Below, piece after piece: positions 1 through 54,697 of a stretch of 54,697 nt of DNA. Under the pieces are notes generated by a model. It was not told where the DNA came from. It ran no database searches and saw nothing but the letters and a program-made list of their open reading frames with translations. Where the stretch lies: contig NZ_AYKG01000016.1 in NCBI RefSeq assembly GCF_003788585.1, positions 1 to 54,697 on the forward strand, given 5' to 3'. How positions within the stretch are numbered: position 1 is the stretch's first letter; the number at the start of each line of letters is the position of its first letter. The stretch is from Salinisphaera japonica YTM-1 (GTDB lineage: Bacteria > Pseudomonadota > Gammaproteobacteria > Nevskiales > Salinisphaeraceae). Position numbers and translations under genes: made by a program.

Positions 1-5
1 CGCTC

Positions 6-41
6 AAACCCGCAATGTCAAAAGACGCTGCGGGTTTTTTT
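6..41 (+). terminator. Rho-independent terminator at left edge
   Basis: A 9-bp perfect stem (AAACCCGCA at 6-14 with TGCGGGTTT at 29-37) is followed by a run of T. It would end a plus-strand transcript entering from outside the window; the gene it serves is not visible. Confidence 0.75.
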
Positions 42-83
42 AGCGTCATGATGGGACCGGTACCAAAATCTTGCTTCATCGTA

Positions 84-111
84 TTGACTCATACGAAAGT
101 CGTACTATACT
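84..111 (+). promoter_or_regulatory. Sigma70 promoter with dyad in the spacer
   Basis: TTGACT (84-89) and TATACT (106-111) are separated by 16 bp, a near-consensus sigma70 promoter. The spacer carries the inverted repeat TACGA-AAG-TCGTA (92-104), which could be an operator for a repressor. No reading frame follows; the transcript would run into the terminator ending at 208, so the likely product is a small RNA. Confidence 0.6.
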
Positions 112-117
112 TCTTTT

Positions 118-208
118 CATATCGCCGGCGGGCGATTTGCTTATCTCCTCCGAAAGGCCTCTGGCCTTTCTCGCACTTGGCCTCCTAGTTTCTAGGGGGC
201 TTTTTTTT
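118..208 (+). ncRNA. Candidate small regulatory RNA (~91 nt)
   Basis: The start is inferred 7 nt after the -10 box at 106-111. Three hairpins can be drawn: ATCGCC/GGCGAT (121-136), GAAAGGCC-TCT-GGCCTTTC (152-170), and a terminator stem GCCTCCTAG/CTAGGGGGC (180-200, one G:T pair) followed by eight T. The segment CTCCTCC (145-151) lies between the first two hairpins and is complementary to Shine-Dalgarno sequences, as in many Hfq-type repressor RNAs. No open frame of useful size follows. It is not a tRNA, 5S or 6S form that I recognise. Promoter, structure and terminator are read from the sequence; function is inference. An attenuated leader of a lost gene is the alternative. Confidence 0.5.
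180..208 (+). terminator. Rho-independent terminator of candidate sRNA
   Basis: A 9-bp stem (180-188 with 192-200) with a 3-nt loop is followed by eight T (201-208). Confidence 0.75.
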
Positions 209-263
209 GTCTGAATTCAGGTGCGGGCGTCGCATGGTTTGCGGCTGCGTTCTCTGGAAGACT

Positions 264-517
264 ATCCGCAGATGCACGCAGATTACGCCGATGGCGAAAA
301 CGCTGCGCGTCGATGTTTTGGGAATTGTGGCGCCACGACTCTTAATCACCCATTCAAGCGCTCAAGATAGCCCCTGGAGCTATCGGCAAAGAGATACACG
401 GCTCTTGATCCTGGGTTAATCATCGTGGCGTAACGACTCGCCAACTGTGGCGCCCGGGTCTCAACGGGTACCCGATAACACGACCGCCATCTGCGTAATC
501 TGCGTCCATCTGCGGAT
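264..517. repeat. Inverted-repeat element of the CGCAGAT family, 254 bp
   Basis: Positions 264-296 and 485-517 are inverted copies of one another, identical at 31 of 33 positions. Each is built from words of the form NCGCAGATN spaced 9-10 bp apart. The 188 bp between them contain no convincing gene; they hold a small hairpin (GATAGC/GCTATC near 366-385) and repeated GTGGCG words. The element fills the gap between the candidate small RNA and the pnp terminator. Similar words flank the other repeat blocks of this window, at 9931, 22628-23563, 24723-24986 and 30721-31175. Confidence 0.65.
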
Positions 518-562
518 TGCCTGAAAGAACGAGGCCCCTTCCCGAAAACGAAGACGAAGACG

Positions 563-592
563 AAAAAAAGCACCTCCGAAGAGGTGCCTTTT
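563..592 (-). terminator. Rho-independent terminator of pnp
   Basis: Read on the minus strand, a 7-bp stem GCACCTC/GAGGTGC with a TTCG tetraloop is followed by seven T. It sits 26 bp downstream of the pnp stop. Confidence 0.85.
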
Positions 593-617
593 CTATCCGC
601 CGGGAATAGCGCCGAAG

Positions 618-2759
618 CTATTCGTCGGCGGGCGTGGTGTCTTCGCCGCCGGCTTCGTCTTCGGCCAGTGCCTTGATCGACAGGCGCACACGGCCTTGGC
701 GATCGACTTCCAGCACCTTGACGCGCACGACCTGGCCCTCGCTGAGCTCGTCGGTGACGTTCTCGACGCGATGCGCGGCGATCTGCGAGATATGCACCAG
801 ACCGTCACGGCCCGGCGCCAGATTCACGAACGCCCCGAAGTCCACGATACGCACGATCTTGCCCTCGAAGATCTGCCCCGCCTCGATATCGCGGGTGATG
901 TCTTCGATACGCTTGATCGCCATATCGGCGGCTGTTTTATCGACCGCCGAGACATGGATGGTGCCATCGTCTTCGATATCGATGCCCGCACCGCTTTCTT
1001 CGGTGATCGAGCGGATCGTCGCCCCACCCTTGCCGATCACGTCACGGATCTTGTCCGAGTTGATCTTGATGGTGAAGATACGCGGCGCCCATTCGGAGAC
1101 TTCCTCGCGCGGGGCGGCGATCGCATCGTTCATGGCCGAGAGAATGGTCATGCGACCGTCCTTGGCCTGGCCGAGCGCGACTTCCATGATCTCACGGGTG
1201 ATGCCGCCGATCTTGATATCCATCTGCAGCGCAGTGATGCCGTTGGCCGAACCGGCGACCTTGAAATCCATGTCGCCCAGATGATCCTCATCACCGAGGA
1301 TATCGGTCAACACGGCGAACTTGTCGCCCTCCTTGATCAAGCCCATAGCCACGCCGGCCACCGGGGCCTTGATCGGTACGCCGGCATCCATCAGCGCGAG
1401 GCTGGTGCCACAGACCGAGGCCATCGAGGACGAGCCGTTGGATTCGGTCACTTCCGAGACCACGCGCATGACGTAGGGGAACTCTTTTTCCAGATCCGGC
1501 ATCACGCCCTGAATCCCGCGCTTGGCGAGCTTGCCGTGGCCGATCTCGCGGCGCTTGGGGCTGCCCACGAAGCCGGTCTCGCCCACGCTGTACGGCGGGA
1601 AGTTGTAGTGCAGCATGAAGGGCTCTTCATACTTGCCCTCGACGGCATCGATGAGCTGGGCGTCGCGGCCCGTGCCAAGCGTGGCCACGGCCAGTGCCTG
1701 GGTCTCACCGCGGGTGAACAGCGCCGAACCGTGGGTACGCGGCAATACACCGGTACGGATCGAAAGATCGCGCACGGTACGCGTGTCGCGGCCGTCGATA
1801 CGTGGCTGGCCTTCGAGAATACGCGAGCGCACGGTGGTCTTTTCCAGACCCGCCAGCGCGTCTTTTACGTCGCCCTTGGCATAACCCGCGTCCTCGTCGC
1901 CGCCGACGAGCTCGGCCACGACCTTGTCCTTGATCTCGGACAGACGAGCCTGGCGCTCCTGTTTGTCGGCGATCTGATAGGCCGCGACGACGTCGGTTTC
2001 GGCGATACGCTTGACCGCATCGGCCAGAGTCTCGTCCTTGGCGCTGGCCTGCCAGTCCCAGGCCGGCTTGCCGGCGTCTGCCGCCAGGGCCTCGATCGCC
2101 TTGATGGCGGCCTGGAGCTGTTCGTGACCGAACAGCACTGCGCCCAGCATCACTTCCTCGGAAAGCTGCTTGGCTTCGGATTCGACCATCAGCACGGCAT
2201 CTGTCGTGCCGGCCACCACCAGATTCAGCTCGCTTTCCTTGAGCTGGCTGGCGGCCGGGTTCAGCAGATAATCACCGTCGGCATAGCCGACGCGCACGCC
2301 GCCGATCGGGCCGTCGAATGGCAGACCGGACAAGGCAAGTGCGGCCGAGGCGCCCAGCATGGCCGGGATATCGGCATCAATTTCCGGATCGACCGACATC
2401 ACCGTGGCAATGATCTGGACCTCGTTATAGAAGCCCTTGGGGAACAGCGGACGCAGCGGGCGATCGATCAGCCGACAGGTCAGCGTTTCTTTCTCGCCCG
2501 GACGGCCTTCGCGCTTGAAAAACCCGCCCGGAATCTTGCCACCGGCATAGGTGCGTTCCTGATAGTTGACCGTCAGCGGAAAGAAGTTGGCATCGGGCTT
2601 GGCTTCTTTCTGGCCCACGGCGGTGACCAGCACCACGGTGTCGCCCATGCTGACCTTGACGGCACCATCGGCCTGACGGGCGATCTCGCCGGTTTCCAGG
2701 GTCACATTGTGTGCCCCGTACGCAAACGTCTGGCGGCTGCTTACTTCTACGTTACTCAC
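618..2759 (-). CDS. pnp: Polyribonucleotide nucleotidyltransferase (PNPase)
   Basis: Phosphorolytic 3'-to-5' exoribonuclease of the RNA degradosome; it releases nucleoside diphosphates from RNA in the cytoplasm. The 713-residue length matches the family. It has a first RNase PH domain (with FFKREGRP near residue 80), a second RNase PH domain ([12 protein letters not shown]), a KH domain (IGKGGATI near residue 563) and a C-terminal S1 domain ([18 protein letters not shown]). The acidic tail after S1 is short, unlike the longer C-terminal extensions of some relatives. It lies downstream of rpsO in the usual order, with a terminator between them, and ends at its own terminator. Identity is secure. 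Confidence 0.98.
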
Positions 2760-2791
2760 TCTTTATCTCTGCCTGCTTACTTTTCGGAAAC

Positions 2792-2829
2792 AAAAAAGCG
2801 CCCGACCCGGATCATACCGAGGGGCGCTT
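2792..2829 (-). terminator. Rho-independent terminator between rpsO and pnp
   Basis: On the minus strand an 8-bp stem AAGCGCCC/GGGCGCTT closes an 18-nt partly paired loop and runs into T residues. It follows the rpsO stop by about 28 bp, so rpsO can be made without pnp, as in E. coli where read-through feeds pnp. Confidence 0.8.
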
Positions 2830-2857
2830 GTCGCGATCGACCGTGGCCGGGCTGCGC

Positions 2858-3127
2858 TTAGCGGCGCAGGCCCAGATCCTGGATGAGCGACTTGTAGCGT
2901 TCTGCGTCGTGCTTCTTGACATAGTCGAGCAGCTTGCGCCGACGGTTGACCATCTTCAACAGGCCACGACGCGAATGATGATCCGCCTTGTGAAAGTTGA
3001 AGTGGTCACCGAGCTGCACGATGCGCGTGGTCAACAGCGCGATCTGCACGTCGGGCGAACCGGTATCACCGGGGCCGCGGCCGAATTTGGCGACGACGTC
3101 TGCTTTTTCTTCGTTGGATAGTGCCAT
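2858..3127 (-). CDS. rpsO: Small ribosomal subunit protein uS15
   Basis: An 89-residue 30S protein that binds 16S rRNA early in assembly and contacts the 23S rRNA bridge. The sequence [20 protein letters not shown], the [12 protein letters not shown] segment and the C-terminal [13 protein letters not shown] are typical of S15. The ATG at 3127 is chosen because it has AAGGAG nine bases upstream and gives the family length; the frame stays open further upstream but without family similarity. It is followed by pnp, and a good promoter lies 105 bp upstream. Confidence 0.97.
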
Positions 3128-3231
3128 GATTGACTCCTTGGGGACGTGGGCCGCGTGCAGCGAATCGACATGGCATGACGCATGTAGCGCGTCTGGCGAA
3201 TGCCGCGGGGACGACCTGTTAAGAGCCGCGT

Positions 3232-3260
3232 ATTCTACGCCGCGTGCCACCGTGCCGCAA
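3232..3260 (-). promoter_or_regulatory. Sigma70 promoter of rpsO
   Basis: On the minus strand TTGCGG (3255-3260) and TAGAAT (3232-3237) are separated by 17 bp. The leader to the rpsO ATG would be about 98 nt, long enough for the autoregulatory fold known for rpsO; I did not model it. Confidence 0.6.
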
Positions 3261-3320
3261 CGCACACGGCGCCGCGCGCCAGCAACACGCGTCAAGCGAT
3301 CAGATACCGGGGCCGAACAT

Positions 3321-4286
3321 CTAGGCCAATGGACGCGAGAACAGGCGCAGCGGCGAGAGACCGTTCGGCGGCTTGTGTTGCCCAAGCCCGATCACGCGAC
3401 CATCGGGGCCGTTCAAGCGAATCGAGCCGGCCGGCAGATCCGGGTAACCGCCAAGTGTCTGGCCCATACCAATCCGGCTGGCCTGCGCCTCGTCCAGATC
3501 GATATGCACCCAACCGGCCAAGAGCTGCGAGACCGGAAGCAGCCAGGCCGGCAAGGCCGTGCCGTCCGGCACATCCGGATCGTGACAATCTGAGGCAATC
3601 TGTGAAAGCGCAACCGTCTGGCCAGCCGCGAACAGATGACCTACGCCCGTGCGCCGCAGGGCTGTCACATGGGCCCGCCCGCCCCAGGATCGTGCGATAT
3701 CCTCGACCAGGGTGCGGACATAGGTGCCGCCGCTGACCGACACATCAAGCGTCATGGTGGCCGTGTTTTCATCAAAGGACACAAGATCCAGTGCGTGCAC
3801 GGTAACAGGCCGCGGGGCACGCTCGACGGTCTCGCCCGCTCGTGCATAGGCATACAGCGGTTTGCCATCAACCTTCAGCGCCGAATACATCGGCGGGATC
3901 TGCTCGAGCTGACCAACGAAGCCGGTCAATAGATCATGCAACCACTCAGGGCTGGGCAACGCCACGTTGGCGTATTCGGTGGCCTGACCCTCGATATCCC
4001 CGGTTTCGGTTTCATGGGCGAGCGAAGCGGTTACACGGTAATGCTTGTCTGCCGAAAGCAGATAAGACGACAGCTTTGTCGCTTCACCGAAACACAGCGG
4101 GAGCAAGCCGGTCGCCAACGGATCCAGGCTGCCCGTATGGCCGGCTTTCTGGGCGTTCAACAAACGCCGAACCTGTTGCAGCGCATCATTGGACGACACG
4201 CCATAAGGTTTATCGAGCAGCACGACGCCGTCCAGGGCGCGGCCTTTTTTACGACGCGCCACGATCCTCGGGCGGCTGCCCGTCAT
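3321..4286 (-). CDS. truB: tRNA pseudouridine(55) synthase
   Basis: Converts U55 of the tRNA T-loop to pseudouridine. The catalytic motif [15 protein letters not shown] (Asp in SLDP) is near the N-terminus, followed by [18 protein letters not shown] and SGGTYVRTL, all TruB hallmarks, and a C-terminal PUA-like region. The ATG at 4286 is chosen; it overlaps the end of rbfA by 38 bp. A GTG at 4262 preceded by GAGG would shorten the protein by eight residues and is also possible. A longer frame to 4328 is open but overlaps rbfA by 80 bp. Order rbfA-truB-rpsO is conserved. Confidence 0.94.
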
Positions 4287-4677
4287 CCGTGTCGGTCGCC
4301 TCACCCGAGACCGCTTCGTCGGAGGCAACCGCCGACTCGATCAGCCGGTCCATCTTCTGGGCGTCACGCTCGGTGGTGTCCTCGATGAAACGCAGCTCTG
4401 GCATCACACGCAGCCGAAGACGTTGGCCGAGTTTCTTTTTCAAGAACCCCTCGGCCGCCTTCAAACCCTCGATGGCTCGTGCCGCCCGATCGTCGTCGGC
4501 CGTCACGTCAAAGTTGGCCACATAGACCTTGGCGTGCTGAAGATCCGCAGAGAGCTCGACCTCGGAAATCGAGACGAACTGTACCCGTGGATCCTTCACC
4601 TCACTGGTGATGAGGAGCCCCAGCTCTCGCTGGAGCTCTTCGGCCACGCGGTGTCGGCGTGAAAACTCGCGCGCCAT
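4249..4677 (-). CDS. rbfA: 30S ribosome-binding factor RbfA
   Basis: A 142-residue KH-fold factor for maturation of the 16S rRNA 5' end and for cold adaptation. MAREFSRRHRVAEELQREL, the DPRVQFVSISEVELSADLQ segment and LRLRVMPELRFIEDTTER are typical. The C-terminal tail (from about residue 122) is acidic and low in complexity, a common variable part and consistent with a halophile. Its start lies 3 bp from the infB stop and its end overlaps truB, so the genes are surely co-transcribed. Confidence 0.95.
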   Translation of the reverse strand: MAREFSRRHRVAEELQRELGLLITSEVKDPRVQFVSISEVELSADLQHAKVYVANFDVTADDDRAARAIEGLKAAEGFLKKKLGQRLRLRVMPELRFIEDTTERDAQKMDRLIESAVASDEAVSGEATDTDDGQPPEDRGAS

Positions 4678-4680
4678 GAG

Positions 4681-7329
4681 CTAGGCCGTCTCGGCCACAT
4701 CGACCTTGCGCTGGATCTCAGTCCGTTCATAGACCTCGATCTGATCGCCCGGCTTGATGTCGTTGTAGTTCTTCACGCCGATACCGCACTCGGTGCCGGC
4801 CGGCACGCGGTTGACGTCATCGCGGTGACGACGCAGCGACTCGAGCTCGCCTTCGTAGACGACCACGTTGTCGCGCAACACACGAATCGGTTGGCCACGA
4901 ACCACCGCACCATCGGCGACCAGACAGCCGGCAACAGCCCCCAGCTTGGACGAGCGGAACACATCGCGCACTTCGGCCAGGCCGATGATCTCTTCGCGCA
5001 ACTCCGTGCCCAGCAGGCCGTTGACCGCGTTGGTCACGTCCTCGATGGCTTCGTAGATCACGCTGTAATAGCGCACATCCGTACCCGATTCGCTGATCGA
5101 CTTGCGCGCCTTGTTGTCGGCACGCACGTTGAAACCGATGATGATCGCCTGCGAGGCCATCGCCAGTTCCACGTCGGATTCGGAGATACCGCCAACGCCG
5201 CTGGAGATGATCCGGATCTTGACCTCTTGCGACGGGATCTTGCGCAACGATTCGACCAGCGCTTCCACACTGCCCTGCACATCGCCCTTGACCAGCAGAT
5301 TGAGATCCTTGGTCTCGGCCGGGCCGTTTTCGCCCATCGCCGAAAAGACCTCTTCCAGGCGGGCTGCCTGTTGCTGCGCCAGCTTGGTATCGCGCTGCTG
5401 TTCCTCGCGCTGGGCCGCAATTTCCTTGGCCTTGCGCTCGTTGGCCACGACAAAAGCCGAATCGCCGGCTTCCGGTGTGCCCGACAAGCCCAGCACCTCG
5501 ACCGGGATCGACGGGCCGGCTTCTTTCACCTGCTCGCCCAGCTCGTTGAACATGGCACGCACGCGGCCGTGGTGTGGCCCCGCCAGAATCGTGTCGCCAC
5601 GCTTCAAACGACCGGCCTTGACCAGGATCGTGGCCACCGGCCCGCGACCCTTCTCCAGGCTGGATTCGATGACGACACCGCGTGCCGGCACATCGATCGG
5701 CGCCTTGAACTCGCTGACCTCGGCCTGGAGCAGCAAAGCATCCAGCAGATCATCCACGCCTTCGCCAGTTTTCGACGAGACAGGCACCACCTGAATATCG
5801 CCACCCCAGCTTTCGGGAATGAGATCCTCGGCTGCCAACCCGGCACGTACCTTTTCCAGATCCGCGCTGGGCACGTCCATCTTGGTTACGGCCACGACGA
5901 TCGGCACACCGGCCGCCTTGGCATGCTGGATGGATTCCTTGGTCTGTGGCATGACGCCGTCGTCGGCAGCCACGATCAGAATGGCGATATCGGTGATTTC
6001 GGCACCGCGGGCACGCATGCGGGTGAAAGCCGCGTGGCCCGGCGTGTCGATGAAGGTCACCGCACCCTTGTCGTGGATGACGTGGTACGCGCCGATATGC
6101 TGCGTGATGCCGCCGGCTTCGCCTGCCTGCACCTTGGTGCGACGGATATAATCGAGCAACGAGGTCTTGCCGTGGTCGACGTGGCCCATGATGGTCACGA
6201 CCGGGGCACGGGTCACACCCTCGACCTGCTCTTCCTCGGCGTGCACTTCCTGCTCGAGCGCTTCTTCCGCGGATTCGGCGGCCACCGGTTTCGGGTTGTG
6301 GCCCATCTCCTCGACGATGATGGTGGCGGTGTCCTGGTCGACCGTCTGGTTGATGGTCGCCATGACGCCAAGCTTCATCATGCGCTTGAGGACTTCGCCG
6401 CCCTTGACGGCCATCTTCTGCGCCAAATCGGCAACCGTGATCAGCTCGGGGATTTCGATATCCCGGATGACCGGCGCGGTCGGGCGCTCGAAGGTGTGCT
6501 CGGTGGCCACGTTGACGTTCTTCTGACGTCGGCCACCGCCACCACGCTTCTTCTTGTCCTTACGCCGGCCCTGCTTGCCCTCGGCAACGTGCAGCTCCTT
6601 GCGCTTGGCGGCTTTTTCGCCCTGCTCGCGCTCTTTTTCGCGCTTGATGTCGTCGTCGGTACGCCCGTGGCTCTCGGCGGCACGACGCAGGTTCTCCTGA
6701 ACCCGTGAACGCGTTGTGTCGGTCTGGACCGCCTGCTTGCCGTGCTTGGCACGCTCGCGCTCCATGGCCTCGCGACGCGCCTTGTCCTCGGCCTCTTTCT
6801 GAGCCGCGATATCGGCCTGCCGCTTGGCCTCGTTCTCGGCACGCTGACGCTCTTCCTCGTCGCGCTGAGCCTGCTCGGCCGCAGCCTTGCGCTGCTCTTC
6901 CTCGCGCTTGGCGTTCTCGGCCGCCTCGGCTTCGGCGCGCTCTTGTTCGAGCTGCTCGGTACGTGCCTCGGACACCTCCTCGGCAACCGGCTCTTCGTCG
7001 GTCTGCTCGTTGCCCTTGTCGAACGTACGACGCTTGCGCACCTCGACATTGACGGTGCGCCCCGACGTGCTGCCGCGCCCGGTGTTGACCTTCAATTCGG
7101 ACGTCGAGCGGCGTCGCAGCGACACCGAGGAGCGTTTGGCACCGAGCTTGCCGCCCGAGCGTGCGCTCTCGGCGTTACGCAAGTGACTCAACAGCTTTAG
7201 CTTGTCTTCGTCGCTGATTTGATCTTCGGCCGAGCGCGCTTCGACGCCCGCTTCCGCCAAGCGCGAGACGAGCCGCTCCACCGGAATGCCTGTTTCCGAT
7301 GCCAGCTGCTTGACTGTCGTTTGCGCCAT
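4681..7329 (-). CDS. infB: Translation initiation factor IF-2
   Basis: GTPase that brings initiator fMet-tRNA to the 30S subunit; 882 residues. The IF2-N domain ([20 protein letters not shown]) is followed by a long charged, Glu/Arg/Ala-rich coiled region to about residue 250, a second IF2-N-type segment, then the G domain: GHVDHGKT at 382-389, DTPGHAAF, and TKMD at 482-485. The last motif has Thr where most IF2 proteins have Asn (NKxD). Beta-barrel and C-terminal fMet-binding domains follow. The ATG at 7329 is preferred over an in-frame codon 45 bp upstream because it begins the conserved domain and has GGAG upstream. Sits between nusA and rbfA as usual. Confidence 0.97.
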
Positions 7330-7406
7330 ACTCTGTCTACTCCGTGGTGCCCGCGCATGCGGCGGGCGATCCAATTTACGTTTCGTTACGCTCTAGCTCT
7401 GGCTGA

Positions 7407-8924
7407 TCAGGCTTGCTCGTCGGCAAACCAGTGCGCCCGCGCTGCCATGATCATCTCGCCGGCCTTGTCTTCTTCGATGTCGATAAGCTCCAGAAGCTCA
7501 TCAGCGCCCAACTCGGCCAGGTCGTCACGCGATTTCACGCCGCCCTGTGCCAGCTTGCCGGCGAGGGTTTCATCCACGCCGTCCACTTCGAGCAGGTCGG
7601 CATCGTACTCTTCATCGCCGCCTTCGGCACTCGAAATCGCTTTCGAGAGCAAATAATCGCGTGCGCGATTACGCAATTCCTCGACCACGTCTTCGTCGAA
7701 CTCCTCGATTTCGAGCAGTTCTGTGTCCGGCACGTAAGCGATCTGCTCGGTCGAGGTGAAGCCTTCCTGGACGAGAATCGCGGCCACTTCCTCGTCGACG
7801 TCGAGCTGGGTCTGGAACATGCCCTGAAGCTCTTCGGTTTCGGCTTCGCTTTTTTCTTCAGCGTCTTCCAGCGTCATGACGTTGAGCTGCCAACCGGTCA
7901 ACTCCGAAGCCAGACGAATATTCTGCCCGCCGCGGCCGATCGCCTTGGCCAGCGAATCCTCGGATACGGCCAGATCCATGCTGCCCGAATCCTCGTCCAG
8001 GACAATGGATTCGACATCGGCCGGTGCCATCGCATTGATGACGAACTGGGCCGGGTTTTCATTCCACATGATGATATCGATGCGCTCGCCGGCAAGCTCG
8101 TTCGAGACACTCTGTACGCGCGAGCCGCGCATGCCGACGCAGGCCCCGACCGGATCAATACGACGATCCTTGGCCAGCACGGCGATCTTGGCACGCAGGC
8201 CCGGATCGCGCGAGGCGCCGCGCAACTCGATAAGCCCCTGACCGACTTCCGGCACCTCGAGCTTGAACAGCTCGACCAGGAATTCCGGCTTGCTACGGGA
8301 CACGAACAGCTGTGGGCCGCGTTGTTCCGGGCGCACGTCATACAGATAGCCACGCACCCGGTCGCCCGGACGCATCGGCTCGCGCGGGATCATCTGATCA
8401 CGCGGGATGATCGCCTCGGCGTTACCGCCCAAATCCATGATACAGGCGCCGCGCTCCATGCGTTTGACCAGCCCGGTGATCAGCTCACCCACGCGATGCT
8501 TGTAGGCATCCACGATCTGGGCACGCTCGGCCTCGCGCACTTTCTGCACAATGACCTGTTTGGCAGCCTGGGCGGCAATCCGACCAAACTCCACGGCCTT
8601 GATCTGCTCTTCGATGTACTCGCCCGAGCTGATCTCCGGGTACTTTTCCTGGGCACGCTCCAGCGAAAGCTCACGGTCCGGCGCTTCGATGAAACGCATC
8701 TCGCCGTCGGCGTCTTCCTCGCCCGGGTCAATGATCAGCCAGCGGCGGTAAGCAACGTAATCGCCGGTCTTGCGATCGACTTCCACACGCACGGCGATCT
8801 CGCCGCCGTTCTTCTTGCGGGTGGCCGAGGCCAGGGCAGCTTCGATCGCCTCGAAAATGATTTCCTGGTCGACGCCTTTTTCGTTGGAAACCGCTTCGGC
8901 GACCAAAAGTACGTTCTTGCTCAT
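7407..8924 (-). CDS. nusA: Transcription termination/antitermination factor NusA
   Basis: RNA polymerase-binding elongation factor controlling pausing, termination and antitermination; 505 residues. It has an N-terminal RNAP-binding domain (MSKNVLLVAEAVSNEKGV), an S1 domain (GACIMDLGGNAEAIIPRD near 165), two KH domains (VGACVGMRGSRV; AKAIGRGGQNIRLAS) and two C-terminal acidic helix-hairpin repeats (about 375-495), as in gammaproteobacteria. Between rimP (64 bp upstream) and infB (77 bp downstream), the conserved order. Confidence 0.98.
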   Translation of the reverse strand: MSKNVLLVAEAVSNEKGVDQEIIFEAIEAALASATRKKNGGEIAVRVEVDRKTGDYVAYRRWLIIDPGEEDADGEMRFIEAPDRELSLERAQEKYPEISSGEYIEEQIKAVEFGRIAAQAAKQVIVQKVREAERAQIVDAYKHRVGELITGLVKRMERGACIMDLGGNAEAIIPRDQMIPREPMRPGDRVRGYLYDVRPEQRGPQLFVSRSKPEFLVELFKLEVPEVGQGLIELRGASRDPGLRAKIAVLAKDRRIDPVGACVGMRGSRVQSVSNELAGERIDIIMWNENPAQFVINAMAPADVESIVLDEDSGSMDLAVSEDSLAKAIGRGGQNIRLASELTGWQLNVMTLEDAEEKSEAETEELQGMFQTQLDVDEEVAAILVQEGFTSTEQIAYVPDTELLEIEEFDEDVVEELRNRARDYLLSKAISSAEGGDEEYDADLLEVDGVDETLAGKLAQGGVKSRDDLAELGADELLELIDIEEDKAGEMIMAARAHWFADEQA

Positions 8925-8988
8925 AAAACCACCCGCATGTCTGGAAAACAGGCCGCAAGGCCTTTCGCGTCACGGTCAATCGTGCGCG

Positions 8989-9441
8989 TTATTTTTCGAA
9001 TACCGGATCCAATCGCGCTTTCGCCATGTCACCAATCGGCAGACGATAGATGGCGTCACCGCAGTTCAGATCAACCGTATCGGCCGAAACCGCCACGATC
9101 TCACCCTTGAACTTACGCTGGCCCTCGACCGGGGCAAACATATTCACACGTGCCCGTTCGCCGGCGAATCGCTCGAAGTGCTCGGCACTGACCAACGGTC
9201 GATCCATGCCCGGCGACGACACCTCGAGGCTATAGGCTGCACCGCCCTCGTCTTCGACATCCAGCGCGGCGCTCACTTCACGACTGACGGCTTCACAATC
9301 CTCGATATCGATGCCTTCCGCGGCATCGATATAAATGCGCAGCACGGCGTTTCTGCCCTGGCCGACCGATTCGATATGCCAAAGCTCATAGCCGAGATCG
9401 CTAACGATCGGCTCAATAAGAGAGTGAAAACGTGGCGTCAT
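8989..9441 (-). CDS. rimP: Ribosome maturation factor RimP
   Basis: A 150-residue factor for 30S subunit assembly. It contains the GYELWHIE segment, the DIEDCEAVSREVSAALDVED motif, and LEVSSPGMDRPL, the best-conserved RimP signature; the C-terminal part is an SH3-like barrel. The ATG at 9441 begins the conserved sequence; an alternative upstream codon would run into the terminator stem at 9475-9502 and is rejected. First protein gene after the initiator tRNA, as in E. coli. Confidence 0.95.
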   Translation of the reverse strand: MTPRFHSLIEPIVSDLGYELWHIESVGQGRNAVLRIYIDAAEGIDIEDCEAVSREVSAALDVEDEGGAAYSLEVSSPGMDRPLVSAEHFERFAGERARVNMFAPVEGQRKFKGEIVAVSADTVDLNCGDAIYRLPIGDMAKARLDPVFEK

Positions 9442-9474
9442 GACACCGTCTCGCTGACGATTTTTCGTTACCAA

Positions 9475-9502
9475 CAAAAAAGCCCCTCATCGGGGGCTTT
9501 TT
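9475..9502 (-). terminator. Terminator/attenuator between initiator tRNA and rimP
   Basis: An 8-bp stem AAAGCCCC/GGGGCTTT with a 6-nt loop (9479-9500) has A/T runs on both sides, so it could act on either strand. On the minus strand it lies between the tRNA and rimP and would release most tRNA transcripts, letting a fraction continue into rimP-nusA-infB. Confidence 0.7.
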
Positions 9503-9516
9503 CGATAACCAATATG

Positions 9517-9593
<77 letters not shown>

Positions 9594-9608
9594 CCCGATG
9601 AACGCGAG

Positions 9609-9637
9609 ACTATAAATAGTAACCAGAACGGTTGCAA
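9609..9637 (-). promoter_or_regulatory. Sigma70 promoter of the metY-rimP-nusA-infB operon
   Basis: On the minus strand TTGCAA (9632-9637) and TATAGT (9609-9614) are separated by 17 bp. The predicted start is about 9 bp before the 5' end of the initiator tRNA. Confidence 0.7.
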
Positions 9638-9930
9638 GCTGCTCGTCTATGCCTGCTTTTGTCTGGCCAGTTGACTGTGCCAACCGCTCAACGTGGGCAT
9701 AAGTTAACACGTTGTTTTAGCGACGCAAGTCTTTTCGATGAAAGTTTTTCAGGGCCCGGGCGAAAGCCCGAGATGACGCGATTTCAAGCCGTCAAAAACT
9801 CCGTTCCGCGCGCTCCGCAGCCACCATGATTGCGCAATTCAGCCCGTGAGACGGCTCCTGATTATCGGCAATGCCGGTGCTTGATCGCTCTCAAAGTCGA
9901 GGCGTGGTCGGTCTGTTTTGAGCAAAACCT

Positions 9931-9955
9931 GTCCGCAAATGAACGCGAATAAAAC
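9931..9955. repeat. Solo end of the CGCRAAT repeat family
   Basis: The words TCCGCAAATG and AACGCGAAT follow GTCCGC, matching one end of the elements at 22628 and 30721. No inverted partner is seen nearby. The rest of 9640-9990 shows no gene, only a short GGGC-GAAA-GCCC hairpin near 9758-9773. Confidence 0.5.
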
Positions 9956-9990
9956 AGCAATAAAATAGGGCAAAGCCCACGCTCAGATCT

Positions 9991-10269
9991 CTAGGGCGTG
10001 TCGTCATAAGATAAGTCGGCGCACCGGCGGCCAAGCTGCGGCAAGACAAGGCATCGCGAGTGCGGCGTGGTTATTCCACGTAAACGAGCCCCTAAAAATC
10101 GACTATGGCGCCAGATTGCCGGGGCTTGGCCACCGGCCCATTCGGGTTGCCCGCGCCGGACGCGCCATGCCGCTGACGGGCCTTGACCGTGGCGGGCCAC
10201 GCTCGGCGGCCCGCGCCTTGCCTGACACGCCCGGCGCGGGCAATGCGACGGCATATCTTAACGCCCTAG
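9991..10269. mobile_element. CTAG-bounded MITE-like element, copy 1 (279 bp)
   Basis: The element begins CTAGGGCGT and ends ACGCCCTAG (9-bp perfect terminal inverted repeat). It holds an internal hairpin CGTGG/CCACG (about 10064-10082) and a 13-bp perfect inverted repeat (10147-10159 with 10231-10243). It shares GGCAAGACAAGGC and overall layout with copy 2 at 36550 but is more diverged. It has no credible open frame. It lies in the spacer between the initiator tRNA promoter and tRNA-Leu. Confidence 0.6.
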
Positions 10270-10326
10270 GCGCCCCACTGCGCTGGGCATATGATCAACA
10301 CGATTCAAAGCGCTTGCGCCAGACAT

Positions 10327-10356
10327 AAAAAAGCCGCATCCATAGGATACGGCTTT
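10327..10356 (-). terminator. Rho-independent terminator after tRNA-Leu
   Basis: On the minus strand the stem AAGCCGTATCC/GGATGCGGCTT, with a TAT loop and one mismatch, is followed by six T. It ends the glmM-tpiA-secG-tRNA-Leu transcript. Confidence 0.75.
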
Positions 10357-10380
10357 GGTGTCGATCTAAGATCGACAGGT

Positions 10381-10465
10381 TGGTGCCGACGGCCGGATTC
10401 GAACCGGCACAGCTCTCGCTACTGCCCCCTCAAGACAGCGTGTCTACCAATTCCACCACGTCGGC
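10381..10465 (-). tRNA. leuU: tRNA-Leu (GAG)
   Basis: An 85-nt class II tRNA with encoded CCA, T-loop GGTTCGAATCC, long variable arm and anticodon GAG in the loop TTGAGGG. It follows secG directly, as leuU does in E. coli. Confidence 0.95.
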
Positions 10466-10480
10466 GGTGTTCTAATCAGC

Positions 10481-10855
10481 TCACTCCGGGATTTTCGGCC
10501 CGTTGTCCTGATCAGCGGACGGCTTCTCGTCGCCCGCATCGTCTTTTGGCTGGGCCGACTGCTGCACGGCTGGCGCTTGGCCCAGCTGATCGGTCACGCT
10601 GCCCGAGCCCGTACTGGGTCCGGCACCGTTGACGATATAAGCCAGCGTCAGACTGCTCAGGAAGAACAGCGTGGCCAGCCCGGCTGTCGCGCGGCTCATG
10701 AAGTTGGCCGAGCCTTTCGCACCGAAAACCGTGCCCGAGGCCCCGCTGCCAAAGGCAGCGCCGGCGTCGGCACCCTTACCGTGCTGTAGCAGGATCAAAG
10801 CGATGAGAGACAACGCAATGACGACCTGCACGATGATCAGAATGGTGTAGATCAT
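10481..10855 (-). CDS. secG: Protein-export membrane protein SecG
   Basis: A 124-residue small subunit of the SecYEG translocon in the inner membrane. Two hydrophobic segments (about residues 2-22 and 54-75) flank the conserved [21 protein letters not shown] loop. The C-terminal 45 residues are hydrophilic, acidic and Gln/Asp-rich, a variable tail. It starts 9 bp after the tpiA stop and is followed by tRNA-Leu. Confidence 0.95.
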
Positions 10856-10864
10856 TCAGTCAGC

Positions 10865-11632
10865 TCATGCGCCATGCGAGGGCATCGCACGCGCTATATC
10901 GGCAAATGAATCGGCTTTGAGCGATGCGCCGCCAACGAGCGCGCCGTCGACATCATCACCCGCGAAAATCGCTTCTGCATTGTCTGGCTTAACACTTCCG
11001 CCGTAGACGATGCTTAACGAGCGCGAGAGTGTATCACTTCGCTCGGCAATTTGGGAACGCAGAAACGCATGAATTTCCTGGGCCTGCTCGGGCGTGGCCG
11101 AACGCCCGGTGCCGATCGCCCAGACCGGCTCATAGGCGAGAACAATTCGGCCCAGCTCCTCGTCGCTGCAGCCATCGAGCACCGCACCCAGCTGGCGCTT
11201 GAGGACGGTTTCGACCGTATCGGCTTCGCGCTCTTCCAGGGTTTCCCCCACGCAGACGATCGGCTGAATACCGCAGGCGATGGCGGCACGCGTCTTGGCC
11301 ACAACGATATCGTCGGTCTCGCCGTACATCGCACGGCGCTCGGAGTGACCCACCACAGTGAAGGTGGCGCCACAGTCCGCGAGCATTGTGCCGCTGACTT
11401 CGCCGGTGAACGCCCCAGGCTCGATTTCCGTGGCCACGTCCTGCCCGCCGGTGGCGATATCACTGCCCTTCAGGCGCTCGGCCAGGCGTGCGACGTAGAC
11501 AAACGGCACGCAGACGGCCAGGCCACAGGAGATGTCCGCGGCGCGCGCGGTCAACGCATTGGAAAAGGTGTCGATATCGGACAGGCTGCCGTTCATCTTC
11601 CAATTGCCGGCAACGAATGCTCGATCGGTCAT
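10865..11632 (-). CDS. tpiA: Triosephosphate isomerase
   Basis: Interconverts dihydroxyacetone phosphate and glyceraldehyde 3-phosphate in glycolysis and gluconeogenesis. The 255-residue TIM barrel shows GNWKMNG with Lys12, VGHSERR with His96, AYEPVWAIGTG with Glu168, and the phosphate loop YGGSVKPDNA. The ATG at 11632 is chosen for its AAGGAA ribosome-binding site and because the conserved N-terminus begins there; the upstream extension would overlap glmM. Position between glmM and secG is the pseudomonad order. Confidence 0.97.
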   Translation of the reverse strand: MTDRAFVAGNWKMNGSLSDIDTFSNALTARAADISCGLAVCVPFVYVARLAERLKGSDIATGGQDVATEIEPGAFTGEVSGTMLADCGATFTVVGHSERRAMYGETDDIVVAKTRAAIACGIQPIVCVGETLEEREADTVETVLKRQLGAVLDGCSDEELGRIVLAYEPVWAIGTGRSATPEQAQEIHAFLRSQIAERSDTLSRSLSIVYGGSVKPDNAEAIFAGDDVDGALVGGASLKADSFADIARAMPSHGA

Positions 11633-11678
11633 AGCTGTTCCTTGTTTGAAAATCAGGCCGTGGCCGTGTTCTTGGACA

Positions 11679-13061
11679 TCATGCCGCAGCCGAGCGTTCG
11701 ACCACGTCAGCCAGCGCCCGAGCGTGACGATCGACGCGATCGGCGTCCAGGCCTTCGACCATGACGCGCAGCAACGGCTCGGTGCCGGAGGGGCGCAGGA
11801 GCACGCGGCCCTTGCTGCCAAGATCCCGCTCGACCTTCTGCACGGCCTCGCGCACTTCGGCGGCGGCCATGAGCGTGGTGGCCGCACCGCGACCGATACG
11901 GACGTTGATCAGGGTTTGCGGGCATTTCTCGACAGGTGCCACCAGCGAGGCCAGTGACTGTTCGCGACGCGCCATGGCGGCCAGTACCTGCAGCGCGGAC
12001 ACCGTGCCGTCGCCGGTCGTGGCCCGGTCCAGGCACAGCAGATGCCCGGAGGACTCGCCGCCCACGATGCCGCCGAGCGCCACGAGGCGCTCGAAGACAT
12101 AGCGGTCACCGACCTTCGCGCGCTCGAAGACGATATCGCGGGCTTCCAGGGCCAGCGCCAGACCCAGATTGCTCATCAGGGTGCCCACCACCGGGCCGGC
12201 GAGCGTACCGGTCTGCTGGCGATCTTCGGCAAGCGCGAACAGCAGCTGATCGCCGTCCACGATCTGCCCGGCGCCGTCGACCATGATGCAACGATCGGCA
12301 TCACCGTCGAGGGCAACGCCAACGTCGGCACCGCGCCGCACGACTTCTTCGGCCAGGTGCTCGGGATGCGTCGAGCCGCAGTCGAGGTTGATATTCAGCC
12401 CGTCCGGCGTGTTGCCGATGGTGTGCACGGTCGCGCCCAGCTCTCGAAAGACCTCGGGCGCGGTCTGATAGGCCGCCCCGTTGGCACAGTCAACGACCAG
12501 ATGCACGCCGCGCAACCCGCCCTCGGGCAGGCGCGCCGTGGATTTACAGAACTCGATATAGCGCCCGGAGGCGCTTTCCACGCGCTTGGCACGGCCCAGC
12601 GCATCAGCGCCGGCCGTCACCAGCGGCTGATCCAGCATGGCCTCGATATCGGCCTCCACGGCATCGGCCAGTTTCTGGCCGTACTGAGAGAAGAACTTAA
12701 CGCCGTTATCAGCGAACGGATTGTGCGATGCGCTGATGACCACACCCGCCAATGCCCGGAACGTACGGGTGAGATAAGCGATACCCGGCGTGGGCAACGG
12801 GCCGACCAACAGCACATCGACGCCGGCCGCAGCAAAACCGGCCTCCAAGGCAGATTCGAACATATAACCCGACAAGCGGGTGTCCTTGCCGATCACCACA
12901 CAAGGGCGAGCCGCGTTGTGTGCCTCGCGCTGCCCGCGGGCCAGCTGATCGAGCAGTACGCGCCCGGCGGCCCAGCCCAGATGAAGCGCGAAATCCGGTG
13001 TCATCGGCGCCTCGCCGACCGTGCCCCGGATACCGTCCGTACCGAAATAGCGTTGCGCCAT
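11679..13061 (-). CDS. glmM: Phosphoglucosamine mutase
   Basis: Converts glucosamine-6-phosphate to glucosamine-1-phosphate for UDP-GlcNAc, and so for peptidoglycan and LPS. At 460 residues it is slightly longer than E. coli GlmM. FGTDGIRG opens the protein; the phosphorylated serine is Ser112 in SASHNP; the metal loop is DGDADR; GGESSGH and the phosphate loop RPSGTEP follow. It lies 30 bp after folP and 46 bp before tpiA. Confidence 0.97.
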   Translation of the reverse strand: MAQRYFGTDGIRGTVGEAPMTPDFALHLGWAAGRVLLDQLARGQREAHNAARPCVVIGKDTRLSGYMFESALEAGFAAAGVDVLLVGPLPTPGIAYLTRTFRALAGVVISASHNPFADNGVKFFSQYGQKLADAVEADIEAMLDQPLVTAGADALGRAKRVESASGRYIEFCKSTARLPEGGLRGVHLVVDCANGAAYQTAPEVFRELGATVHTIGNTPDGLNINLDCGSTHPEHLAEEVVRRGADVGVALDGDADRCIMVDGAGQIVDGDQLLFALAEDRQQTGTLAGPVVGTLMSNLGLALALEARDIVFERAKVGDRYVFERLVALGGIVGGESSGHLLCLDRATTGDGTVSALQVLAAMARREQSLASLVAPVEKCPQTLINVRIGRGAATTLMAAAEVREAVQKVERDLGSKGRVLLRPSGTEPLLRVMVEGLDADRVDRHARALADVVERSAAA

Positions 13062-13091
13062 GGCGCCCCCGTTGTCGTGTGGTTGTCTTGT

Positions 13092-13967
13092 TCAGTCGGT
13101 CAGTGCGTGCGCAAGCGTAACCATGTCGGCCGTCTGCTGCACGTCATGTGCGCGGATGATACCCACGCCGCGGCTGGCCGCCCAAAACGCGGCCCCGAGG
13201 CTGCCGTTCAGGCGGGCCTCTGGTGTATCGCGCGCGTAGAGTTTGGCGAACATGGATTTGCGCGATACGCCCATCAGCACCGGGCAGCCGGCCACACTCA
13301 TCGTATCCACCGCGCCCAGCAACGACAGGTTGTGCGACAAGCTCTTGCCGAAACCAAACCCCGGATCAACCACGATCTGTTGCGCTGGCACCCCGGCAGC
13401 GATAGAGGTGTCGACCCGCTGTGTCAGGTATTCGCGAATCTCGGCGACGATATCGACGTAGCTGGGCGCGGCCTGCATGACCGCCGGCTCGCCTTGATGA
13501 TGCATGACACAGACCAGCGCGCCCGTGGCCGCGACCACGTCAAGCGCGCCCGGCGCCTCCAGGCCTCGCACATCGTTGATCATCGCCACGCCGGCATCCA
13601 GCCCGGCCTGCATGACGGCGGGGTTGCTGGTATCCAGCGATAGCATCAGATCGGGGTGATCCGCGCGGATACGCTTGATTACCGGCATTACCCGCGCCAG
13701 TTCTTGCTCGGTGGTCACGGGCGTGGCCCCCGGCCGGGTGGATTCACCGCCAATATCGATGATGGATGCGCCGGCCGCGGCCAGTGCCGCGGCCCGCGCG
13801 CTGGCCTGTTCCGGCATCGTGTAGCGCCCGCCATCGGAAAACGAATCCGGGGTGACGTTGATAATGCCCATCACCGCGGTCGGCGTTAACGAAAGCATTT
13901 GTCCGCCGGGCGCCTGCAACGCCCGGCGTGGCGGAATGGAGGTGGCGTTAGTGGCGCTGGGCATCAT
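13092..13967 (-). CDS. folP: Dihydropteroate synthase
   Basis: Joins p-aminobenzoate to dihydropterin pyrophosphate in folate synthesis; the target of sulfonamides. The TIM barrel shows VMGIINVTPDSFSDGG, GGESTRPGA, INDVRG, VVDPGFGFGKS and GVSRKSMF. The start is uncertain: tandem ATG codons at 13967/13964 precede conserved N-terminal sequence and are preferred. An internal ATG at 13898 has a weak GGCGGA upstream but would cut into the family's pattern, and a TTG at 13994 is possible. It follows ftsH, but a terminator lies between them, so an own promoter or read-through is needed. Confidence 0.95.
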   Translation of the reverse strand: MMPSATNATSIPPRRALQAPGGQMLSLTPTAVMGIINVTPDSFSDGGRYTMPEQASARAAALAAAGASIIDIGGESTRPGATPVTTEQELARVMPVIKRIRADHPDLMLSLDTSNPAVMQAGLDAGVAMINDVRGLEAPGALDVVAATGALVCVMHHQGEPAVMQAAPSYVDIVAEIREYLTQRVDTSIAAGVPAQQIVVDPGFGFGKSLSHNLSLLGAVDTMSVAGCPVLMGVSRKSMFAKLYARDTPEARLNGSLGAAFWAASRGVGIIRAHDVQQTADMVTLAHALTD

Positions 13968-14011
13968 TCGAGTCGGTGATTGTCGGTTGATCAAATATAT
14001 CGCCGCGCATG

Positions 14012-14043
14012 AAAAAGGCCGACAGCCCGAAGACTGCCGGCCT
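14012..14043 (-). terminator. Rho-independent terminator of ftsH
   Basis: On the minus strand the stem GGCCGGCAG/CTGTCGGCC (one mismatch) with a 7-nt loop is followed by five T. It is placed 25 bp beyond the ftsH stop and just before the folP start region. Confidence 0.8.
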
Positions 14044-14067
14044 CGAAAAGCGCATCATCCGCGCCGA

Positions 14068-16032
14068 TCAGGACTGGCGATTGTGGGCCGGGCTCGGCAC
14101 CTGGTCCCGCGAGGTATCGCGATCGGTATTGTCCGGCTTGGCCTCGGCTTCATCGGCACTGGCGTTCGGCCCGCTACCGTTGTTACCGGACGGGTCCGAA
14201 TCGTTCCAGCTGTCCGGCGGGCCGGGCTCGTTGCCCTGCATGATCTCGTCGATCTGCTTGCGATCGATGGTCTCGTATTTCATGAGCGCATCGGCCATCA
14301 GATGCAGCTTGTCCATATTGTCTTCGAGGATCTGGCGCGAGCGCTCATAGCAGCTGTCGATAATCGCGCGCATTTCCTCGTCGATGGCATGCACGGTTTC
14401 ATCAGATACGCCGCCGCCCTGGGCCGCAGAACGACCGAGAAACGGCTCGCTGTCCTCGGTGTTGTAGGCGATCGGGCCCATGCGCTCGGACAGGCCCCAT
14501 TTCGTGACCATGTTGCGAGCGATCTCGGTGACGCGCTCGATATCGTTGGATGCACCCGTGGTGACCATATCGGCGCCGTAGATGATTTCCTCGGCCAGGC
14601 GACCGCCGAACAACGAACAGATCTGGCTGTTGAGCCGCTGCTTGGAATAGCTGTAACGATCTTCTTCCGGCAAGAACATCGTGACACCCAGCGCGCGCCC
14701 ACGCGGCACGATGGTGACCTTATGCACCGGATCATGCTGCGGCACGCTCAGACCGATGATCGCATGCCCGGCTTCGTGATAGGCCGTCATGCGCTTGTCG
14801 TCCTCGTTCATGATCATGGACTTGCGCTCGGCGCCCATCATGATCTTGTCCTTGGCGCGCTCGAAGTCATCGTGGGTGACTTCCTGGCGATTGGCACGGG
14901 CGGCGAACAGCGCGGCCTCGTTGACGAGATTGGCCAGGTCAGCGCCCGAGAAGCCCGGGCAGCCACGCGCGAGGATACTGGGCTGTACACGCTCGTGGAT
15001 CGGCACGTTCTTCATGTGCACTTTAAGAATCTGCTCACGACCGCGCACATCCGGCAGCGGCACCACCACCTGTCGGTCGAAACGGCCCGGGCGCAGCAGC
15101 GCCGGGTCGAGCACGTCGGGACGGTTGGTCGCCGCGATGACGATCACGCCTTCGCTGCCCTCGAAGCCGTCCATTTCGACCAGCAGCTGGTTGAGCGTCT
15201 GTTCGCGTTCGTCGTGCCCGCCGCCAAGACCGGCGCCGCGCTGGCGGCCGACCGCATCGATCTCGTCGATGAAGATAATGCAGGGCGCCTGCTTCTTGGC
15301 CTGCTCGAACATGTCACGAACGCGCGAGGCACCCACGCCGACGAACATCTCGACGAAATCGGAACCCGAGATCGAGAAGAACGGCACGCCGGCCTCACCG
15401 GCGATCGCCTTGGCCAACAGCGTCTTGCCGGTACCCGGCGAGCCCACCATCAACACGCCGCGCGGAATCTTGCCACCGACCTTCTGGAACTTGGTCGGAT
15501 CGGAGAGAAACTCGACCAGCTCCTGGACTTCCGACTTGGCTTCTTCCACGCCGGCCACGTCGGCAAACGTCAGCTTGACCTGATCGGCCGACATCATCTT
15601 GGCCTTGGACTTGCCGAACGACATCGCGCCGCCGCCCTTGCCACCGCCCTGCATCTGGCGCATGAAATAGATCCACACACCGATCAGCAGCAGGAAAGGG
15701 AACCAGGAGATGAGAATCTGCTTGAGAAACGAGCCTTGATTCGGCGGCTCACCGGTGATGGTCACGTTGTGATCCATCAGCGTGCCGATCATGGCCTTGT
15801 TATCCGATTCCGGGCTGTAAGTGTTGAACTTCTGGCCCGACGTCATCTGCCCGGAGATCTGATGATCCTCGATATTGACCTGGGCGATGTTGCCCTGGTC
15901 CACACGGGTCAGAAACTCGGAGTAAGCGATACTGTTACCGCTTGAGCCGGACGGCGCAAAGCTTGAGAACACGCTCATCAATACGAGCGCGATCACAACC
16001 CATAGCAGCAGATTCTTGGCAAGTTCGTTCAA
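14068..16032 (-). CDS. ftsH: ATP-dependent zinc metalloprotease FtsH
   Basis: Membrane-anchored AAA+ protease that degrades sigma32, LpxC and misassembled membrane proteins. At 654 residues it has two membrane segments (about 7-24 and 104-124) with a periplasmic loop between, Walker A GSPGTGKT at 197-204, Walker [10 protein letters not shown], the second region of homology [20 protein letters not shown], and the zinc site HEAGH at 419-423. The tail after about residue 607 is hydrophilic and Asp/Ser/Asn-rich. Follows rlmE, as in most gammaproteobacteria. Confidence 0.98.
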
Positions 16033-16149
16033 GATCGTCGTCCTCGATCAGGTGGGCCCGATCGTTTGGTTGTCGCGTTACACGTTGTCAATGACCAGTA
16101 TAAACGATCGGTCATCGACACAGGCTCGCCCGGCCTGAGCGCACCTGTA

Positions 16150-16770
16150 TCAGGGATTACGCCAGCCACGCCCCAACAGATACATCTCACGGCTGGCGTC
16201 CCGCGATGCATTCGGCTTGCGCGAGGCCACCTTGTCGAAACGCTGTTTCATGTCAGCGAACAGCTCATGAAAGCCTTCGCCCTGAAACACCTTGATCAAC
16301 AAATGCCCGCCCGGCGCCAGAACGTCCTGGCACAGCGCCAGTGACAGCTCGGCCAGCTGCATCACGCGGGCTTGGTCAGCTGCCTTCACTCCCGTGAGAT
16401 TGGGGGCCATGTCAGAAAGTACAAGATCGACCGGCCGGTCACCGATTGCCGCCAGCAAAGCATCGAGACCGGCTTGTTCATCGAAGTCGGCCTTGACGAA
16501 GGTGACCCCGTCGATCGGCGTCATATCCAGACGATCAATAGCCACGACATGGGCATCGGGGGCCTGGCGTCGACAGTACTGGCTCCAGCCACCGGGTGCC
16601 GCCCCCAGATCGACCACGCAGCGCGCGCGCGCCAGCAGATGATCCTTGTCGTCGACCTCGGCGAGCTTGTAAGCCGCCCGCGAGCGGTAGTTATCCGACT
16701 GTGCGGCCTTGACGTAAGGATCGGCCCGATGCTTGGCCAGCCATCGTTTGGTGTCGCTGCGCTTGCTCAC
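16150..16770 (-). CDS. rlmE: 23S rRNA (uridine(2552)-2'-O)-methyltransferase
   Basis: SAM-dependent enzyme that methylates U2552 in the A-loop of 23S rRNA; 206 residues, the usual length. It has the VVDLGAAPGGWSQY SAM-binding motif, LVLSDMAPNLTG, and GGHLLIKVFQGEGF with the catalytic lysine, plus the N-terminal KRWLAKHRADPYVKAAQ. Formerly RrmJ/FtsJ. Lies 117 bp upstream of ftsH and divergent from yhbY, 42 bp apart. Confidence 0.97.
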   Translation of the reverse strand: MSKRSDTKRWLAKHRADPYVKAAQSDNYRSRAAYKLAEVDDKDHLLARARCVVDLGAAPGGWSQYCRRQAPDAHVVAIDRLDMTPIDGVTFVKADFDEQAGLDALLAAIGDRPVDLVLSDMAPNLTGVKAADQARVMQLAELSLALCQDVLAPGGHLLIKVFQGEGFHELFADMKQRFDKVASRKPNASRDASREMYLLGRGWRNP

Positions 16771-16812
16771 GATGCTTATACTGGCGCGTTTTCAACGCTT
16801 ACGCGATAGGTC

Positions 16813-17097
16813 ATGACGTTACAACTCGATAAGGAAACCCGGCAGGCGCTCAAGAAACAGGCGCATCATCTCAAACCGGTGGTACAAAGCGGGGCCGCCG
16901 GCGTGACCGACCCCGTACTGGCCGAGATCGATCGGGCGCTGACCGATCACGAACTGGTCAAGATCAAGCTCGTCGCCGACGACAAACCGGCCTTCAAGGC
17001 CGATGTCGCCACGGTGTGCGAGCGTCTGGGCGCTGTCGCGGTTCAGGAGATCGGCCGCATGGCAACGATCTATCGGCCCAATCCGGACAAGAACTAG
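16813..17097 (+). CDS. yhbY: CRS1-YhbY-domain ribosome assembly protein
   Basis: A 94-residue KH-like RNA-binding protein associated with the 50S precursor. LKPVVQSGAAGVTDPVLAEIDRAL and HELVKIKL are the family signature (the GxxG-type loop is SGAAGVT). Convergent with greA (stops 6 bp apart) and divergent from rlmE, the arrangement in E. coli and Pseudomonas. Confidence 0.94.
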   Translation: MTLQLDKETRQALKKQAHHLKPVVQSGAAGVTDPVLAEIDRALTDHELVKIKLVADDKPAFKADVATVCERLGAVAVQEIGRMATIYRPNPDKN

Positions 17098-17103
17098 ACA
17101 GCG

Positions 17104-17586
17104 CTAGATATAGCGCACCTCGACAATCTCCAGGGTGCGCTTGCCGCTGGGTACATCCACGTCGACGACATCGCCTTCGCTCTTGCCGATCAGGGCCCGG
17201 GCGATCGGCGAGGCGAACGAGAGCTTGCCCTGTTTGATATCGGCCTCGTCCTCGCCGACGATCTGATAGGTCAGCTCTTCACCCGAATCCTCATCGGCCA
17301 GATCCACGGTCGCGCCAAAGATGATGCGCCCGTTGGCCTGGGCACCGGCCTGGGTCACGTCGATGATCTGGGCTGAGCCGATCTTGCCCTCGATCTCGGC
17401 GATACGGCCTTCGTTGAAGCCCTGCTCTTCCTTGGCCGCGTGATATTCCGCGTTCTCCTTGAGATCGCCATGCGCCCGGGCTTCTTCGATGGCCGCGACG
17501 ATGCGCGGACGTTCGGTTTTCTTCAGCCGTGTCAGCTCGGCGCGCAAGGCATCGGCACCGGTCTGCGTCAATGGCGTGCGATCCAT
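17104..17586 (-). CDS. greA: Transcription elongation factor GreA
   Basis: Rescues backtracked RNA polymerase by stimulating transcript cleavage; 160 residues. The N-terminal coiled coil contains the acidic tip [20 protein letters not shown]. The C-terminal FKBP-like domain ends [14 protein letters not shown] and TLEIVEV. The ATG at 17586 is preferred to a GTG nine bases upstream because AGGTGG lies at proper distance. In pseudomonads carB is nearby; here that link is broken by the bioA-ectABC block. Confidence 0.97.
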
Positions 17587-17621
17587 GACAACCACCTCGG
17601 ATAATCACTATCAGTTAGAAA

Positions 17622-17647
17622 CAAAAAGGTCGCCGAAGGCGGCGACC
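17622..17647 (-). terminator. Rho-independent terminator of bioA
   Basis: On the minus strand the 7-bp stem GGTCGCC/GGCGACC is followed by five T. It lies 67 bp after the bioA stop and just before greA, insulating the two. Confidence 0.75.
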
Positions 17648-17714
17648 TCGAACCATGTGTAGAACCCATGCCTTCGGCATCGATCCAATCGAGCAGGCTA
17701 GCAAGCCAGCCCGA

Positions 17715-19076
17715 TCAAGTCGAGACAGCGATATCGATGCCTTCGCTGAGCGTGGCCGCCAAGTGATCGATCTGCTCGGGCGTGATCACATAGGGCGGCA
17801 TGACATACATCGTATCGCCCAACGGCCGCAGAAGCGCCTGGCGCGTCAGCCCGTGCCGGTAGACGGCAAGCCCGCGCCGCTCGCGCCAGTCGAAAGGCTC
17901 GCGCGCCGCTTTGTCCTTGACCATCTCCACGGCCAGGATCATGCCGGTCTGGCGCACCTCGGCGACATGCGGATGATCCACCAGGTGTGCAGTGGCATCA
18001 CGCATGCGCTGGATCAGCGCCTGATTCGCGGTGATCTGATCGCGTCGCTCGAACTCGTCAATGGTGGCAATGGCCGCCGCGCAGGCCAACGGGTTTCCCG
18101 TGTAGGAATGCGAGTGCAGAAACGCCGACAGATTTTCATAGTCGTCGTAGAACGCGTCGTAGACCGTATCGCTGGTCAGCGTGACCGACAACGGCAGATA
18201 GCCGGCCGTGATGCCCTTGGACAGACACATGAAATCCGGCGAGATCCCATTCGGGCCAGCCTGCTCACAGGCAAACATCGTACCGGTACGGCCAAAGCCG
18301 GTGGCGATCTCGTCGGCGATGAGATGCACGTCGTAGCGCGTGCAGGCCTCGCGCAACAACTCCAGATACACCGGGTCATACATGCGCATGGTCCCGGCAC
18401 ACTGAACCAGCGGCTCGACGATGACGGCACAGGTTTCGTGTGCGTGCTCGGCGAGCAGGGCCTCCATCTCGGCGAAACACGCCCGGCTGTGCTCGGCCCA
18501 GGACACACCCGGCTCGCGGTGAAAACAATCCGGCGAGCGCGCGGTCAGCGGCTTCAGCAACAGCGGCTCGTAGGTTTTCTTGTAGAGCGAGACATCCCCC
18601 ACGGCCAGCGCGCCGAGGGTTTCACCGTGATAGCTGTTGGTCAGATTGATGAAGCGGGTCTTTTCACCATGGCCGGTATTACGCCAGTAGTGAAAGCTCA
18701 TCTTGAGCGCGACCTCCACCGCGGCCGAGCCGTTATCAGAATAAAAGACCTTGTTCAGCCCGGGCGGCGTGATACGCACCAGCCGCTCGGCCAGCGCCAC
18801 GGCCGGCTCGTGGGTGAAGCCCGCCATCATGACGTGCTCGACCTGATCCAGCTGCGTCTTGATCGCGGCGTTGATCACCGGATTGGCGTGGCCAAAGATA
18901 TTGACCCACCAGGAACTCACGGCATCGATATACCGATTGCCGTCGAAATCCTCCAGCCACACGCCCTCGCCGCGACGCATGGGTACCGGGGGCAACGAGG
19001 CCAGATCCTTCATCTGGGTACAGGGGTGCCAGAGCACGGCCAGATCACGATCGATGATGTCTTGATTGGTGGTCAT
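17715..19076 (-). CDS. bioA: Adenosylmethionine-8-amino-7-oxononanoate aminotransferase (BioA)
   Basis: PLP enzyme making 7,8-diaminopelargonate in biotin synthesis, with SAM as amino donor. HPCTQMKD, SSWWVNIFGH and GFTHEPAV mark BioA within the class III aminotransferases. PLP lysine is Lys287 in LSKGITAG; IADEIATGFGRTG holds the PLP aspartate. At 453 residues it has the usual length. No bioB, bioF, bioC or bioD is adjacent, so the pathway is scattered. It is followed by its own terminator. Confidence 0.95.
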   Translation of the reverse strand: MTTNQDIIDRDLAVLWHPCTQMKDLASLPPVPMRRGEGVWLEDFDGNRYIDAVSSWWVNIFGHANPVINAAIKTQLDQVEHVMMAGFTHEPAVALAERLVRITPPGLNKVFYSDNGSAAVEVALKMSFHYWRNTGHGEKTRFINLTNSYHGETLGALAVGDVSLYKKTYEPLLLKPLTARSPDCFHREPGVSWAEHSRACFAEMEALLAEHAHETCAVIVEPLVQCAGTMRMYDPVYLELLREACTRYDVHLIADEIATGFGRTGTMFACEQAGPNGISPDFMCLSKGITAGYLPLSVTLTSDTVYDAFYDDYENLSAFLHSHSYTGNPLACAAAIATIDEFERRDQITANQALIQRMRDATAHLVDHPHVAEVRQTGMILAVEMVKDKAAREPFDWRERRGLAVYRHGLTRQALLRPLGDTMYVMPPYVITPEQIDHLAATLSEGIDIAVST

Positions 19077-19125
19077 GAAACGTCGTTATGGTTGGAGTCG
19101 CGAAGTCCGCGATTAAACATCAGGA

Positions 19126-20178
19126 TCAGCCGTGTTCCACGATCGAGAGCACCGTATAAGGCGCCTCGTGCGGCTCGCGGGCATCGCGATGATGATCGGC
19201 CTCCAGCGCCAGCACGCGATCCGGATCATAAACCACGAACAGCCGCCCGTCGGCCAGCACGGCCAAGCCTTCGGCCTTGTTGGCGAACTCCAGCGGCTCG
19301 CCCGTGTCATCAGCCACCAGAACCGGCGCCCGGCCGGCATGGAAATCGTCGAACGACAGCGCCCAGAGATAAGCGCCCAGCCGGTCACCGCCCTGGCCGT
19401 CGTCAACCTCGAAGCTGGTCAGGAAATACAGGCGCTGGGTGGCCGGGTCATATTCCAGACTCGACAGGCCGACCTCGAAGCGCACGCCCGGCCAGGCCGC
19501 CGGCTCGAACTCATAGACCAGCTCGAACAGGCCGGTGAACGCCAGCATGCCCTCAGCGTCCACGCGATACGGTGCGGCCACCACCTGAGCCACATAAGAG
19601 AAGTCCTCGTGGCTTTGACCGACTTCGCGAACACCGAATAACAGTAGCGGATCACCGCCGGCTTCGCCCGGCACGCTGGACAGGCCCTCGACCTTGAAAT
19701 ACGGCGCGCCGAGCGCGCTGGCCAGATCCTCGCGCAGGCCGAGCGAGCTAAGCACCCCGTCGTTGTCGCGATCGGCGATGAGCTGGACGCGGTCCGGCTC
19801 GCCGCAGGGCCAGATCAGCAGGCGGTTATAGACATCCTGGTCCGCGGTCTGGCGATCCACGCGGTCGAAGCCGGTCGTGGCGATCAGATAGTCGCCGCCA
19901 TCGGTCAGCGCGAAGTCTTCATATTTCTCGGCCGACGTGATCAGGCCGGCCGTGTAGTAGGACAGCGACTCGGCCACGGGTGCGGCCTGGTCATCGATAT
20001 CCAGCGCGAATACCGGCGAGCGATGATCGCCGGGCACGTTCTTATCGCTGCCGAAAACCAGGCGATGCCCGTTCCAGGCCACGGCCGATATCTCGACGTT
20101 GACCGCGTCGCCGGTCGGGTCGGACAGATCGCGCTCGAAACAGGCAAACAACCCCTTGTGATCGATACGTGCCTTCAT
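19126..20178 (-). CDS. Uncharacterised protein, possible beta-propeller
   Basis: Not recognised with confidence. The 350-residue, acidic product has no signal peptide and no membrane segment. It has recurring strands of the type HRLVFGSDKN, GDYLIATTGFD, PLLLFGVREVG, QRLYFLTSFE and GRLFVVYDPDRV spaced along the chain, suggesting a blade-repeat fold related to the phytase-like or DUF3616-type propellers. This is inference from strand spacing only. The ATG at 20178 is chosen for CAAGG upstream; the frame remains open above it without merit. It lies between bioA (49 bp) and ubiA (41 bp) on the same strand. High acidity fits a halophile. Confidence 0.8.
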   Translation of the reverse strand: MKARIDHKGLFACFERDLSDPTGDAVNVEISAVAWNGHRLVFGSDKNVPGDHRSPVFALDIDDQAAPVAESLSYYTAGLITSAEKYEDFALTDGGDYLIATTGFDRVDRQTADQDVYNRLLIWPCGEPDRVQLIADRDNDGVLSSLGLREDLASALGAPYFKVEGLSSVPGEAGGDPLLLFGVREVGQSHEDFSYVAQVVAAPYRVDAEGMLAFTGLFELVYEFEPAAWPGVRFEVGLSSLEYDPATQRLYFLTSFEVDDGQGGDRLGAYLWALSFDDFHAGRAPVLVADDTGEPLEFANKAEGLAVLADGRLFVVYDPDRVLALEADHHRDAREPHEAPYTVLSIVEHG

Positions 20179-20219
20179 GAAGCCTTGTCTCTTGAAATAG
20201 AACGATGATGCGGCGCGGA

Positions 20220-21095
20220 TCAACCAAGCGCCAGATCGACAACGAGGCCGATGAAGATCAGACCGCCGAGATAATTGTGTTGCATGAATGCAGAAAAACA
20301 CGAGGCCCTGTCACGGCCGCGCGTCAGCCATTGATGATAGATCGACATGCCAACGGCGGCGGCAAGCCCCAGATAATAGGCAAGTCCCAGGCCGAATAGC
20401 GCGCCCACCGCGACGAGCAACGCATAAAACAGGCATTGGAAGCCGCCAATCATCGCGCGGTCGTATCGGCCCCAGAGCACGGCGGTCGATTTCACGCCGA
20501 TCTTCAGATCATCGTCGCGATCGACCATGGCATAGAACGTGTCGTAAATGAGCGCCCAGATCAGCGTGGCCACGAACAGCAGCCAGGCCCCGGCCGGCAC
20601 ATGCCCGGTTTCTGCAGCGAAGGCCATTGGTACCGCCCAACCGAACGCCGCGCCAAGAAACATCTGCGGCCAGTGCGTGGCCCGCTTGGTAAACGGGTAA
20701 AGAACAGCCAGGAACACGGCGATAACCGACAAGGCGATCGTCGCCGCGTTCAAGGTGAGCACGAGTACAAACGCCAGGAGGCACAGTACGGCGAACACGA
20801 CCAGCGCCTCGCGCGCCGTCACTTCGCCCGTCGCCAACGGGCGGGCCTTGGTGCGCGCGACATGACCGTCGATCTTGCGATCGGCGAAATCGTTCATCAC
20901 GCAGCCGGCCGAGCGCATGAGCACAGCACCCGCCACGAACACGAAAAGCACCCAGGCACCCGGCACCCCGTCGGCGGCCAGCCAAAGCGCCCAAAGCATC
21001 GGCCAAACCACCAGAAAGATGCCGATGGGCTTGTTCAGGCGTGTCAGGCGCAGATAACGGTCGAGCCGGCTGGCCGGCTGTGCGGTACTCGACAT
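20220..21095 (-). CDS. ubiA: 4-hydroxybenzoate octaprenyltransferase
   Basis: Inner-membrane prenyltransferase of ubiquinone synthesis, attaching the polyprenyl chain to 4-hydroxybenzoate. The two aspartate-rich magnesium/diphosphate motifs are visible: [20 protein letters not shown] and [17 protein letters not shown]. About eight hydrophobic segments are present in 291 residues. The ATG at 21095 has GGAG eight bases upstream and gives a normal N-terminus. No ubiC (chorismate lyase) neighbour is seen, unlike E. coli. Divergent from gshA. Confidence 0.96.
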
Positions 21096-21232
21096 GCACG
21101 GGCTCCGGTAATGTGACAACACAAGGCGATATCCGTGGCTTTACCAACTACCGCCTCGGGAGCTTGAAACGGTACCATGCGCGAAATTGTTGCGGCAGGG
21201 CCGTTCTTGCCCGGCTGCTTTTCGGAGACCAC

Positions 21233-22597
21233 ATGTCCGCTCCTTCGCAATCCGGTGGCGCGTCGATCACCGACGAACGCCAACTCGTCGAATATTTCGA
21301 GAACGCCTGCAAGCCGCCCAGTCGCTGGCGTTTGGGTACCGAACACGAAAAATTCGTTTTCGATCGCGAGACCCTACGCCCGCTGCCCTATGAAGGTGAC
21401 CAGAGCATCTCGGCCTTTCTCGAGAAGCTGACCCGCTTTGGCTGGACGCCGATGCAGGAAAACGGACGCACGGTTGCCCTGGAAATGGGTGATTGTCATA
21501 TCACGCTGGAGCCGGGCGGCCAGCTCGAGCTGGCGGGCGCGCCGCTCTATACCATCCACGAGACCTGCGACGAGATCCATACCCATCTGCGCCAGGTCAA
21601 GGAAGTGGCCGCGGACATGAACGTGGGCCTGATCGGCCTGGGCTTTCAGCCCAAGTGGTCGCGCGCCGAGTCGCCCTGGATGCCCAAGGAACGCTACGAG
21701 ATCATGGGCAACTACATGCCCAAGGTCGGCAATCTCGGCCTGGACATGATGCTGCGCACCTCGACCGTACAGGTGAATATCGACTACGGCTCGGAAAGTG
21801 ACATGATCAAGAAGTTCCGGGTCGGCCTGGCGCTTCAACCGATCGCCACCGCGCTGTTTGCCAACTCGCCGTTCACCGAGGGCAAGCCCAACGGTTTCGT
21901 CTCGTATCGCAGCCAGATCTGGACCGATACCGATCCCGATCGCTGCGGCATGCTCGACTGGGTGTTCGAAGACGAGATGGGATTCGAGCGGTACAAGGAT
22001 TTCGCGCTCGACGTGCCGATGTATTTCGTCTACCGCGACGGCCATTACATCGATGCCGCCGGCCAGTCATTTCGAGACTTCATGGCCGGCAAGCTGCCCG
22101 CCCTGCCCGGTGAGCGCCCGGTGATGAGCGACTGGGACGACCATTTGACCACGTTGTTTCCCGAAGTGCGCCTCAAGCGTTTCATGGAAATGCGCGGCGC
22201 TGACGGCGGCCCGTGGCGCCGTCTGTGTGCCCTGCCCGCGCTGTGGGCCGGGCTGTGCTACGACAGCACCGCCCTGGACGAAGCCTGGGCGCTGGTCGCC
22301 GATTTCACGCCCGCCGAACGCAACCACCTGCGAGACCAGGCCCCGATCCACGGCTTGGCCACCCCGTTCCGTGGCGCCACGATGGGTGGTATCGCCCGCG
22401 AAGCCGTGGCGATCGCCCAGCGCGGTCTCTCGCGCCGCGCCAATCTGGACGGCCAGGACCGCGACGAGGCCATGTACCTGGATCAGCTGGCCGAAATTGC
22501 CGAAACCGGCATCACCCCGGCCGAACACCTGCTATCGCTCTACGAAGGCCGCTGGAACCAATCCGTGGACCCGGTCTTTCACGAGTTCGCCTACTGA
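21233..22597 (+). CDS. gshA: Glutamate-cysteine ligase, plant/proteobacterial type
   Basis: First step of glutathione synthesis: ATP-dependent joining of glutamate and cysteine. The 454-residue sequence belongs to the plant-like class, not the E. coli class: SRWRLGTEHEKF, EPGGQLELAGAPLYTIHETCDEI, MPKERYEIMGNYMPK and HGLATPFRG are its signatures. ATG at 21233 has GGAGACC upstream; the longer open frame is ignored because it overlaps ubiA's divergent start. It is the last gene before the large repeat array. No gshB in the window. Confidence 0.93.
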   Translation: MSAPSQSGGASITDERQLVEYFENACKPPSRWRLGTEHEKFVFDRETLRPLPYEGDQSISAFLEKLTRFGWTPMQENGRTVALEMGDCHITLEPGGQLELAGAPLYTIHETCDEIHTHLRQVKEVAADMNVGLIGLGFQPKWSRAESPWMPKERYEIMGNYMPKVGNLGLDMMLRTSTVQVNIDYGSESDMIKKFRVGLALQPIATALFANSPFTEGKPNGFVSYRSQIWTDTDPDRCGMLDWVFEDEMGFERYKDFALDVPMYFVYRDGHYIDAAGQSFRDFMAGKLPALPGERPVMSDWDDHLTTLFPEVRLKRFMEMRGADGGPWRRLCALPALWAGLCYDSTALDEAWALVADFTPAERNHLRDQAPIHGLATPFRGATMGGIAREAVAIAQRGLSRRANLDGQDRDEAMYLDQLAEIAETGITPAEHLLSLYEGRWNQSVDPVFHEFAY

Positions 22598-22627
22598 TCC
22601 GGCCCGCGGGCGCGTCTTTTGGCGATG

Positions 22628-23563
22628 GTCCGCGAATAAGCGCGAATAAAAGAAAAGCAATCCGCAGATGGACACCGATGGCCGCAGATTGAAAGACAGA
22701 TTGTGCAGGGGTTGTTCGTGCACCGGCACGCTTGATCAGCTAACGACTAATCAGTCGAGAATCTTCTTTTTCATCTGCGGCTGAATGCGCGTATTCAGCC
22801 GCGGGCGTGTCTTTTCAATCGTCCGCGAATGAACGCCAAAAAACGCGAATGAAAGAAAGATGATCCGCAGGCCTTGGTCGATATGGCGAGCTCCGAGCCA
22901 CCCGCTCGGCAGCCCAATAATCAGAAACCTAATCTGTGAAATTTGCGTAATCTGCGGATGCATATCTTGTTGAACCGGTCTTTGATTTCAAACGATCGTC
23001 TTCTTCATCTGCGGCCATCGGCGTTCATCTGCGGATAAATGCCTGTATTCATTCGCGGGGAGGTCTTTTTAATCGTCCGCAAATAAACGCGAATAAAAGA
23101 AAGACGATCCGTGGGTCATGGCCGATACAACGAGCTTTGAGCCACCCGCTCAGTAGCCCAATAATCAAAAACCTAATCGGTAAAGTCTGCGTAATCTGCG
23201 GATGGATATCTTGTTCAATCGGTCTTTGATTTCAGACGATCGTCTTCTTCATCTGCGGATGAATGCCTGTATTCAGCCGCGGGCGCGTCTTTTTAATCGT
23301 CCGCGAATGAACGCAAATAAACGCGAATAAGAGAAAGACGGTCCGCGGAGCTTGGTCGATACGGCGAGCTCCGAGCCACCCGCTCAGTAGCCCAATACTC
23401 AAAAACCTAATCTGTGAAATCTGCGTAATCTGCGGATGGAAAGCTTGTTGAATCGGCGTTCGATTTCAGACGGTTGTCTTCTTCATCTGCGGCCATCGGC
23501 GTTCATCTGCGGATTGTCTTCTCGCCTGTATTCATTTGCGCTTATTCGCGTTGATTCGCGGAC
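22628..23563. repeat. Tandem array of ~250-bp repeat units bounded by inverted ends
   Basis: Four units begin with GTCCGC(G/A)AAT at 22628, 22821, 23075 and 23299 (lengths 193, 254, 224 and 265 bp). Units 2-4 share a core (GGTCGAT..., GAGCCACCCGCTC, AATCTGTGAAATYTGCGTAA, GTCTTCTTCATCTGCGG). Unit 1 has a different centre including a CGACT-AATC-AGTCG hairpin, and unit 3 lacks a 22-bp word. The array starts GTCCGCGAATAAGCGCGAAT and ends with the inverse of the same word (GCGGAC at 23558-23563). No gene is seen within. It fills the whole gshA-queH gap. Confidence 0.85.
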
Positions 23564-23573
23564 AGTGTTTGAC

Positions 23574-24302
23574 TTAGTCGCGCTTGAGCCACGGATATTC
23601 GCCGCGGGCATCGGCGCTGGGTAGCGGCGATTTGACGGCTTCGCGGCCGTAGAACTTGATGCCTTTCTGGATCCGCTCGCGACCCATCTCCTGACGGTGG
23701 CGATTGGTGTCGCGCAGGCTGTAGACACAGCCGCAGTATTCCTGCTGATAGAACGACTCGCGCTTGGCGATCTCGATCATGCGCGCGGCCCCGCCCTTCT
23801 TGCGCCAGTTGAGCGTCCAGTAGGTTACCTCGGGATAACGCGAAGTCGCGCGCACGCCGGCCTCGTTGATCTGCTCCATGTTCTTCCAGCGCGAGATGCC
23901 CAACGTGGATGACACCATGTGATAGCCGTTTTCAGCGGCAAACAGCGCGGTACGCTCGAAGCGCATATCGAAACAGACCGTGCAGCGCCGGCCACGCTCG
24001 GGCGCATCCTCCAGGCCGCGGATACGATCAAACCAGTTGTCGGTATCGTAATCGCCGTCGATATGCGGGATGCCCAGTTCCTCGCAGTAGCGCGTGTCCT
24101 CGGCCTTGCGCATTTCATACTCGGCCTGCGGATGGATGTTCGGGTTATAGAAATACACCGTCACATCGATGCCCGAGGCCTTGACCGCGGCCAGTACTTC
24201 GCCCGCACACGGCGCGCAGCATGAGTGCATGAGCAGCTTTGTGCCGGGTTCGGGCGGCACGAGCGTAGGGCGTTCGTAATCGTCGAGCTTGTACGGGTTC
24301 AT
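23574..24302 (-). CDS. queH: Epoxyqueuosine reductase QueH
   Basis: Reduces epoxyqueuosine to queuosine in tRNA, the final step of queuosine synthesis; a non-orthologous replacement of QueG. The 242-residue DUF208 protein shows metal/Fe-S cysteines HSCCAPC (Cys28, Cys29, Cys32), [10 protein letters not shown] and EYCGCVYS. The family is known to bind a [4Fe-4S] cluster and a second metal. Its stop lies 10 bp from the end of the repeat array and its start is 72 bp from the divergent small membrane gene. Confidence 0.93.
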
Positions 24303-24374
24303 GGCGCGACCTGCCGGGTCAATTAAACGATGCGATAATGGCGCGTATTGTCCGCATTGCAGCGGGCGTCGTCC

Positions 24375-24713
24375 ATGTTTGGCTTCAAGGCAGCGTTTCT
24401 CATGCAGAAAGGCAGTATTTCTCTCGCGATCGTCTGGATGGTCGTCATATCGCTGGTTCTGTTCTGGCTGCCGGTCGCCGGGCCGTTACTGGCAGGCTTT
24501 GTTGGCGGGCGCACCGCCGGCAGCGTCGGCCGCGGTATCTGGGCCGCGATCCTGCCCACCGTCATCCTGTGCCTGATTCTGCTGGGTGCGGGCACCGCCC
24601 TGACCGGCTTGCCCGTAATCGGCGTCATCGCCTCGATCAGCCTGTTCCTGGTCATCGCCATCCAGCTCATCCCGCTGATCGCCGGGGCCATCATCGGCGG
24701 CTTGATGGCCTAG
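24375..24713 (+). CDS. Small membrane protein of unknown function
   Basis: Family not firmly recognised. About 112 residues, mainly hydrophobic: three or four membrane segments and a central glycine-rich motif [15 protein letters not shown], a pattern seen in DUF5518-like small membrane proteins. The start is uncertain: ATG at 24375 is chosen, while 24348 and 24402 are in frame and no clear ribosome-binding site decides. Divergent from queH. It ends 9 bp before the next repeat copy, so queH and this gene are boxed in by repeat DNA. Confidence 0.7.
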
Positions 24714-24722
24714 CTTTTATTC

Positions 24723-24986
24723 GTCCGCGACGTAAAAGAAAAGACAATCCGCAGATTTCGCAGATGACGCAGATTGCTTGGTCGATACGGCGAGCTCCGA
24801 GTTATCGCGCTCACTGGATTAATGATCAAACAAAACTAATCTGTGAAATCTGCGTAATCTGCGGATGAAAATCTTGTTCAATCGGTCTCTGATTCCAGCG
24901 GATCGTCTTTTTCATCTGCGGCCATCGGCGTTCATCTGCGGATAAATGCCTGTATTCCTTCGCGCTTATTCGCGTTCATTTGCGGA
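24723..24986. repeat. Isolated copy of the ~250-bp repeat unit
   Basis: It carries the same core as the array at 22628-23563 (TTGGTCGATACGGCGAGCTC, TAATCTGTGAAATCTGCGTA, CATCTGCGGCCATCGGCGTT), 1.2 kb away across queH. The left end is decayed (GTCCGCGACG), while the right end keeps the inverted CGCGTTCATTTGCGGA word. With the terminator that follows, it occupies the 344 bp between the small membrane gene and ectC; no gene is seen. Confidence 0.8.
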
Positions 24987-24991
24987 TAAAC

Positions 24992-25029
24992 AAAAAGAAA
25001 GGCCCCGATCACTGACCGGGGCCTTTTTT
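24992..25029 (-). terminator. Rho-independent terminator of ectABC (bidirectional)
   Basis: A 9-bp stem AAGGCCCCG/CGGGGCCTT-type hairpin has T-rich runs on both strands. It is 29 bp beyond the ectC stop on the minus strand and can also stop plus-strand transcription from the small membrane gene. Confidence 0.8.
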
Positions 25030-25057
25030 CATCTGATCCGCTAGCAAAAGCGTTGGA

Positions 25058-25447
25058 TCAGTCGTTCGGCGGCACGTACGCGCCGTCTTCGTCGTGGATC
25101 TCACGACCGGTGACGGGCGGGTTGAAGGCACAGACCAGCTTCATCTCGGTCTTGGCTTTCAAGGTGTGCTTGTCGTGGTTGTCCAGCGCGTAGACCGTGC
25201 CCGGCTTGATCTCGAACTCTTCGTTCGTATCGCGGTTCACGATCGTGCCTTCGCCCTGATAACAGAACACGGCTTCGAAGTGGTACTTGTACCACATGTC
25301 GAATTCCAGGCCCGGCGGGAAGGTGGTTTCGTGGAACGAAAAACCCATGCCGTCCTTGGCCAGCAGCCAGCGCACGCTGGTCCAGCCGTCGGGGCTGACG
25401 ACTTCACGGTCGGTGCCACGCAGGTCTTCGGTCTTGATGATCTTCAT
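25058..25447 (-). CDS. ectC: L-ectoine synthase
   Basis: Cyclises N-gamma-acetyl-diaminobutyrate to ectoine, the compatible solute. The 129-residue cupin shows MKIIKTEDLRGTDREV, WTSVRWLLAKDGMGFSFHET, YKYHFEAVFCYQGEGT and GTVYALDNHDKHTLKA, all EctC signatures. Last gene of ectABC, 92 bp after ectB and followed by a terminator. No ectD hydroxylase or ask_ect follows. Confidence 0.97.
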   Translation of the reverse strand: MKIIKTEDLRGTDREVVSPDGWTSVRWLLAKDGMGFSFHETTFPPGLEFDMWYKYHFEAVFCYQGEGTIVNRDTNEEFEIKPGTVYALDNHDKHTLKAKTEMKLVCAFNPPVTGREIHDEDGAYVPPND

Positions 25448-25539
25448 AAGCAGTCCTCTTTGAGGTGTTGTTCTACTGCATCGTACACCCGCGCGACGTG
25501 GTCAGACGCCACGTCGCACGGTTTGTTTTCCGGATGCGA

Positions 25540-26814
25540 TCAGGCCGCGTTCGAGAGCAGGCCGTGCTTGTCGAGCACGGTATGAATCGCCTGTTCGAGC
25601 GTATCCAGGCCTTTCTCGATGTCGTCGTCCGGGCTGATCAACGGCGGCATGACCTTGATCACGTTGTCGTCGGCACCGGCGGTCTCGAGAATCAGATGAT
25701 GCTTGAAGCACTCGGCGGCGATTTCATCGGCCAGCTCGTGCTGCTCGCAGTCGATGCCGATGAAAAATCCGCGGCCGCGCACTTCGGCCTTGAAGCCCGT
25801 CTGCGAAATAATGCCGTCCAGACGCTCCTTGATGCGATCGCTCATGCGCAGCACGTTTTTTTCGAGCTTATCGTCTTTCCAGTAGTGCTCAAGTGCGGCG
25901 ATCGCGGTGATGAAGGCATGGTTGAAGCCACGGAACGTGCCGTTGTGCTCGCCCGGCTCCCAGATATCGTATTCCGGCTTGATCATCGTGATCGCAAGCG
26001 GCGTGCCGTAGCCCGACAAGCTCTTGGACACGGTGATGATATCCGGCGAAATACCGGCCGGCTCGAAGGAGAAGAACGGGCCCGTACGACCCACGCCGGC
26101 CTGGATATCGTCGACGATCAGCAGCATGTCGTGATCACGACAGAGCGTCTCGATCTTCTTCAGCCAGTCGAAATCGGCGACGTTGATGCCGCCCTCGCCC
26201 TGCACCGTCTCGACGATGATCGCGGCCGGCTTCTCGTAGCCCGAGGAGCTGTTTTCGAGCAGCATGCGCAGGTCGTCGGCGGTATCGCGATCCGGGCCGA
26301 AATAGCCCGAGAACGGCACCGGCGAGGAGTGACACAGGCACACGCCGGCACCGGCCCGCTTGGAGGCGTTGCCGGTCACGGCCAGCGCACCGAGCGTCAT
26401 GCCGTGGTAAGCGTTTGTGAAGAACAGCACGCGGTCACGCCCTTTCACCTTGCGCGCGATCTTGAGCGCGGCCTCGACCGCGTTGGTACCGGTCGGCCCC
26501 GGAAACTGGATCTTATAATCCATGCCGCGCGGCTTCATGATCACGTCCTCGAAGGTTTCGAGGAACCGGATCTTGGCGTCCGTGGCCATGTCCAGGCCGT
26601 GGGTGATGCCGTCGGACTCGATGTAGTCCAACAGCGCTTTCTTCATCACGTCGTCGTTATGGCCGTAGTTGATGGCCCCGGCGCCGGAGAAGAAATCCAG
26701 ATATTGGGTGCCGTCTTCCGCGGTCAGCCAGTTGGCTTTACCGGTAGAAAAGACTTTCGGAAATGAACGGACATAGCCGCGGACTTCCGATTCCAAACGA
26801 TTGATTGTTTCCAT
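25540..26814 (-). CDS. ectB: Diaminobutyrate-2-oxoglutarate transaminase
   Basis: Makes L-2,4-diaminobutyrate from aspartate semialdehyde and glutamate, the first step of ectoine synthesis. At 424 residues, PLP lysine is Lys264 in TVSKSLSGYG; LDFFSGAGAINYGHN, GPTGTNAVEAALKIARK and VDDIQAGVGRTG are typical of EctB. It shares aspartate semialdehyde with DapB's pathway, encoded 5.6 kb away. Lies 36 bp after ectA. Confidence 0.97.
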   Translation of the reverse strand: METINRLESEVRGYVRSFPKVFSTGKANWLTAEDGTQYLDFFSGAGAINYGHNDDVMKKALLDYIESDGITHGLDMATDAKIRFLETFEDVIMKPRGMDYKIQFPGPTGTNAVEAALKIARKVKGRDRVLFFTNAYHGMTLGALAVTGNASKRAGAGVCLCHSSPVPFSGYFGPDRDTADDLRMLLENSSSGYEKPAAIIVETVQGEGGINVADFDWLKKIETLCRDHDMLLIVDDIQAGVGRTGPFFSFEPAGISPDIITVSKSLSGYGTPLAITMIKPEYDIWEPGEHNGTFRGFNHAFITAIAALEHYWKDDKLEKNVLRMSDRIKERLDGIISQTGFKAEVRGRGFFIGIDCEQHELADEIAAECFKHHLILETAGADDNVIKVMPPLISPDDDIEKGLDTLEQAIHTVLDKHGLLSNAA

Positions 26815-26850
26815 TAGAAAACTCCTGACTACGCAGGCTGTGCGTCGTAT

Positions 26851-27375
26851 TTAAGAGGAAAGCGCGCTGACGGCATCGGCGTCAAATGGCCCGATACGAA
26901 ACAGAATCTCCGGCTCGTGGGGGTCGTGCGGTTCGCCTTCGTCGAAAGCATCGAACAGCTCGGCCGAAAACAACTCGGTTTCGTCGATACGGGCGTTCAG
27001 ACGACGCGCCAATCCACGGAACAGCCCTTGGGAAGGCTCGTTAGTCGGCCCGACGGTGGTATCCAGATAGCGCACATCGGCACAGGCCGGTCGCTTGAGG
27101 ATCTCGGCGAGCATGCGCGTGGCAAGCCCTTTGCCGCGCCCGGCCTGGGCCACACCGACCTGCCAGACAAACAGCGTCTCGGGATCGGCCGGCAACAGAT
27201 AGCCGGAGATAAAGCCGCCCAGCTCGCCGTCGATTTCAGCGACCACGCTCGTGCCGGCGTGGTGTTCGCCGATGAGCATATAGGCATAGGCCGAGTTGAT
27301 ATCAAGCACGCCCAGGCGATGAACAAGCGTGAGGATGCCGGCCCCGTCTTCCTTGCCCGGCGGTCGAAAGATCAC
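26851..27375 (-). CDS. ectA: L-2,4-diaminobutyrate N-acetyltransferase
   Basis: GNAT enzyme that acetylates diaminobutyrate, second step of ectoine synthesis. DINSAYAYMLIGEHHAGTSVVAE, WQVGVAQAGRGKGLATRML (acetyl-CoA loop) and TTVGPTNEPSQGLFRGLAR are EctA signatures. The start is unusual: no ATG precedes the conserved domain within the open frame. The GTG at 27375, with GGAAG just upstream, gives 174 residues beginning right at the domain, and fits a start site downstream of the candidate -10 at 27437-27442. An upstream non-ATG start would add residues similar in length to the tail of other EctA proteins. Confidence 0.85.
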   Translation of the reverse strand: MIFRPPGKEDGAGILTLVHRLGVLDINSAYAYMLIGEHHAGTSVVAEIDGELGGFISGYLLPADPETLFVWQVGVAQAGRGKGLATRMLAEILKRPACADVRYLDTTVGPTNEPSQGLFRGLARRLNARIDETELFSAELFDAFDEGEPHDPHEPEILFRIGPFDADAVSALSS

Positions 27376-27436
27376 GTCTTCCGACGAGGGGTGATCCGAT
27401 TTAGAAATGGTCTTTTCTGATTCGAATGATGCCCCG

Positions 27437-27465
27437 AGTATAACGAGTCGCGCGTACTCGTGCTG
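27437..27465 (-). promoter_or_regulatory. Candidate ectABC promoter with dyad
   Basis: On the minus strand TATACT (27437-27442) is a good -10 but the -35 region (27460-27465) is poor, as in sigmaS-type or activator-dependent promoters. The dyad CGAGT-N7-ACTCG (27444-27460) fills the space just upstream and could be an operator. Osmotic control is inferred from the genes only. Confidence 0.35.
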
Positions 27466-27487
27466 CGCGCGCGACCCGTGAGATGCC

Positions 27488-30400
27488 CTAAGCGCTGACT
27501 TCGGCCTGGATCGATTGCAGGGAATAGACATCCAGCGCGCGTTCGTCGGACAGCGCCGTGGCGCTGGCGAGCCCGCCGGCGATCGTCGTGAAATAGCTCA
27601 CCTTGTAGCGCAGTGCGGTCATGCGGATCGAGCGCGATTCCTCGATAGCCCGCTTGCCCTCGGTGGTATTGACCACCAGCGCAAATTCGCCGTTCTTGAT
27701 CATATCCACGATATGCGGCCGGCCTTCCTTGACCTTGTTGGCGATCTGGCATTCGATGCCGGCCTCGGTGATCACGCGCGCCGTACCGCGGGTAGCCGCA
27801 AGTGAAAACCCGGCCGCGACCAGTTCGCGCGCCATGTTGACCGCGAGCGGCTTGTCGGCATCGCGAACCGTGATCAACGCCAGGCCGGGCGGCGTGGGCA
27901 GGCCGACACCGCTTGCCAGCTGTGACTTGGCAAACGCTTCGCCGAACGTCTTGCCCACGCCCATGACCTCGCCGGTGGATTTCATTTCCGGGCCGAGCAG
28001 CGGATCCACGGTCGGGAATTTGGAGAACGGGAACACCGCCTCCTTGACCGCGTAGTGCGGAATACGACGCTCATCGCCAGCGTTCTGGCTCACCAGGCTC
28101 TGGCCGGCCATGCAACGCGCCGCGATCTTGGCCAGCGGCATGCCGGTGGCCTTGGACACGAAGGGCACCGTGCGCGAGGCCCGCGGATTCACTTCCAGCA
28201 GATAGACTTCACCCGCGCGGATGGCGAACTGTACGTTCATCAGGCCCACCACCGACAGGCCACGGGCCAATGCCCCGGTCTGTCGCCGGACCTCGTCGAG
28301 GACCGTGTCGTCCAGGGAATACGGCGGCAGGCTGCAGGCCGAGTCACCCGAGTGCACGCCGGCCTGTTCGATATGCTCCATGATGCCGCCGATAAAGACA
28401 TCGGTGCCGTCACAGATGGCATCCACGTCCAGCTCGATCGCGTCCTCGAGGAAACGATCAAGCAAAACCGGCGAGTCCGGAGAAACCTTCACCGCGGCCG
28501 ACATATAGCGCTGCAGATCCTCCGGCCCGTAGACGATCTCCATGGCCCGGCCGCCCAGCACATACGACGGACGCACGACCATGGGAAAGCCGACCTCTTC
28601 GGCCAGGCGCATGGCCTCGGCCTCGGAGCGTGCCGAGCGGTTGGCCGGCTGTTTCAGGCCCAGTTTGTTGACCAGGTTGAGGAAACGATCACGATCCTCG
28701 GCCAGGTCGATGGAATCCGGTGTGGTGCCGATGATCGGCGCGCCGGCGGCTTCCAGACGACGTGCGAGTTTCAACGGCGTCTGGCCGCCGTACTGAACGA
28801 TCACGCCCTTGGGTTTTTCGATGTCGATGATCGACATCACGTCCTCGAAGGTCAGCGGCTCGAAGTAGAGCCGGTCCGAGGTGTCGTAGTCGGTCGAGAC
28901 GGTTTCCGGGTTGCAGTTGACCATGATGGTTTCATAGCCGTCCTCGCGCATGGCGAGCGCGGCATGCACGCAGCAATAATCGAATTCGATACCCTGGCCA
29001 ATGCGATTGGGCCCGCCGCCCAGCACCATGATCTTGTCGCGATCACTGGGCGCGGCCTCGCATTCGTCGTCATAGGTCGAGTACTGATAGGCCGTGGCCG
29101 TCGGGAACTCGGCCGCACAGGAATCCACGCGCTTGTAAACCGGCACAATGCCCTGGGCCAGACGCGCACGGCGTACGGCGAACTCGTCGCAGCCGAGCAG
29201 GGTTGCCAAGCGTAGATCCGAAAAGCCCTTGCGCTTGTAGGCCCGCAAGGTGTCGCTGTCCAGATCGCCGATGGTCGAGGTGGCCAACTCGCCTTCCATC
29301 TCGATCAGCTCTTCGATTTGATCGAGAAACCAGGGGTCGACATGCGTGAGCGCGTGCACATCGGCCACCGTGAATCCGGCCCGGAACGCATCGCCGATGT
29401 ACCACATCCGGTCATAGCGCGGTGTGGACAGCTCGCCGCGCAGGGTGTCCTTGGTCGCATCGGTGGATACATCATCGAGCTTCGGCTCAAAGCCGTCCGA
29501 GCCGATCTCCAGGCTACGCATGGCCTTGTGCAGCGACTCCTGGAAGTTGCGCCCGATGGCCATCGCCTCGCCCACCGATTTCATCTGGGTGGTCAGGCGA
29601 TCATCCGCGGCCGGGAACTTCTCGAAGGTGAAGCGCGGCATCTTGGTGACGACATAATCGATCGATGGCTCGAACGAGGCAGGGGTCGCGCCGCCGGTGA
29701 TCTCGTTGTCCAGCTCGTCGAGCGTATAGCCCACGGCCAGCTTGGCCGCGACCTTGGCGATCGGAAAGCCTGTTGCCTTGGAGGCCAACGCGGAGGATCG
29801 AGAAACACGCGGGTTCATCTCGATGACGATCATGTCGCCCGTGTCCGGGTCGATGGCGAACTGGACGTTCGAGCCGCCGGTATCCACGCCGATCTTGCGC
29901 AGGCAGGCGATGGAGGCATCGCGCATGACCTGATACTCGCGATCGGTCAGCGTCTGGGCCGGGGCCACGGTGATCGAGTCGCCGGTGTGTACGCCCATCG
30001 CATCGACGTTTTCGATGGCACAGATGATGATGCAGTTATCGGCGTGATCCCGCACGACCTCCATCTCGTATTCTTTCCAACCCAACACGCTCTGCTCGAG
30101 CAGTACTTCGTTGGTCGGCGAGAGCTCCAGGCCACGAGAGAGCAGATCCTCGAACTCTTCCTTGTTATAGGCGATGCCGCCGCCGGTGCCGCCCAGCGTG
30201 AACGACGGCCGCATGATGATCGGAAAACCGATGCCGGCCTGCACGGTCTCGCCCTCGGCCATGGTGTTCACGGTCTTCGAGGCCGGGGTCTTTAACCCGA
30301 TTTCGGTCATCGCCTCACGGAACGCGGTGCGGTCCTCGGCCATATCGATGGCATCGCGCGAGGCGCCGATCATCTCCACGCCGTGTTGTTCCAGCACACC

Positions 30401-30715
30401 GTTGTAGTAGAGATCCAGCGCACAGTTCAGAGCGGTCTGGCCGCCCATCGTGGGCAGCAACGCGTCCGGCTTTTCGACGTCGATGATCTTGGCCACCGTC
30501 TGCCAGTCGATCGGCTCGATATAGACCGCATCGGCTGTTTCCGGATCGGTCATGATCGTGGCCGGGTTCGAGTTGACCAAGACCACACGAAAGCCCTCGT
30601 CCTTGAGCGCCTTGCAGGCCTGCATGCCGGAATAGTCGAACTCGCAGGCCTGGCCGATCACGATCGGCCCGGCGCCGATGACCAGGATGCTTTTTAGATC
30701 TGTGCGCTTGGGCAT
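27488..30715 (-). CDS. carB: Carbamoyl-phosphate synthase large subunit
   Basis: Makes carbamoyl phosphate from bicarbonate, ATP and ammonia channelled from CarA; it feeds pyrimidine and arginine synthesis (argF is at the other end of the window). At 1,075 residues it has two ATP-grasp halves, each opening with a GAGPIVIGQ- or [10 protein letters not shown]-type motif, a central oligomerisation part and a C-terminal MGS-like regulatory domain. The ATG at 30715 matches the family start ([11 protein letters not shown]). The sequence before it (CTATCTCCT) has no Shine-Dalgarno and comes next to a repeat end at 30721, suggesting the native upstream region was replaced. Confidence 0.97.
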
Positions 30716-30720
30716 AGGAG

Positions 30721-31175
30721 ATAGTCCGCAAATGAACGCAAATGCGCGCAAATGATCACAATCAAATCCGCGACGAGTCGTCGTAAGATTTTACGATACG
30801 TTTGACGCCCAGACGGGGCGTCCCGAAATTCAATATCAAGCCCACTGAAATACCGGTGGCTTGCAGATAATTCATCAATTGCGCTTCGTGTACGGCTGTA
30901 ATACTCGAAAGCGCTTTGATTTCCACGATCAGTCTTTGCTCGATAACCAGATCAGCAATGTAATGACCGACAACCGCGCCTTTGTAACTTACATCCAGTG
31001 CCTTCTGCCGCTCGAAGGCCGGCCCAGCCTGGGCAAGCTCAAGCGCCAGCGCATTCTCGTAAACCGCTTCTAAGAACCCGGCGCCTAACGTGTTACTGAC
31101 CGCAAAAGCACAGCCAATGACACGCTCAGAAATTGTCTTTTCATTTGCGCTCATTGGCGTGCATTCGCGGACTAT
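30721..31175. mobile_element. Inverted-repeat-bounded element carrying a GxxExxY gene
   Basis: The ends 30721-30755 and 31141-31175 are 35-bp inverted repeats identical at 31 of 35 positions, both starting ATAGTCCGC and made of three 10-bp words (NNCGCNAATG). Everything between is the GxxExxY gene and its short flanks. The element separates carA from carB. The right repeat contains the GxxExxY start codon and the carA stop (TAG at 31172-31174); the left repeat begins 5 bp from the carB start. No target duplication or transposase is visible, so mobility is inference. Confidence 0.6.
30762..31154 (-). CDS. GxxExxY family protein (PD-(D/E)XK-like)
   Basis: A 130-residue protein of the GxxExxY family (PDDEXK_3 superfamily). 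It is named for G26-x-x-E29-x-x-Y32 in [13 protein letters not shown]. It also has a nuclease-like core: Asp68 in YIADLVIE, Glu78-x-Lys80 in IVEIKAL and QLMNYL at 92-97, matching the D...ExK...QxxxY pattern. All key residues are present, so the gene looks intact. Activity and role are unknown. The first four codons (MSAN) lie in the inverted repeat. It is 17 bp after carA and 46 bp before carB on the same strand, so it is probably co-transcribed with them. Confidence 0.85.
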
Positions 31176-32299
31176 TGTCTTTCGTGAATCACAGCCATGA
31201 AGCGCGCAAAGATCGGTGCGACGTCATGCGGGCCCGGGCTGGCCTCCGGGTGGCCCTGGAACGAAAAGACCGGGGCGTCGACGACTTCGATGCCCTGCAG
31301 GGTCTGGTCGAACAACGAGCGATGCGTCACCCGCACCGTGTCCGGCAGGCTGGCCTCGTCGATGGCAAAGCCGTGGTTCTGGCTCGAGATCATCACTTCG
31401 CCGCTGGCCGTGTCGATGACCGGATGATTGGCACCGTGATGGCCGAACTTCATCTTCAGGCTCTTGGCACCGGCGGCCAGGCCCAGAATCTGGTGCCCCA
31501 GACAGATACCGAGTGTCGGCACGCGACGCTCGATCAGCTCACGACAGGTGGCGATCGCGTAATCCAGGGGCTCGGGGTCACCGGGGCCGTTGCCCAGCAG
31601 CACGCCGTCCACACCCAGTGCGAGCACGTCGTCGACCGAGGTTTTGGCCGGTACGACGGTCACCTTGGCGCCGGCGTCCACGAGCTGGCGCAGGATGTTG
31701 TACTTGATACCGTAATCATAGACCGCGACGTGACAAGACGGCTCGGCCGGCGCATGACGATCATTCGGGCCGATCCACGTGCCCTCGGTCCACTCATAGG
31801 ACGCGCGCGTACCCGCATCGGCGGCCAGATCGGCGCCCTTCAGACCGGCAAAGCCGCGAGCGGCCTCGACGGCGGCGGCTTCGTCGATGTTCTCGCCGGC
31901 CACGATGGCCCCGTTCTGGGCACCTTTTTCGCGCAGCAGACGGGTCAGACGGCGGGTGTCGATATCACCGATGCCCACGATGCCGTTGGCTTCGAGATAG
32001 CCGATCAGGCTGTCGTTGGATCGCCAGTTGCTCGGCGCACGCGGAACTTCGCGGATGATCAGGCCGGCCGCCTGGATACGATCGGATTCGATATCCTGAT
32101 CGTTGGTGCCGGTGTTGCCGACGTGCGGATAGGTCAGAGTGACCATCTGCTGTTGGTAGGAGGGATCGGTCAGGATCTCCTGATAGCCGGTCATGGCGGT
32201 ATTGAATACCACCTCGCCGACGGTCCGGCCGTTAGCGCCAATGGCGCGGCCGTGGAAGATACTACCGTCTTCGAGCGCAAGTACGGCTTTGGCGCGCAA
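31172..32299 (-). CDS. carA: Carbamoyl-phosphate synthase small subunit
   Basis: Glutamine amidotransferase subunit that supplies ammonia to CarB. The N-terminal domain ([33 protein letters not shown]) is followed by the class I amidotransferase domain with nucleophile Cys in [12 protein letters not shown] and His/Glu in [13 protein letters not shown]. The start is read as TTG at 32299 because GGAGAG lies 7 bases upstream and the protein then aligns with the family (375 residues); the open frame upstream has no ATG of merit. The TAG stop lies inside the end of the GxxExxY element. Confidence 0.95.
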
Positions 32300-32396
32300 T
32301 ACATCTCTCCAGTCGCTGGATGCCAGTGGGCTGCCCGGAGGCGGCGAGAGTATAGCGGCTTGGCGCCCGGCTCGCCAGCCGTGGCCGCACAAACAA

Positions 32397-33212
32397 TCAA
32401 CGGGCGTCGGTCAGACCCAGCACGTCGTTCATGCCGTAATGGCCGGCGCCCTGGTCGGCGGCCCAGACGGCCGCGCGCATCGCGCCGCCGGCAAACGTCT
32501 GGCGCGAGGTCGCTCGATGCGTGATTTCCAGGCGCTCACCGGCCCCGGCAAAGAGCACCGTGTGCTCGCCCACGATCTCGCCGGCCCGCACGGTGGCAAA
32601 ACCGATCGCCGCCGGCGGGCGTGCGCCGGTCTGGCCTTCGCGTGTATAGACCGCTGACTCGGCCAGGTTCTGGCCCCGTGCATGGGCCGCAACGTCGCCA
32701 AGCTTCAAGGCCGTGCCCGAGGGGGCATCGACCTTGTGGCGATGATGGGCCTCGATGATCTCGATATCCACGTCGTCGCCGAGTGCGGCGGCTGCACGCC
32801 CGACCAGGTCCAGTGTCAGGTTCACCCCGGCACTGTAATTCGGTGCCTGGACGATCGCGATCTCGTCAGCGCCAGCATCGATCTCGGCCTGTTGTGCATC
32901 GTCGTAGCCGGTCGTGCCGATCACCATGGCCGCGCCTTGGGCGCGACACACCGCCAGCGCAGCCATCGACGGACCCGGCAAGGAAAAATCGACCAGCACA
33001 TCGAAAGCCGTATCGGCCATCGTTTCGGACGAAACCAGAGCCACGCCCAGCTCATCGGTGCCGGCGATACGCCCGGCGTCCACGCCGAGCTGGCCGCTGC
33101 CCGGCGCGCCGAAGGCAGCCACGAGCGCCAGATCGTCGCGCGCCTGGCTGGCCACAATCAGCTCCCGGCCCATGCGACCGGACGCCCCGTTGATGGCAAG
33201 ACGGGTGGTCAT
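32397..33212 (-). CDS. dapB: 4-hydroxy-tetrahydrodipicolinate reductase
   Basis: NAD(P)H-dependent step of lysine and diaminopimelate synthesis. At 271 residues it has the nucleotide-binding [30 protein letters not shown], the active-site region [17 protein letters not shown] and GEHTVLFAG. Two bases separate it from dnaJ, so translation is probably coupled, the conserved dnaJ-dapB-carA order. Confidence 0.97.
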
Positions 33213-33214
33213 GA

Positions 33215-34354
33215 TCAGTTCAGGCGCTCACCGAAGAAACGCTTGGCCTTGTCCAGCCAGCTGGTCGTGGCCGGGCTGTGGCTGTGCCCGCTTTCATCCA
33301 GCGATTCCTGCAACTCTTCCAGCATCTTCTTCTGCTTGGAATTGAGATTGACCGGCGTCTCGACGCTGACCTTGACCAACAGATCGCCCGGCGAGGAGGT
33401 ACGCACCGATTGCACGCCCTTGCCGCGCAGCCGGAAGGTCTTGCCGGACTGTGTCTCGGCCGGCACCCGCAGCGACACCTTGCCTTTCATGGTCGGCACG
33501 TCGATGTCGCCGCCAAGTGCGGCGGTGATCATGTCGACCGGCACGTTGGCACGCAGGTTGTTGCCGTCGCGCACGAAGAATTCATGCGGCTTGACGTTGA
33601 TCTGTACGTAGAGATCACCGGCCGGGCCGCCCATTTCGCCGGCTTCGCCTTCACCGGACAGACGGATCCGATCACCGTTGTCCACGCCCGGCGGCACTTT
33701 CACCGACAGCATCTTCGACGACTGCACGCGCCCGTCGCCGTGACATTTCTTGCAGGGGTTACGTACTTTCTTGCCGGCACCCTGGCAGTCCGGGCAAGCC
33801 TGCTGGATCGAGAGGAAGCCCTGCTGGATACGCACCTGGCCCTGGCCCTTGCAGGTGTCGCAGGTATCGACCGGCGAGCCCGGCTCGGCGCCGTCGCCGC
33901 CACAGGTTTCACACTGCTCCAGGGTCGGAATACGAATTTCGATCGTATCGCCCTCGATCGCGGTTTCCAGGTCCAGATCCAGGTCATAGCGCAGATCGGC
34001 ACCGCGGGCCGCCCGCGAGCGGCCGCCGCCCATGCCACCACCGCCGAAGATATCGGAAAAGATATCGCCGAAGATGTCGCCAAAGCCGGCACCACCGCCG
34101 CCGAAGCCGCCGCCACCGCCGGCTGCACCGCCCATGCCGGCGTGGCCGAACTGATCGTAGGTGGCTTTCTTCTGGTCATCGGAGAGCACTTCGTAAGCCT
34201 CGGAGGCTTCCTTGAAGCGGGCTTCCGCGTCTTCATCGCCCGGGTTGCGGTCCGGGTGATTCTTCATGGCCAGACGTCGATAGGCCTTCTTGATATCGTC
34301 CTTGGACGCGCCTCTGGATACGCCCAGCACTTCGTAATAATCGCGTTTCGCCAT
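33215..34354 (-). CDS. dnaJ: Chaperone protein DnaJ
   Basis: Hsp40 co-chaperone that delivers substrates to DnaK and stimulates its ATPase. At 379 residues it has the J domain with HPD ([10 protein letters not shown]), a Gly/Phe-rich linker (about 75-115), four zinc-binding CxxCxGxG-type repeats ([32 protein letters not shown]) and the C-terminal substrate domain. It follows dnaK across a strong terminator, so it may depend on read-through or its own promoter. Confidence 0.98.
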
Positions 34355-34433
34355 GGTCGTCGTCTTTCAAAATCCCTGATTGAACCGTCCGGCATGACCA
34401 GCCGGCTTAATCAGAAATCTCGTGTTCCTTGAA

Positions 34434-34468
34434 TCAAAAATGCCGGGGCGGTTTTCACCGCCCCGGCG
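34434..34468 (-). terminator. Rho-independent terminator between dnaK and dnaJ
   Basis: On the minus strand a 10-bp perfect stem GCCGGGGCGG/CCGCCCCGGC with a short loop is followed by ATTTTT. It starts 22 bp after the dnaK stop and probably sets a DnaK excess over DnaJ. Confidence 0.85.
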
Positions 34469-34490
34469 CCTTGCGGGCTATCGCCTCGTC

Positions 34491-36437
34491 TTACGAGTTG
34501 GTACCCGACTTCTTGTCGTCGTCCTTGACTTCTTCGAAGTCGGCATCGACGACGTCGTCATCGCTGTTGGCCGACGACTGCTGGCCGTCTGCGGCCTGCT
34601 CGCCCTCGGCGCCTTCTTCGCCCTGACCGTAAGCCTTCTGCATGATCGGGGCCGAGGCCTCCGACAGCTTCTGGGTCTTGGCTTCGATGTCGTCCTTGTC
34701 GTCGCCTTCGAGTGCCGTGCGCAGCTCGGCGATGGCGTCATCCACCGGCTTCTTCTCGTCCTCGGAGATCTGGTCAGCCAGATCCTTCATGGACTTCTCG
34801 ATGCCGTGGATCAGGCCGTCCGCCTGGTTGCGCGCCGTGATCAGCTCGTTGAACTTGGCGTCTTCCTCAGCGTGCGCTTCGGCGTCCTTGACCATCTGCT
34901 CGACTTCGTCGTCGGACAGACCGGAGGAGGCACGAATCTCGATCGACTGTTCCTTGCCCGTGGCCTTGTCCTTGGCCGACACGTTGAGGATGCCGTTGGC
35001 GTCGATATCGAAGGTGACTTCGATCTGCGGCGTGCCACGCGGTGCCGGCGGGATGTCCGACAAGTCAAAGCGTCCCAGCGACTTGTTGGCGGACGCCTGC
35101 TCGCGCTCGCCCTGCAGGACATGCACGGTCACGGCCGGCTGGTTGTCCTCGGCGGTCGAGAAGGTCTCCGACTTGCGGGTCGGAATGGTCGTGTTCTTGT
35201 CGATGAGCTTGGTCATCTTGCCGCCGAGGGTCTCGATACCGAGGCTCAGCGGGGTGACGTCCAGCAACAACACGTCTTTGGTGTCGCCCGACAGGACCGA
35301 GCCCTGAATCGCGGCACCCACGGCCACGGCTTCGTCCGGGTTGACGTCCTTGCGCGCTTCCTTGCCGAAGAAGCTCTTCACCGCTTCCTGTACAGCCGGC
35401 ATGCGCGTCTGGCCACCGACCAGGATCACGTCGTCGATGTCGGATGTCTTGAAGCCGGCATCCTTGAGCGCGGTACGGCACGGGTCGATCGTACGAGCGA
35501 CCAGATCCTCGACCAGGCTTTCCAGCTTGGCGCGGGTCATCTTCATGTTGAGATGCTTCGGACCCGACGAATCGGCGGTGACGTACGGCAGATTGATTTC
35601 GGTCTGCTGCGTGGAGGACAGCTCGATCTTGGCTTTCTCGGCGGCTTCCTTCAGACGCTGGAGTGCCAGCTTGTCCTTGCGCAGATTGACGCCCTGCTCT
35701 TTCTCGAACTCGGCCGCGATGTGCTCGATGATGGCGTTGTCGAAGTCTTCACCACCCAGAAAGGTGTCGCCGTTGGTGGCGTGCACTTCGAACTGGTGTT
35801 CGCCGTCGATCTCGGCCACTTCGATGATCGAGATATCAAACGTACCACCACCCAGGTCATAAACGGCAATCTTCTTGTCGCCGCCTTTCTTGTCCATGCC
35901 ATAAGCAAGGGCTGCCGCGGTCGGCTCGTTGATGATGCGCTTGACGTCGAGGCCGGCAATACGGCCGGCGTCCTTGGTGGCCTGACGCTGGGCGTCGTTG
36001 AAGTAGGCCGGCACGGTGATGACCGCTTCGGTGACCTTCTCGCCCAGATAATCCTCGGCGGTGGCCTTCATCTTCTGCAGCACCTTGGCCGAGATCTCCG
36101 GCGGCGCCATCTTGTTGTCGCCGACCTGGACCCACGCATCACCGTTATCGGCCTTCACGATCTGGTACGGGACCGTGTCGATGTCCTTCTTGGTGGTCGG
36201 ATCATCAAAGGTGCGTCCGATCAGACGCTTGATGGCGTACAGAGTGTTGGTCGGGTTGGTGACAGCCTGGCGCTTGGCCGGGCGGCCCACCAGCGTTTCG
36301 TTGTCGTCAGTGAACGCAACAACGGACGGCGTGGTGCGCTCGCCCTCGGCGTTCTCGATGACCTTGGGGTTGTCGCCTTCGAGCACCGCGACACACGAGT
36401 TCGTGGTGCCAAGGTCGATACCGATAATCTTGCCCAT
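34491..36437 (-). CDS. dnaK: Chaperone protein DnaK (Hsp70)
   Basis: ATP-driven folding chaperone. At 648 residues it has the nucleotide-binding domain ([13 protein letters not shown] at 6-18, [22 protein letters not shown]), the linker [16 protein letters not shown], the substrate-binding domain and an acidic C-terminal tail ending in the EEVK-type sequence [15 protein letters not shown]. It has its own sigma32-type promoter; a CTAG-bounded element separates it from grpE. Confidence 0.98.
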
Positions 36438-36504
36438 GGCTTGTTATCCCTCTTTGAAGTCTGTCTTTGCCGCATTGCGGCCGATAAATGATGTCTGGAA
36501 GTCG

Positions 36505-36532
36505 ATTTGGGGCACCGGCCGGTGTTTTTCAA
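36505..36532 (-). promoter_or_regulatory. Sigma32-type heat-shock promoter of dnaK with palindromic spacer
   Basis: On the minus strand TTGAAA (36527-36532) and CCCCAAAT (36505-36512) are separated by 14 bp, close to the sigma32 consensus. The spacer contains the perfect 12-bp palindrome CACCGGCCGGTG (36513-36524), which could bind a second regulator. The leader to the dnaK ATG would be about 60 nt. Confidence 0.6.
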
Positions 36533-36549
36533 CCGACGGCGATCGTGCG

Positions 36550-36821
36550 CTAGGGCCTGTTGCCGTTTCGTACGAGTCCGCGCCAAGCGCTGTTTTGAGG
36601 CAAGACAAGGCGCAGCCCACGCCGCGCAGTCATTCTGCGCAAGTGGGCTAGAACGCTGGATTGCCTCAAAACAGCGCTTGTCCCGAAGGGTTGGGCCCAA
36701 AATCTGGCCATGCGGCGTTGCTCACCTTGATCGTGGCACGCCACGACCTGCGACTCGCGCCTTGCCTGGCCAGATTTTGGGCGCCAACGCGGCGCTCATA
36801 CGAAACGGCAACAGGCCCTAG
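36550..36821. mobile_element. CTAG-bounded MITE-like element, copy 2 (272 bp)
   Basis: Terminal inverted repeats of 27 bp match at 26 positions, both beginning CTAGGGCCTGTTGCCGTTTC. Two further perfect inverted repeats lie inside: 19 bp (36585-36603 with 36661-36679) and 16 bp (36695-36710 with 36767-36782), so a single strand can form a stem with two branches. There is no credible gene. It lies between grpE and dnaK, and its right end contains the grpE stop codon TAG (36818-36820). Confidence 0.75.
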
Positions 36822-37420
36822 CCTTTGTCAGCCGGCTTGGCCACGGTGACCATGGCCGCGCGCAGCACGCGCCCGTTGAGGGTGTAGCCTTTCTGCATCA
36901 CGGCGGCCACCGAGTTGGCCGGCAGCTCGTCAGTGGGCTGTGTAGACACCGCCTCGTGAAACTCCGGGTCGAAGGTTTCGCCCTCCGGGTTGATGGCTTC
37001 GATACCCACCTTTTCCATGCTGGAGGCCAGCATGCGCTGGGTCATGTCCATGCCTTCCTTGAGCTTGTCGAAGTCACCGGCGTTGTCCTCGGCGGCTTTC
37101 AGGCCCAGCTCCAGGCTGTCACGCACGCCGAGCAGCTCGGTGGCGAACTTTTCGATGGCGAACTTCTTGGCGGCTTCTACATCGCGCTGGCTGCGCTTGC
37201 GGATGTTTTCCATTTCCGCAGCTGCACGCACCGCCTGGTCGCGATACTTTTCGGCATCGGCTCGAGCGGCTTCGAGCTCGGCCGCCAGCGTTTCAACATC
37301 CGGGTCACCGGCGAGCACGGCATCGGCCTCGGCGGCCGTCTCGATCTCGCCTTCGACCTGTGCGGTGTCCTCGACGTCCTTCGCGTCGTCGGGCGCCTCT
37401 GACTTGTCCTTCTGGCTCAT
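36818..37420 (-). CDS. grpE: Nucleotide exchange factor GrpE
   Basis: Releases ADP from DnaK and acts as a thermosensor. At 200 residues it has an acidic N-terminus, a long coiled coil (about 38-90) and the C-terminal beta domain ending FDPEFHEAVSTQPTDELPANSVAAVMQKGYTLNGRVLRAAMVTVAK. The protein ends KPADKG followed by a TAG that belongs to the terminal repeat of the element at 36550-36821, so the original C-terminus may have been slightly changed. A sigma32-type promoter lies upstream. Confidence 0.97.
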   Translation of the reverse strand: MSQKDKSEAPDDAKDVEDTAQVEGEIETAAEADAVLAGDPDVETLAAELEAARADAEKYRDQAVRAAAEMENIRKRSQRDVEAAKKFAIEKFATELLGVRDSLELGLKAAEDNAGDFDKLKEGMDMTQRMLASSMEKVGIEAINPEGETFDPEFHEAVSTQPTDELPANSVAAVMQKGYTLNGRVLRAAMVTVAKPADKG

Positions 37421-37497
37421 GAAATCCCCACCTTTTGGATGTGTTGCAGCGAATACGGCGTGGGCGCATCACCACGCCTCGCTCGACACGTTCCAGA

Positions 37498-37523
37498 ATT
37501 GGGCTCGCGTTCGGCTTTTCAAG
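37498..37523 (-). promoter_or_regulatory. Sigma32-type heat-shock promoter of grpE
   Basis: On the minus strand CTTGAAA (37517-37523) and CCCAATTC (from 37503 downward) are separated by 13 bp, a good sigma32 match. The leader to the grpE ATG at 37420 would be about 70 nt. Confidence 0.6.
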
Positions 37524-37638
37524 CAGAGCCGCGTCACGATGTGGGCGTTCGTCGGTGCCGCCGAACCAGCCAGCCATTGAAATCGAGCGCGCGAGGGTGA
37601 ATGCTTGTGCCACTCATCCGGCGCCCGACGTGTGTCCC

Positions 37639-38556
37639 ATGGCCCATTCCAAGGCACGTTCACAGGACGCGCCCTTCAACACCATCGGTATTTTTGCCAA
37701 GCGGCACGATGACGGCGTGGCCGAGACGCTGGCTGCGCTGGCCGCCGATCTGACCGCGCGCGGTAAGACCGTTCTCCTCGACGACAACCACGACACGACG
37801 AACTACCCGGTCACACCTTGTGCCCGCGACGCCCTGGGCGCGGCGTGTGATCTGATCGTCGTGGTCGGCGGCGACGGCACGCTGCTGGATGCCGGGCGTG
37901 CCGTCGCCGCATCGGGCACGCCGCTTCTGGGCATCAATCTCGGGCGGCTCGGTTTCATGGTCGATGTGTTGCCATCGGACATGACAAAGACACTGGACGA
38001 AGTGTTTGCCGGCAACTACATCGCCGAATCACGGCTGATGCTTTCGGCCTGGGTCAGGCGCGGCGGCCAGATCATGGATGAAGCCCCGCTTCTGGCGATC
38101 AACGAGTGCGTCATTCGTAACCAGGCGTTTGCCCGTGTTCTGGATTTCGATACCTACATGAACGGCGACTTCATCAGCCATCACCGGGCTGATGGCATGG
38201 TGGTGGCCACACCTACGGGCTCCACCGCTTATGCCCTGTCTGGCGGGGGGCCGGTTTTGCATCCGGGCCTCAACGCCCTGGCGCTGGTGCCGATCTGCCC
38301 GCACACGCTGTCGGATCGGCCCCTGATCGTGGACGGCGATCATGAGATCGAGATCCACGTGGCCGACTCGCTGGACGGCAATGCCCTGTTCACAAGCGAT
38401 GGCCAGGTCAGCCGCGCCCTGGATGCCGGCGATAGCGTGGTCATCTCCCGAGCCGATCATGATCTGGCGCTGATTCACCCGCCCGGCTACGACTACTTCA
38501 ACATCCTGCGCAATAAACTCCACTGGGGGCGCGGGCAGGCGGTATCCAGTCCATAG
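37639..38556 (+). CDS. nadK: NAD kinase
   Basis: Phosphorylates NAD to NADP. At 305 residues it has the GGDGTLLDAGR loop, LLGINLGRLGF, INECVIRN and the RADGMVVATPTGSTAYALS segment, all NadK signatures. The ATG at 37639 gives the expected N-terminus (FNTIGIFAKRHDD); there is no strong ribosome-binding site, and upstream codons give only non-conserved sequence. Divergent from grpE, followed by recN. Confidence 0.95.
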   Translation: MAHSKARSQDAPFNTIGIFAKRHDDGVAETLAALAADLTARGKTVLLDDNHDTTNYPVTPCARDALGAACDLIVVVGGDGTLLDAGRAVAASGTPLLGINLGRLGFMVDVLPSDMTKTLDEVFAGNYIAESRLMLSAWVRRGGQIMDEAPLLAINECVIRNQAFARVLDFDTYMNGDFISHHRADGMVVATPTGSTAYALSGGGPVLHPGLNALALVPICPHTLSDRPLIVDGDHEIEIHVADSLDGNALFTSDGQVSRALDAGDSVVISRADHDLALIHPPGYDYFNILRNKLHWGRGQAVSSP

Positions 38557-38621
38557 CCCATCAAGGGGCGCCGGCTTGCGCGCCCGCCCGACTTGCCATC
38601 GAACAGTGGACGTGATGTAAG

Positions 38622-38637
38622 CTGTATCTTCATACAG
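38622..38637 (+). promoter_or_regulatory. LexA box (SOS operator) of recN
   Basis: CTGT-N8-ACAG with AT-rich centre (CTGTATCTTCATACAG) fits the LexA consensus of gammaproteobacteria. It is 40 bp before the recN ATG. recN is a classic SOS gene. Confidence 0.85.
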
Positions 38638-38677
38638 TTCATACAGGTCACGGCCTGTTCATCGCGAGCGCACCGCC

Positions 38678-40360
<1,683 letters not shown>

Positions 40361-40505
40361 TCCCTGGTTTCGGGCCGATACGTTTGGCAGGGTAAAAACG
40401 CCTGCCGTATCATGCGCCCAAGCGATACGGGGGCAGACACCTCCTGCCATGCCGCGACGGATCATAGGGGTTGATCGGCGGCGCACGACCGACAAGGAGC
40501 GCGAT

Positions 40506-41159
40506 TTGCCGACCGCAACCAACCGACACGGACTCTTCTCGATCAAGACAGTGGCCGTGGTCGCGCTGACGCTGAACCTGGCCGGCTGCGGCCTGCCCGT
40601 GTTCTTCCGCGTGCCCGTGGTTCAGGGCAATATCGTGACCGCCGATCAGGTTGAAAAACTTGAACGCGGCATGAGCAAGAAACAGGTGGCCTACGTTCTG
40701 GGCACGCCGTTGATCTCGGCGCCGTTCGAAACCGATCGCTGGGATTATGTCTTCTATTATCGGAATCCGCGTGCGCATGTGCGCCAATCCGAGCTGACCG
40801 TCTATTTCGTCAATGACAAGCTGGCCGATCTTACCGGTGAGCAGGAATATGAAGCGGCCATGCTCAAGATGGGCAACCAAGAAGACGGCAACAACGACGC
40901 ACCGCTACCCGGCGGCACCAGCTCAACCGGCAGCCTGCTGGGCGTGGGCGCAATCCCGGGCGTACCAATCCCGGCCGGCGGCGCCAGCGACGCGCCGCCA
41001 GACGCCGACCAGCCACAGAGTCTGGATAGCGAAGGCGTCAACGACGATGCCGACAACGCCGAATATGTCCCCGAGCGTGCCCTGCCCCGCAACCAGCAGC
41101 CAAGCGACATGGGTAACGACCGCGGCGCCCCGCCGCTACCCGGTCAGTCCGGTATCTGA
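40506..41159 (+). CDS. bamE: Outer membrane assembly lipoprotein BamE
   Basis: Lipoprotein of the BAM complex that inserts beta-barrels into the outer membrane. A hydrophobic signal ends in the lipobox LAGC, followed by the SmpA/OmlA domain (VTADQVEKLERGMSKKQVAYVLGTP and DRWDYVFYYRNP). TTG at 40506 is chosen because AAGGAG lies 6 bases upstream; an ATG at 40449 would put 19 charged residues before the signal. The C-terminal ~95 residues are a Gly/Pro/Asp-rich extension absent from E. coli BamE. Its end overlaps the convergent rnfH by 16 bp. Confidence 0.92.
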   Translation: MPTATNRHGLFSIKTVAVVALTLNLAGCGLPVFFRVPVVQGNIVTADQVEKLERGMSKKQVAYVLGTPLISAPFETDRWDYVFYYRNPRAHVRQSELTVYFVNDKLADLTGEQEYEAAMLKMGNQEDGNNDAPLPGGTSSTGSLLGVGAIPGVPIPAGGASDAPPDADQPQSLDSEGVNDDADNAEYVPERALPRNQQPSDMGNDRGAPPLPGQSGI

Positions 41160-41467
41160 TCACCCGCGCGCCGGCGCGCAGCGCGCGCGCTGGCAACACG
41201 GTTATGGCGCGCGGCCTTCGGGTCGATCGTCAGCGCGCGCAACACCTCGATGCGCACCCCGTGACTCGTGAGATGGTCACCGCCCACACGCCGACCATGA
41301 ATGCCATACGCCGATGGCCACGCGCCGGCCACGTCATGACAGAGCTGATCCAACGCCGAGGCCGCGACTGCCCGGCCCACGGTGGCCGCTGCGTCGCCGT
41401 AGACCCAGCGGCGATGACACGTTTCCGGCAAGGCCAGGATCACTTCGACACAGAACGACTCGCTCAC
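41144..41467 (-). CDS. rnfH: RnfH family protein (RatB, ubiquitin-like)
   Basis: A 107-residue member of the RnfH/RatB beta-grasp family; function poorly known. CVEVILALPETCHRRWVYGDAATVG and VRIEVLRALTIDPKAARHNR match the family's start and end. GTG at 41467 is chosen: GGAG lies 7 bases upstream and the GTG overlaps the TGA of the preceding transporter gene (GTGA), so translation is probably coupled. In relatives this gene pairs with ratA next to smpB; ratA is not found here. Confidence 0.82.
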   Translation of the reverse strand: MSESFCVEVILALPETCHRRWVYGDAAATVGRAVAASALDQLCHDVAGAWPSAYGIHGRRVGGDHLTSHGVRIEVLRALTIDPKAARHNRVASARAARRRAGDQIPD

Positions 41468-42828
41468 GAAACACTCCAGAAACGACGCACCAGCGCCACC
41501 AGCCCCAGGGTTTGACAGCCCACCATGATCACGCCCAGACGGGCCGGGTGCCGCAACAGGGCCTGCCATATCTGCGAGGCCCCGGGCAAGCGCCTGCCGG
41601 CCAGTGCGGGCTCGCCGAACAACGTGGCGGGCGGAATCAGAACCCCAAGCAGAAAGACCAGCCAGAGGGCGGTCAACGGGAAGACGATATCGGCGGCCAG
41701 CATCGTCAGCAGATCGAAAAACCGCGGCTGGCCGTCGACGGCCACCGCCAGATCATGCTGGACGCACAGTCCCAGAATAAGCAACAGGCCCGCCAGAGAT
41801 AGCGCGCTACGCGCTCGCGATAGCCCGCTTGCCAGCACGAGCGTCTGTAAAAGCACTTCAAACAGCGCGATCGCGCTCGATAGCGCCAGTATTGTCAGCA
41901 GCGCGTAAAACAGGCCGAGATCCAGACGATCAGCCAACGCGGCCGGCGCGTGTTGTAACACGGCCGTTATGCTCGCCAGCTGGGCCAATGCCCCCGGCTC
42001 GAATATCATCGGCCAGGCGAGGCAACTCGCCAGACCAATCGCCGCCACCAGCAACACCGCCAGCCCGGCAGATCGGAACACGGGCGTATTGGCTGTCATC
42101 GTCTGCCCGAGCGCCAGCGCCACCCCGCTGCCCAGGCCCAGCGCATAAAACGCCTGCGTGATCGCCACCAGACCGTCCCCAACGCGCATCGGGCCCGGCG
42201 CCAACAGATCGCCGAAGCGCGCCGAATCGAAACCGTGGCCGTGCAGGGCCAGCGCGACGACCAGGCAAAACGCCAGGCCGAACAGCCCCGCCAACGCCCG
42301 CCATACCTGTCGGGCGTTGAACAACGCGGCCACAAGCGCGATCACGATCCAGAACAACAACAGCCAGCCCAGCCCACGTTCCGGCTCGCGCAGAAACTGC
42401 GCGAAGTCGTTACCCAGGGCAACCGATGTTTGACCCGCGATATCACCGCCCAGCGCACGCGCGGTATAAGCCAGCACCCAACTCGTCACCACCGCGTACA
42501 CCGCCAGCAGTGCCGCGATCGCCACGAGCAGACAGCCACCCACCAGGCGCGCGACCGGCGCCCACGGCTCAGGCGTACGATGGGCCAACAGCCGCACCAG
42601 ATCACCGCCCTGGCCGCGCGTCAGGAGCAGTTGGCCGGCCAGTAAAGGCCACCCCATCGCGATGAGCGCCAGGCCATACACGGCCAGGAAATACATGCCG
42701 CCATGCTGGCCGGCCAGATACGGCAGGCGCCAAATACCGGCCATGCCGGTCACGGCCATGACCAGCCCGAGCGCCAGCCAACGACCGGGCGCCATCAGCT
42801 GGCCACGAAAAAACGCGTACGCAGACAT
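41464..42828 (-). CDS. NSS-like (sodium:neurotransmitter symporter family) transporter
   Basis: A 454-residue inner-membrane protein with about eleven or twelve hydrophobic segments. The N-terminal segment GMAGIWRLPYLAGQHGGMYF matches the NSS pattern GLGNIWRFPYLxGxNGGGxF, though several usual residues differ, so substrate and sodium coupling are unknown. Amino-acid or osmolyte uptake would suit a halophile but is inference. It overlaps rnfH by four bases and is divergent from smpB (37 bp). It sits where ratA is found in many relatives. Confidence 0.75.
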   Translation of the reverse strand: MSAYAFFRGQLMAPGRWLALGLVMAVTGMAGIWRLPYLAGQHGGMYFLAVYGLALIAMGWPLLAGQLLLTRGQGGDLVRLLAHRTPEPWAPVARLVGGCLLVAIAALLAVYAVVTSWVLAYTARALGGDIAGQTSVALGNDFAQFLREPERGLGWLLLFWIVIALVAALFNARQVWRALAGLFGLAFCLVVALALHGHGFDSARFGDLLAPGPMRVGDGLVAITQAFYALGLGSGVALALGQTMTANTPVFRSAGLAVLLVAAIGLASCLAWPMIFEPGALAQLASITAVLQHAPAALADRLDLGLFYALLTILALSSAIALFEVLLQTLVLASGLSRARSALSLAGLLLILGLCVQHDLAVAVDGQPRFFDLLTMLAADIVFPLTALWLVFLLGVLIPPATLFGEPALAGRRLPGASQIWQALLRHPARLGVIMVGCQTLGLVALVRRFWSVS

Positions 42829-42865
42829 GACGCGCAGCTTGCCTCTAGCGCTATACTAAGTCCAT

Positions 42866-43348
42866 ATGAGCAAGGCTAAAGACAACAAGACACCGCAGGG
42901 CTCGACCATCGCGCTGAACCGTCGCGCCCGCCACGACTACTTCCTGGAAGACAAGTTCGAGGCCGGGCTCGTGCTGGAAGGCTGGGAGGTTAAATCCCTG
43001 CGCGCCGGCAAAGGCCGCGTGGCCGAAGCCTATGTCCTGATGAAGGACGGCGAAGCGTTTCTGCTGGGCAGCCATATCCAGCCGCTGGAATCCGCCTCGA
43101 CGCATGTCCTGGCCGATGCCACACGCACGCGCAAGCTGCTCCTGCACGACCGCGAACTGGCCTCGCTGATCGGCGCGACCGAGCAGAAAGGCTATACCAT
43201 CGTGCCGACCGCCATGTATTGGCGCCGCGGCAAGGCCAAGCTGGAAATTGCCCTGGCCAAGGGCAAGGCCAAGTACGACAAGCGTCAGACCAAAAAGACC
43301 CAGGACTGGCAGCGGCGCAAGGCCCAGATCATGCGTAGCGACGGCTAG
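42866..43348 (+). CDS. smpB: SsrA-binding protein SmpB
   Basis: Binds tmRNA and brings it to stalled ribosomes. At 160 residues it has [32 protein letters not shown] and [20 protein letters not shown], both diagnostic. TATACT ends only 8 bp before the ATG, so if it is the -10 box the transcript is almost leaderless; the matching -35 is weak. The partner RNA ssrA follows at 43418. Confidence 0.97.
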
Positions 43349-43417
43349 ATGCCATTTAGTTGAAAAACAGGCGACCCGCTCCATCATTCAGGGTGTTACA
43401 CTGAACGCTTAGTTTTC

Positions 43418-43776
43418 GGGGGCGACATGGCTTCGACGCGGATGTCAAAACCCAAGGTGCATGCCGAGGTTGCAATCTTCCTCGTTAATCCGGTTGCAAC
43501 TTAAGCTAGTTGCGAACGACGACAACTACGCACTAGCGGCTTAAACCCCGCTAGCGTCCGCCTGGTGAGTGTCTGTGCTCCCAGCAACGGATGTCATATT
43601 ACATAGACTCGCGGTAAAGCCCCGTTTCGGGCTGATCCGTTAAGAACAAACGAAGCTACGCGCAGGTTGTCCCTTTTCGTCGGGTAGCCTGTGCCGACAA
43701 TCAAAGACGAGATAAGCATGTAGATCCAAGGGTCGAGAATCCGCGGACGCGGGTTCGATTCCCGCCGCCTCCACCA
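43418..43776 (+). ncRNA. ssrA: Transfer-messenger RNA
   Basis: The 359-nt tmRNA rescues stalled ribosomes. The 5' end GGGGGCG pairs with CGCCTCC before the encoded CCA; T-loop GGTTCGATTCC. The tag frame runs from GCG at 43512 to TAA at 43542-43544 and encodes ANDDNYALAA, a usual gammaproteobacterial tag ending in the ALAA degron. The conserved AACCCAAGGTGCATGCCGAG and AGCATGTAG segments are present. Confidence 0.98.
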
Positions 43777-43781
43777 TTTGA

Positions 43782-43813
43782 AACCCCTGCCGGGTAACCG
43801 ACAGGGGTTTTTC
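43782..43813 (+). terminator. Rho-independent terminator of ssrA
   Basis: The stem AAACCCCTG/CAGGGGTTT with a partly paired loop is followed by T residues, starting 6 nt after the CCA end. Confidence 0.85.
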
Positions 43814-43960
43814 ATTGTCTGACGGCAGCATCTTGCAGCGTTTACGGGGCAAGCGTGGCGCCTGTTAAGCACCACCGTCGCTGACCGCTCAACGCTGAGA
43901 TACTGACGCTCTTGTCTATCTCGGCGCTGGCCGGCTGGCCAAGACCCACTGCCCCACGGC

Positions 43961-44797
43961 CTATGCCGTTATCAACGGCTTGGCCAGCATGAAGATCGCG
44001 ATCACGACCATCGCGATCGCGAACACCCGTTGGAGCTGCTGCCCGGCCAGGCGCTCGGCGCCGTAACGACCGAGCGTCATGCCGAGCAGCCCGCCGAGGA
44101 TGAAGCCGGCGGCGATGATCGGGTCGAAGACACGCCCAGCCGCCAGCGTGGACACGACACCCGAGAGCCCGATTAATACGATTACGAAAAGCGACGTGGC
44201 CACCGCGCGATGAATGCCCATCTCGGTGATCCACACAAGCGCCGGCACGATGAGAAAGCCGCCGCCGACACCGAAAAACCCCGACCCCACGCCCACCAAC
44301 AAGCCAACGCCGGCAAGTGCGGCGCTGCACGGGGCATTCAGTCGCAGGCGTCCATCGGTGGCGTAGCGACACACCGTGGCCGCATCGTCGCCGGCGCGCT
44401 CAGCGACACGGGCCCGCACGACTCGGGCATCCTGCGGCGAACGCGCCGCACGTACGAGCATGCGCGTGGCAACGCCAAGCATCAGGACCGCAAAGGCCAA
44501 AAGGGTCGCGGTTTCGCTGACCCGATCGCCCATCCAGACGCCGACCGGTGCGGCGACCATGCCGGCCAAGGCGAATATAACGCCCGCGCGCCATTCGATC
44601 ACGCCGCGGCGGGCGGCCTGCACGACGCCCGAAGCCGCGGTGAGTGCGACGGCCACCAGCGACAGGCCGATCGCCTGGCGTGGCGCCACGCCAAGACCAT
44701 AGATCAACAGCGGCACCGCGAAGATCGAGCCACCGCCGCCGGTCAAACCCAGCGCCAGGCCCACGATCGTGCCAAAGACGATACTCAGCACGCGCAC
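43961..44797 (-). CDS. TSUP family (TauE/SafE) permease
   Basis: A 278-residue inner-membrane protein with about seven or eight hydrophobic segments and two copies of the glycine-rich family motif: LGLTGGGGSIFAVPLLIYGLG near the N-terminus and VGSGFFGVGGGFLIVPALV near residue 170. The family exports sulfite, sulfoacetate and related anions, but the substrate here cannot be told. The middle (about 115-150) is a hydrophilic loop. It has no functional neighbours. Confidence 0.88.
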   Translation of the reverse strand: MRVLSIVFGTIVGLALGLTGGGGSIFAVPLLIYGLGVAPRQAIGLSLVAVALTAASGVVQAARRGVIEWRAGVIFALAGMVAAPVGVWMGDRVSETATLLAFAVLMLGVATRMLVRAARSPQDARVVRARVAERAGDDAATVCRYATDGRLRLNAPCSAALAGVGLLVGVGSGFFGVGGGFLIVPALVWITEMGIHRAVATSLFVIVLIGLSGVVSTLAAGRVFDPIIAAGFILGGLLGMTLGRYGAERLAGQQLQRVFAIAMVVIAIFMLAKPLITA

Positions 44798-44949
44798 ACC
44801 CCGATCTGTAGGAATACTGGATTTATCATGCGATAAGGTTATTTGGTTATGCGCTGACTACAGGGTACGGCCCGATACATGACGGCTCAACACGAACCCA
44901 TCGCTTGGCGGCATGTCCATAATGGGCTAAGGCCTCTAAGCGCAGCGCA

Positions 44950-46692
44950 ATGACCGAAACCAATATCATCCTGTTCGTGGTGGGCCTGATTCTGTTCCTG
45001 AGCGTGATGGCCAGTGCGCTATCGCGCTTCGGCCCGCCGCTGCTGTTGATCTTTCTGGTCTGCGGGATGCTGGCCGGCAACGACGGGATCGGCCAGATCG
45101 GCTTTTCAAACGTGCCGGTGACGTATTTCATCGCCAATCTGGCATTGGCGATCATCCTGCTGGACGGCGGGCTGCGTACCCCGTTCAAGTCGTTTCGCGT
45201 GGGCCTGCGACCGGCGTTATCTCTGGCGACGGCCGGCGTGCTGGTCTCTGCCTCATTGGCCGGTGCCTTCATCGCCTTCGTGCTTGAGGTGGACTGGCGC
45301 TATGGGCTGCTGCTGGGCTCGATCGTGGCCAGCACGGATGCCGCGGCCGTGTTTTCGCAGCTGCGCAGTACCGGGGTGGCATTGAACGAGCGTGTATCGG
45401 CCACGCTGGAAATCGAGTCCGGCACGAACGATCCGATGGCGATCTTTCTGGTCACGTTTTTGATGACTGCCATCGGCAATGACGCGCCCTTTCAGGTCGG
45501 CACGGTGGCCATCGAGCTGATCCAGCAGTTCGGCATTGGCATCATCGGCGGCCTGACGCTCGGCACGGCACTGGCCTGGCTGGTCGCGCGCATCCCGCTG
45601 GTCGAGGGCCTGTATGCGCTGTTGATCGCATCCGGCGGGGTGATGGCCTTCACGGCGATCAACCAGCTGGGCGGCAGCGGGTTTCTCGGCATCTATCTCG
45701 TGGGGCTCGTGATCGGCAACCGACGCAATCAGGCCACCGAGCATGTCTTTCGCGTCATGGACGGACTGGCCTGGCTGGCTCAGGCCGGGATGTTCCTGCT
45801 GCTGGGCCTGCTGGTCAATCCCAGCCAGATCTGGGCCGATGCCGTACCGGCGTTTCTCATCGCCCTGTTTCTGATCTTCATCGCGCGGCCGGCTGCGGTA
45901 TATGTCAGCCTCTTGCCGTTTCGATTTCCGATACGCGAGCAGGGTTTCATCGCCTGGGTGGGCCTGCGCGGGGCGGTGCCGATCGTGCTGGCGCTGTTTC
46001 CCTTGATGGCCGGGCTGCCGGATGCCCAGTTTCTGTTCGACATCGCGTTTGCCGTGGTGCTGCTGTCGTTGATCATCCAGGGCACGTCGCTGGGCGGCAT
46101 GGCACGCCTGCTTAAACTGGAGGTGCCGCCGGAGCCGGAGCCGGTGGCCGCCTTTGCCCTGGAGGGCCAGCGCGGCGATGGCTATCAGCTGCTGGGATAT
46201 CGCATCGAGAGTGCATCGATCATGTCGGGCGCCGGGGCCGCGCCCCTGCATCGGCTGGCCGATATTCGCGTGGCCGCCGTTGCGCGTCGTGGCCGGCTGA
46301 TCCTGCCCAAGACCGGATTCACCTTCGCCTTTGACGATCTGGTCTACCTGATCGCCCCCAACCAGGCTCGTCACGAGCTGGCACGGCTGTTCCAGGGCGA
46401 AACCCGGGACCCGATCACCCAGCCCAATCGTTTCTTTGGCCCATTCACGATTCATGCCGATGCGCCGGCTGGCGAATTCGCACGGCTTTATGGCATTACA
46501 TTGAACGGCGAGGAAGCCGATTTCACGCTGGGCCGGCTGGTGCGCCAACGCCTGCGCCGGCGCCCGGTCACCGGCGATGAAATCTATCTGGGCAGCGCTC
46601 GCCTGATCGTGCGCGAGATCGCCGACGGCATGATTTCAGAGCTGGGCCTGCAACTCGTGGAGCCGGAAGCCGAACGCGAGGCGCGCGGCTAG
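44950..46692 (+). CDS. cvrA: K+/H+ antiporter (CvrA/NhaP2 type, CPA1)
   Basis: A 580-residue antiporter for potassium efflux and pH/osmotic balance. Membrane domain to about residue 385 with LALAIILLDGGLRT, SIVASTDAAAVFS, IESGTNDPMAIFL (the paired Asn-Asp site) and WVGLRGAVPIVLA. A cytosolic RCK-C (TrkA-C) domain and a C-terminal CorC/HlyC-like transporter-associated domain follow, the same order and length as E. coli CvrA. With ectABC it is part of the osmotic equipment of the window. Confidence 0.93.
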   Translation: MTETNIILFVVGLILFLSVMASALSRFGPPLLLIFLVCGMLAGNDGIGQIGFSNVPVTYFIANLALAIILLDGGLRTPFKSFRVGLRPALSLATAGVLVSASLAGAFIAFVLEVDWRYGLLLGSIVASTDAAAVFSQLRSTGVALNERVSATLEIESGTNDPMAIFLVTFLMTAIGNDAPFQVGTVAIELIQQFGIGIIGGLTLGTALAWLVARIPLVEGLYALLIASGGVMAFTAINQLGGSGFLGIYLVGLVIGNRRNQATEHVFRVMDGLAWLAQAGMFLLLGLLVNPSQIWADAVPAFLIALFLIFIARPAAVYVSLLPFRFPIREQGFIAWVGLRGAVPIVLALFPLMAGLPDAQFLFDIAFAVVLLSLIIQGTSLGGMARLLKLEVPPEPEPVAAFALEGQRGDGYQLLGYRIESASIMSGAGAAPLHRLADIRVAAVARRGRLILPKTGFTFAFDDLVYLIAPNQARHELARLFQGETRDPITQPNRFFGPFTIHADAPAGEFARLYGITLNGEEADFTLGRLVRQRLRRRPVTGDEIYLGSARLIVREIADGMISELGLQLVEPEAEREARG

Positions 46693-46699
46693 ATACCGT

Positions 46700-47176
46700 C
46701 TAGCGCGTATCGTCGCGCGGCCGGTTGGCACCGCCGAAGCCGTGGCCCTGGGCCAGGCAATAGGCCAGCCATTTGTTGAGCAGCAGATTGCGTGGCCATT
46801 GCTCGGAGAGCACGTCTTCATCGATATTCGGTACGCCGGCCAGCGCGGCATAGCGCGAGCGTGCATCGCAATAGATCGCCTCGGCCAGTTCGGCATCGCG
46901 GTACACGCGCAGCGTGATGTCCGGATCGGCACGCGCGGCCTCGCCTTCACCGAACCAGTAGGTCAGGTTGAGCGTGGTCGTATAGCGACACCGCTCGATC
47001 ACGCGAAGATACAGCGTGGCCTCTTCCCCGAGCGAGCGCGCCGTATCAAACGGCAGATCCAGCTCCGGGGCCAGGCGCTCGAAGCGCCGGAAGTTACTCT
47101 CGTAGAGCCCCATGAGGCCGGTAAAGCTGCGCGGCTCGGCGCCGGCCAGCCAGTGATTTCGCTTGAGTCTGGGCAT
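46700..47176 (-). CDS. DUF1249 family protein (YqiB-like)
   Basis: A 158-residue cytosolic protein of unknown function. MGLYESNFRRFERLAP, ERCRYTTTLNLTYWF, ITLRVYRDAELAEAIYC and LNKWLAYCLAQGHGF match the DUF1249 pattern seen in E. coli YqiB. The tail is short and polar. It is convergent with the antiporter gene (7 bp between stops) and follows ppsR. Confidence 0.85.
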   Translation of the reverse strand: MPRLKRNHWLAGAEPRSFTGLMGLYESNFRRFERLAPELDLPFDTARSLGEEATLYLRVIERCRYTTTLNLTYWFGEGEAARADPDITLRVYRDAELAEAIYCDARSRYAALAGVPNIDEDVLSEQWPRNLLLNKWLAYCLAQGHGFGGANRPRDDTR

Positions 47177-47211
47177 CGCGTGAATATACGCCCGCGTGGG
47201 CGCTTTTCAAA

Positions 47212-48051
47212 TCAGAACGAGCGCCGCCGCAGGCCACGGTCCTGCATGATCACGGCCGCAACCTCTTCAATCGAGCGGTTGGTGGTCTCAACGTAAGGCA
47301 CACGGTGGCGCTTGTAGAGCGATTCGGCCTGGCGCAGCTCGTAGCTGACCTGGCCCATGGCGGCATACTGACTGCCGCGGCGACGCTCGCTGCGGATCTG
47401 ATGCAGCCGATCGGCGCCGATATACAGCCCGTAGAGCTTATCGCGATGCGGGGCCAGTGCCGCCGGCAGGTGGCGAGACTCGAACTCGTCTTCGGTCAGC
47501 GGATAGTTGGCGGCGAAGATGCCGTGCTGCATGGCCATGTAGATACATACCGGTGTCTTGCCACAGCGCGAGGGTGCCATGAGGATCACCTCGGCCCGCG
47601 CGTAGCCGTTTTCGCCCACGCCGTCGTCGTGGGTCAGGGCATAGTTCATGGCATCAATTCGTGATTCATAGACCGCCTGGTCGGCGATGCCGTGGGCGCG
47701 GCCCATCTGATGCGACGACTTGGCCTCGAGTGCGGCCTCCAGCTGCGGCACGAAGGCATCGAACAGGTCCAGGAACACGACGTTGCCGCCGCGCAGCACC
47801 TCGCGCACCTCGTCGGAAACCGTGGTCGAGAACACGATGGGCCGGGTGCCCAGCGAGCGCCCGGTATGCTCGATGTATTCCAGCGCCTGACGGGCCTTCT
47901 CGGCCGAGTTGATGAACGGCAGCGTGGATTGTCGGAACTGGCGTTCATCGAACTGGGTGAGCAGCGTTGCCCCCAGCGTCTCGGCGGTGATGCCGGTCCG
48001 GTCAGAGACAAAGAAGACCGGGCGCTGGCCGCTATCGGATGTCGTAGTCAT
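47212..48051 (-). CDS. ppsR: Phosphoenolpyruvate synthase regulatory protein
   Basis: Bifunctional kinase and pyrophosphorylase that inactivates and reactivates PEP synthase (DUF299). At 279 residues: FFVSDRTGITAETLG at the N-terminus and the P-loop APSRCGKTPVCIYMAMQHG near 155-175. Divergent from its target ppsA with 167 bp between, the usual arrangement; a candidate shared operator lies in the gap. Confidence 0.95.
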   Translation of the reverse strand: MTTTSDSGQRPVFFVSDRTGITAETLGATLLTQFDERQFRQSTLPFINSAEKARQALEYIEHTGRSLGTRPIVFSTTVSDEVREVLRGGNVVFLDLFDAFVPQLEAALEAKSSHQMGRAHGIADQAVYESRIDAMNYALTHDDGVGENGYARAEVILMAPSRCGKTPVCIYMAMQHGIFAANYPLTEDEFESRHLPAALAPHRDKLYGLYIGADRLHQIRSERRRGSQYAAMGQVSYELRQAESLYKRHRVPYVETTNRSIEEVAAVIMQDRGLRRRSF

Positions 48052-48133
48052 CGTGGCATGGTGCCGTGAATCATTTACCGCGTCGATGACACGACAGCCC
48101 TGTCATGACGCGGCCACCCGGCGCGCTACGTGG

Positions 48134-48169
48134 GCCGGAATCGTTCCCATGCGGGCACATGATTCCGGC
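48134..48169. promoter_or_regulatory. Inverted repeat in ppsR-ppsA intergenic region
   Basis: GCCGGAATC (48134-48142) and GATTCCGGC (48161-48169) are a perfect 9-bp inverted repeat 18 bp apart. The left half continues as GGAATCGTTCC, which resembles a Cra (FruR) site; Cra activates ppsA in E. coli. TAGAAT at 48174-48179 could be the ppsA -10. A hairpin in RNA is the alternative reading. Confidence 0.4.
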
Positions 48170-48218
48170 TGTGTAGAATGCGGGCCGTTACAACTTGCCC
48201 AGTCAGAGGAAGTCACGC

Positions 48219-50588
48219 GTGAATAACTCGCAAGTGGTCTGGTTCAGCCAGCTTGGTATGAACGACGTCGAATCGGTCGGCGGCAAGAACGCCTCGCTGG
48301 GCGAGATGATCAGTCATCTGGCTGATGCCGGTGTCTCTGTGCCCGACGGCTTTGCCACCACGGCCGATGCCTATCGCGCGTTCCTGGCCCACGACGGCCT
48401 GGCCGACAAGATCAATGCCGCGCTGGATGATCTGGATGTCGACGACGTCGATGCCCTGGTTGCCACGGGCGAAAAGATCCGTAACTGGGTCATCGAACAC
48501 CCCTTCCCGCCCGAACTCGAAGACGCGATTCGTGACGCCTTCGCGCAGCTCGCCGACGGTCATGATGATATCGCGGTCGCGGTGCGCAGCTCGGCCACGG
48601 CCGAAGATCTGCCCGATGCCTCGTTTGCCGGCCAGCAGGAGACGTTTCTCAACGTCCGCGGGCTGGATAACATCATGCTGGCGATCAAGGATGTCTTCGC
48701 CTCGTTGTTCAATGACCGGGCGATCTCGTATCGCGTGCACAAGGGCTTCGAGCACAGCCAGGTGGCCCTGTCGGCCGGTATCCAGCGCATGGTGCGCGCC
48801 GATACCGGGGCCAGTGGCGTGATGTTCACCATCGATACCGAATCCGGTTTCGACAAGGTGGTTTTCATCACCAGCTCCTGGGGCCTGGGCGAGGCCGTGG
48901 TTCAGGGCGCGGTCAATCCCGACGAGTTCTATGTCTACAAGGACAATATCGATGCGAGGCGCCCGGCGATCCTGCGCCGCGTGAAAGGCGGCAAGGCCAT
49001 CAAGATGGTCTATACCGCGGATCGCAGCCACGGCAAGACCACCGAGTTCGTGGACGTGGCGGCCGCCGATCAGGCGAAATTCTCGCTCACCGACGCCGAC
49101 GCCGAAGCCCTGGCCGCCCAGGCCCTGATCATCGAGCGCCACTATGGCCGGCCGATGGATATCGAGTGGGGCAAGGACGGCGAGACCGGCCAGCTGTTCA
49201 TTCTTCAGGCCCGGCCCGAGACCGTGAAATCCAACGCCACGACGCTTGAGCGCTATCAGCTGGATTCGGCCGGCCATGACGTCGTGGTCGAAGGCCGCTC
49301 GATCGGCCAGCGCGTGGGTGCGGGCCGCGTGCGCAACGTCGCCTCGATCAAGGAGATGAACAAGGTCGAGGACGGCGATATTCTGGTCACCGACATGACC
49401 GATCCCGACTGGGAACCGGTGATGAAACGGGCCGCGGCCATCGTCACCAATCGCGGGGGGCGCACCTGTCACGCGGCCATCATCGCCCGCGAGCTGGGTA
49501 TTCCGGCGGTCGTGGGCTGTGGTGATGCCACGGAAAAACTGGCCGACAAGGCCGAAGTGACCGTCTCGTGCGCCGAGGGCGATACCGGCTATGTCTACGA
49601 CGGCATCATTGATTTCAATATCGATGAAGTCTCGCTCGACAAGATGCCCGAGATCGACACCAAGATCATGATGAACGTGGGCAACCCCGAGCGGGCCTTC
49701 GATTTCGCCGGTATCCCCAACGCCGGCGTCGGCCTGGCGCGGCTGGAGTTCATCATCAACCGCCAGATCGGCGTGCATCCGAGAGCGCTTCTCGAATACG
49801 ACGCGCAGCCCGAGGACTTGAAGCGCCAGATCGATGCGCATATCGCCGGCTACAACAGCCCGCGTGAGTTCTATGTCGACCGGCTGGTCGAGGGCATCTC
49901 GACCCTGGCTGCGGCCTTCTACCCCAAGCCGGTGATCGTGCGCCTGTCGGATTTCAAGTCCAACGAATACGCTAACCTGCTGGGCGGCGCGGCCTACGAA
50001 CCGGAAGAAGAAAACCCCATGATCGGCTGGCGCGGCGCCTCGCGCTATCTGGCCGCGGACTTCCAGGCCTGCTTCGAGCTGGAGCTGGAGGCCATGAAAC
50101 GCGTACGCGGCGACATGGGCCTGACCAACGTGCAGATCATGATCCCGTTCGTGCGCACGCTGGGCGAGGCCAAGGGGGTCTCCGAACTACTCGAGTCCCA
50201 CGGCTTCGTACGCGGCGAAAACGATCTCAAAGTGATCATGATGTGCGAGCTGCCCAGTAACGCCGTGCTGGCCGACGAGTTCCTCGAATACTTCGACGGC
50301 TTCTCGATCGGCTCCAACGACATGACCCAGCTCTCGCTGGGGCTGGATCGCGACTCGGGGCTGATCAGCCACCTGTTCGACGAGCGCGACCCGGCGGTCA
50401 AGATCATGCTGGAAAAAGCCATCTCGGCCTGCAAGCGCAACAACAAGTACGTGGGCATCTGTGGCCAGGGGCCCTCGGACTATCCGGATCTGGCCAAGTG
50501 GCTGCTGGAGCAAGGCATCGAGTCCATGTCGCTCAACCCCGATACGGTGGTCTCGACCTGGCTGTATCTCGCGGGCAAGAAAGTCTGA
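48219..50588 (+). CDS. ppsA: Phosphoenolpyruvate synthase
   Basis: Makes phosphoenolpyruvate from pyruvate and ATP for gluconeogenesis. The 789-residue protein has an N-terminal ATP-binding domain ([34 protein letters not shown]), the swivelling phosphohistidine domain ([21 protein letters not shown], with the catalytic His), and the C-terminal TIM barrel ([12 protein letters not shown]). The GTG at 48219 is preferred to a TTG 24 bases upstream because GAGGAAG lies at proper distance. Regulated by the adjacent ppsR product. Confidence 0.96.
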
Positions 50589-50605
50589 ATATCGCAGCCA
50601 AGCTG

Positions 50606-51598
50606 TTGGGCGACGCCCCACGACCGGATCTACCGAGCACGCCGACCGATCATTTTGACGGTCGGCGTTTCTTCTATCCGGGGCGCGCCGAGACGCCGTG
50701 CCGACAGCGCGATCTGTGGCGCTGGCTCATCACGCGCCGGGCGAATCTGGTGGCCTGGACGCCCGCGCCACGCCAGCCGCGTGTTCCCGTTGCCGAGCGC
50801 GTGGCGGGCTTACGTGTCACCTGGATCGGCCACGCCACGGCGCTTATCCAGATCGCCGGGGTCAATGTTCTCACCGATCCGGTGTTCGCCGACACGGTCA
50901 GTCCGTTGCCGGGGATCGGCCCAAAGCGTGCCCATCCGCCGGGGATCGCCTACGGCGATCTGCCGCCCATTGATGTCGTGCTCATAAGCCACGCCCACTA
51001 TGACCATCTCGAAGCCGCCACGATTCGGGCACTCGCTAGCGACCATGCGCCCTGCTTTGTGGCCGGTCTGGGGCTTCATGTCTGGTTGGAGAAGCACGGC
51101 GCCGCACGGGTCACGACGCTGGACTGGTGGCAGGCCGGCCATGTCGGCGCGCTGACGATCACTGCCACGCCGGCCAAGCACTGGTCTCGGCGCGGTGTGT
51201 TTGATCGCAACCGCGTGCTGTGGTGTGGCTATGTCATCGCCTGTGGCGGGCAACACGTTTATTTTGCCGGAGATACCGGCTATGACGCTGCGTTGTTCGC
51301 GGCGATCGCCACGCGTTTTCCGGACCTGGGCTGTGCCCTGCTCCCCATCGGCGCCTATGAGCCACGCGTGTTCATGGCCGCCCAGCACATGAACCCCGCC
51401 GAGGCGGTACAGGCCTTTGAAGCATTGGCGCCTGCATCGGCGATCGCGATTCATTTCGGCACGTTCCGATTGACCGACGAATCCCGTGAGGCCCCGGCAC
51501 GCGATCTGGCGGCGGCCTTATCGACGACTCAGGCCACGCGTTTCATCGTGCCGGTATTCGGCGCACCGATTGATTTGGACCGGCGCGCCCCCGATTAA
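50606..51598 (+). CDS. MBL-fold metal-dependent hydrolase (NAPE-PLD-like)
   Basis: About 330 residues. WIGHATALIQIAGVNVLTDPVF opens the metallo-beta-lactamase fold and SHAHYDHLE is the metal site (HxHxDH); WCGYVIACGGQHVYFAGDTGYD and AIHFGTF follow. FDGRRFFYPG at the N-terminus is typical of the N-acyl-phosphatidylethanolamine phospholipase-D-like group, but the substrate is unknown. The start is uncertain: no ATG lies between the ppsA stop and the conserved part, and TTG at 50606 is a guess; CTG at 50585 is another. The frame is open back into ppsA. Its TAA overlaps that of the convergent next gene. Confidence 0.8.
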   Translation: MGDAPRPDLPSTPTDHFDGRRFFYPGRAETPCRQRDLWRWLITRRANLVAWTPAPRQPRVPVAERVAGLRVTWIGHATALIQIAGVNVLTDPVFADTVSPLPGIGPKRAHPPGIAYGDLPPIDVVLISHAHYDHLEAATIRALASDHAPCFVAGLGLHVWLEKHGAARVTTLDWWQAGHVGALTITATPAKHWSRRGVFDRNRVLWCGYVIACGGQHVYFAGDTGYDAALFAAIATRFPDLGCALLPIGAYEPRVFMAAQHMNPAEAVQAFEALAPASAIAIHFGTFRLTDESREAPARDLAAALSTTQATRFIVPVFGAPIDLDRRAPD

Positions 51599-52362
51599 CG
51601 CTGGCGCGCTTCGCCGAGCGGCACACTCTTGGCCACCAGGGCCTCGTACAGGCTATCGAACGCCTCGGCGGCCACGCCTGGCATGCCGCTCACGCCGAAC
51701 TCGATGGCGCGACGGCCGTCGGCTGCCGGCAGGCAGGCAATGCGCGCGCCCGGATGGGCATTCATGACCGACTGCATCAACTCGATCAACGCGCTTTCCG
51801 GGGTATCAAACACCTCGACCAGATATTCAACGCGCCGCTCGTGGCTGTGTAGTGCGGCGTAATGTGTGTCGAGCACCCACTCGATCATGGGCCAGGCCAT
51901 GTTGGGAAAGCCGGGCACGAAATGATGATCGCCCAACGAGAAGCCGGGCACCTGATTGATCGGGTTCGGTATAACCTTTGCCCCGACTGGCCACTCCACC
52001 ATATGAATACGCTGGGGATAGGCCTTGTCGCCCCATTTTTCTTCAAGAATCGCCCGGCCATCGGCGTTGAACTCGAGTGCGACACCGGCCGCGGCCGCCG
52101 CGCACTGGCGCGTCCGGTCATCGGGCGTGGCGCCGATGCCGCCAAAGCTGAACACGATATCCGGGCTCGACAGCGTTTCACGCAACGTGCGTGTCAACAG
52201 ATCGGCGTCGTCGCCGACCATGCGCGCCCATGACAATTCCATGCCGCGCGCTGAAAGTCGCTCGATCACGGCGGGCATGTGCTTGTCGGCGCGTTTGCCG
52301 GAAAGCAGCTCATCACCGATCAATACGATACCGAGACGAGGCGTCGGAGAATCTTGTGTCAT
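51595..52362 (-). CDS. Molybdopterin-binding domain protein (CinA N-domain-like)
   Basis: A 255-residue protein with the MoCF-biosynthesis/CinA N-terminal fold: LGIVLIGDELLSGKRADKH, ARMVGDDADLLTRTL, and FSFGGIGATPDDRTRQ (the usual GGlGpTpDD loop with Ile and Ala variants). The C-terminal nicotinamide deamidase domain of full CinA is absent. The role is unknown; relatives are annotated as competence/damage-inducible or molybdopterin-binding proteins. Convergent with the MBL gene, sharing four bases. Confidence 0.85.
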   Translation of the reverse strand: MTQDSPTPRLGIVLIGDELLSGKRADKHMPAVIERLSARGMELSWARMVGDDADLLTRTLRETLSSPDIVFSFGGIGATPDDRTRQCAAAAAGVALEFNADGRAILEEKWGDKAYPQRIHMVEWPVGAKVIPNPINQVPGFSLGDHHFVPGFPNMAWPMIEWVLDTHYAALHSHERRVEYLVEVFDTPESALIELMQSVMNAHPGARIACLPAADGRRAIEFGVSGMPGVAAEAFDSLYEALVAKSVPLGEARQR

Positions 52363-52378
52363 GGGATCGTCGCGTTCA

Positions 52379-52408
52379 TTAAAAAGGCCGGCGAGAAGCC
52401 GGCCTTTT
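52379..52408 (-). terminator. Rho-independent terminator of grxD
   Basis: On the minus strand the 7-bp stem GGCCGGC/GCCGGCC is followed by five T, 18 bp after the grxD stop. Confidence 0.8.
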
Positions 52409-52425
52409 CGTTTGAGGTGCGTCGC

Positions 52426-52761
52426 TTACGAGGCGCTGCCGGCGCTGGCGTTTTCCAGCATGGTCTTCAGCTCGCCCGACTGGAACAGGTCGATGATGAT
52501 ATCCGAGCCACCCACCAGCTCGCCGCTCACGAACAGCTGCGGAATCGTCGGCCAGTTGGAATAGACCTTCACGCCCTGGCGATAGATTTCTTCGTCGTCG
52601 AACACGTTGACCGCCTTGAAAGCCACGCCACAGGCCTTGAGCGCTTCGGCGCTGCGTGCGGAAAAGCCGCACTGCGGGAAATCGGGCGTGCCTTTCATGT
52701 ACAGCACGACCGGGTTGGTCTCGACTTCGTTCTTGATGACTTCCATGGCCTTGGCACTCAT
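52426..52761 (-). CDS. grxD: Monothiol glutaredoxin, CGFS type
   Basis: Carries and transfers [2Fe-2S] clusters with glutathione. At 111 residues it has the CGFS active site (Cys31), MKGTPDFPQ before it, the TIPQLFV cis-proline motif and GGSDI for glutathione binding. The ATG at 52761 has AAGGA 8 bases upstream and starts the conserved sequence. Divergent from the superoxide dismutase gene. Confidence 0.96.
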   Translation of the reverse strand: MSAKAMEVIKNEVETNPVVLYMKGTPDFPQCGFSARSAEALKACGVAFKAVNVFDDEEIYRQGVKVYSNWPTIPQLFVSGELVGGSDIIIDLFQSGELKTMLENASAGSAS

Positions 52762-52884
52762 CAGCGAATCCTTTATCGGCTGGAGATATGTGATCAATGG
52801 CCGAATATAGGTGCCAACGCGCCATGATCAACCCCCGGCAAGGACTCCTACCAAACAGCAACAGCCGCTAATGCGATAAAGGCT

Positions 52885-52912
52885 TTGAAAAATATCGGTC
52901 AAACCTTATATA
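52885..52912 (+). promoter_or_regulatory. Sigma70 promoter of the superoxide dismutase gene
   Basis: TTGAAA (52885-52890) and TATATA (52907-52912) are separated by 16 bp in an AT-rich stretch that contrasts with the GC-rich surroundings. The leader to the ATG at 52957 would be about 38 nt with AAGGA at its end. Confidence 0.6.
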
Positions 52913-52956
52913 AATAGGAGACGTCAATTCATTTGCGTCATCAAAAGGACGACAAC

Positions 52957-53562
52957 ATGGCATTTGAACTGCCCGACCTGCCCTATGACTACGACGCGCT
53001 CGAGCCCTATATCGATGCGCGCACGATGGAAATCCATCATCAGAAGCATCACAACGCTTACCTGACGAAGTTCCAGAAAGCGATCGAAGGCACGGAACTC
53101 GAAGACCAGGATCTGGAAACGATTCTGGCCAAGGCCGGCCAGCACGGTTCCGGCGTGCGCAACCAGGGCGGTGGTTATTTCAACCACATTCTGTTCTGGG
53201 AATCGATGAGCCCCAACGGTGGCGGCAAGCCCAGCGGTGCGCTGGCGGATGCCATCGATTCCAGTTTCGGCTCGTTCGACGACTTCAAGGAGAAGTTCAC
53301 CGGTGAGGCCACCGGCCTGTTCGGCTCCGGCTTTGTCTGGCTCGTGCCGGACAACGGCAAGCTCAAGATCGTGCCCACGCCCAACCAGGACAACCCGGTC
53401 ATGGACGTGGTTTCGGAATCCGGCAAGCCGATCATGGGTCTGGACGTGTGGGAACACGCCTTCTATCTGAAGTATCAGAACAAGAAGCCGGACTATGTTG
53501 AAGCCTGGTGGAGTGTGGTCGACTGGGACGGCATCTCCAAGAAGTTCGACGCCGCCGGCTAA
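52957..53562 (+). CDS. sodA: Superoxide dismutase, Mn-type (Fe/Mn family)
   Basis: Converts superoxide to oxygen and peroxide in the cytoplasm. At 201 residues the metal ligands lie in MEIHHQKHH (His), YFNHILFW (His) and DVWEHAFYLKYQNKKPDY (Asp, His). Metal choice: the glycine-rich QGGGYFNH and the Gln in the NQDNP segment follow the Mn-type pattern (E. coli SodA), not the Fe-type Gln before the second His, so Mn or cambialistic is inferred. ATG at 52957 has AAGGA at 7 bases; a TTG further up is rejected. Confidence 0.95.
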   Translation: MAFELPDLPYDYDALEPYIDARTMEIHHQKHHNAYLTKFQKAIEGTELEDQDLETILAKAGQHGSGVRNQGGGYFNHILFWESMSPNGGGKPSGALADAIDSSFGSFDDFKEKFTGEATGLFGSGFVWLVPDNGKLKIVPTPNQDNPVMDVVSESGKPIMGLDVWEHAFYLKYQNKKPDYVEAWWSVVDWDGISKKFDAAG

Positions 53563-53586
53563 GCCAGCGCGCATGTCGCCAGTCCG

Positions 53587-53618
53587 AGGCCTCGTCGCAT
53601 TGCGACGGGGCCTTTTTT
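53587..53618 (+). terminator. Rho-independent terminator of the superoxide dismutase gene
   Basis: The stem AGGCCTCGTCGC/GCGACGGGGCCT (one T:G pair) with a short ATT loop is followed by six T, 24 bp after the stop. Confidence 0.85.
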
Positions 53619-53712
53619 ATTGGACGATAGCCGATTGTCTCGTGTGCCCCGACGTAGCCGCCCAGACCGCTGCCCGGCCACGAGCGGCCCACGCCTACAC
53701 AATCCGACGCTC

Positions 53713-54615
53713 ATGACCGCGCGACATTTTCTAAGCCTCGACGATCTCGGTCGCTCGGGTATTCTTTCTGTCATCGAAAGCGCAATTGCCCGCAAGCAGC
53801 GCGCGCCAGCCGATCGCCCGTTCGTGGGCAAGACGCTGGCGATGGTCTTTGAAAAAGCCTCGACCCGTACCCGCGTGTCGTTCGAGGCGGGCATGACCCG
53901 GCTGGGCGGCCATGCGATCTTTCTGTCGCCCGGGGATACCCAGATTGGGCGCGGGGAGCCGGTCGCGGATACGGCGCGTGTCTTGTCCGGCATGTGCGAT
54001 GCAATCATGATTCGTAACCACTCGCACGCCGTGCTCGAGGAGTTTGCGGCGTATTCGCGCGTGCCGGTCATCAACGGGCTGACCGATCGCCTGCATCCCT
54101 GCCAGCTGCTGGCCGATCTACAGACCTACGTCGAGCATCGCGGCGATATCACCGGCCGGACCGTGGCCTGGATCGGTGATGGCAACAACATGTGTCATTC
54201 CTATATCAATGCCGCGCGGCTTCTGGGCTTCACGCTGAAAATCGCTACCCCCGCAGGCTATGCCCCGGACGCCGATATCCTGGCGCGCGGCGGTGATCAT
54301 GTGGTGGTCTGCGACTCGGCACACCAGGCCGCGGACAACGCCGATCTGGTGGTTACCGACGTATGGGCCAGCATGGGCGATGAACAGAGCCGCGAGAAAC
54401 GCCTGGCTGATTTCGCCGCGCATCAGGTCAACGATGCCTTGATGCGTCAGGCCAAGGCCGATGCGTTGTTCATGCACTGCCTGCCGGCCCATCGCGGCGA
54501 AGAAGTCAGCGCCAGCGTCATCGACGGCACCCAGAGTGTGGTCTGGGACGAGGCCGAGAACCGCCTGCACGCACAGATGGCGCTGCTGCTCAAACGGCTC
54601 GGTATCGCGTCATAA
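53713..54615 (+). CDS. argF: Ornithine carbamoyltransferase
   Basis: Joins carbamoyl phosphate and ornithine to citrulline in arginine synthesis. At 300 residues it has the carbamoyl-phosphate loop STRTR at 50-54, [14 protein letters not shown], and the ornithine/zinc-region motif [11 protein letters not shown] near 265. ATG at 53713 starts the conserved sequence ([11 protein letters not shown]); the open frame above it has no similarity. It uses the product of the carAB enzyme encoded 22 kb away. A CTAG-bounded element begins 22 bp after its stop. Confidence 0.96.
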
Positions 54616-54637
54616 CCCGCCCCGCGCGCTGGCCACG

Positions 54638-54697
54638 CTAGGGCCTGTTGCCGTTTCATGCGAGTCCGCGCCAAGCGCTGTTTTGCGGCAAGACGAG
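54638..54697. mobile_element. CTAG-bounded MITE-like element, copy 3 (cut by window end)
   Basis: The first 60 bp match copy 2 at 36550 nearly base for base (CTAGGGCCTGTTGCCGTTTC, then CGCCAAGCGCTGTTTT), with a few changes. The element continues beyond the window. It lies downstream of argF. Confidence 0.7.

Follow-up and report, generated by a model that had tools for sequence, protein, structure and literature searches.

In the 54,697-nt stretch of Salinisphaera japonica YTM-1 DNA analyzed here (the window), a gene for a GxxExxY protein with a PD-(D/E)XK nuclease fold lies between carA and carB, packed between two inverted arrays of a short repeated word. As judged from the flanks of related loci, packaging of GxxExxY genes in inverted word arrays is a family-wide rule, and the bracketed cassettes would be a small selfish element of an apparently undescribed kind that seeds its repeats around bacterial genomes. 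No account of GxxExxY with repeats was found in the open-access literature searched (subscription journals and preprints lay outside it), and the same search yielded neither a function for GxxExxY nor a source for the words CGCAAAG, CAGATT and CACAGAG. We put at about an even chance the reading that a GxxExxY gene and its bracketing arrays form a minimal selfish cassette resembling the REPIN/RAYT systems, with a PD-(D/E)XK nuclease replacing the Y1 transposase.

The features of the carA-carB cassette, and of the gene-less arrays elsewhere in the window, are listed in Table 1. Both arms are 35 nt long and 31 of the 35 positions (89%) are complementary, as the initial annotation had it. The GxxExxY start codon (31152-31154) and the carA stop codon TAG (31172-31174) both fall within the right-hand arm and the carB ATG (30713-30715) stands 5 nt off the other, again as initially annotated. 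The only listed frame of at least 80 aa between the arms is the PDDEXK_3 gene, in agreement with the claim that a single gene is enclosed. This 130-aa frame scores 141.7 bits against TIGR04256 (cut-off 35) and 139.8 against PF13366 PDDEXK_3 (cut-off 22), and with its conserved GxxExxY and D...ExK residues it belongs to the family to which it had been assigned from its letters. No RNA family came near its gathering score across positions 22400-31400 of the window.

Table 1 Cassette, neighboring genes and gene-less arrays in the window
Feature	Position	Strand	Description
Inverted arm adjoining carB	30721..30755	+	Tip GTCCGC, then three CGCAAATG words at 10-bp spacing
Inverted arm adjoining carA	31141..31175	-	Three CGCNAATG words; contains carA stop and GxxExxY start codon
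GxxExxY gene, 130 aa, PDDEXK_3 nuclease fold	30762..31154	-	E29/Y32 (GxxExxY), D68, E78, K80
carA, upstream operon gene	31172..32392	-	Longest open frame (start approximate); stop codon inside arm
carB, downstream gene	27488..30715	-	ATG 5 nt from arm
Intergenic clusters flanking open frame 23574-24302	22629..24987	.	Gene-less units, nested/interleaved AAT-word and GAT-word arrays
One gene-less AAT-word pair	23302..23560	.	Inward arrays 23302-23329 (+) and 23533-23560 (-)
Solo AAT-word array	9934..9951	+	

The words recur well beyond the cassette. With up to two mismatches, the CGCNAATGNNCGCNAATG word pair is found at 21 places in the window, where 1.34 would be expected, a count never reached in 100 shuffles, and six of these matches are GAT-type variants; in the genome as a whole (G000), CGCRAATNNNCGCRAAT occurs 127 times and its reversed control pattern 6 times. 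This genome holds only two GxxExxY genes, the second of which sits at the junction of a split metH and carries another word, so that the statement that GxxExxY goes with NNCGCNAATG is limited to the carAB clade. AAT and GAT arrays are nested or interleaved in this genome, and in the clusters at 22629-24987 of the window the AAT word matches the carAB gene and the GAT word the metH-site gene. These clusters are a mosaic of the two word families, in which one interior segment recurs several times.

In order to score the arms across the family, the upstream flank of each gene was compared with the reverse complement of its downstream flank at 124 of 129 loci, the rest having a flank shorter than 150 nt. 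Scores of at least 25 were reached at 41 of 47 GxxExxY loci chosen without word bias and, among the matches listed, at 69 of 77 loci from a contig scan, compared with 2.5% of 1714 mismatched flank pairs drawn across word classes. At a threshold of 26 or more, 68 of the 77 scan loci remained, again among the matches listed, representing 16 named phyla, with 4 of the 68 lacking a phylum name. An earlier scoring gave at least 30 at 65 of 80 listed scan loci, against maxima of 25 for shuffles and 24 for distant flanks (65 loci). The scan kept 80 loci of at least 570 relatives with search patterns biased to the GAT clade, one alignment combined the window's protein with 43 of these 80, and the class sample contributed 27 new loci out of 53 listed match rows. 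Among 41 relatives, most of the 22 GxxExxY genes were by eye bracketed by words, and in a Sphingomonas replicon CGCGAAG arms enclose a copy situated between fabD and fabG. Terminal inverted repeats around the gene, as expected of an insertion sequence, are usual. The arms scored below 25 at 6 of the 47 unbiased loci and at 8 of the 77 listed scan loci; L157, L163 and L165 have words without a strong inverted pair, and a fusobacterial plasmid copy has no inverted arms, only a direct repeat around the gene. Neighboring genes are mostly co-oriented with GxxExxY (54 of 57 callable upstream, 45 of 52 downstream), a count made without 15 loci whose flanks were short and 36 at which neither side could be called.

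Which word is repeated is set by the clade of the GxxExxY protein, as the protein trees show. Six word classes were distinguished under labels coined here (AAT, GAT, AAG, GAG, GAA and AGGAT), five of which fit C-R-C-N-R-A. On a tree of 49 proteins the word class changes 9 times, compared with a minimum of 23 in 500 shuffles, and when all 125 labelled of 129 rows are used it changes 10 times, compared with at least 29 in 300 shuffles. On the scan tree the host phylum changes 38 times among 73 of the matches listed, and 76 of the 80 listed scan loci are labelled GAT, the clade that the scan favors. Word counts near genes and in distant flanks were 513 and 53 for GAT, 39 and 10 for AAT, 89 and 18 for GAG and 17 and 6 for GAA, with only moderate enrichment for AAG (92 and 39) and AGGAT (26 and 18). 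The period of the arrays was 10 nt in 5 of 5 AAT arms and 8 nt in 7 of 20 AAG and GAG arms, the others having no clear period; for GAT (n=79) it was 9 nt in 36, 10 in 6 and 11 in 1, with no clear period in 36. The expectation that GxxExxY genes elsewhere would be flanked by these repeats was thus upheld for the inverted arms, whereas the word itself is shared only within the carAB clade.

Comparison of operon junctions shows that presence, absence and decay of the cassette vary within one genus. The carA-carB gap measures 448-456 nt in five genomes with the cassette (G000, G003, G006, G008, G010) and 93-111 nt in eight genomes of the same genus without it (G001, G004, G005, G007, G009, G011, G012, G013). 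The empty sites anticipated by the initial annotation therefore exist; no word array occurs in them, apart from lone words in G004 and G007. At 5 of 5 filled sites the carA stop falls within the arm or directly abuts it, as proposed for a stop supplied by the repeat, and in G008 and G010 the arm also encodes the last CarA codons. The gap lengths support the view that a discrete element settled between the two genes, but by eye the native spacer of about 100 nt is absent from filled sites and not merely interrupted. No target-site duplication was evident by eye at carA-carB, at leuD-leuB or at the borders of units in G018 and G025.

Other occupants were found at the same junctions. Between carA and carB, G018 carries a gene-less GAT unit and G002 a 23S-IVP gene (L040:1019-1493) in 30-nt arms of a 7-bp word. 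At metH, G001 retains a broken GxxExxY copy with one arm (77% DNA identity over 243 nt to the metH cassette of the window's genome, E 3e-47), and G004 has by eye a relic arm. The metH junction has been used repeatedly across families of the order, and two kinds of unit have occupied carA-carB. In this and several related families, a pair of adjacent genes, one for the homocysteine domain and one for the remainder, encodes MetH independently of the cassette (L190-L212); the idea that the cassette created the split was rejected, as the same split with short gaps and no cassette occurs in G015, G019, G024, G026, G029 and G030. At the metH junction of G002 (L201), where sister species hold GxxExxY cassettes, a RelB-type antitoxin gene stands with a gene that probably encodes a toxin; such an occupant would make operon junctions landing sites for selfish modules. 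The leuD-leuB gap, readable in 11 of 13 junctions, measures 23-57 nt in six genomes. It reaches 340 nt in G000, where it holds a nested unit, and 481 nt in G008 (L260), where four short AAT-word hairpin units stand in tandem like REPIN clusters; in G002 (151), G010 (188) and G013 (333) the gap is filled by other sequence, in which words occur singly if at all.

Word counts across genomes show that gene-less units sharing these arms are scattered mainly through genomes possessing the matching gene. AAT words number 127, 45, 41, 19 and 15 in the five genomes with a carAB-type gene and 0-11 in the 36 without (P 0.0015 within the genus alone; as the compared genomes are kin, this and the following P values are not strictly independent). 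For GAT words the range is 3-189 where a GAT-type gene is present (12 genomes) and 0-27 where it is absent (29 genomes), and the reversed control is 0 throughout. AAT words are lacking altogether in G018, G025 and G027, which lie outside the genus, carry a GAT-type gene and have 52-111 GAT words. In the class sample (n=229), CACAGAG words occur in 9 of 35 gene-bearing and 5 of 194 other genomes, and CGCAAAG words in 16 of 35 and 14 of 194. Within gene-bearing genomes, with one gene read per genome although several hold more, CACAGAG words are found in 8 of 12 GAG-type and 1 of 9 AAG-type genomes (P 0.016); for CGCAAAG words the bias is the other way, with 8 of 9 AAG-type genomes having them compared with 5 of 12 of the GAG type (P 0.037). 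The reversed control for CACAGAG was non-empty in G103 (7 vs 87), G173 (5 vs 7) and G176 (1 vs 8). At least six words without any gene found were seen in seven genomes of the class sample (G164, G152, G121, G170, G171, G094, G176) and in two relatives (G002, G033), the richest having 42 (G164) and 23 (G152) CGCAAAG words and 27 GAT words each (G002, G033); G005 and G020 have a gene with only 3 and 6 words.

The dispersed repeats are organized as inverted pairs, as in REPINs. Among the matches listed (97 of 127 in G000 and 79 of 79 in G018), opposed neighboring arrays within 600 nt of one another pointed inward in 32 cases and outward in none, and 13 more neighbors ran in the same direction. 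Most of these inward pairs are gene-less, and one is the gene-bearing cassette of G018. When 24 gene-less units of G018 and G025 were compared, they had arms in common and mostly unrelated interiors; blastn between the interiors matched the two units of L189 (73% over 75 nt), L271 with L273 (37 nt), L277 with L278 (22 nt) and one overlapping duplicate. These units span 62-299 nt, a single 517-nt row being a mis-paired span. A tblastn search of 22 GxxExxY proteins against 20 loci and the window cluster found no convincing piece of the gene in gene-less units (best E 0.025), and their interpretation as deletion derivatives of the MITE kind was set aside. Of the suggested autonomous and non-autonomous relation, what stands is the existence of gene-less pairs whose word number follows the matching gene; descent by deletion is not evident.

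The catalytic residues of the GxxExxY protein are nearly invariant. The E and Y of the motif are invariant in 129 of 129 rows, one of them a duplicate, and the active-site D, E and K are kept in 126, 129 and 126. Rare changes of K to R, or of D to N or G, occur at L021, L022, L025, L144 and L145, L067 being the same place as L021. The three K-to-R rows are two loci (G005 and G007) whose genomes hold 3 and 16 GAT words, a tie between altered copies and few words that is suggestive only. Values of dN/dS between 0.08 and 0.32 in measurable pairs show purifying selection on the gene as estimated from coding sequences, one near-identical pair with too few changes giving 0.66. An AlphaFold2 model of the window's protein (mean pLDDT 92.3) had its best fold match in SSO0001 (E 3e-4, TM 0.57 on the query), which we take to be a Cas4, followed by LHK-Exo and AddAB; the predicted fold is thus closest to Cas4/RecB-type nucleases. 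No relative of solved structure was found by sequence search. The Cas4b profile matched weakly (E 0.05), and as this was the sole match, membership of a known defence family was dismissed. A passage in PMC8934634 places a CRISPR-associated reverse transcriptase beside a gene named cas4 by one program and GxxExxY by another, which agrees with a Cas4-like fold. Queried with the window's protein (E 1e-5), 72,556 plasmid records included 8 that matched and 50,697 phage records none, on which phage or plasmid cargo was dismissed. GxxExxY genes are present in 15 of 41 relatives, the window's own genome included (22 genes), and in 35 of 229 genomes of the class-wide sample.

The same anatomy surrounds an unrelated family. 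TIGR02436 (four helix bundle protein) was found in 42 of 229 class genomes, and 3 of 3 loci checked also match PF05635 23S_rRNA_IVP. From 51 rows, 30 such loci were sampled (L220-L249): inverted arms scored above each of 50 shuffles in 29, and 27 of these 29 have a 7-nt period, with no other period in any. As the 23S-IVP protein is not known as a nuclease, a nuclease may not be the maker of the arms; this parallel is the main ground for doubting that cassettes are the work of the nuclease alone, and at the same time the most novel lead. One TIGR02436 protein (L220) has a sub-threshold match (E 2e-5) to bAvd, presumably an accessory fold of diversity-generating retroelements, a hint at a possible reverse-transcription step. 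In its main text, PMC4692102 describes Xanthomonas GGGAATC heptamers, whose convergent pairs number 70 in one genome and 75 in another, treats them as G-quadruplex repeats and contains neither "S23" nor "four helix"; by analogy, these pairs look like a gene-less form of the 23S-IVP class.

Under the cassette reading, the PD-(D/E)XK protein would bind its own words, each about one helical turn, probably as an oligomer, and would nick or trim the DNA at the outward-facing tips, which read TCCRC in the AAT and GAT classes. Gene-bearing and gene-less cassettes alike would then enter gaps between co-transcribed genes, by being copied or moved there, and host repair would seal the junctions; the host operon would express the GxxExxY gene, and arms bearing stop and start codons may make the insertion tolerable. 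The combination of words specific to a clade, copy numbers that go with the matching gene, inward-pointing arrays and polymorphic presence of the cassette fits dispersal in trans. From these patterns we infer mobilization in trans by the GxxExxY protein, as well as its binding of words and its cutting of DNA. No transposition event, target duplication or excision was seen in the genomes compared. Against this reading stand the loss of the native spacer at filled carA-carB sites, which simple insertion leaves unexplained, words without a gene in several genomes and few words with a gene in some, the 13 same-direction neighbors among the listed matches, the non-empty reversed control for CACAGAG, and the modest enrichment of AAG and AGGAT words.

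The 23S-IVP loci bear most directly on a different account, in which the arrays owe both their making and their movement to the host or to an enzyme from another locus (slippage, template switching or a reverse transcriptase) and the GxxExxY and 23S-IVP proteins are array-binding passengers, for example stabilizing ones. The shared anatomy at 29 of 30 23S-IVP loci, 27 with 7-bp words, the mostly unrelated gene-less interiors and the words without a gene in some genomes would all be expected from such passengers. We nevertheless consider it unlikely, as the word changes with the protein clade and its number follows the matching gene, a dependence that a passenger would not enforce unless it were needed for spread. 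The lost spacer, in turn, is what would follow if GxxExxY were a homing-type endonuclease that cuts cassette-free alleles at fixed operon junctions, with recombination copying the cassette in and dispersed arrays arising as by-products. Repeated use of the metH junction across families of the order, occupation of carA-carB by two kinds of unit, and the gain, decay and loss visible at metH point the same way. Homing needs one target sequence, yet related proteins take their words to differing junctions (e.g., fabD-fabG) and the loci share arms, not flanks, which makes this account quite improbable.

Least of all do we expect a domesticated host function, in which the protein would act in repair, recombination or the nucleoid and the arrays would be its genomic sites, much as Chi serves AddAB/RecBCD. 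The predicted fold near AddAB and Cas4 nucleases, the purifying selection and the rarity in plasmid and phage records are consistent with it; the patchy distribution among relatives and class members, the broken copy and relic in sister species, and arrays that form inward pairs instead of evenly spread, oriented single sites argue against it. The selfish-cassette reading may extend to both families. We propose tentatively, and with more doubt than confidence, a hitherto undescribed superclass of bacterial mobile cassettes, marked by inverted arrays of short words, in which a small cognate protein reads words and spreads any DNA between inward arrays into operon gaps, the GxxExxY nuclease serving 8-, 9- or 10-bp words and the 23S-IVP four-helix bundle 7-bp words. 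If this is true, the pairing of words with protein clades would amount to a natural DNA-recognition code for a PD-(D/E)XK nuclease. GxxExxY (TIGR04256) occurs across bacteria. The link between word and clade gives protein and words a testable role and provides natural nuclease/word pairs from which recognition could be read; it also suggests at least two origins of REPIN-like dispersal, with unrelated enzymes, and the 23S-IVP parallel may supply a cognate protein for over-represented bacterial heptamer repeats.

Among known systems, the closest likeness is to REP/REPIN sequences and their RAYT (TnpA-REP) proteins, for which excerpts of PMC3116915 propose dispersal of REPINs in trans by RAYTs. 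According to the same excerpts, those systems also have one or few chromosomal genes beside short repeats that recur elsewhere, gene-less, in inverted pairs; they comprise several classes of repeat, each served by a protein of its own, and form tandem clusters. Here, too, the gene is bracketed by repeats dispersed in the same genome. RAYTs are HUH Y1 transposases, whereas the protein here is PDDEXK_3 by profile and fold and not a Y1 (HUH) tyrosine transposase; as its enzyme comes from another superfamily, this is not a RAYT system. REP arms are short palindromes and GxxExxY arms are tandem 8-10-bp words, and unlike REPINs the GxxExxY units have mostly unrelated interiors, array spacing of up to about 480 nt and the gene inside operon junctions. 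Insertion sequences and their MITE derivatives resemble the cassette in terminal inverted repeats around a single gene, gene-less copies, and empty and filled sites, but no recognized transposase (DDE, HUH, serine or tyrosine) lies between the arms, no target duplication was evident by eye and no convincing gene remnant was found in gene-less units. The 23S rRNA intervening sequences with IVP (S23), which a passage in PMC4990558 locates in 23S rRNA in their classical form, are likewise small single-gene units in inverted repeats, and genes of TIGR02436/PF05635 lie in word arrays of this anatomy and in one case occupy the carA-carB junction, with an unrelated protein and 7-bp words. The Xanthomonas GGGAATC repeats, as described in the main text of PMC4692102, are similar in their short words and convergent pairs, and their length fits the IVP class and not GxxExxY. 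Cas4/RecB-like nucleases (SSO0001, LHK-Exo, AddAB) provide the best fold matches of the model, but GxxExxY is much smaller (~120 aa) and the neighbors read are mostly host operon genes.
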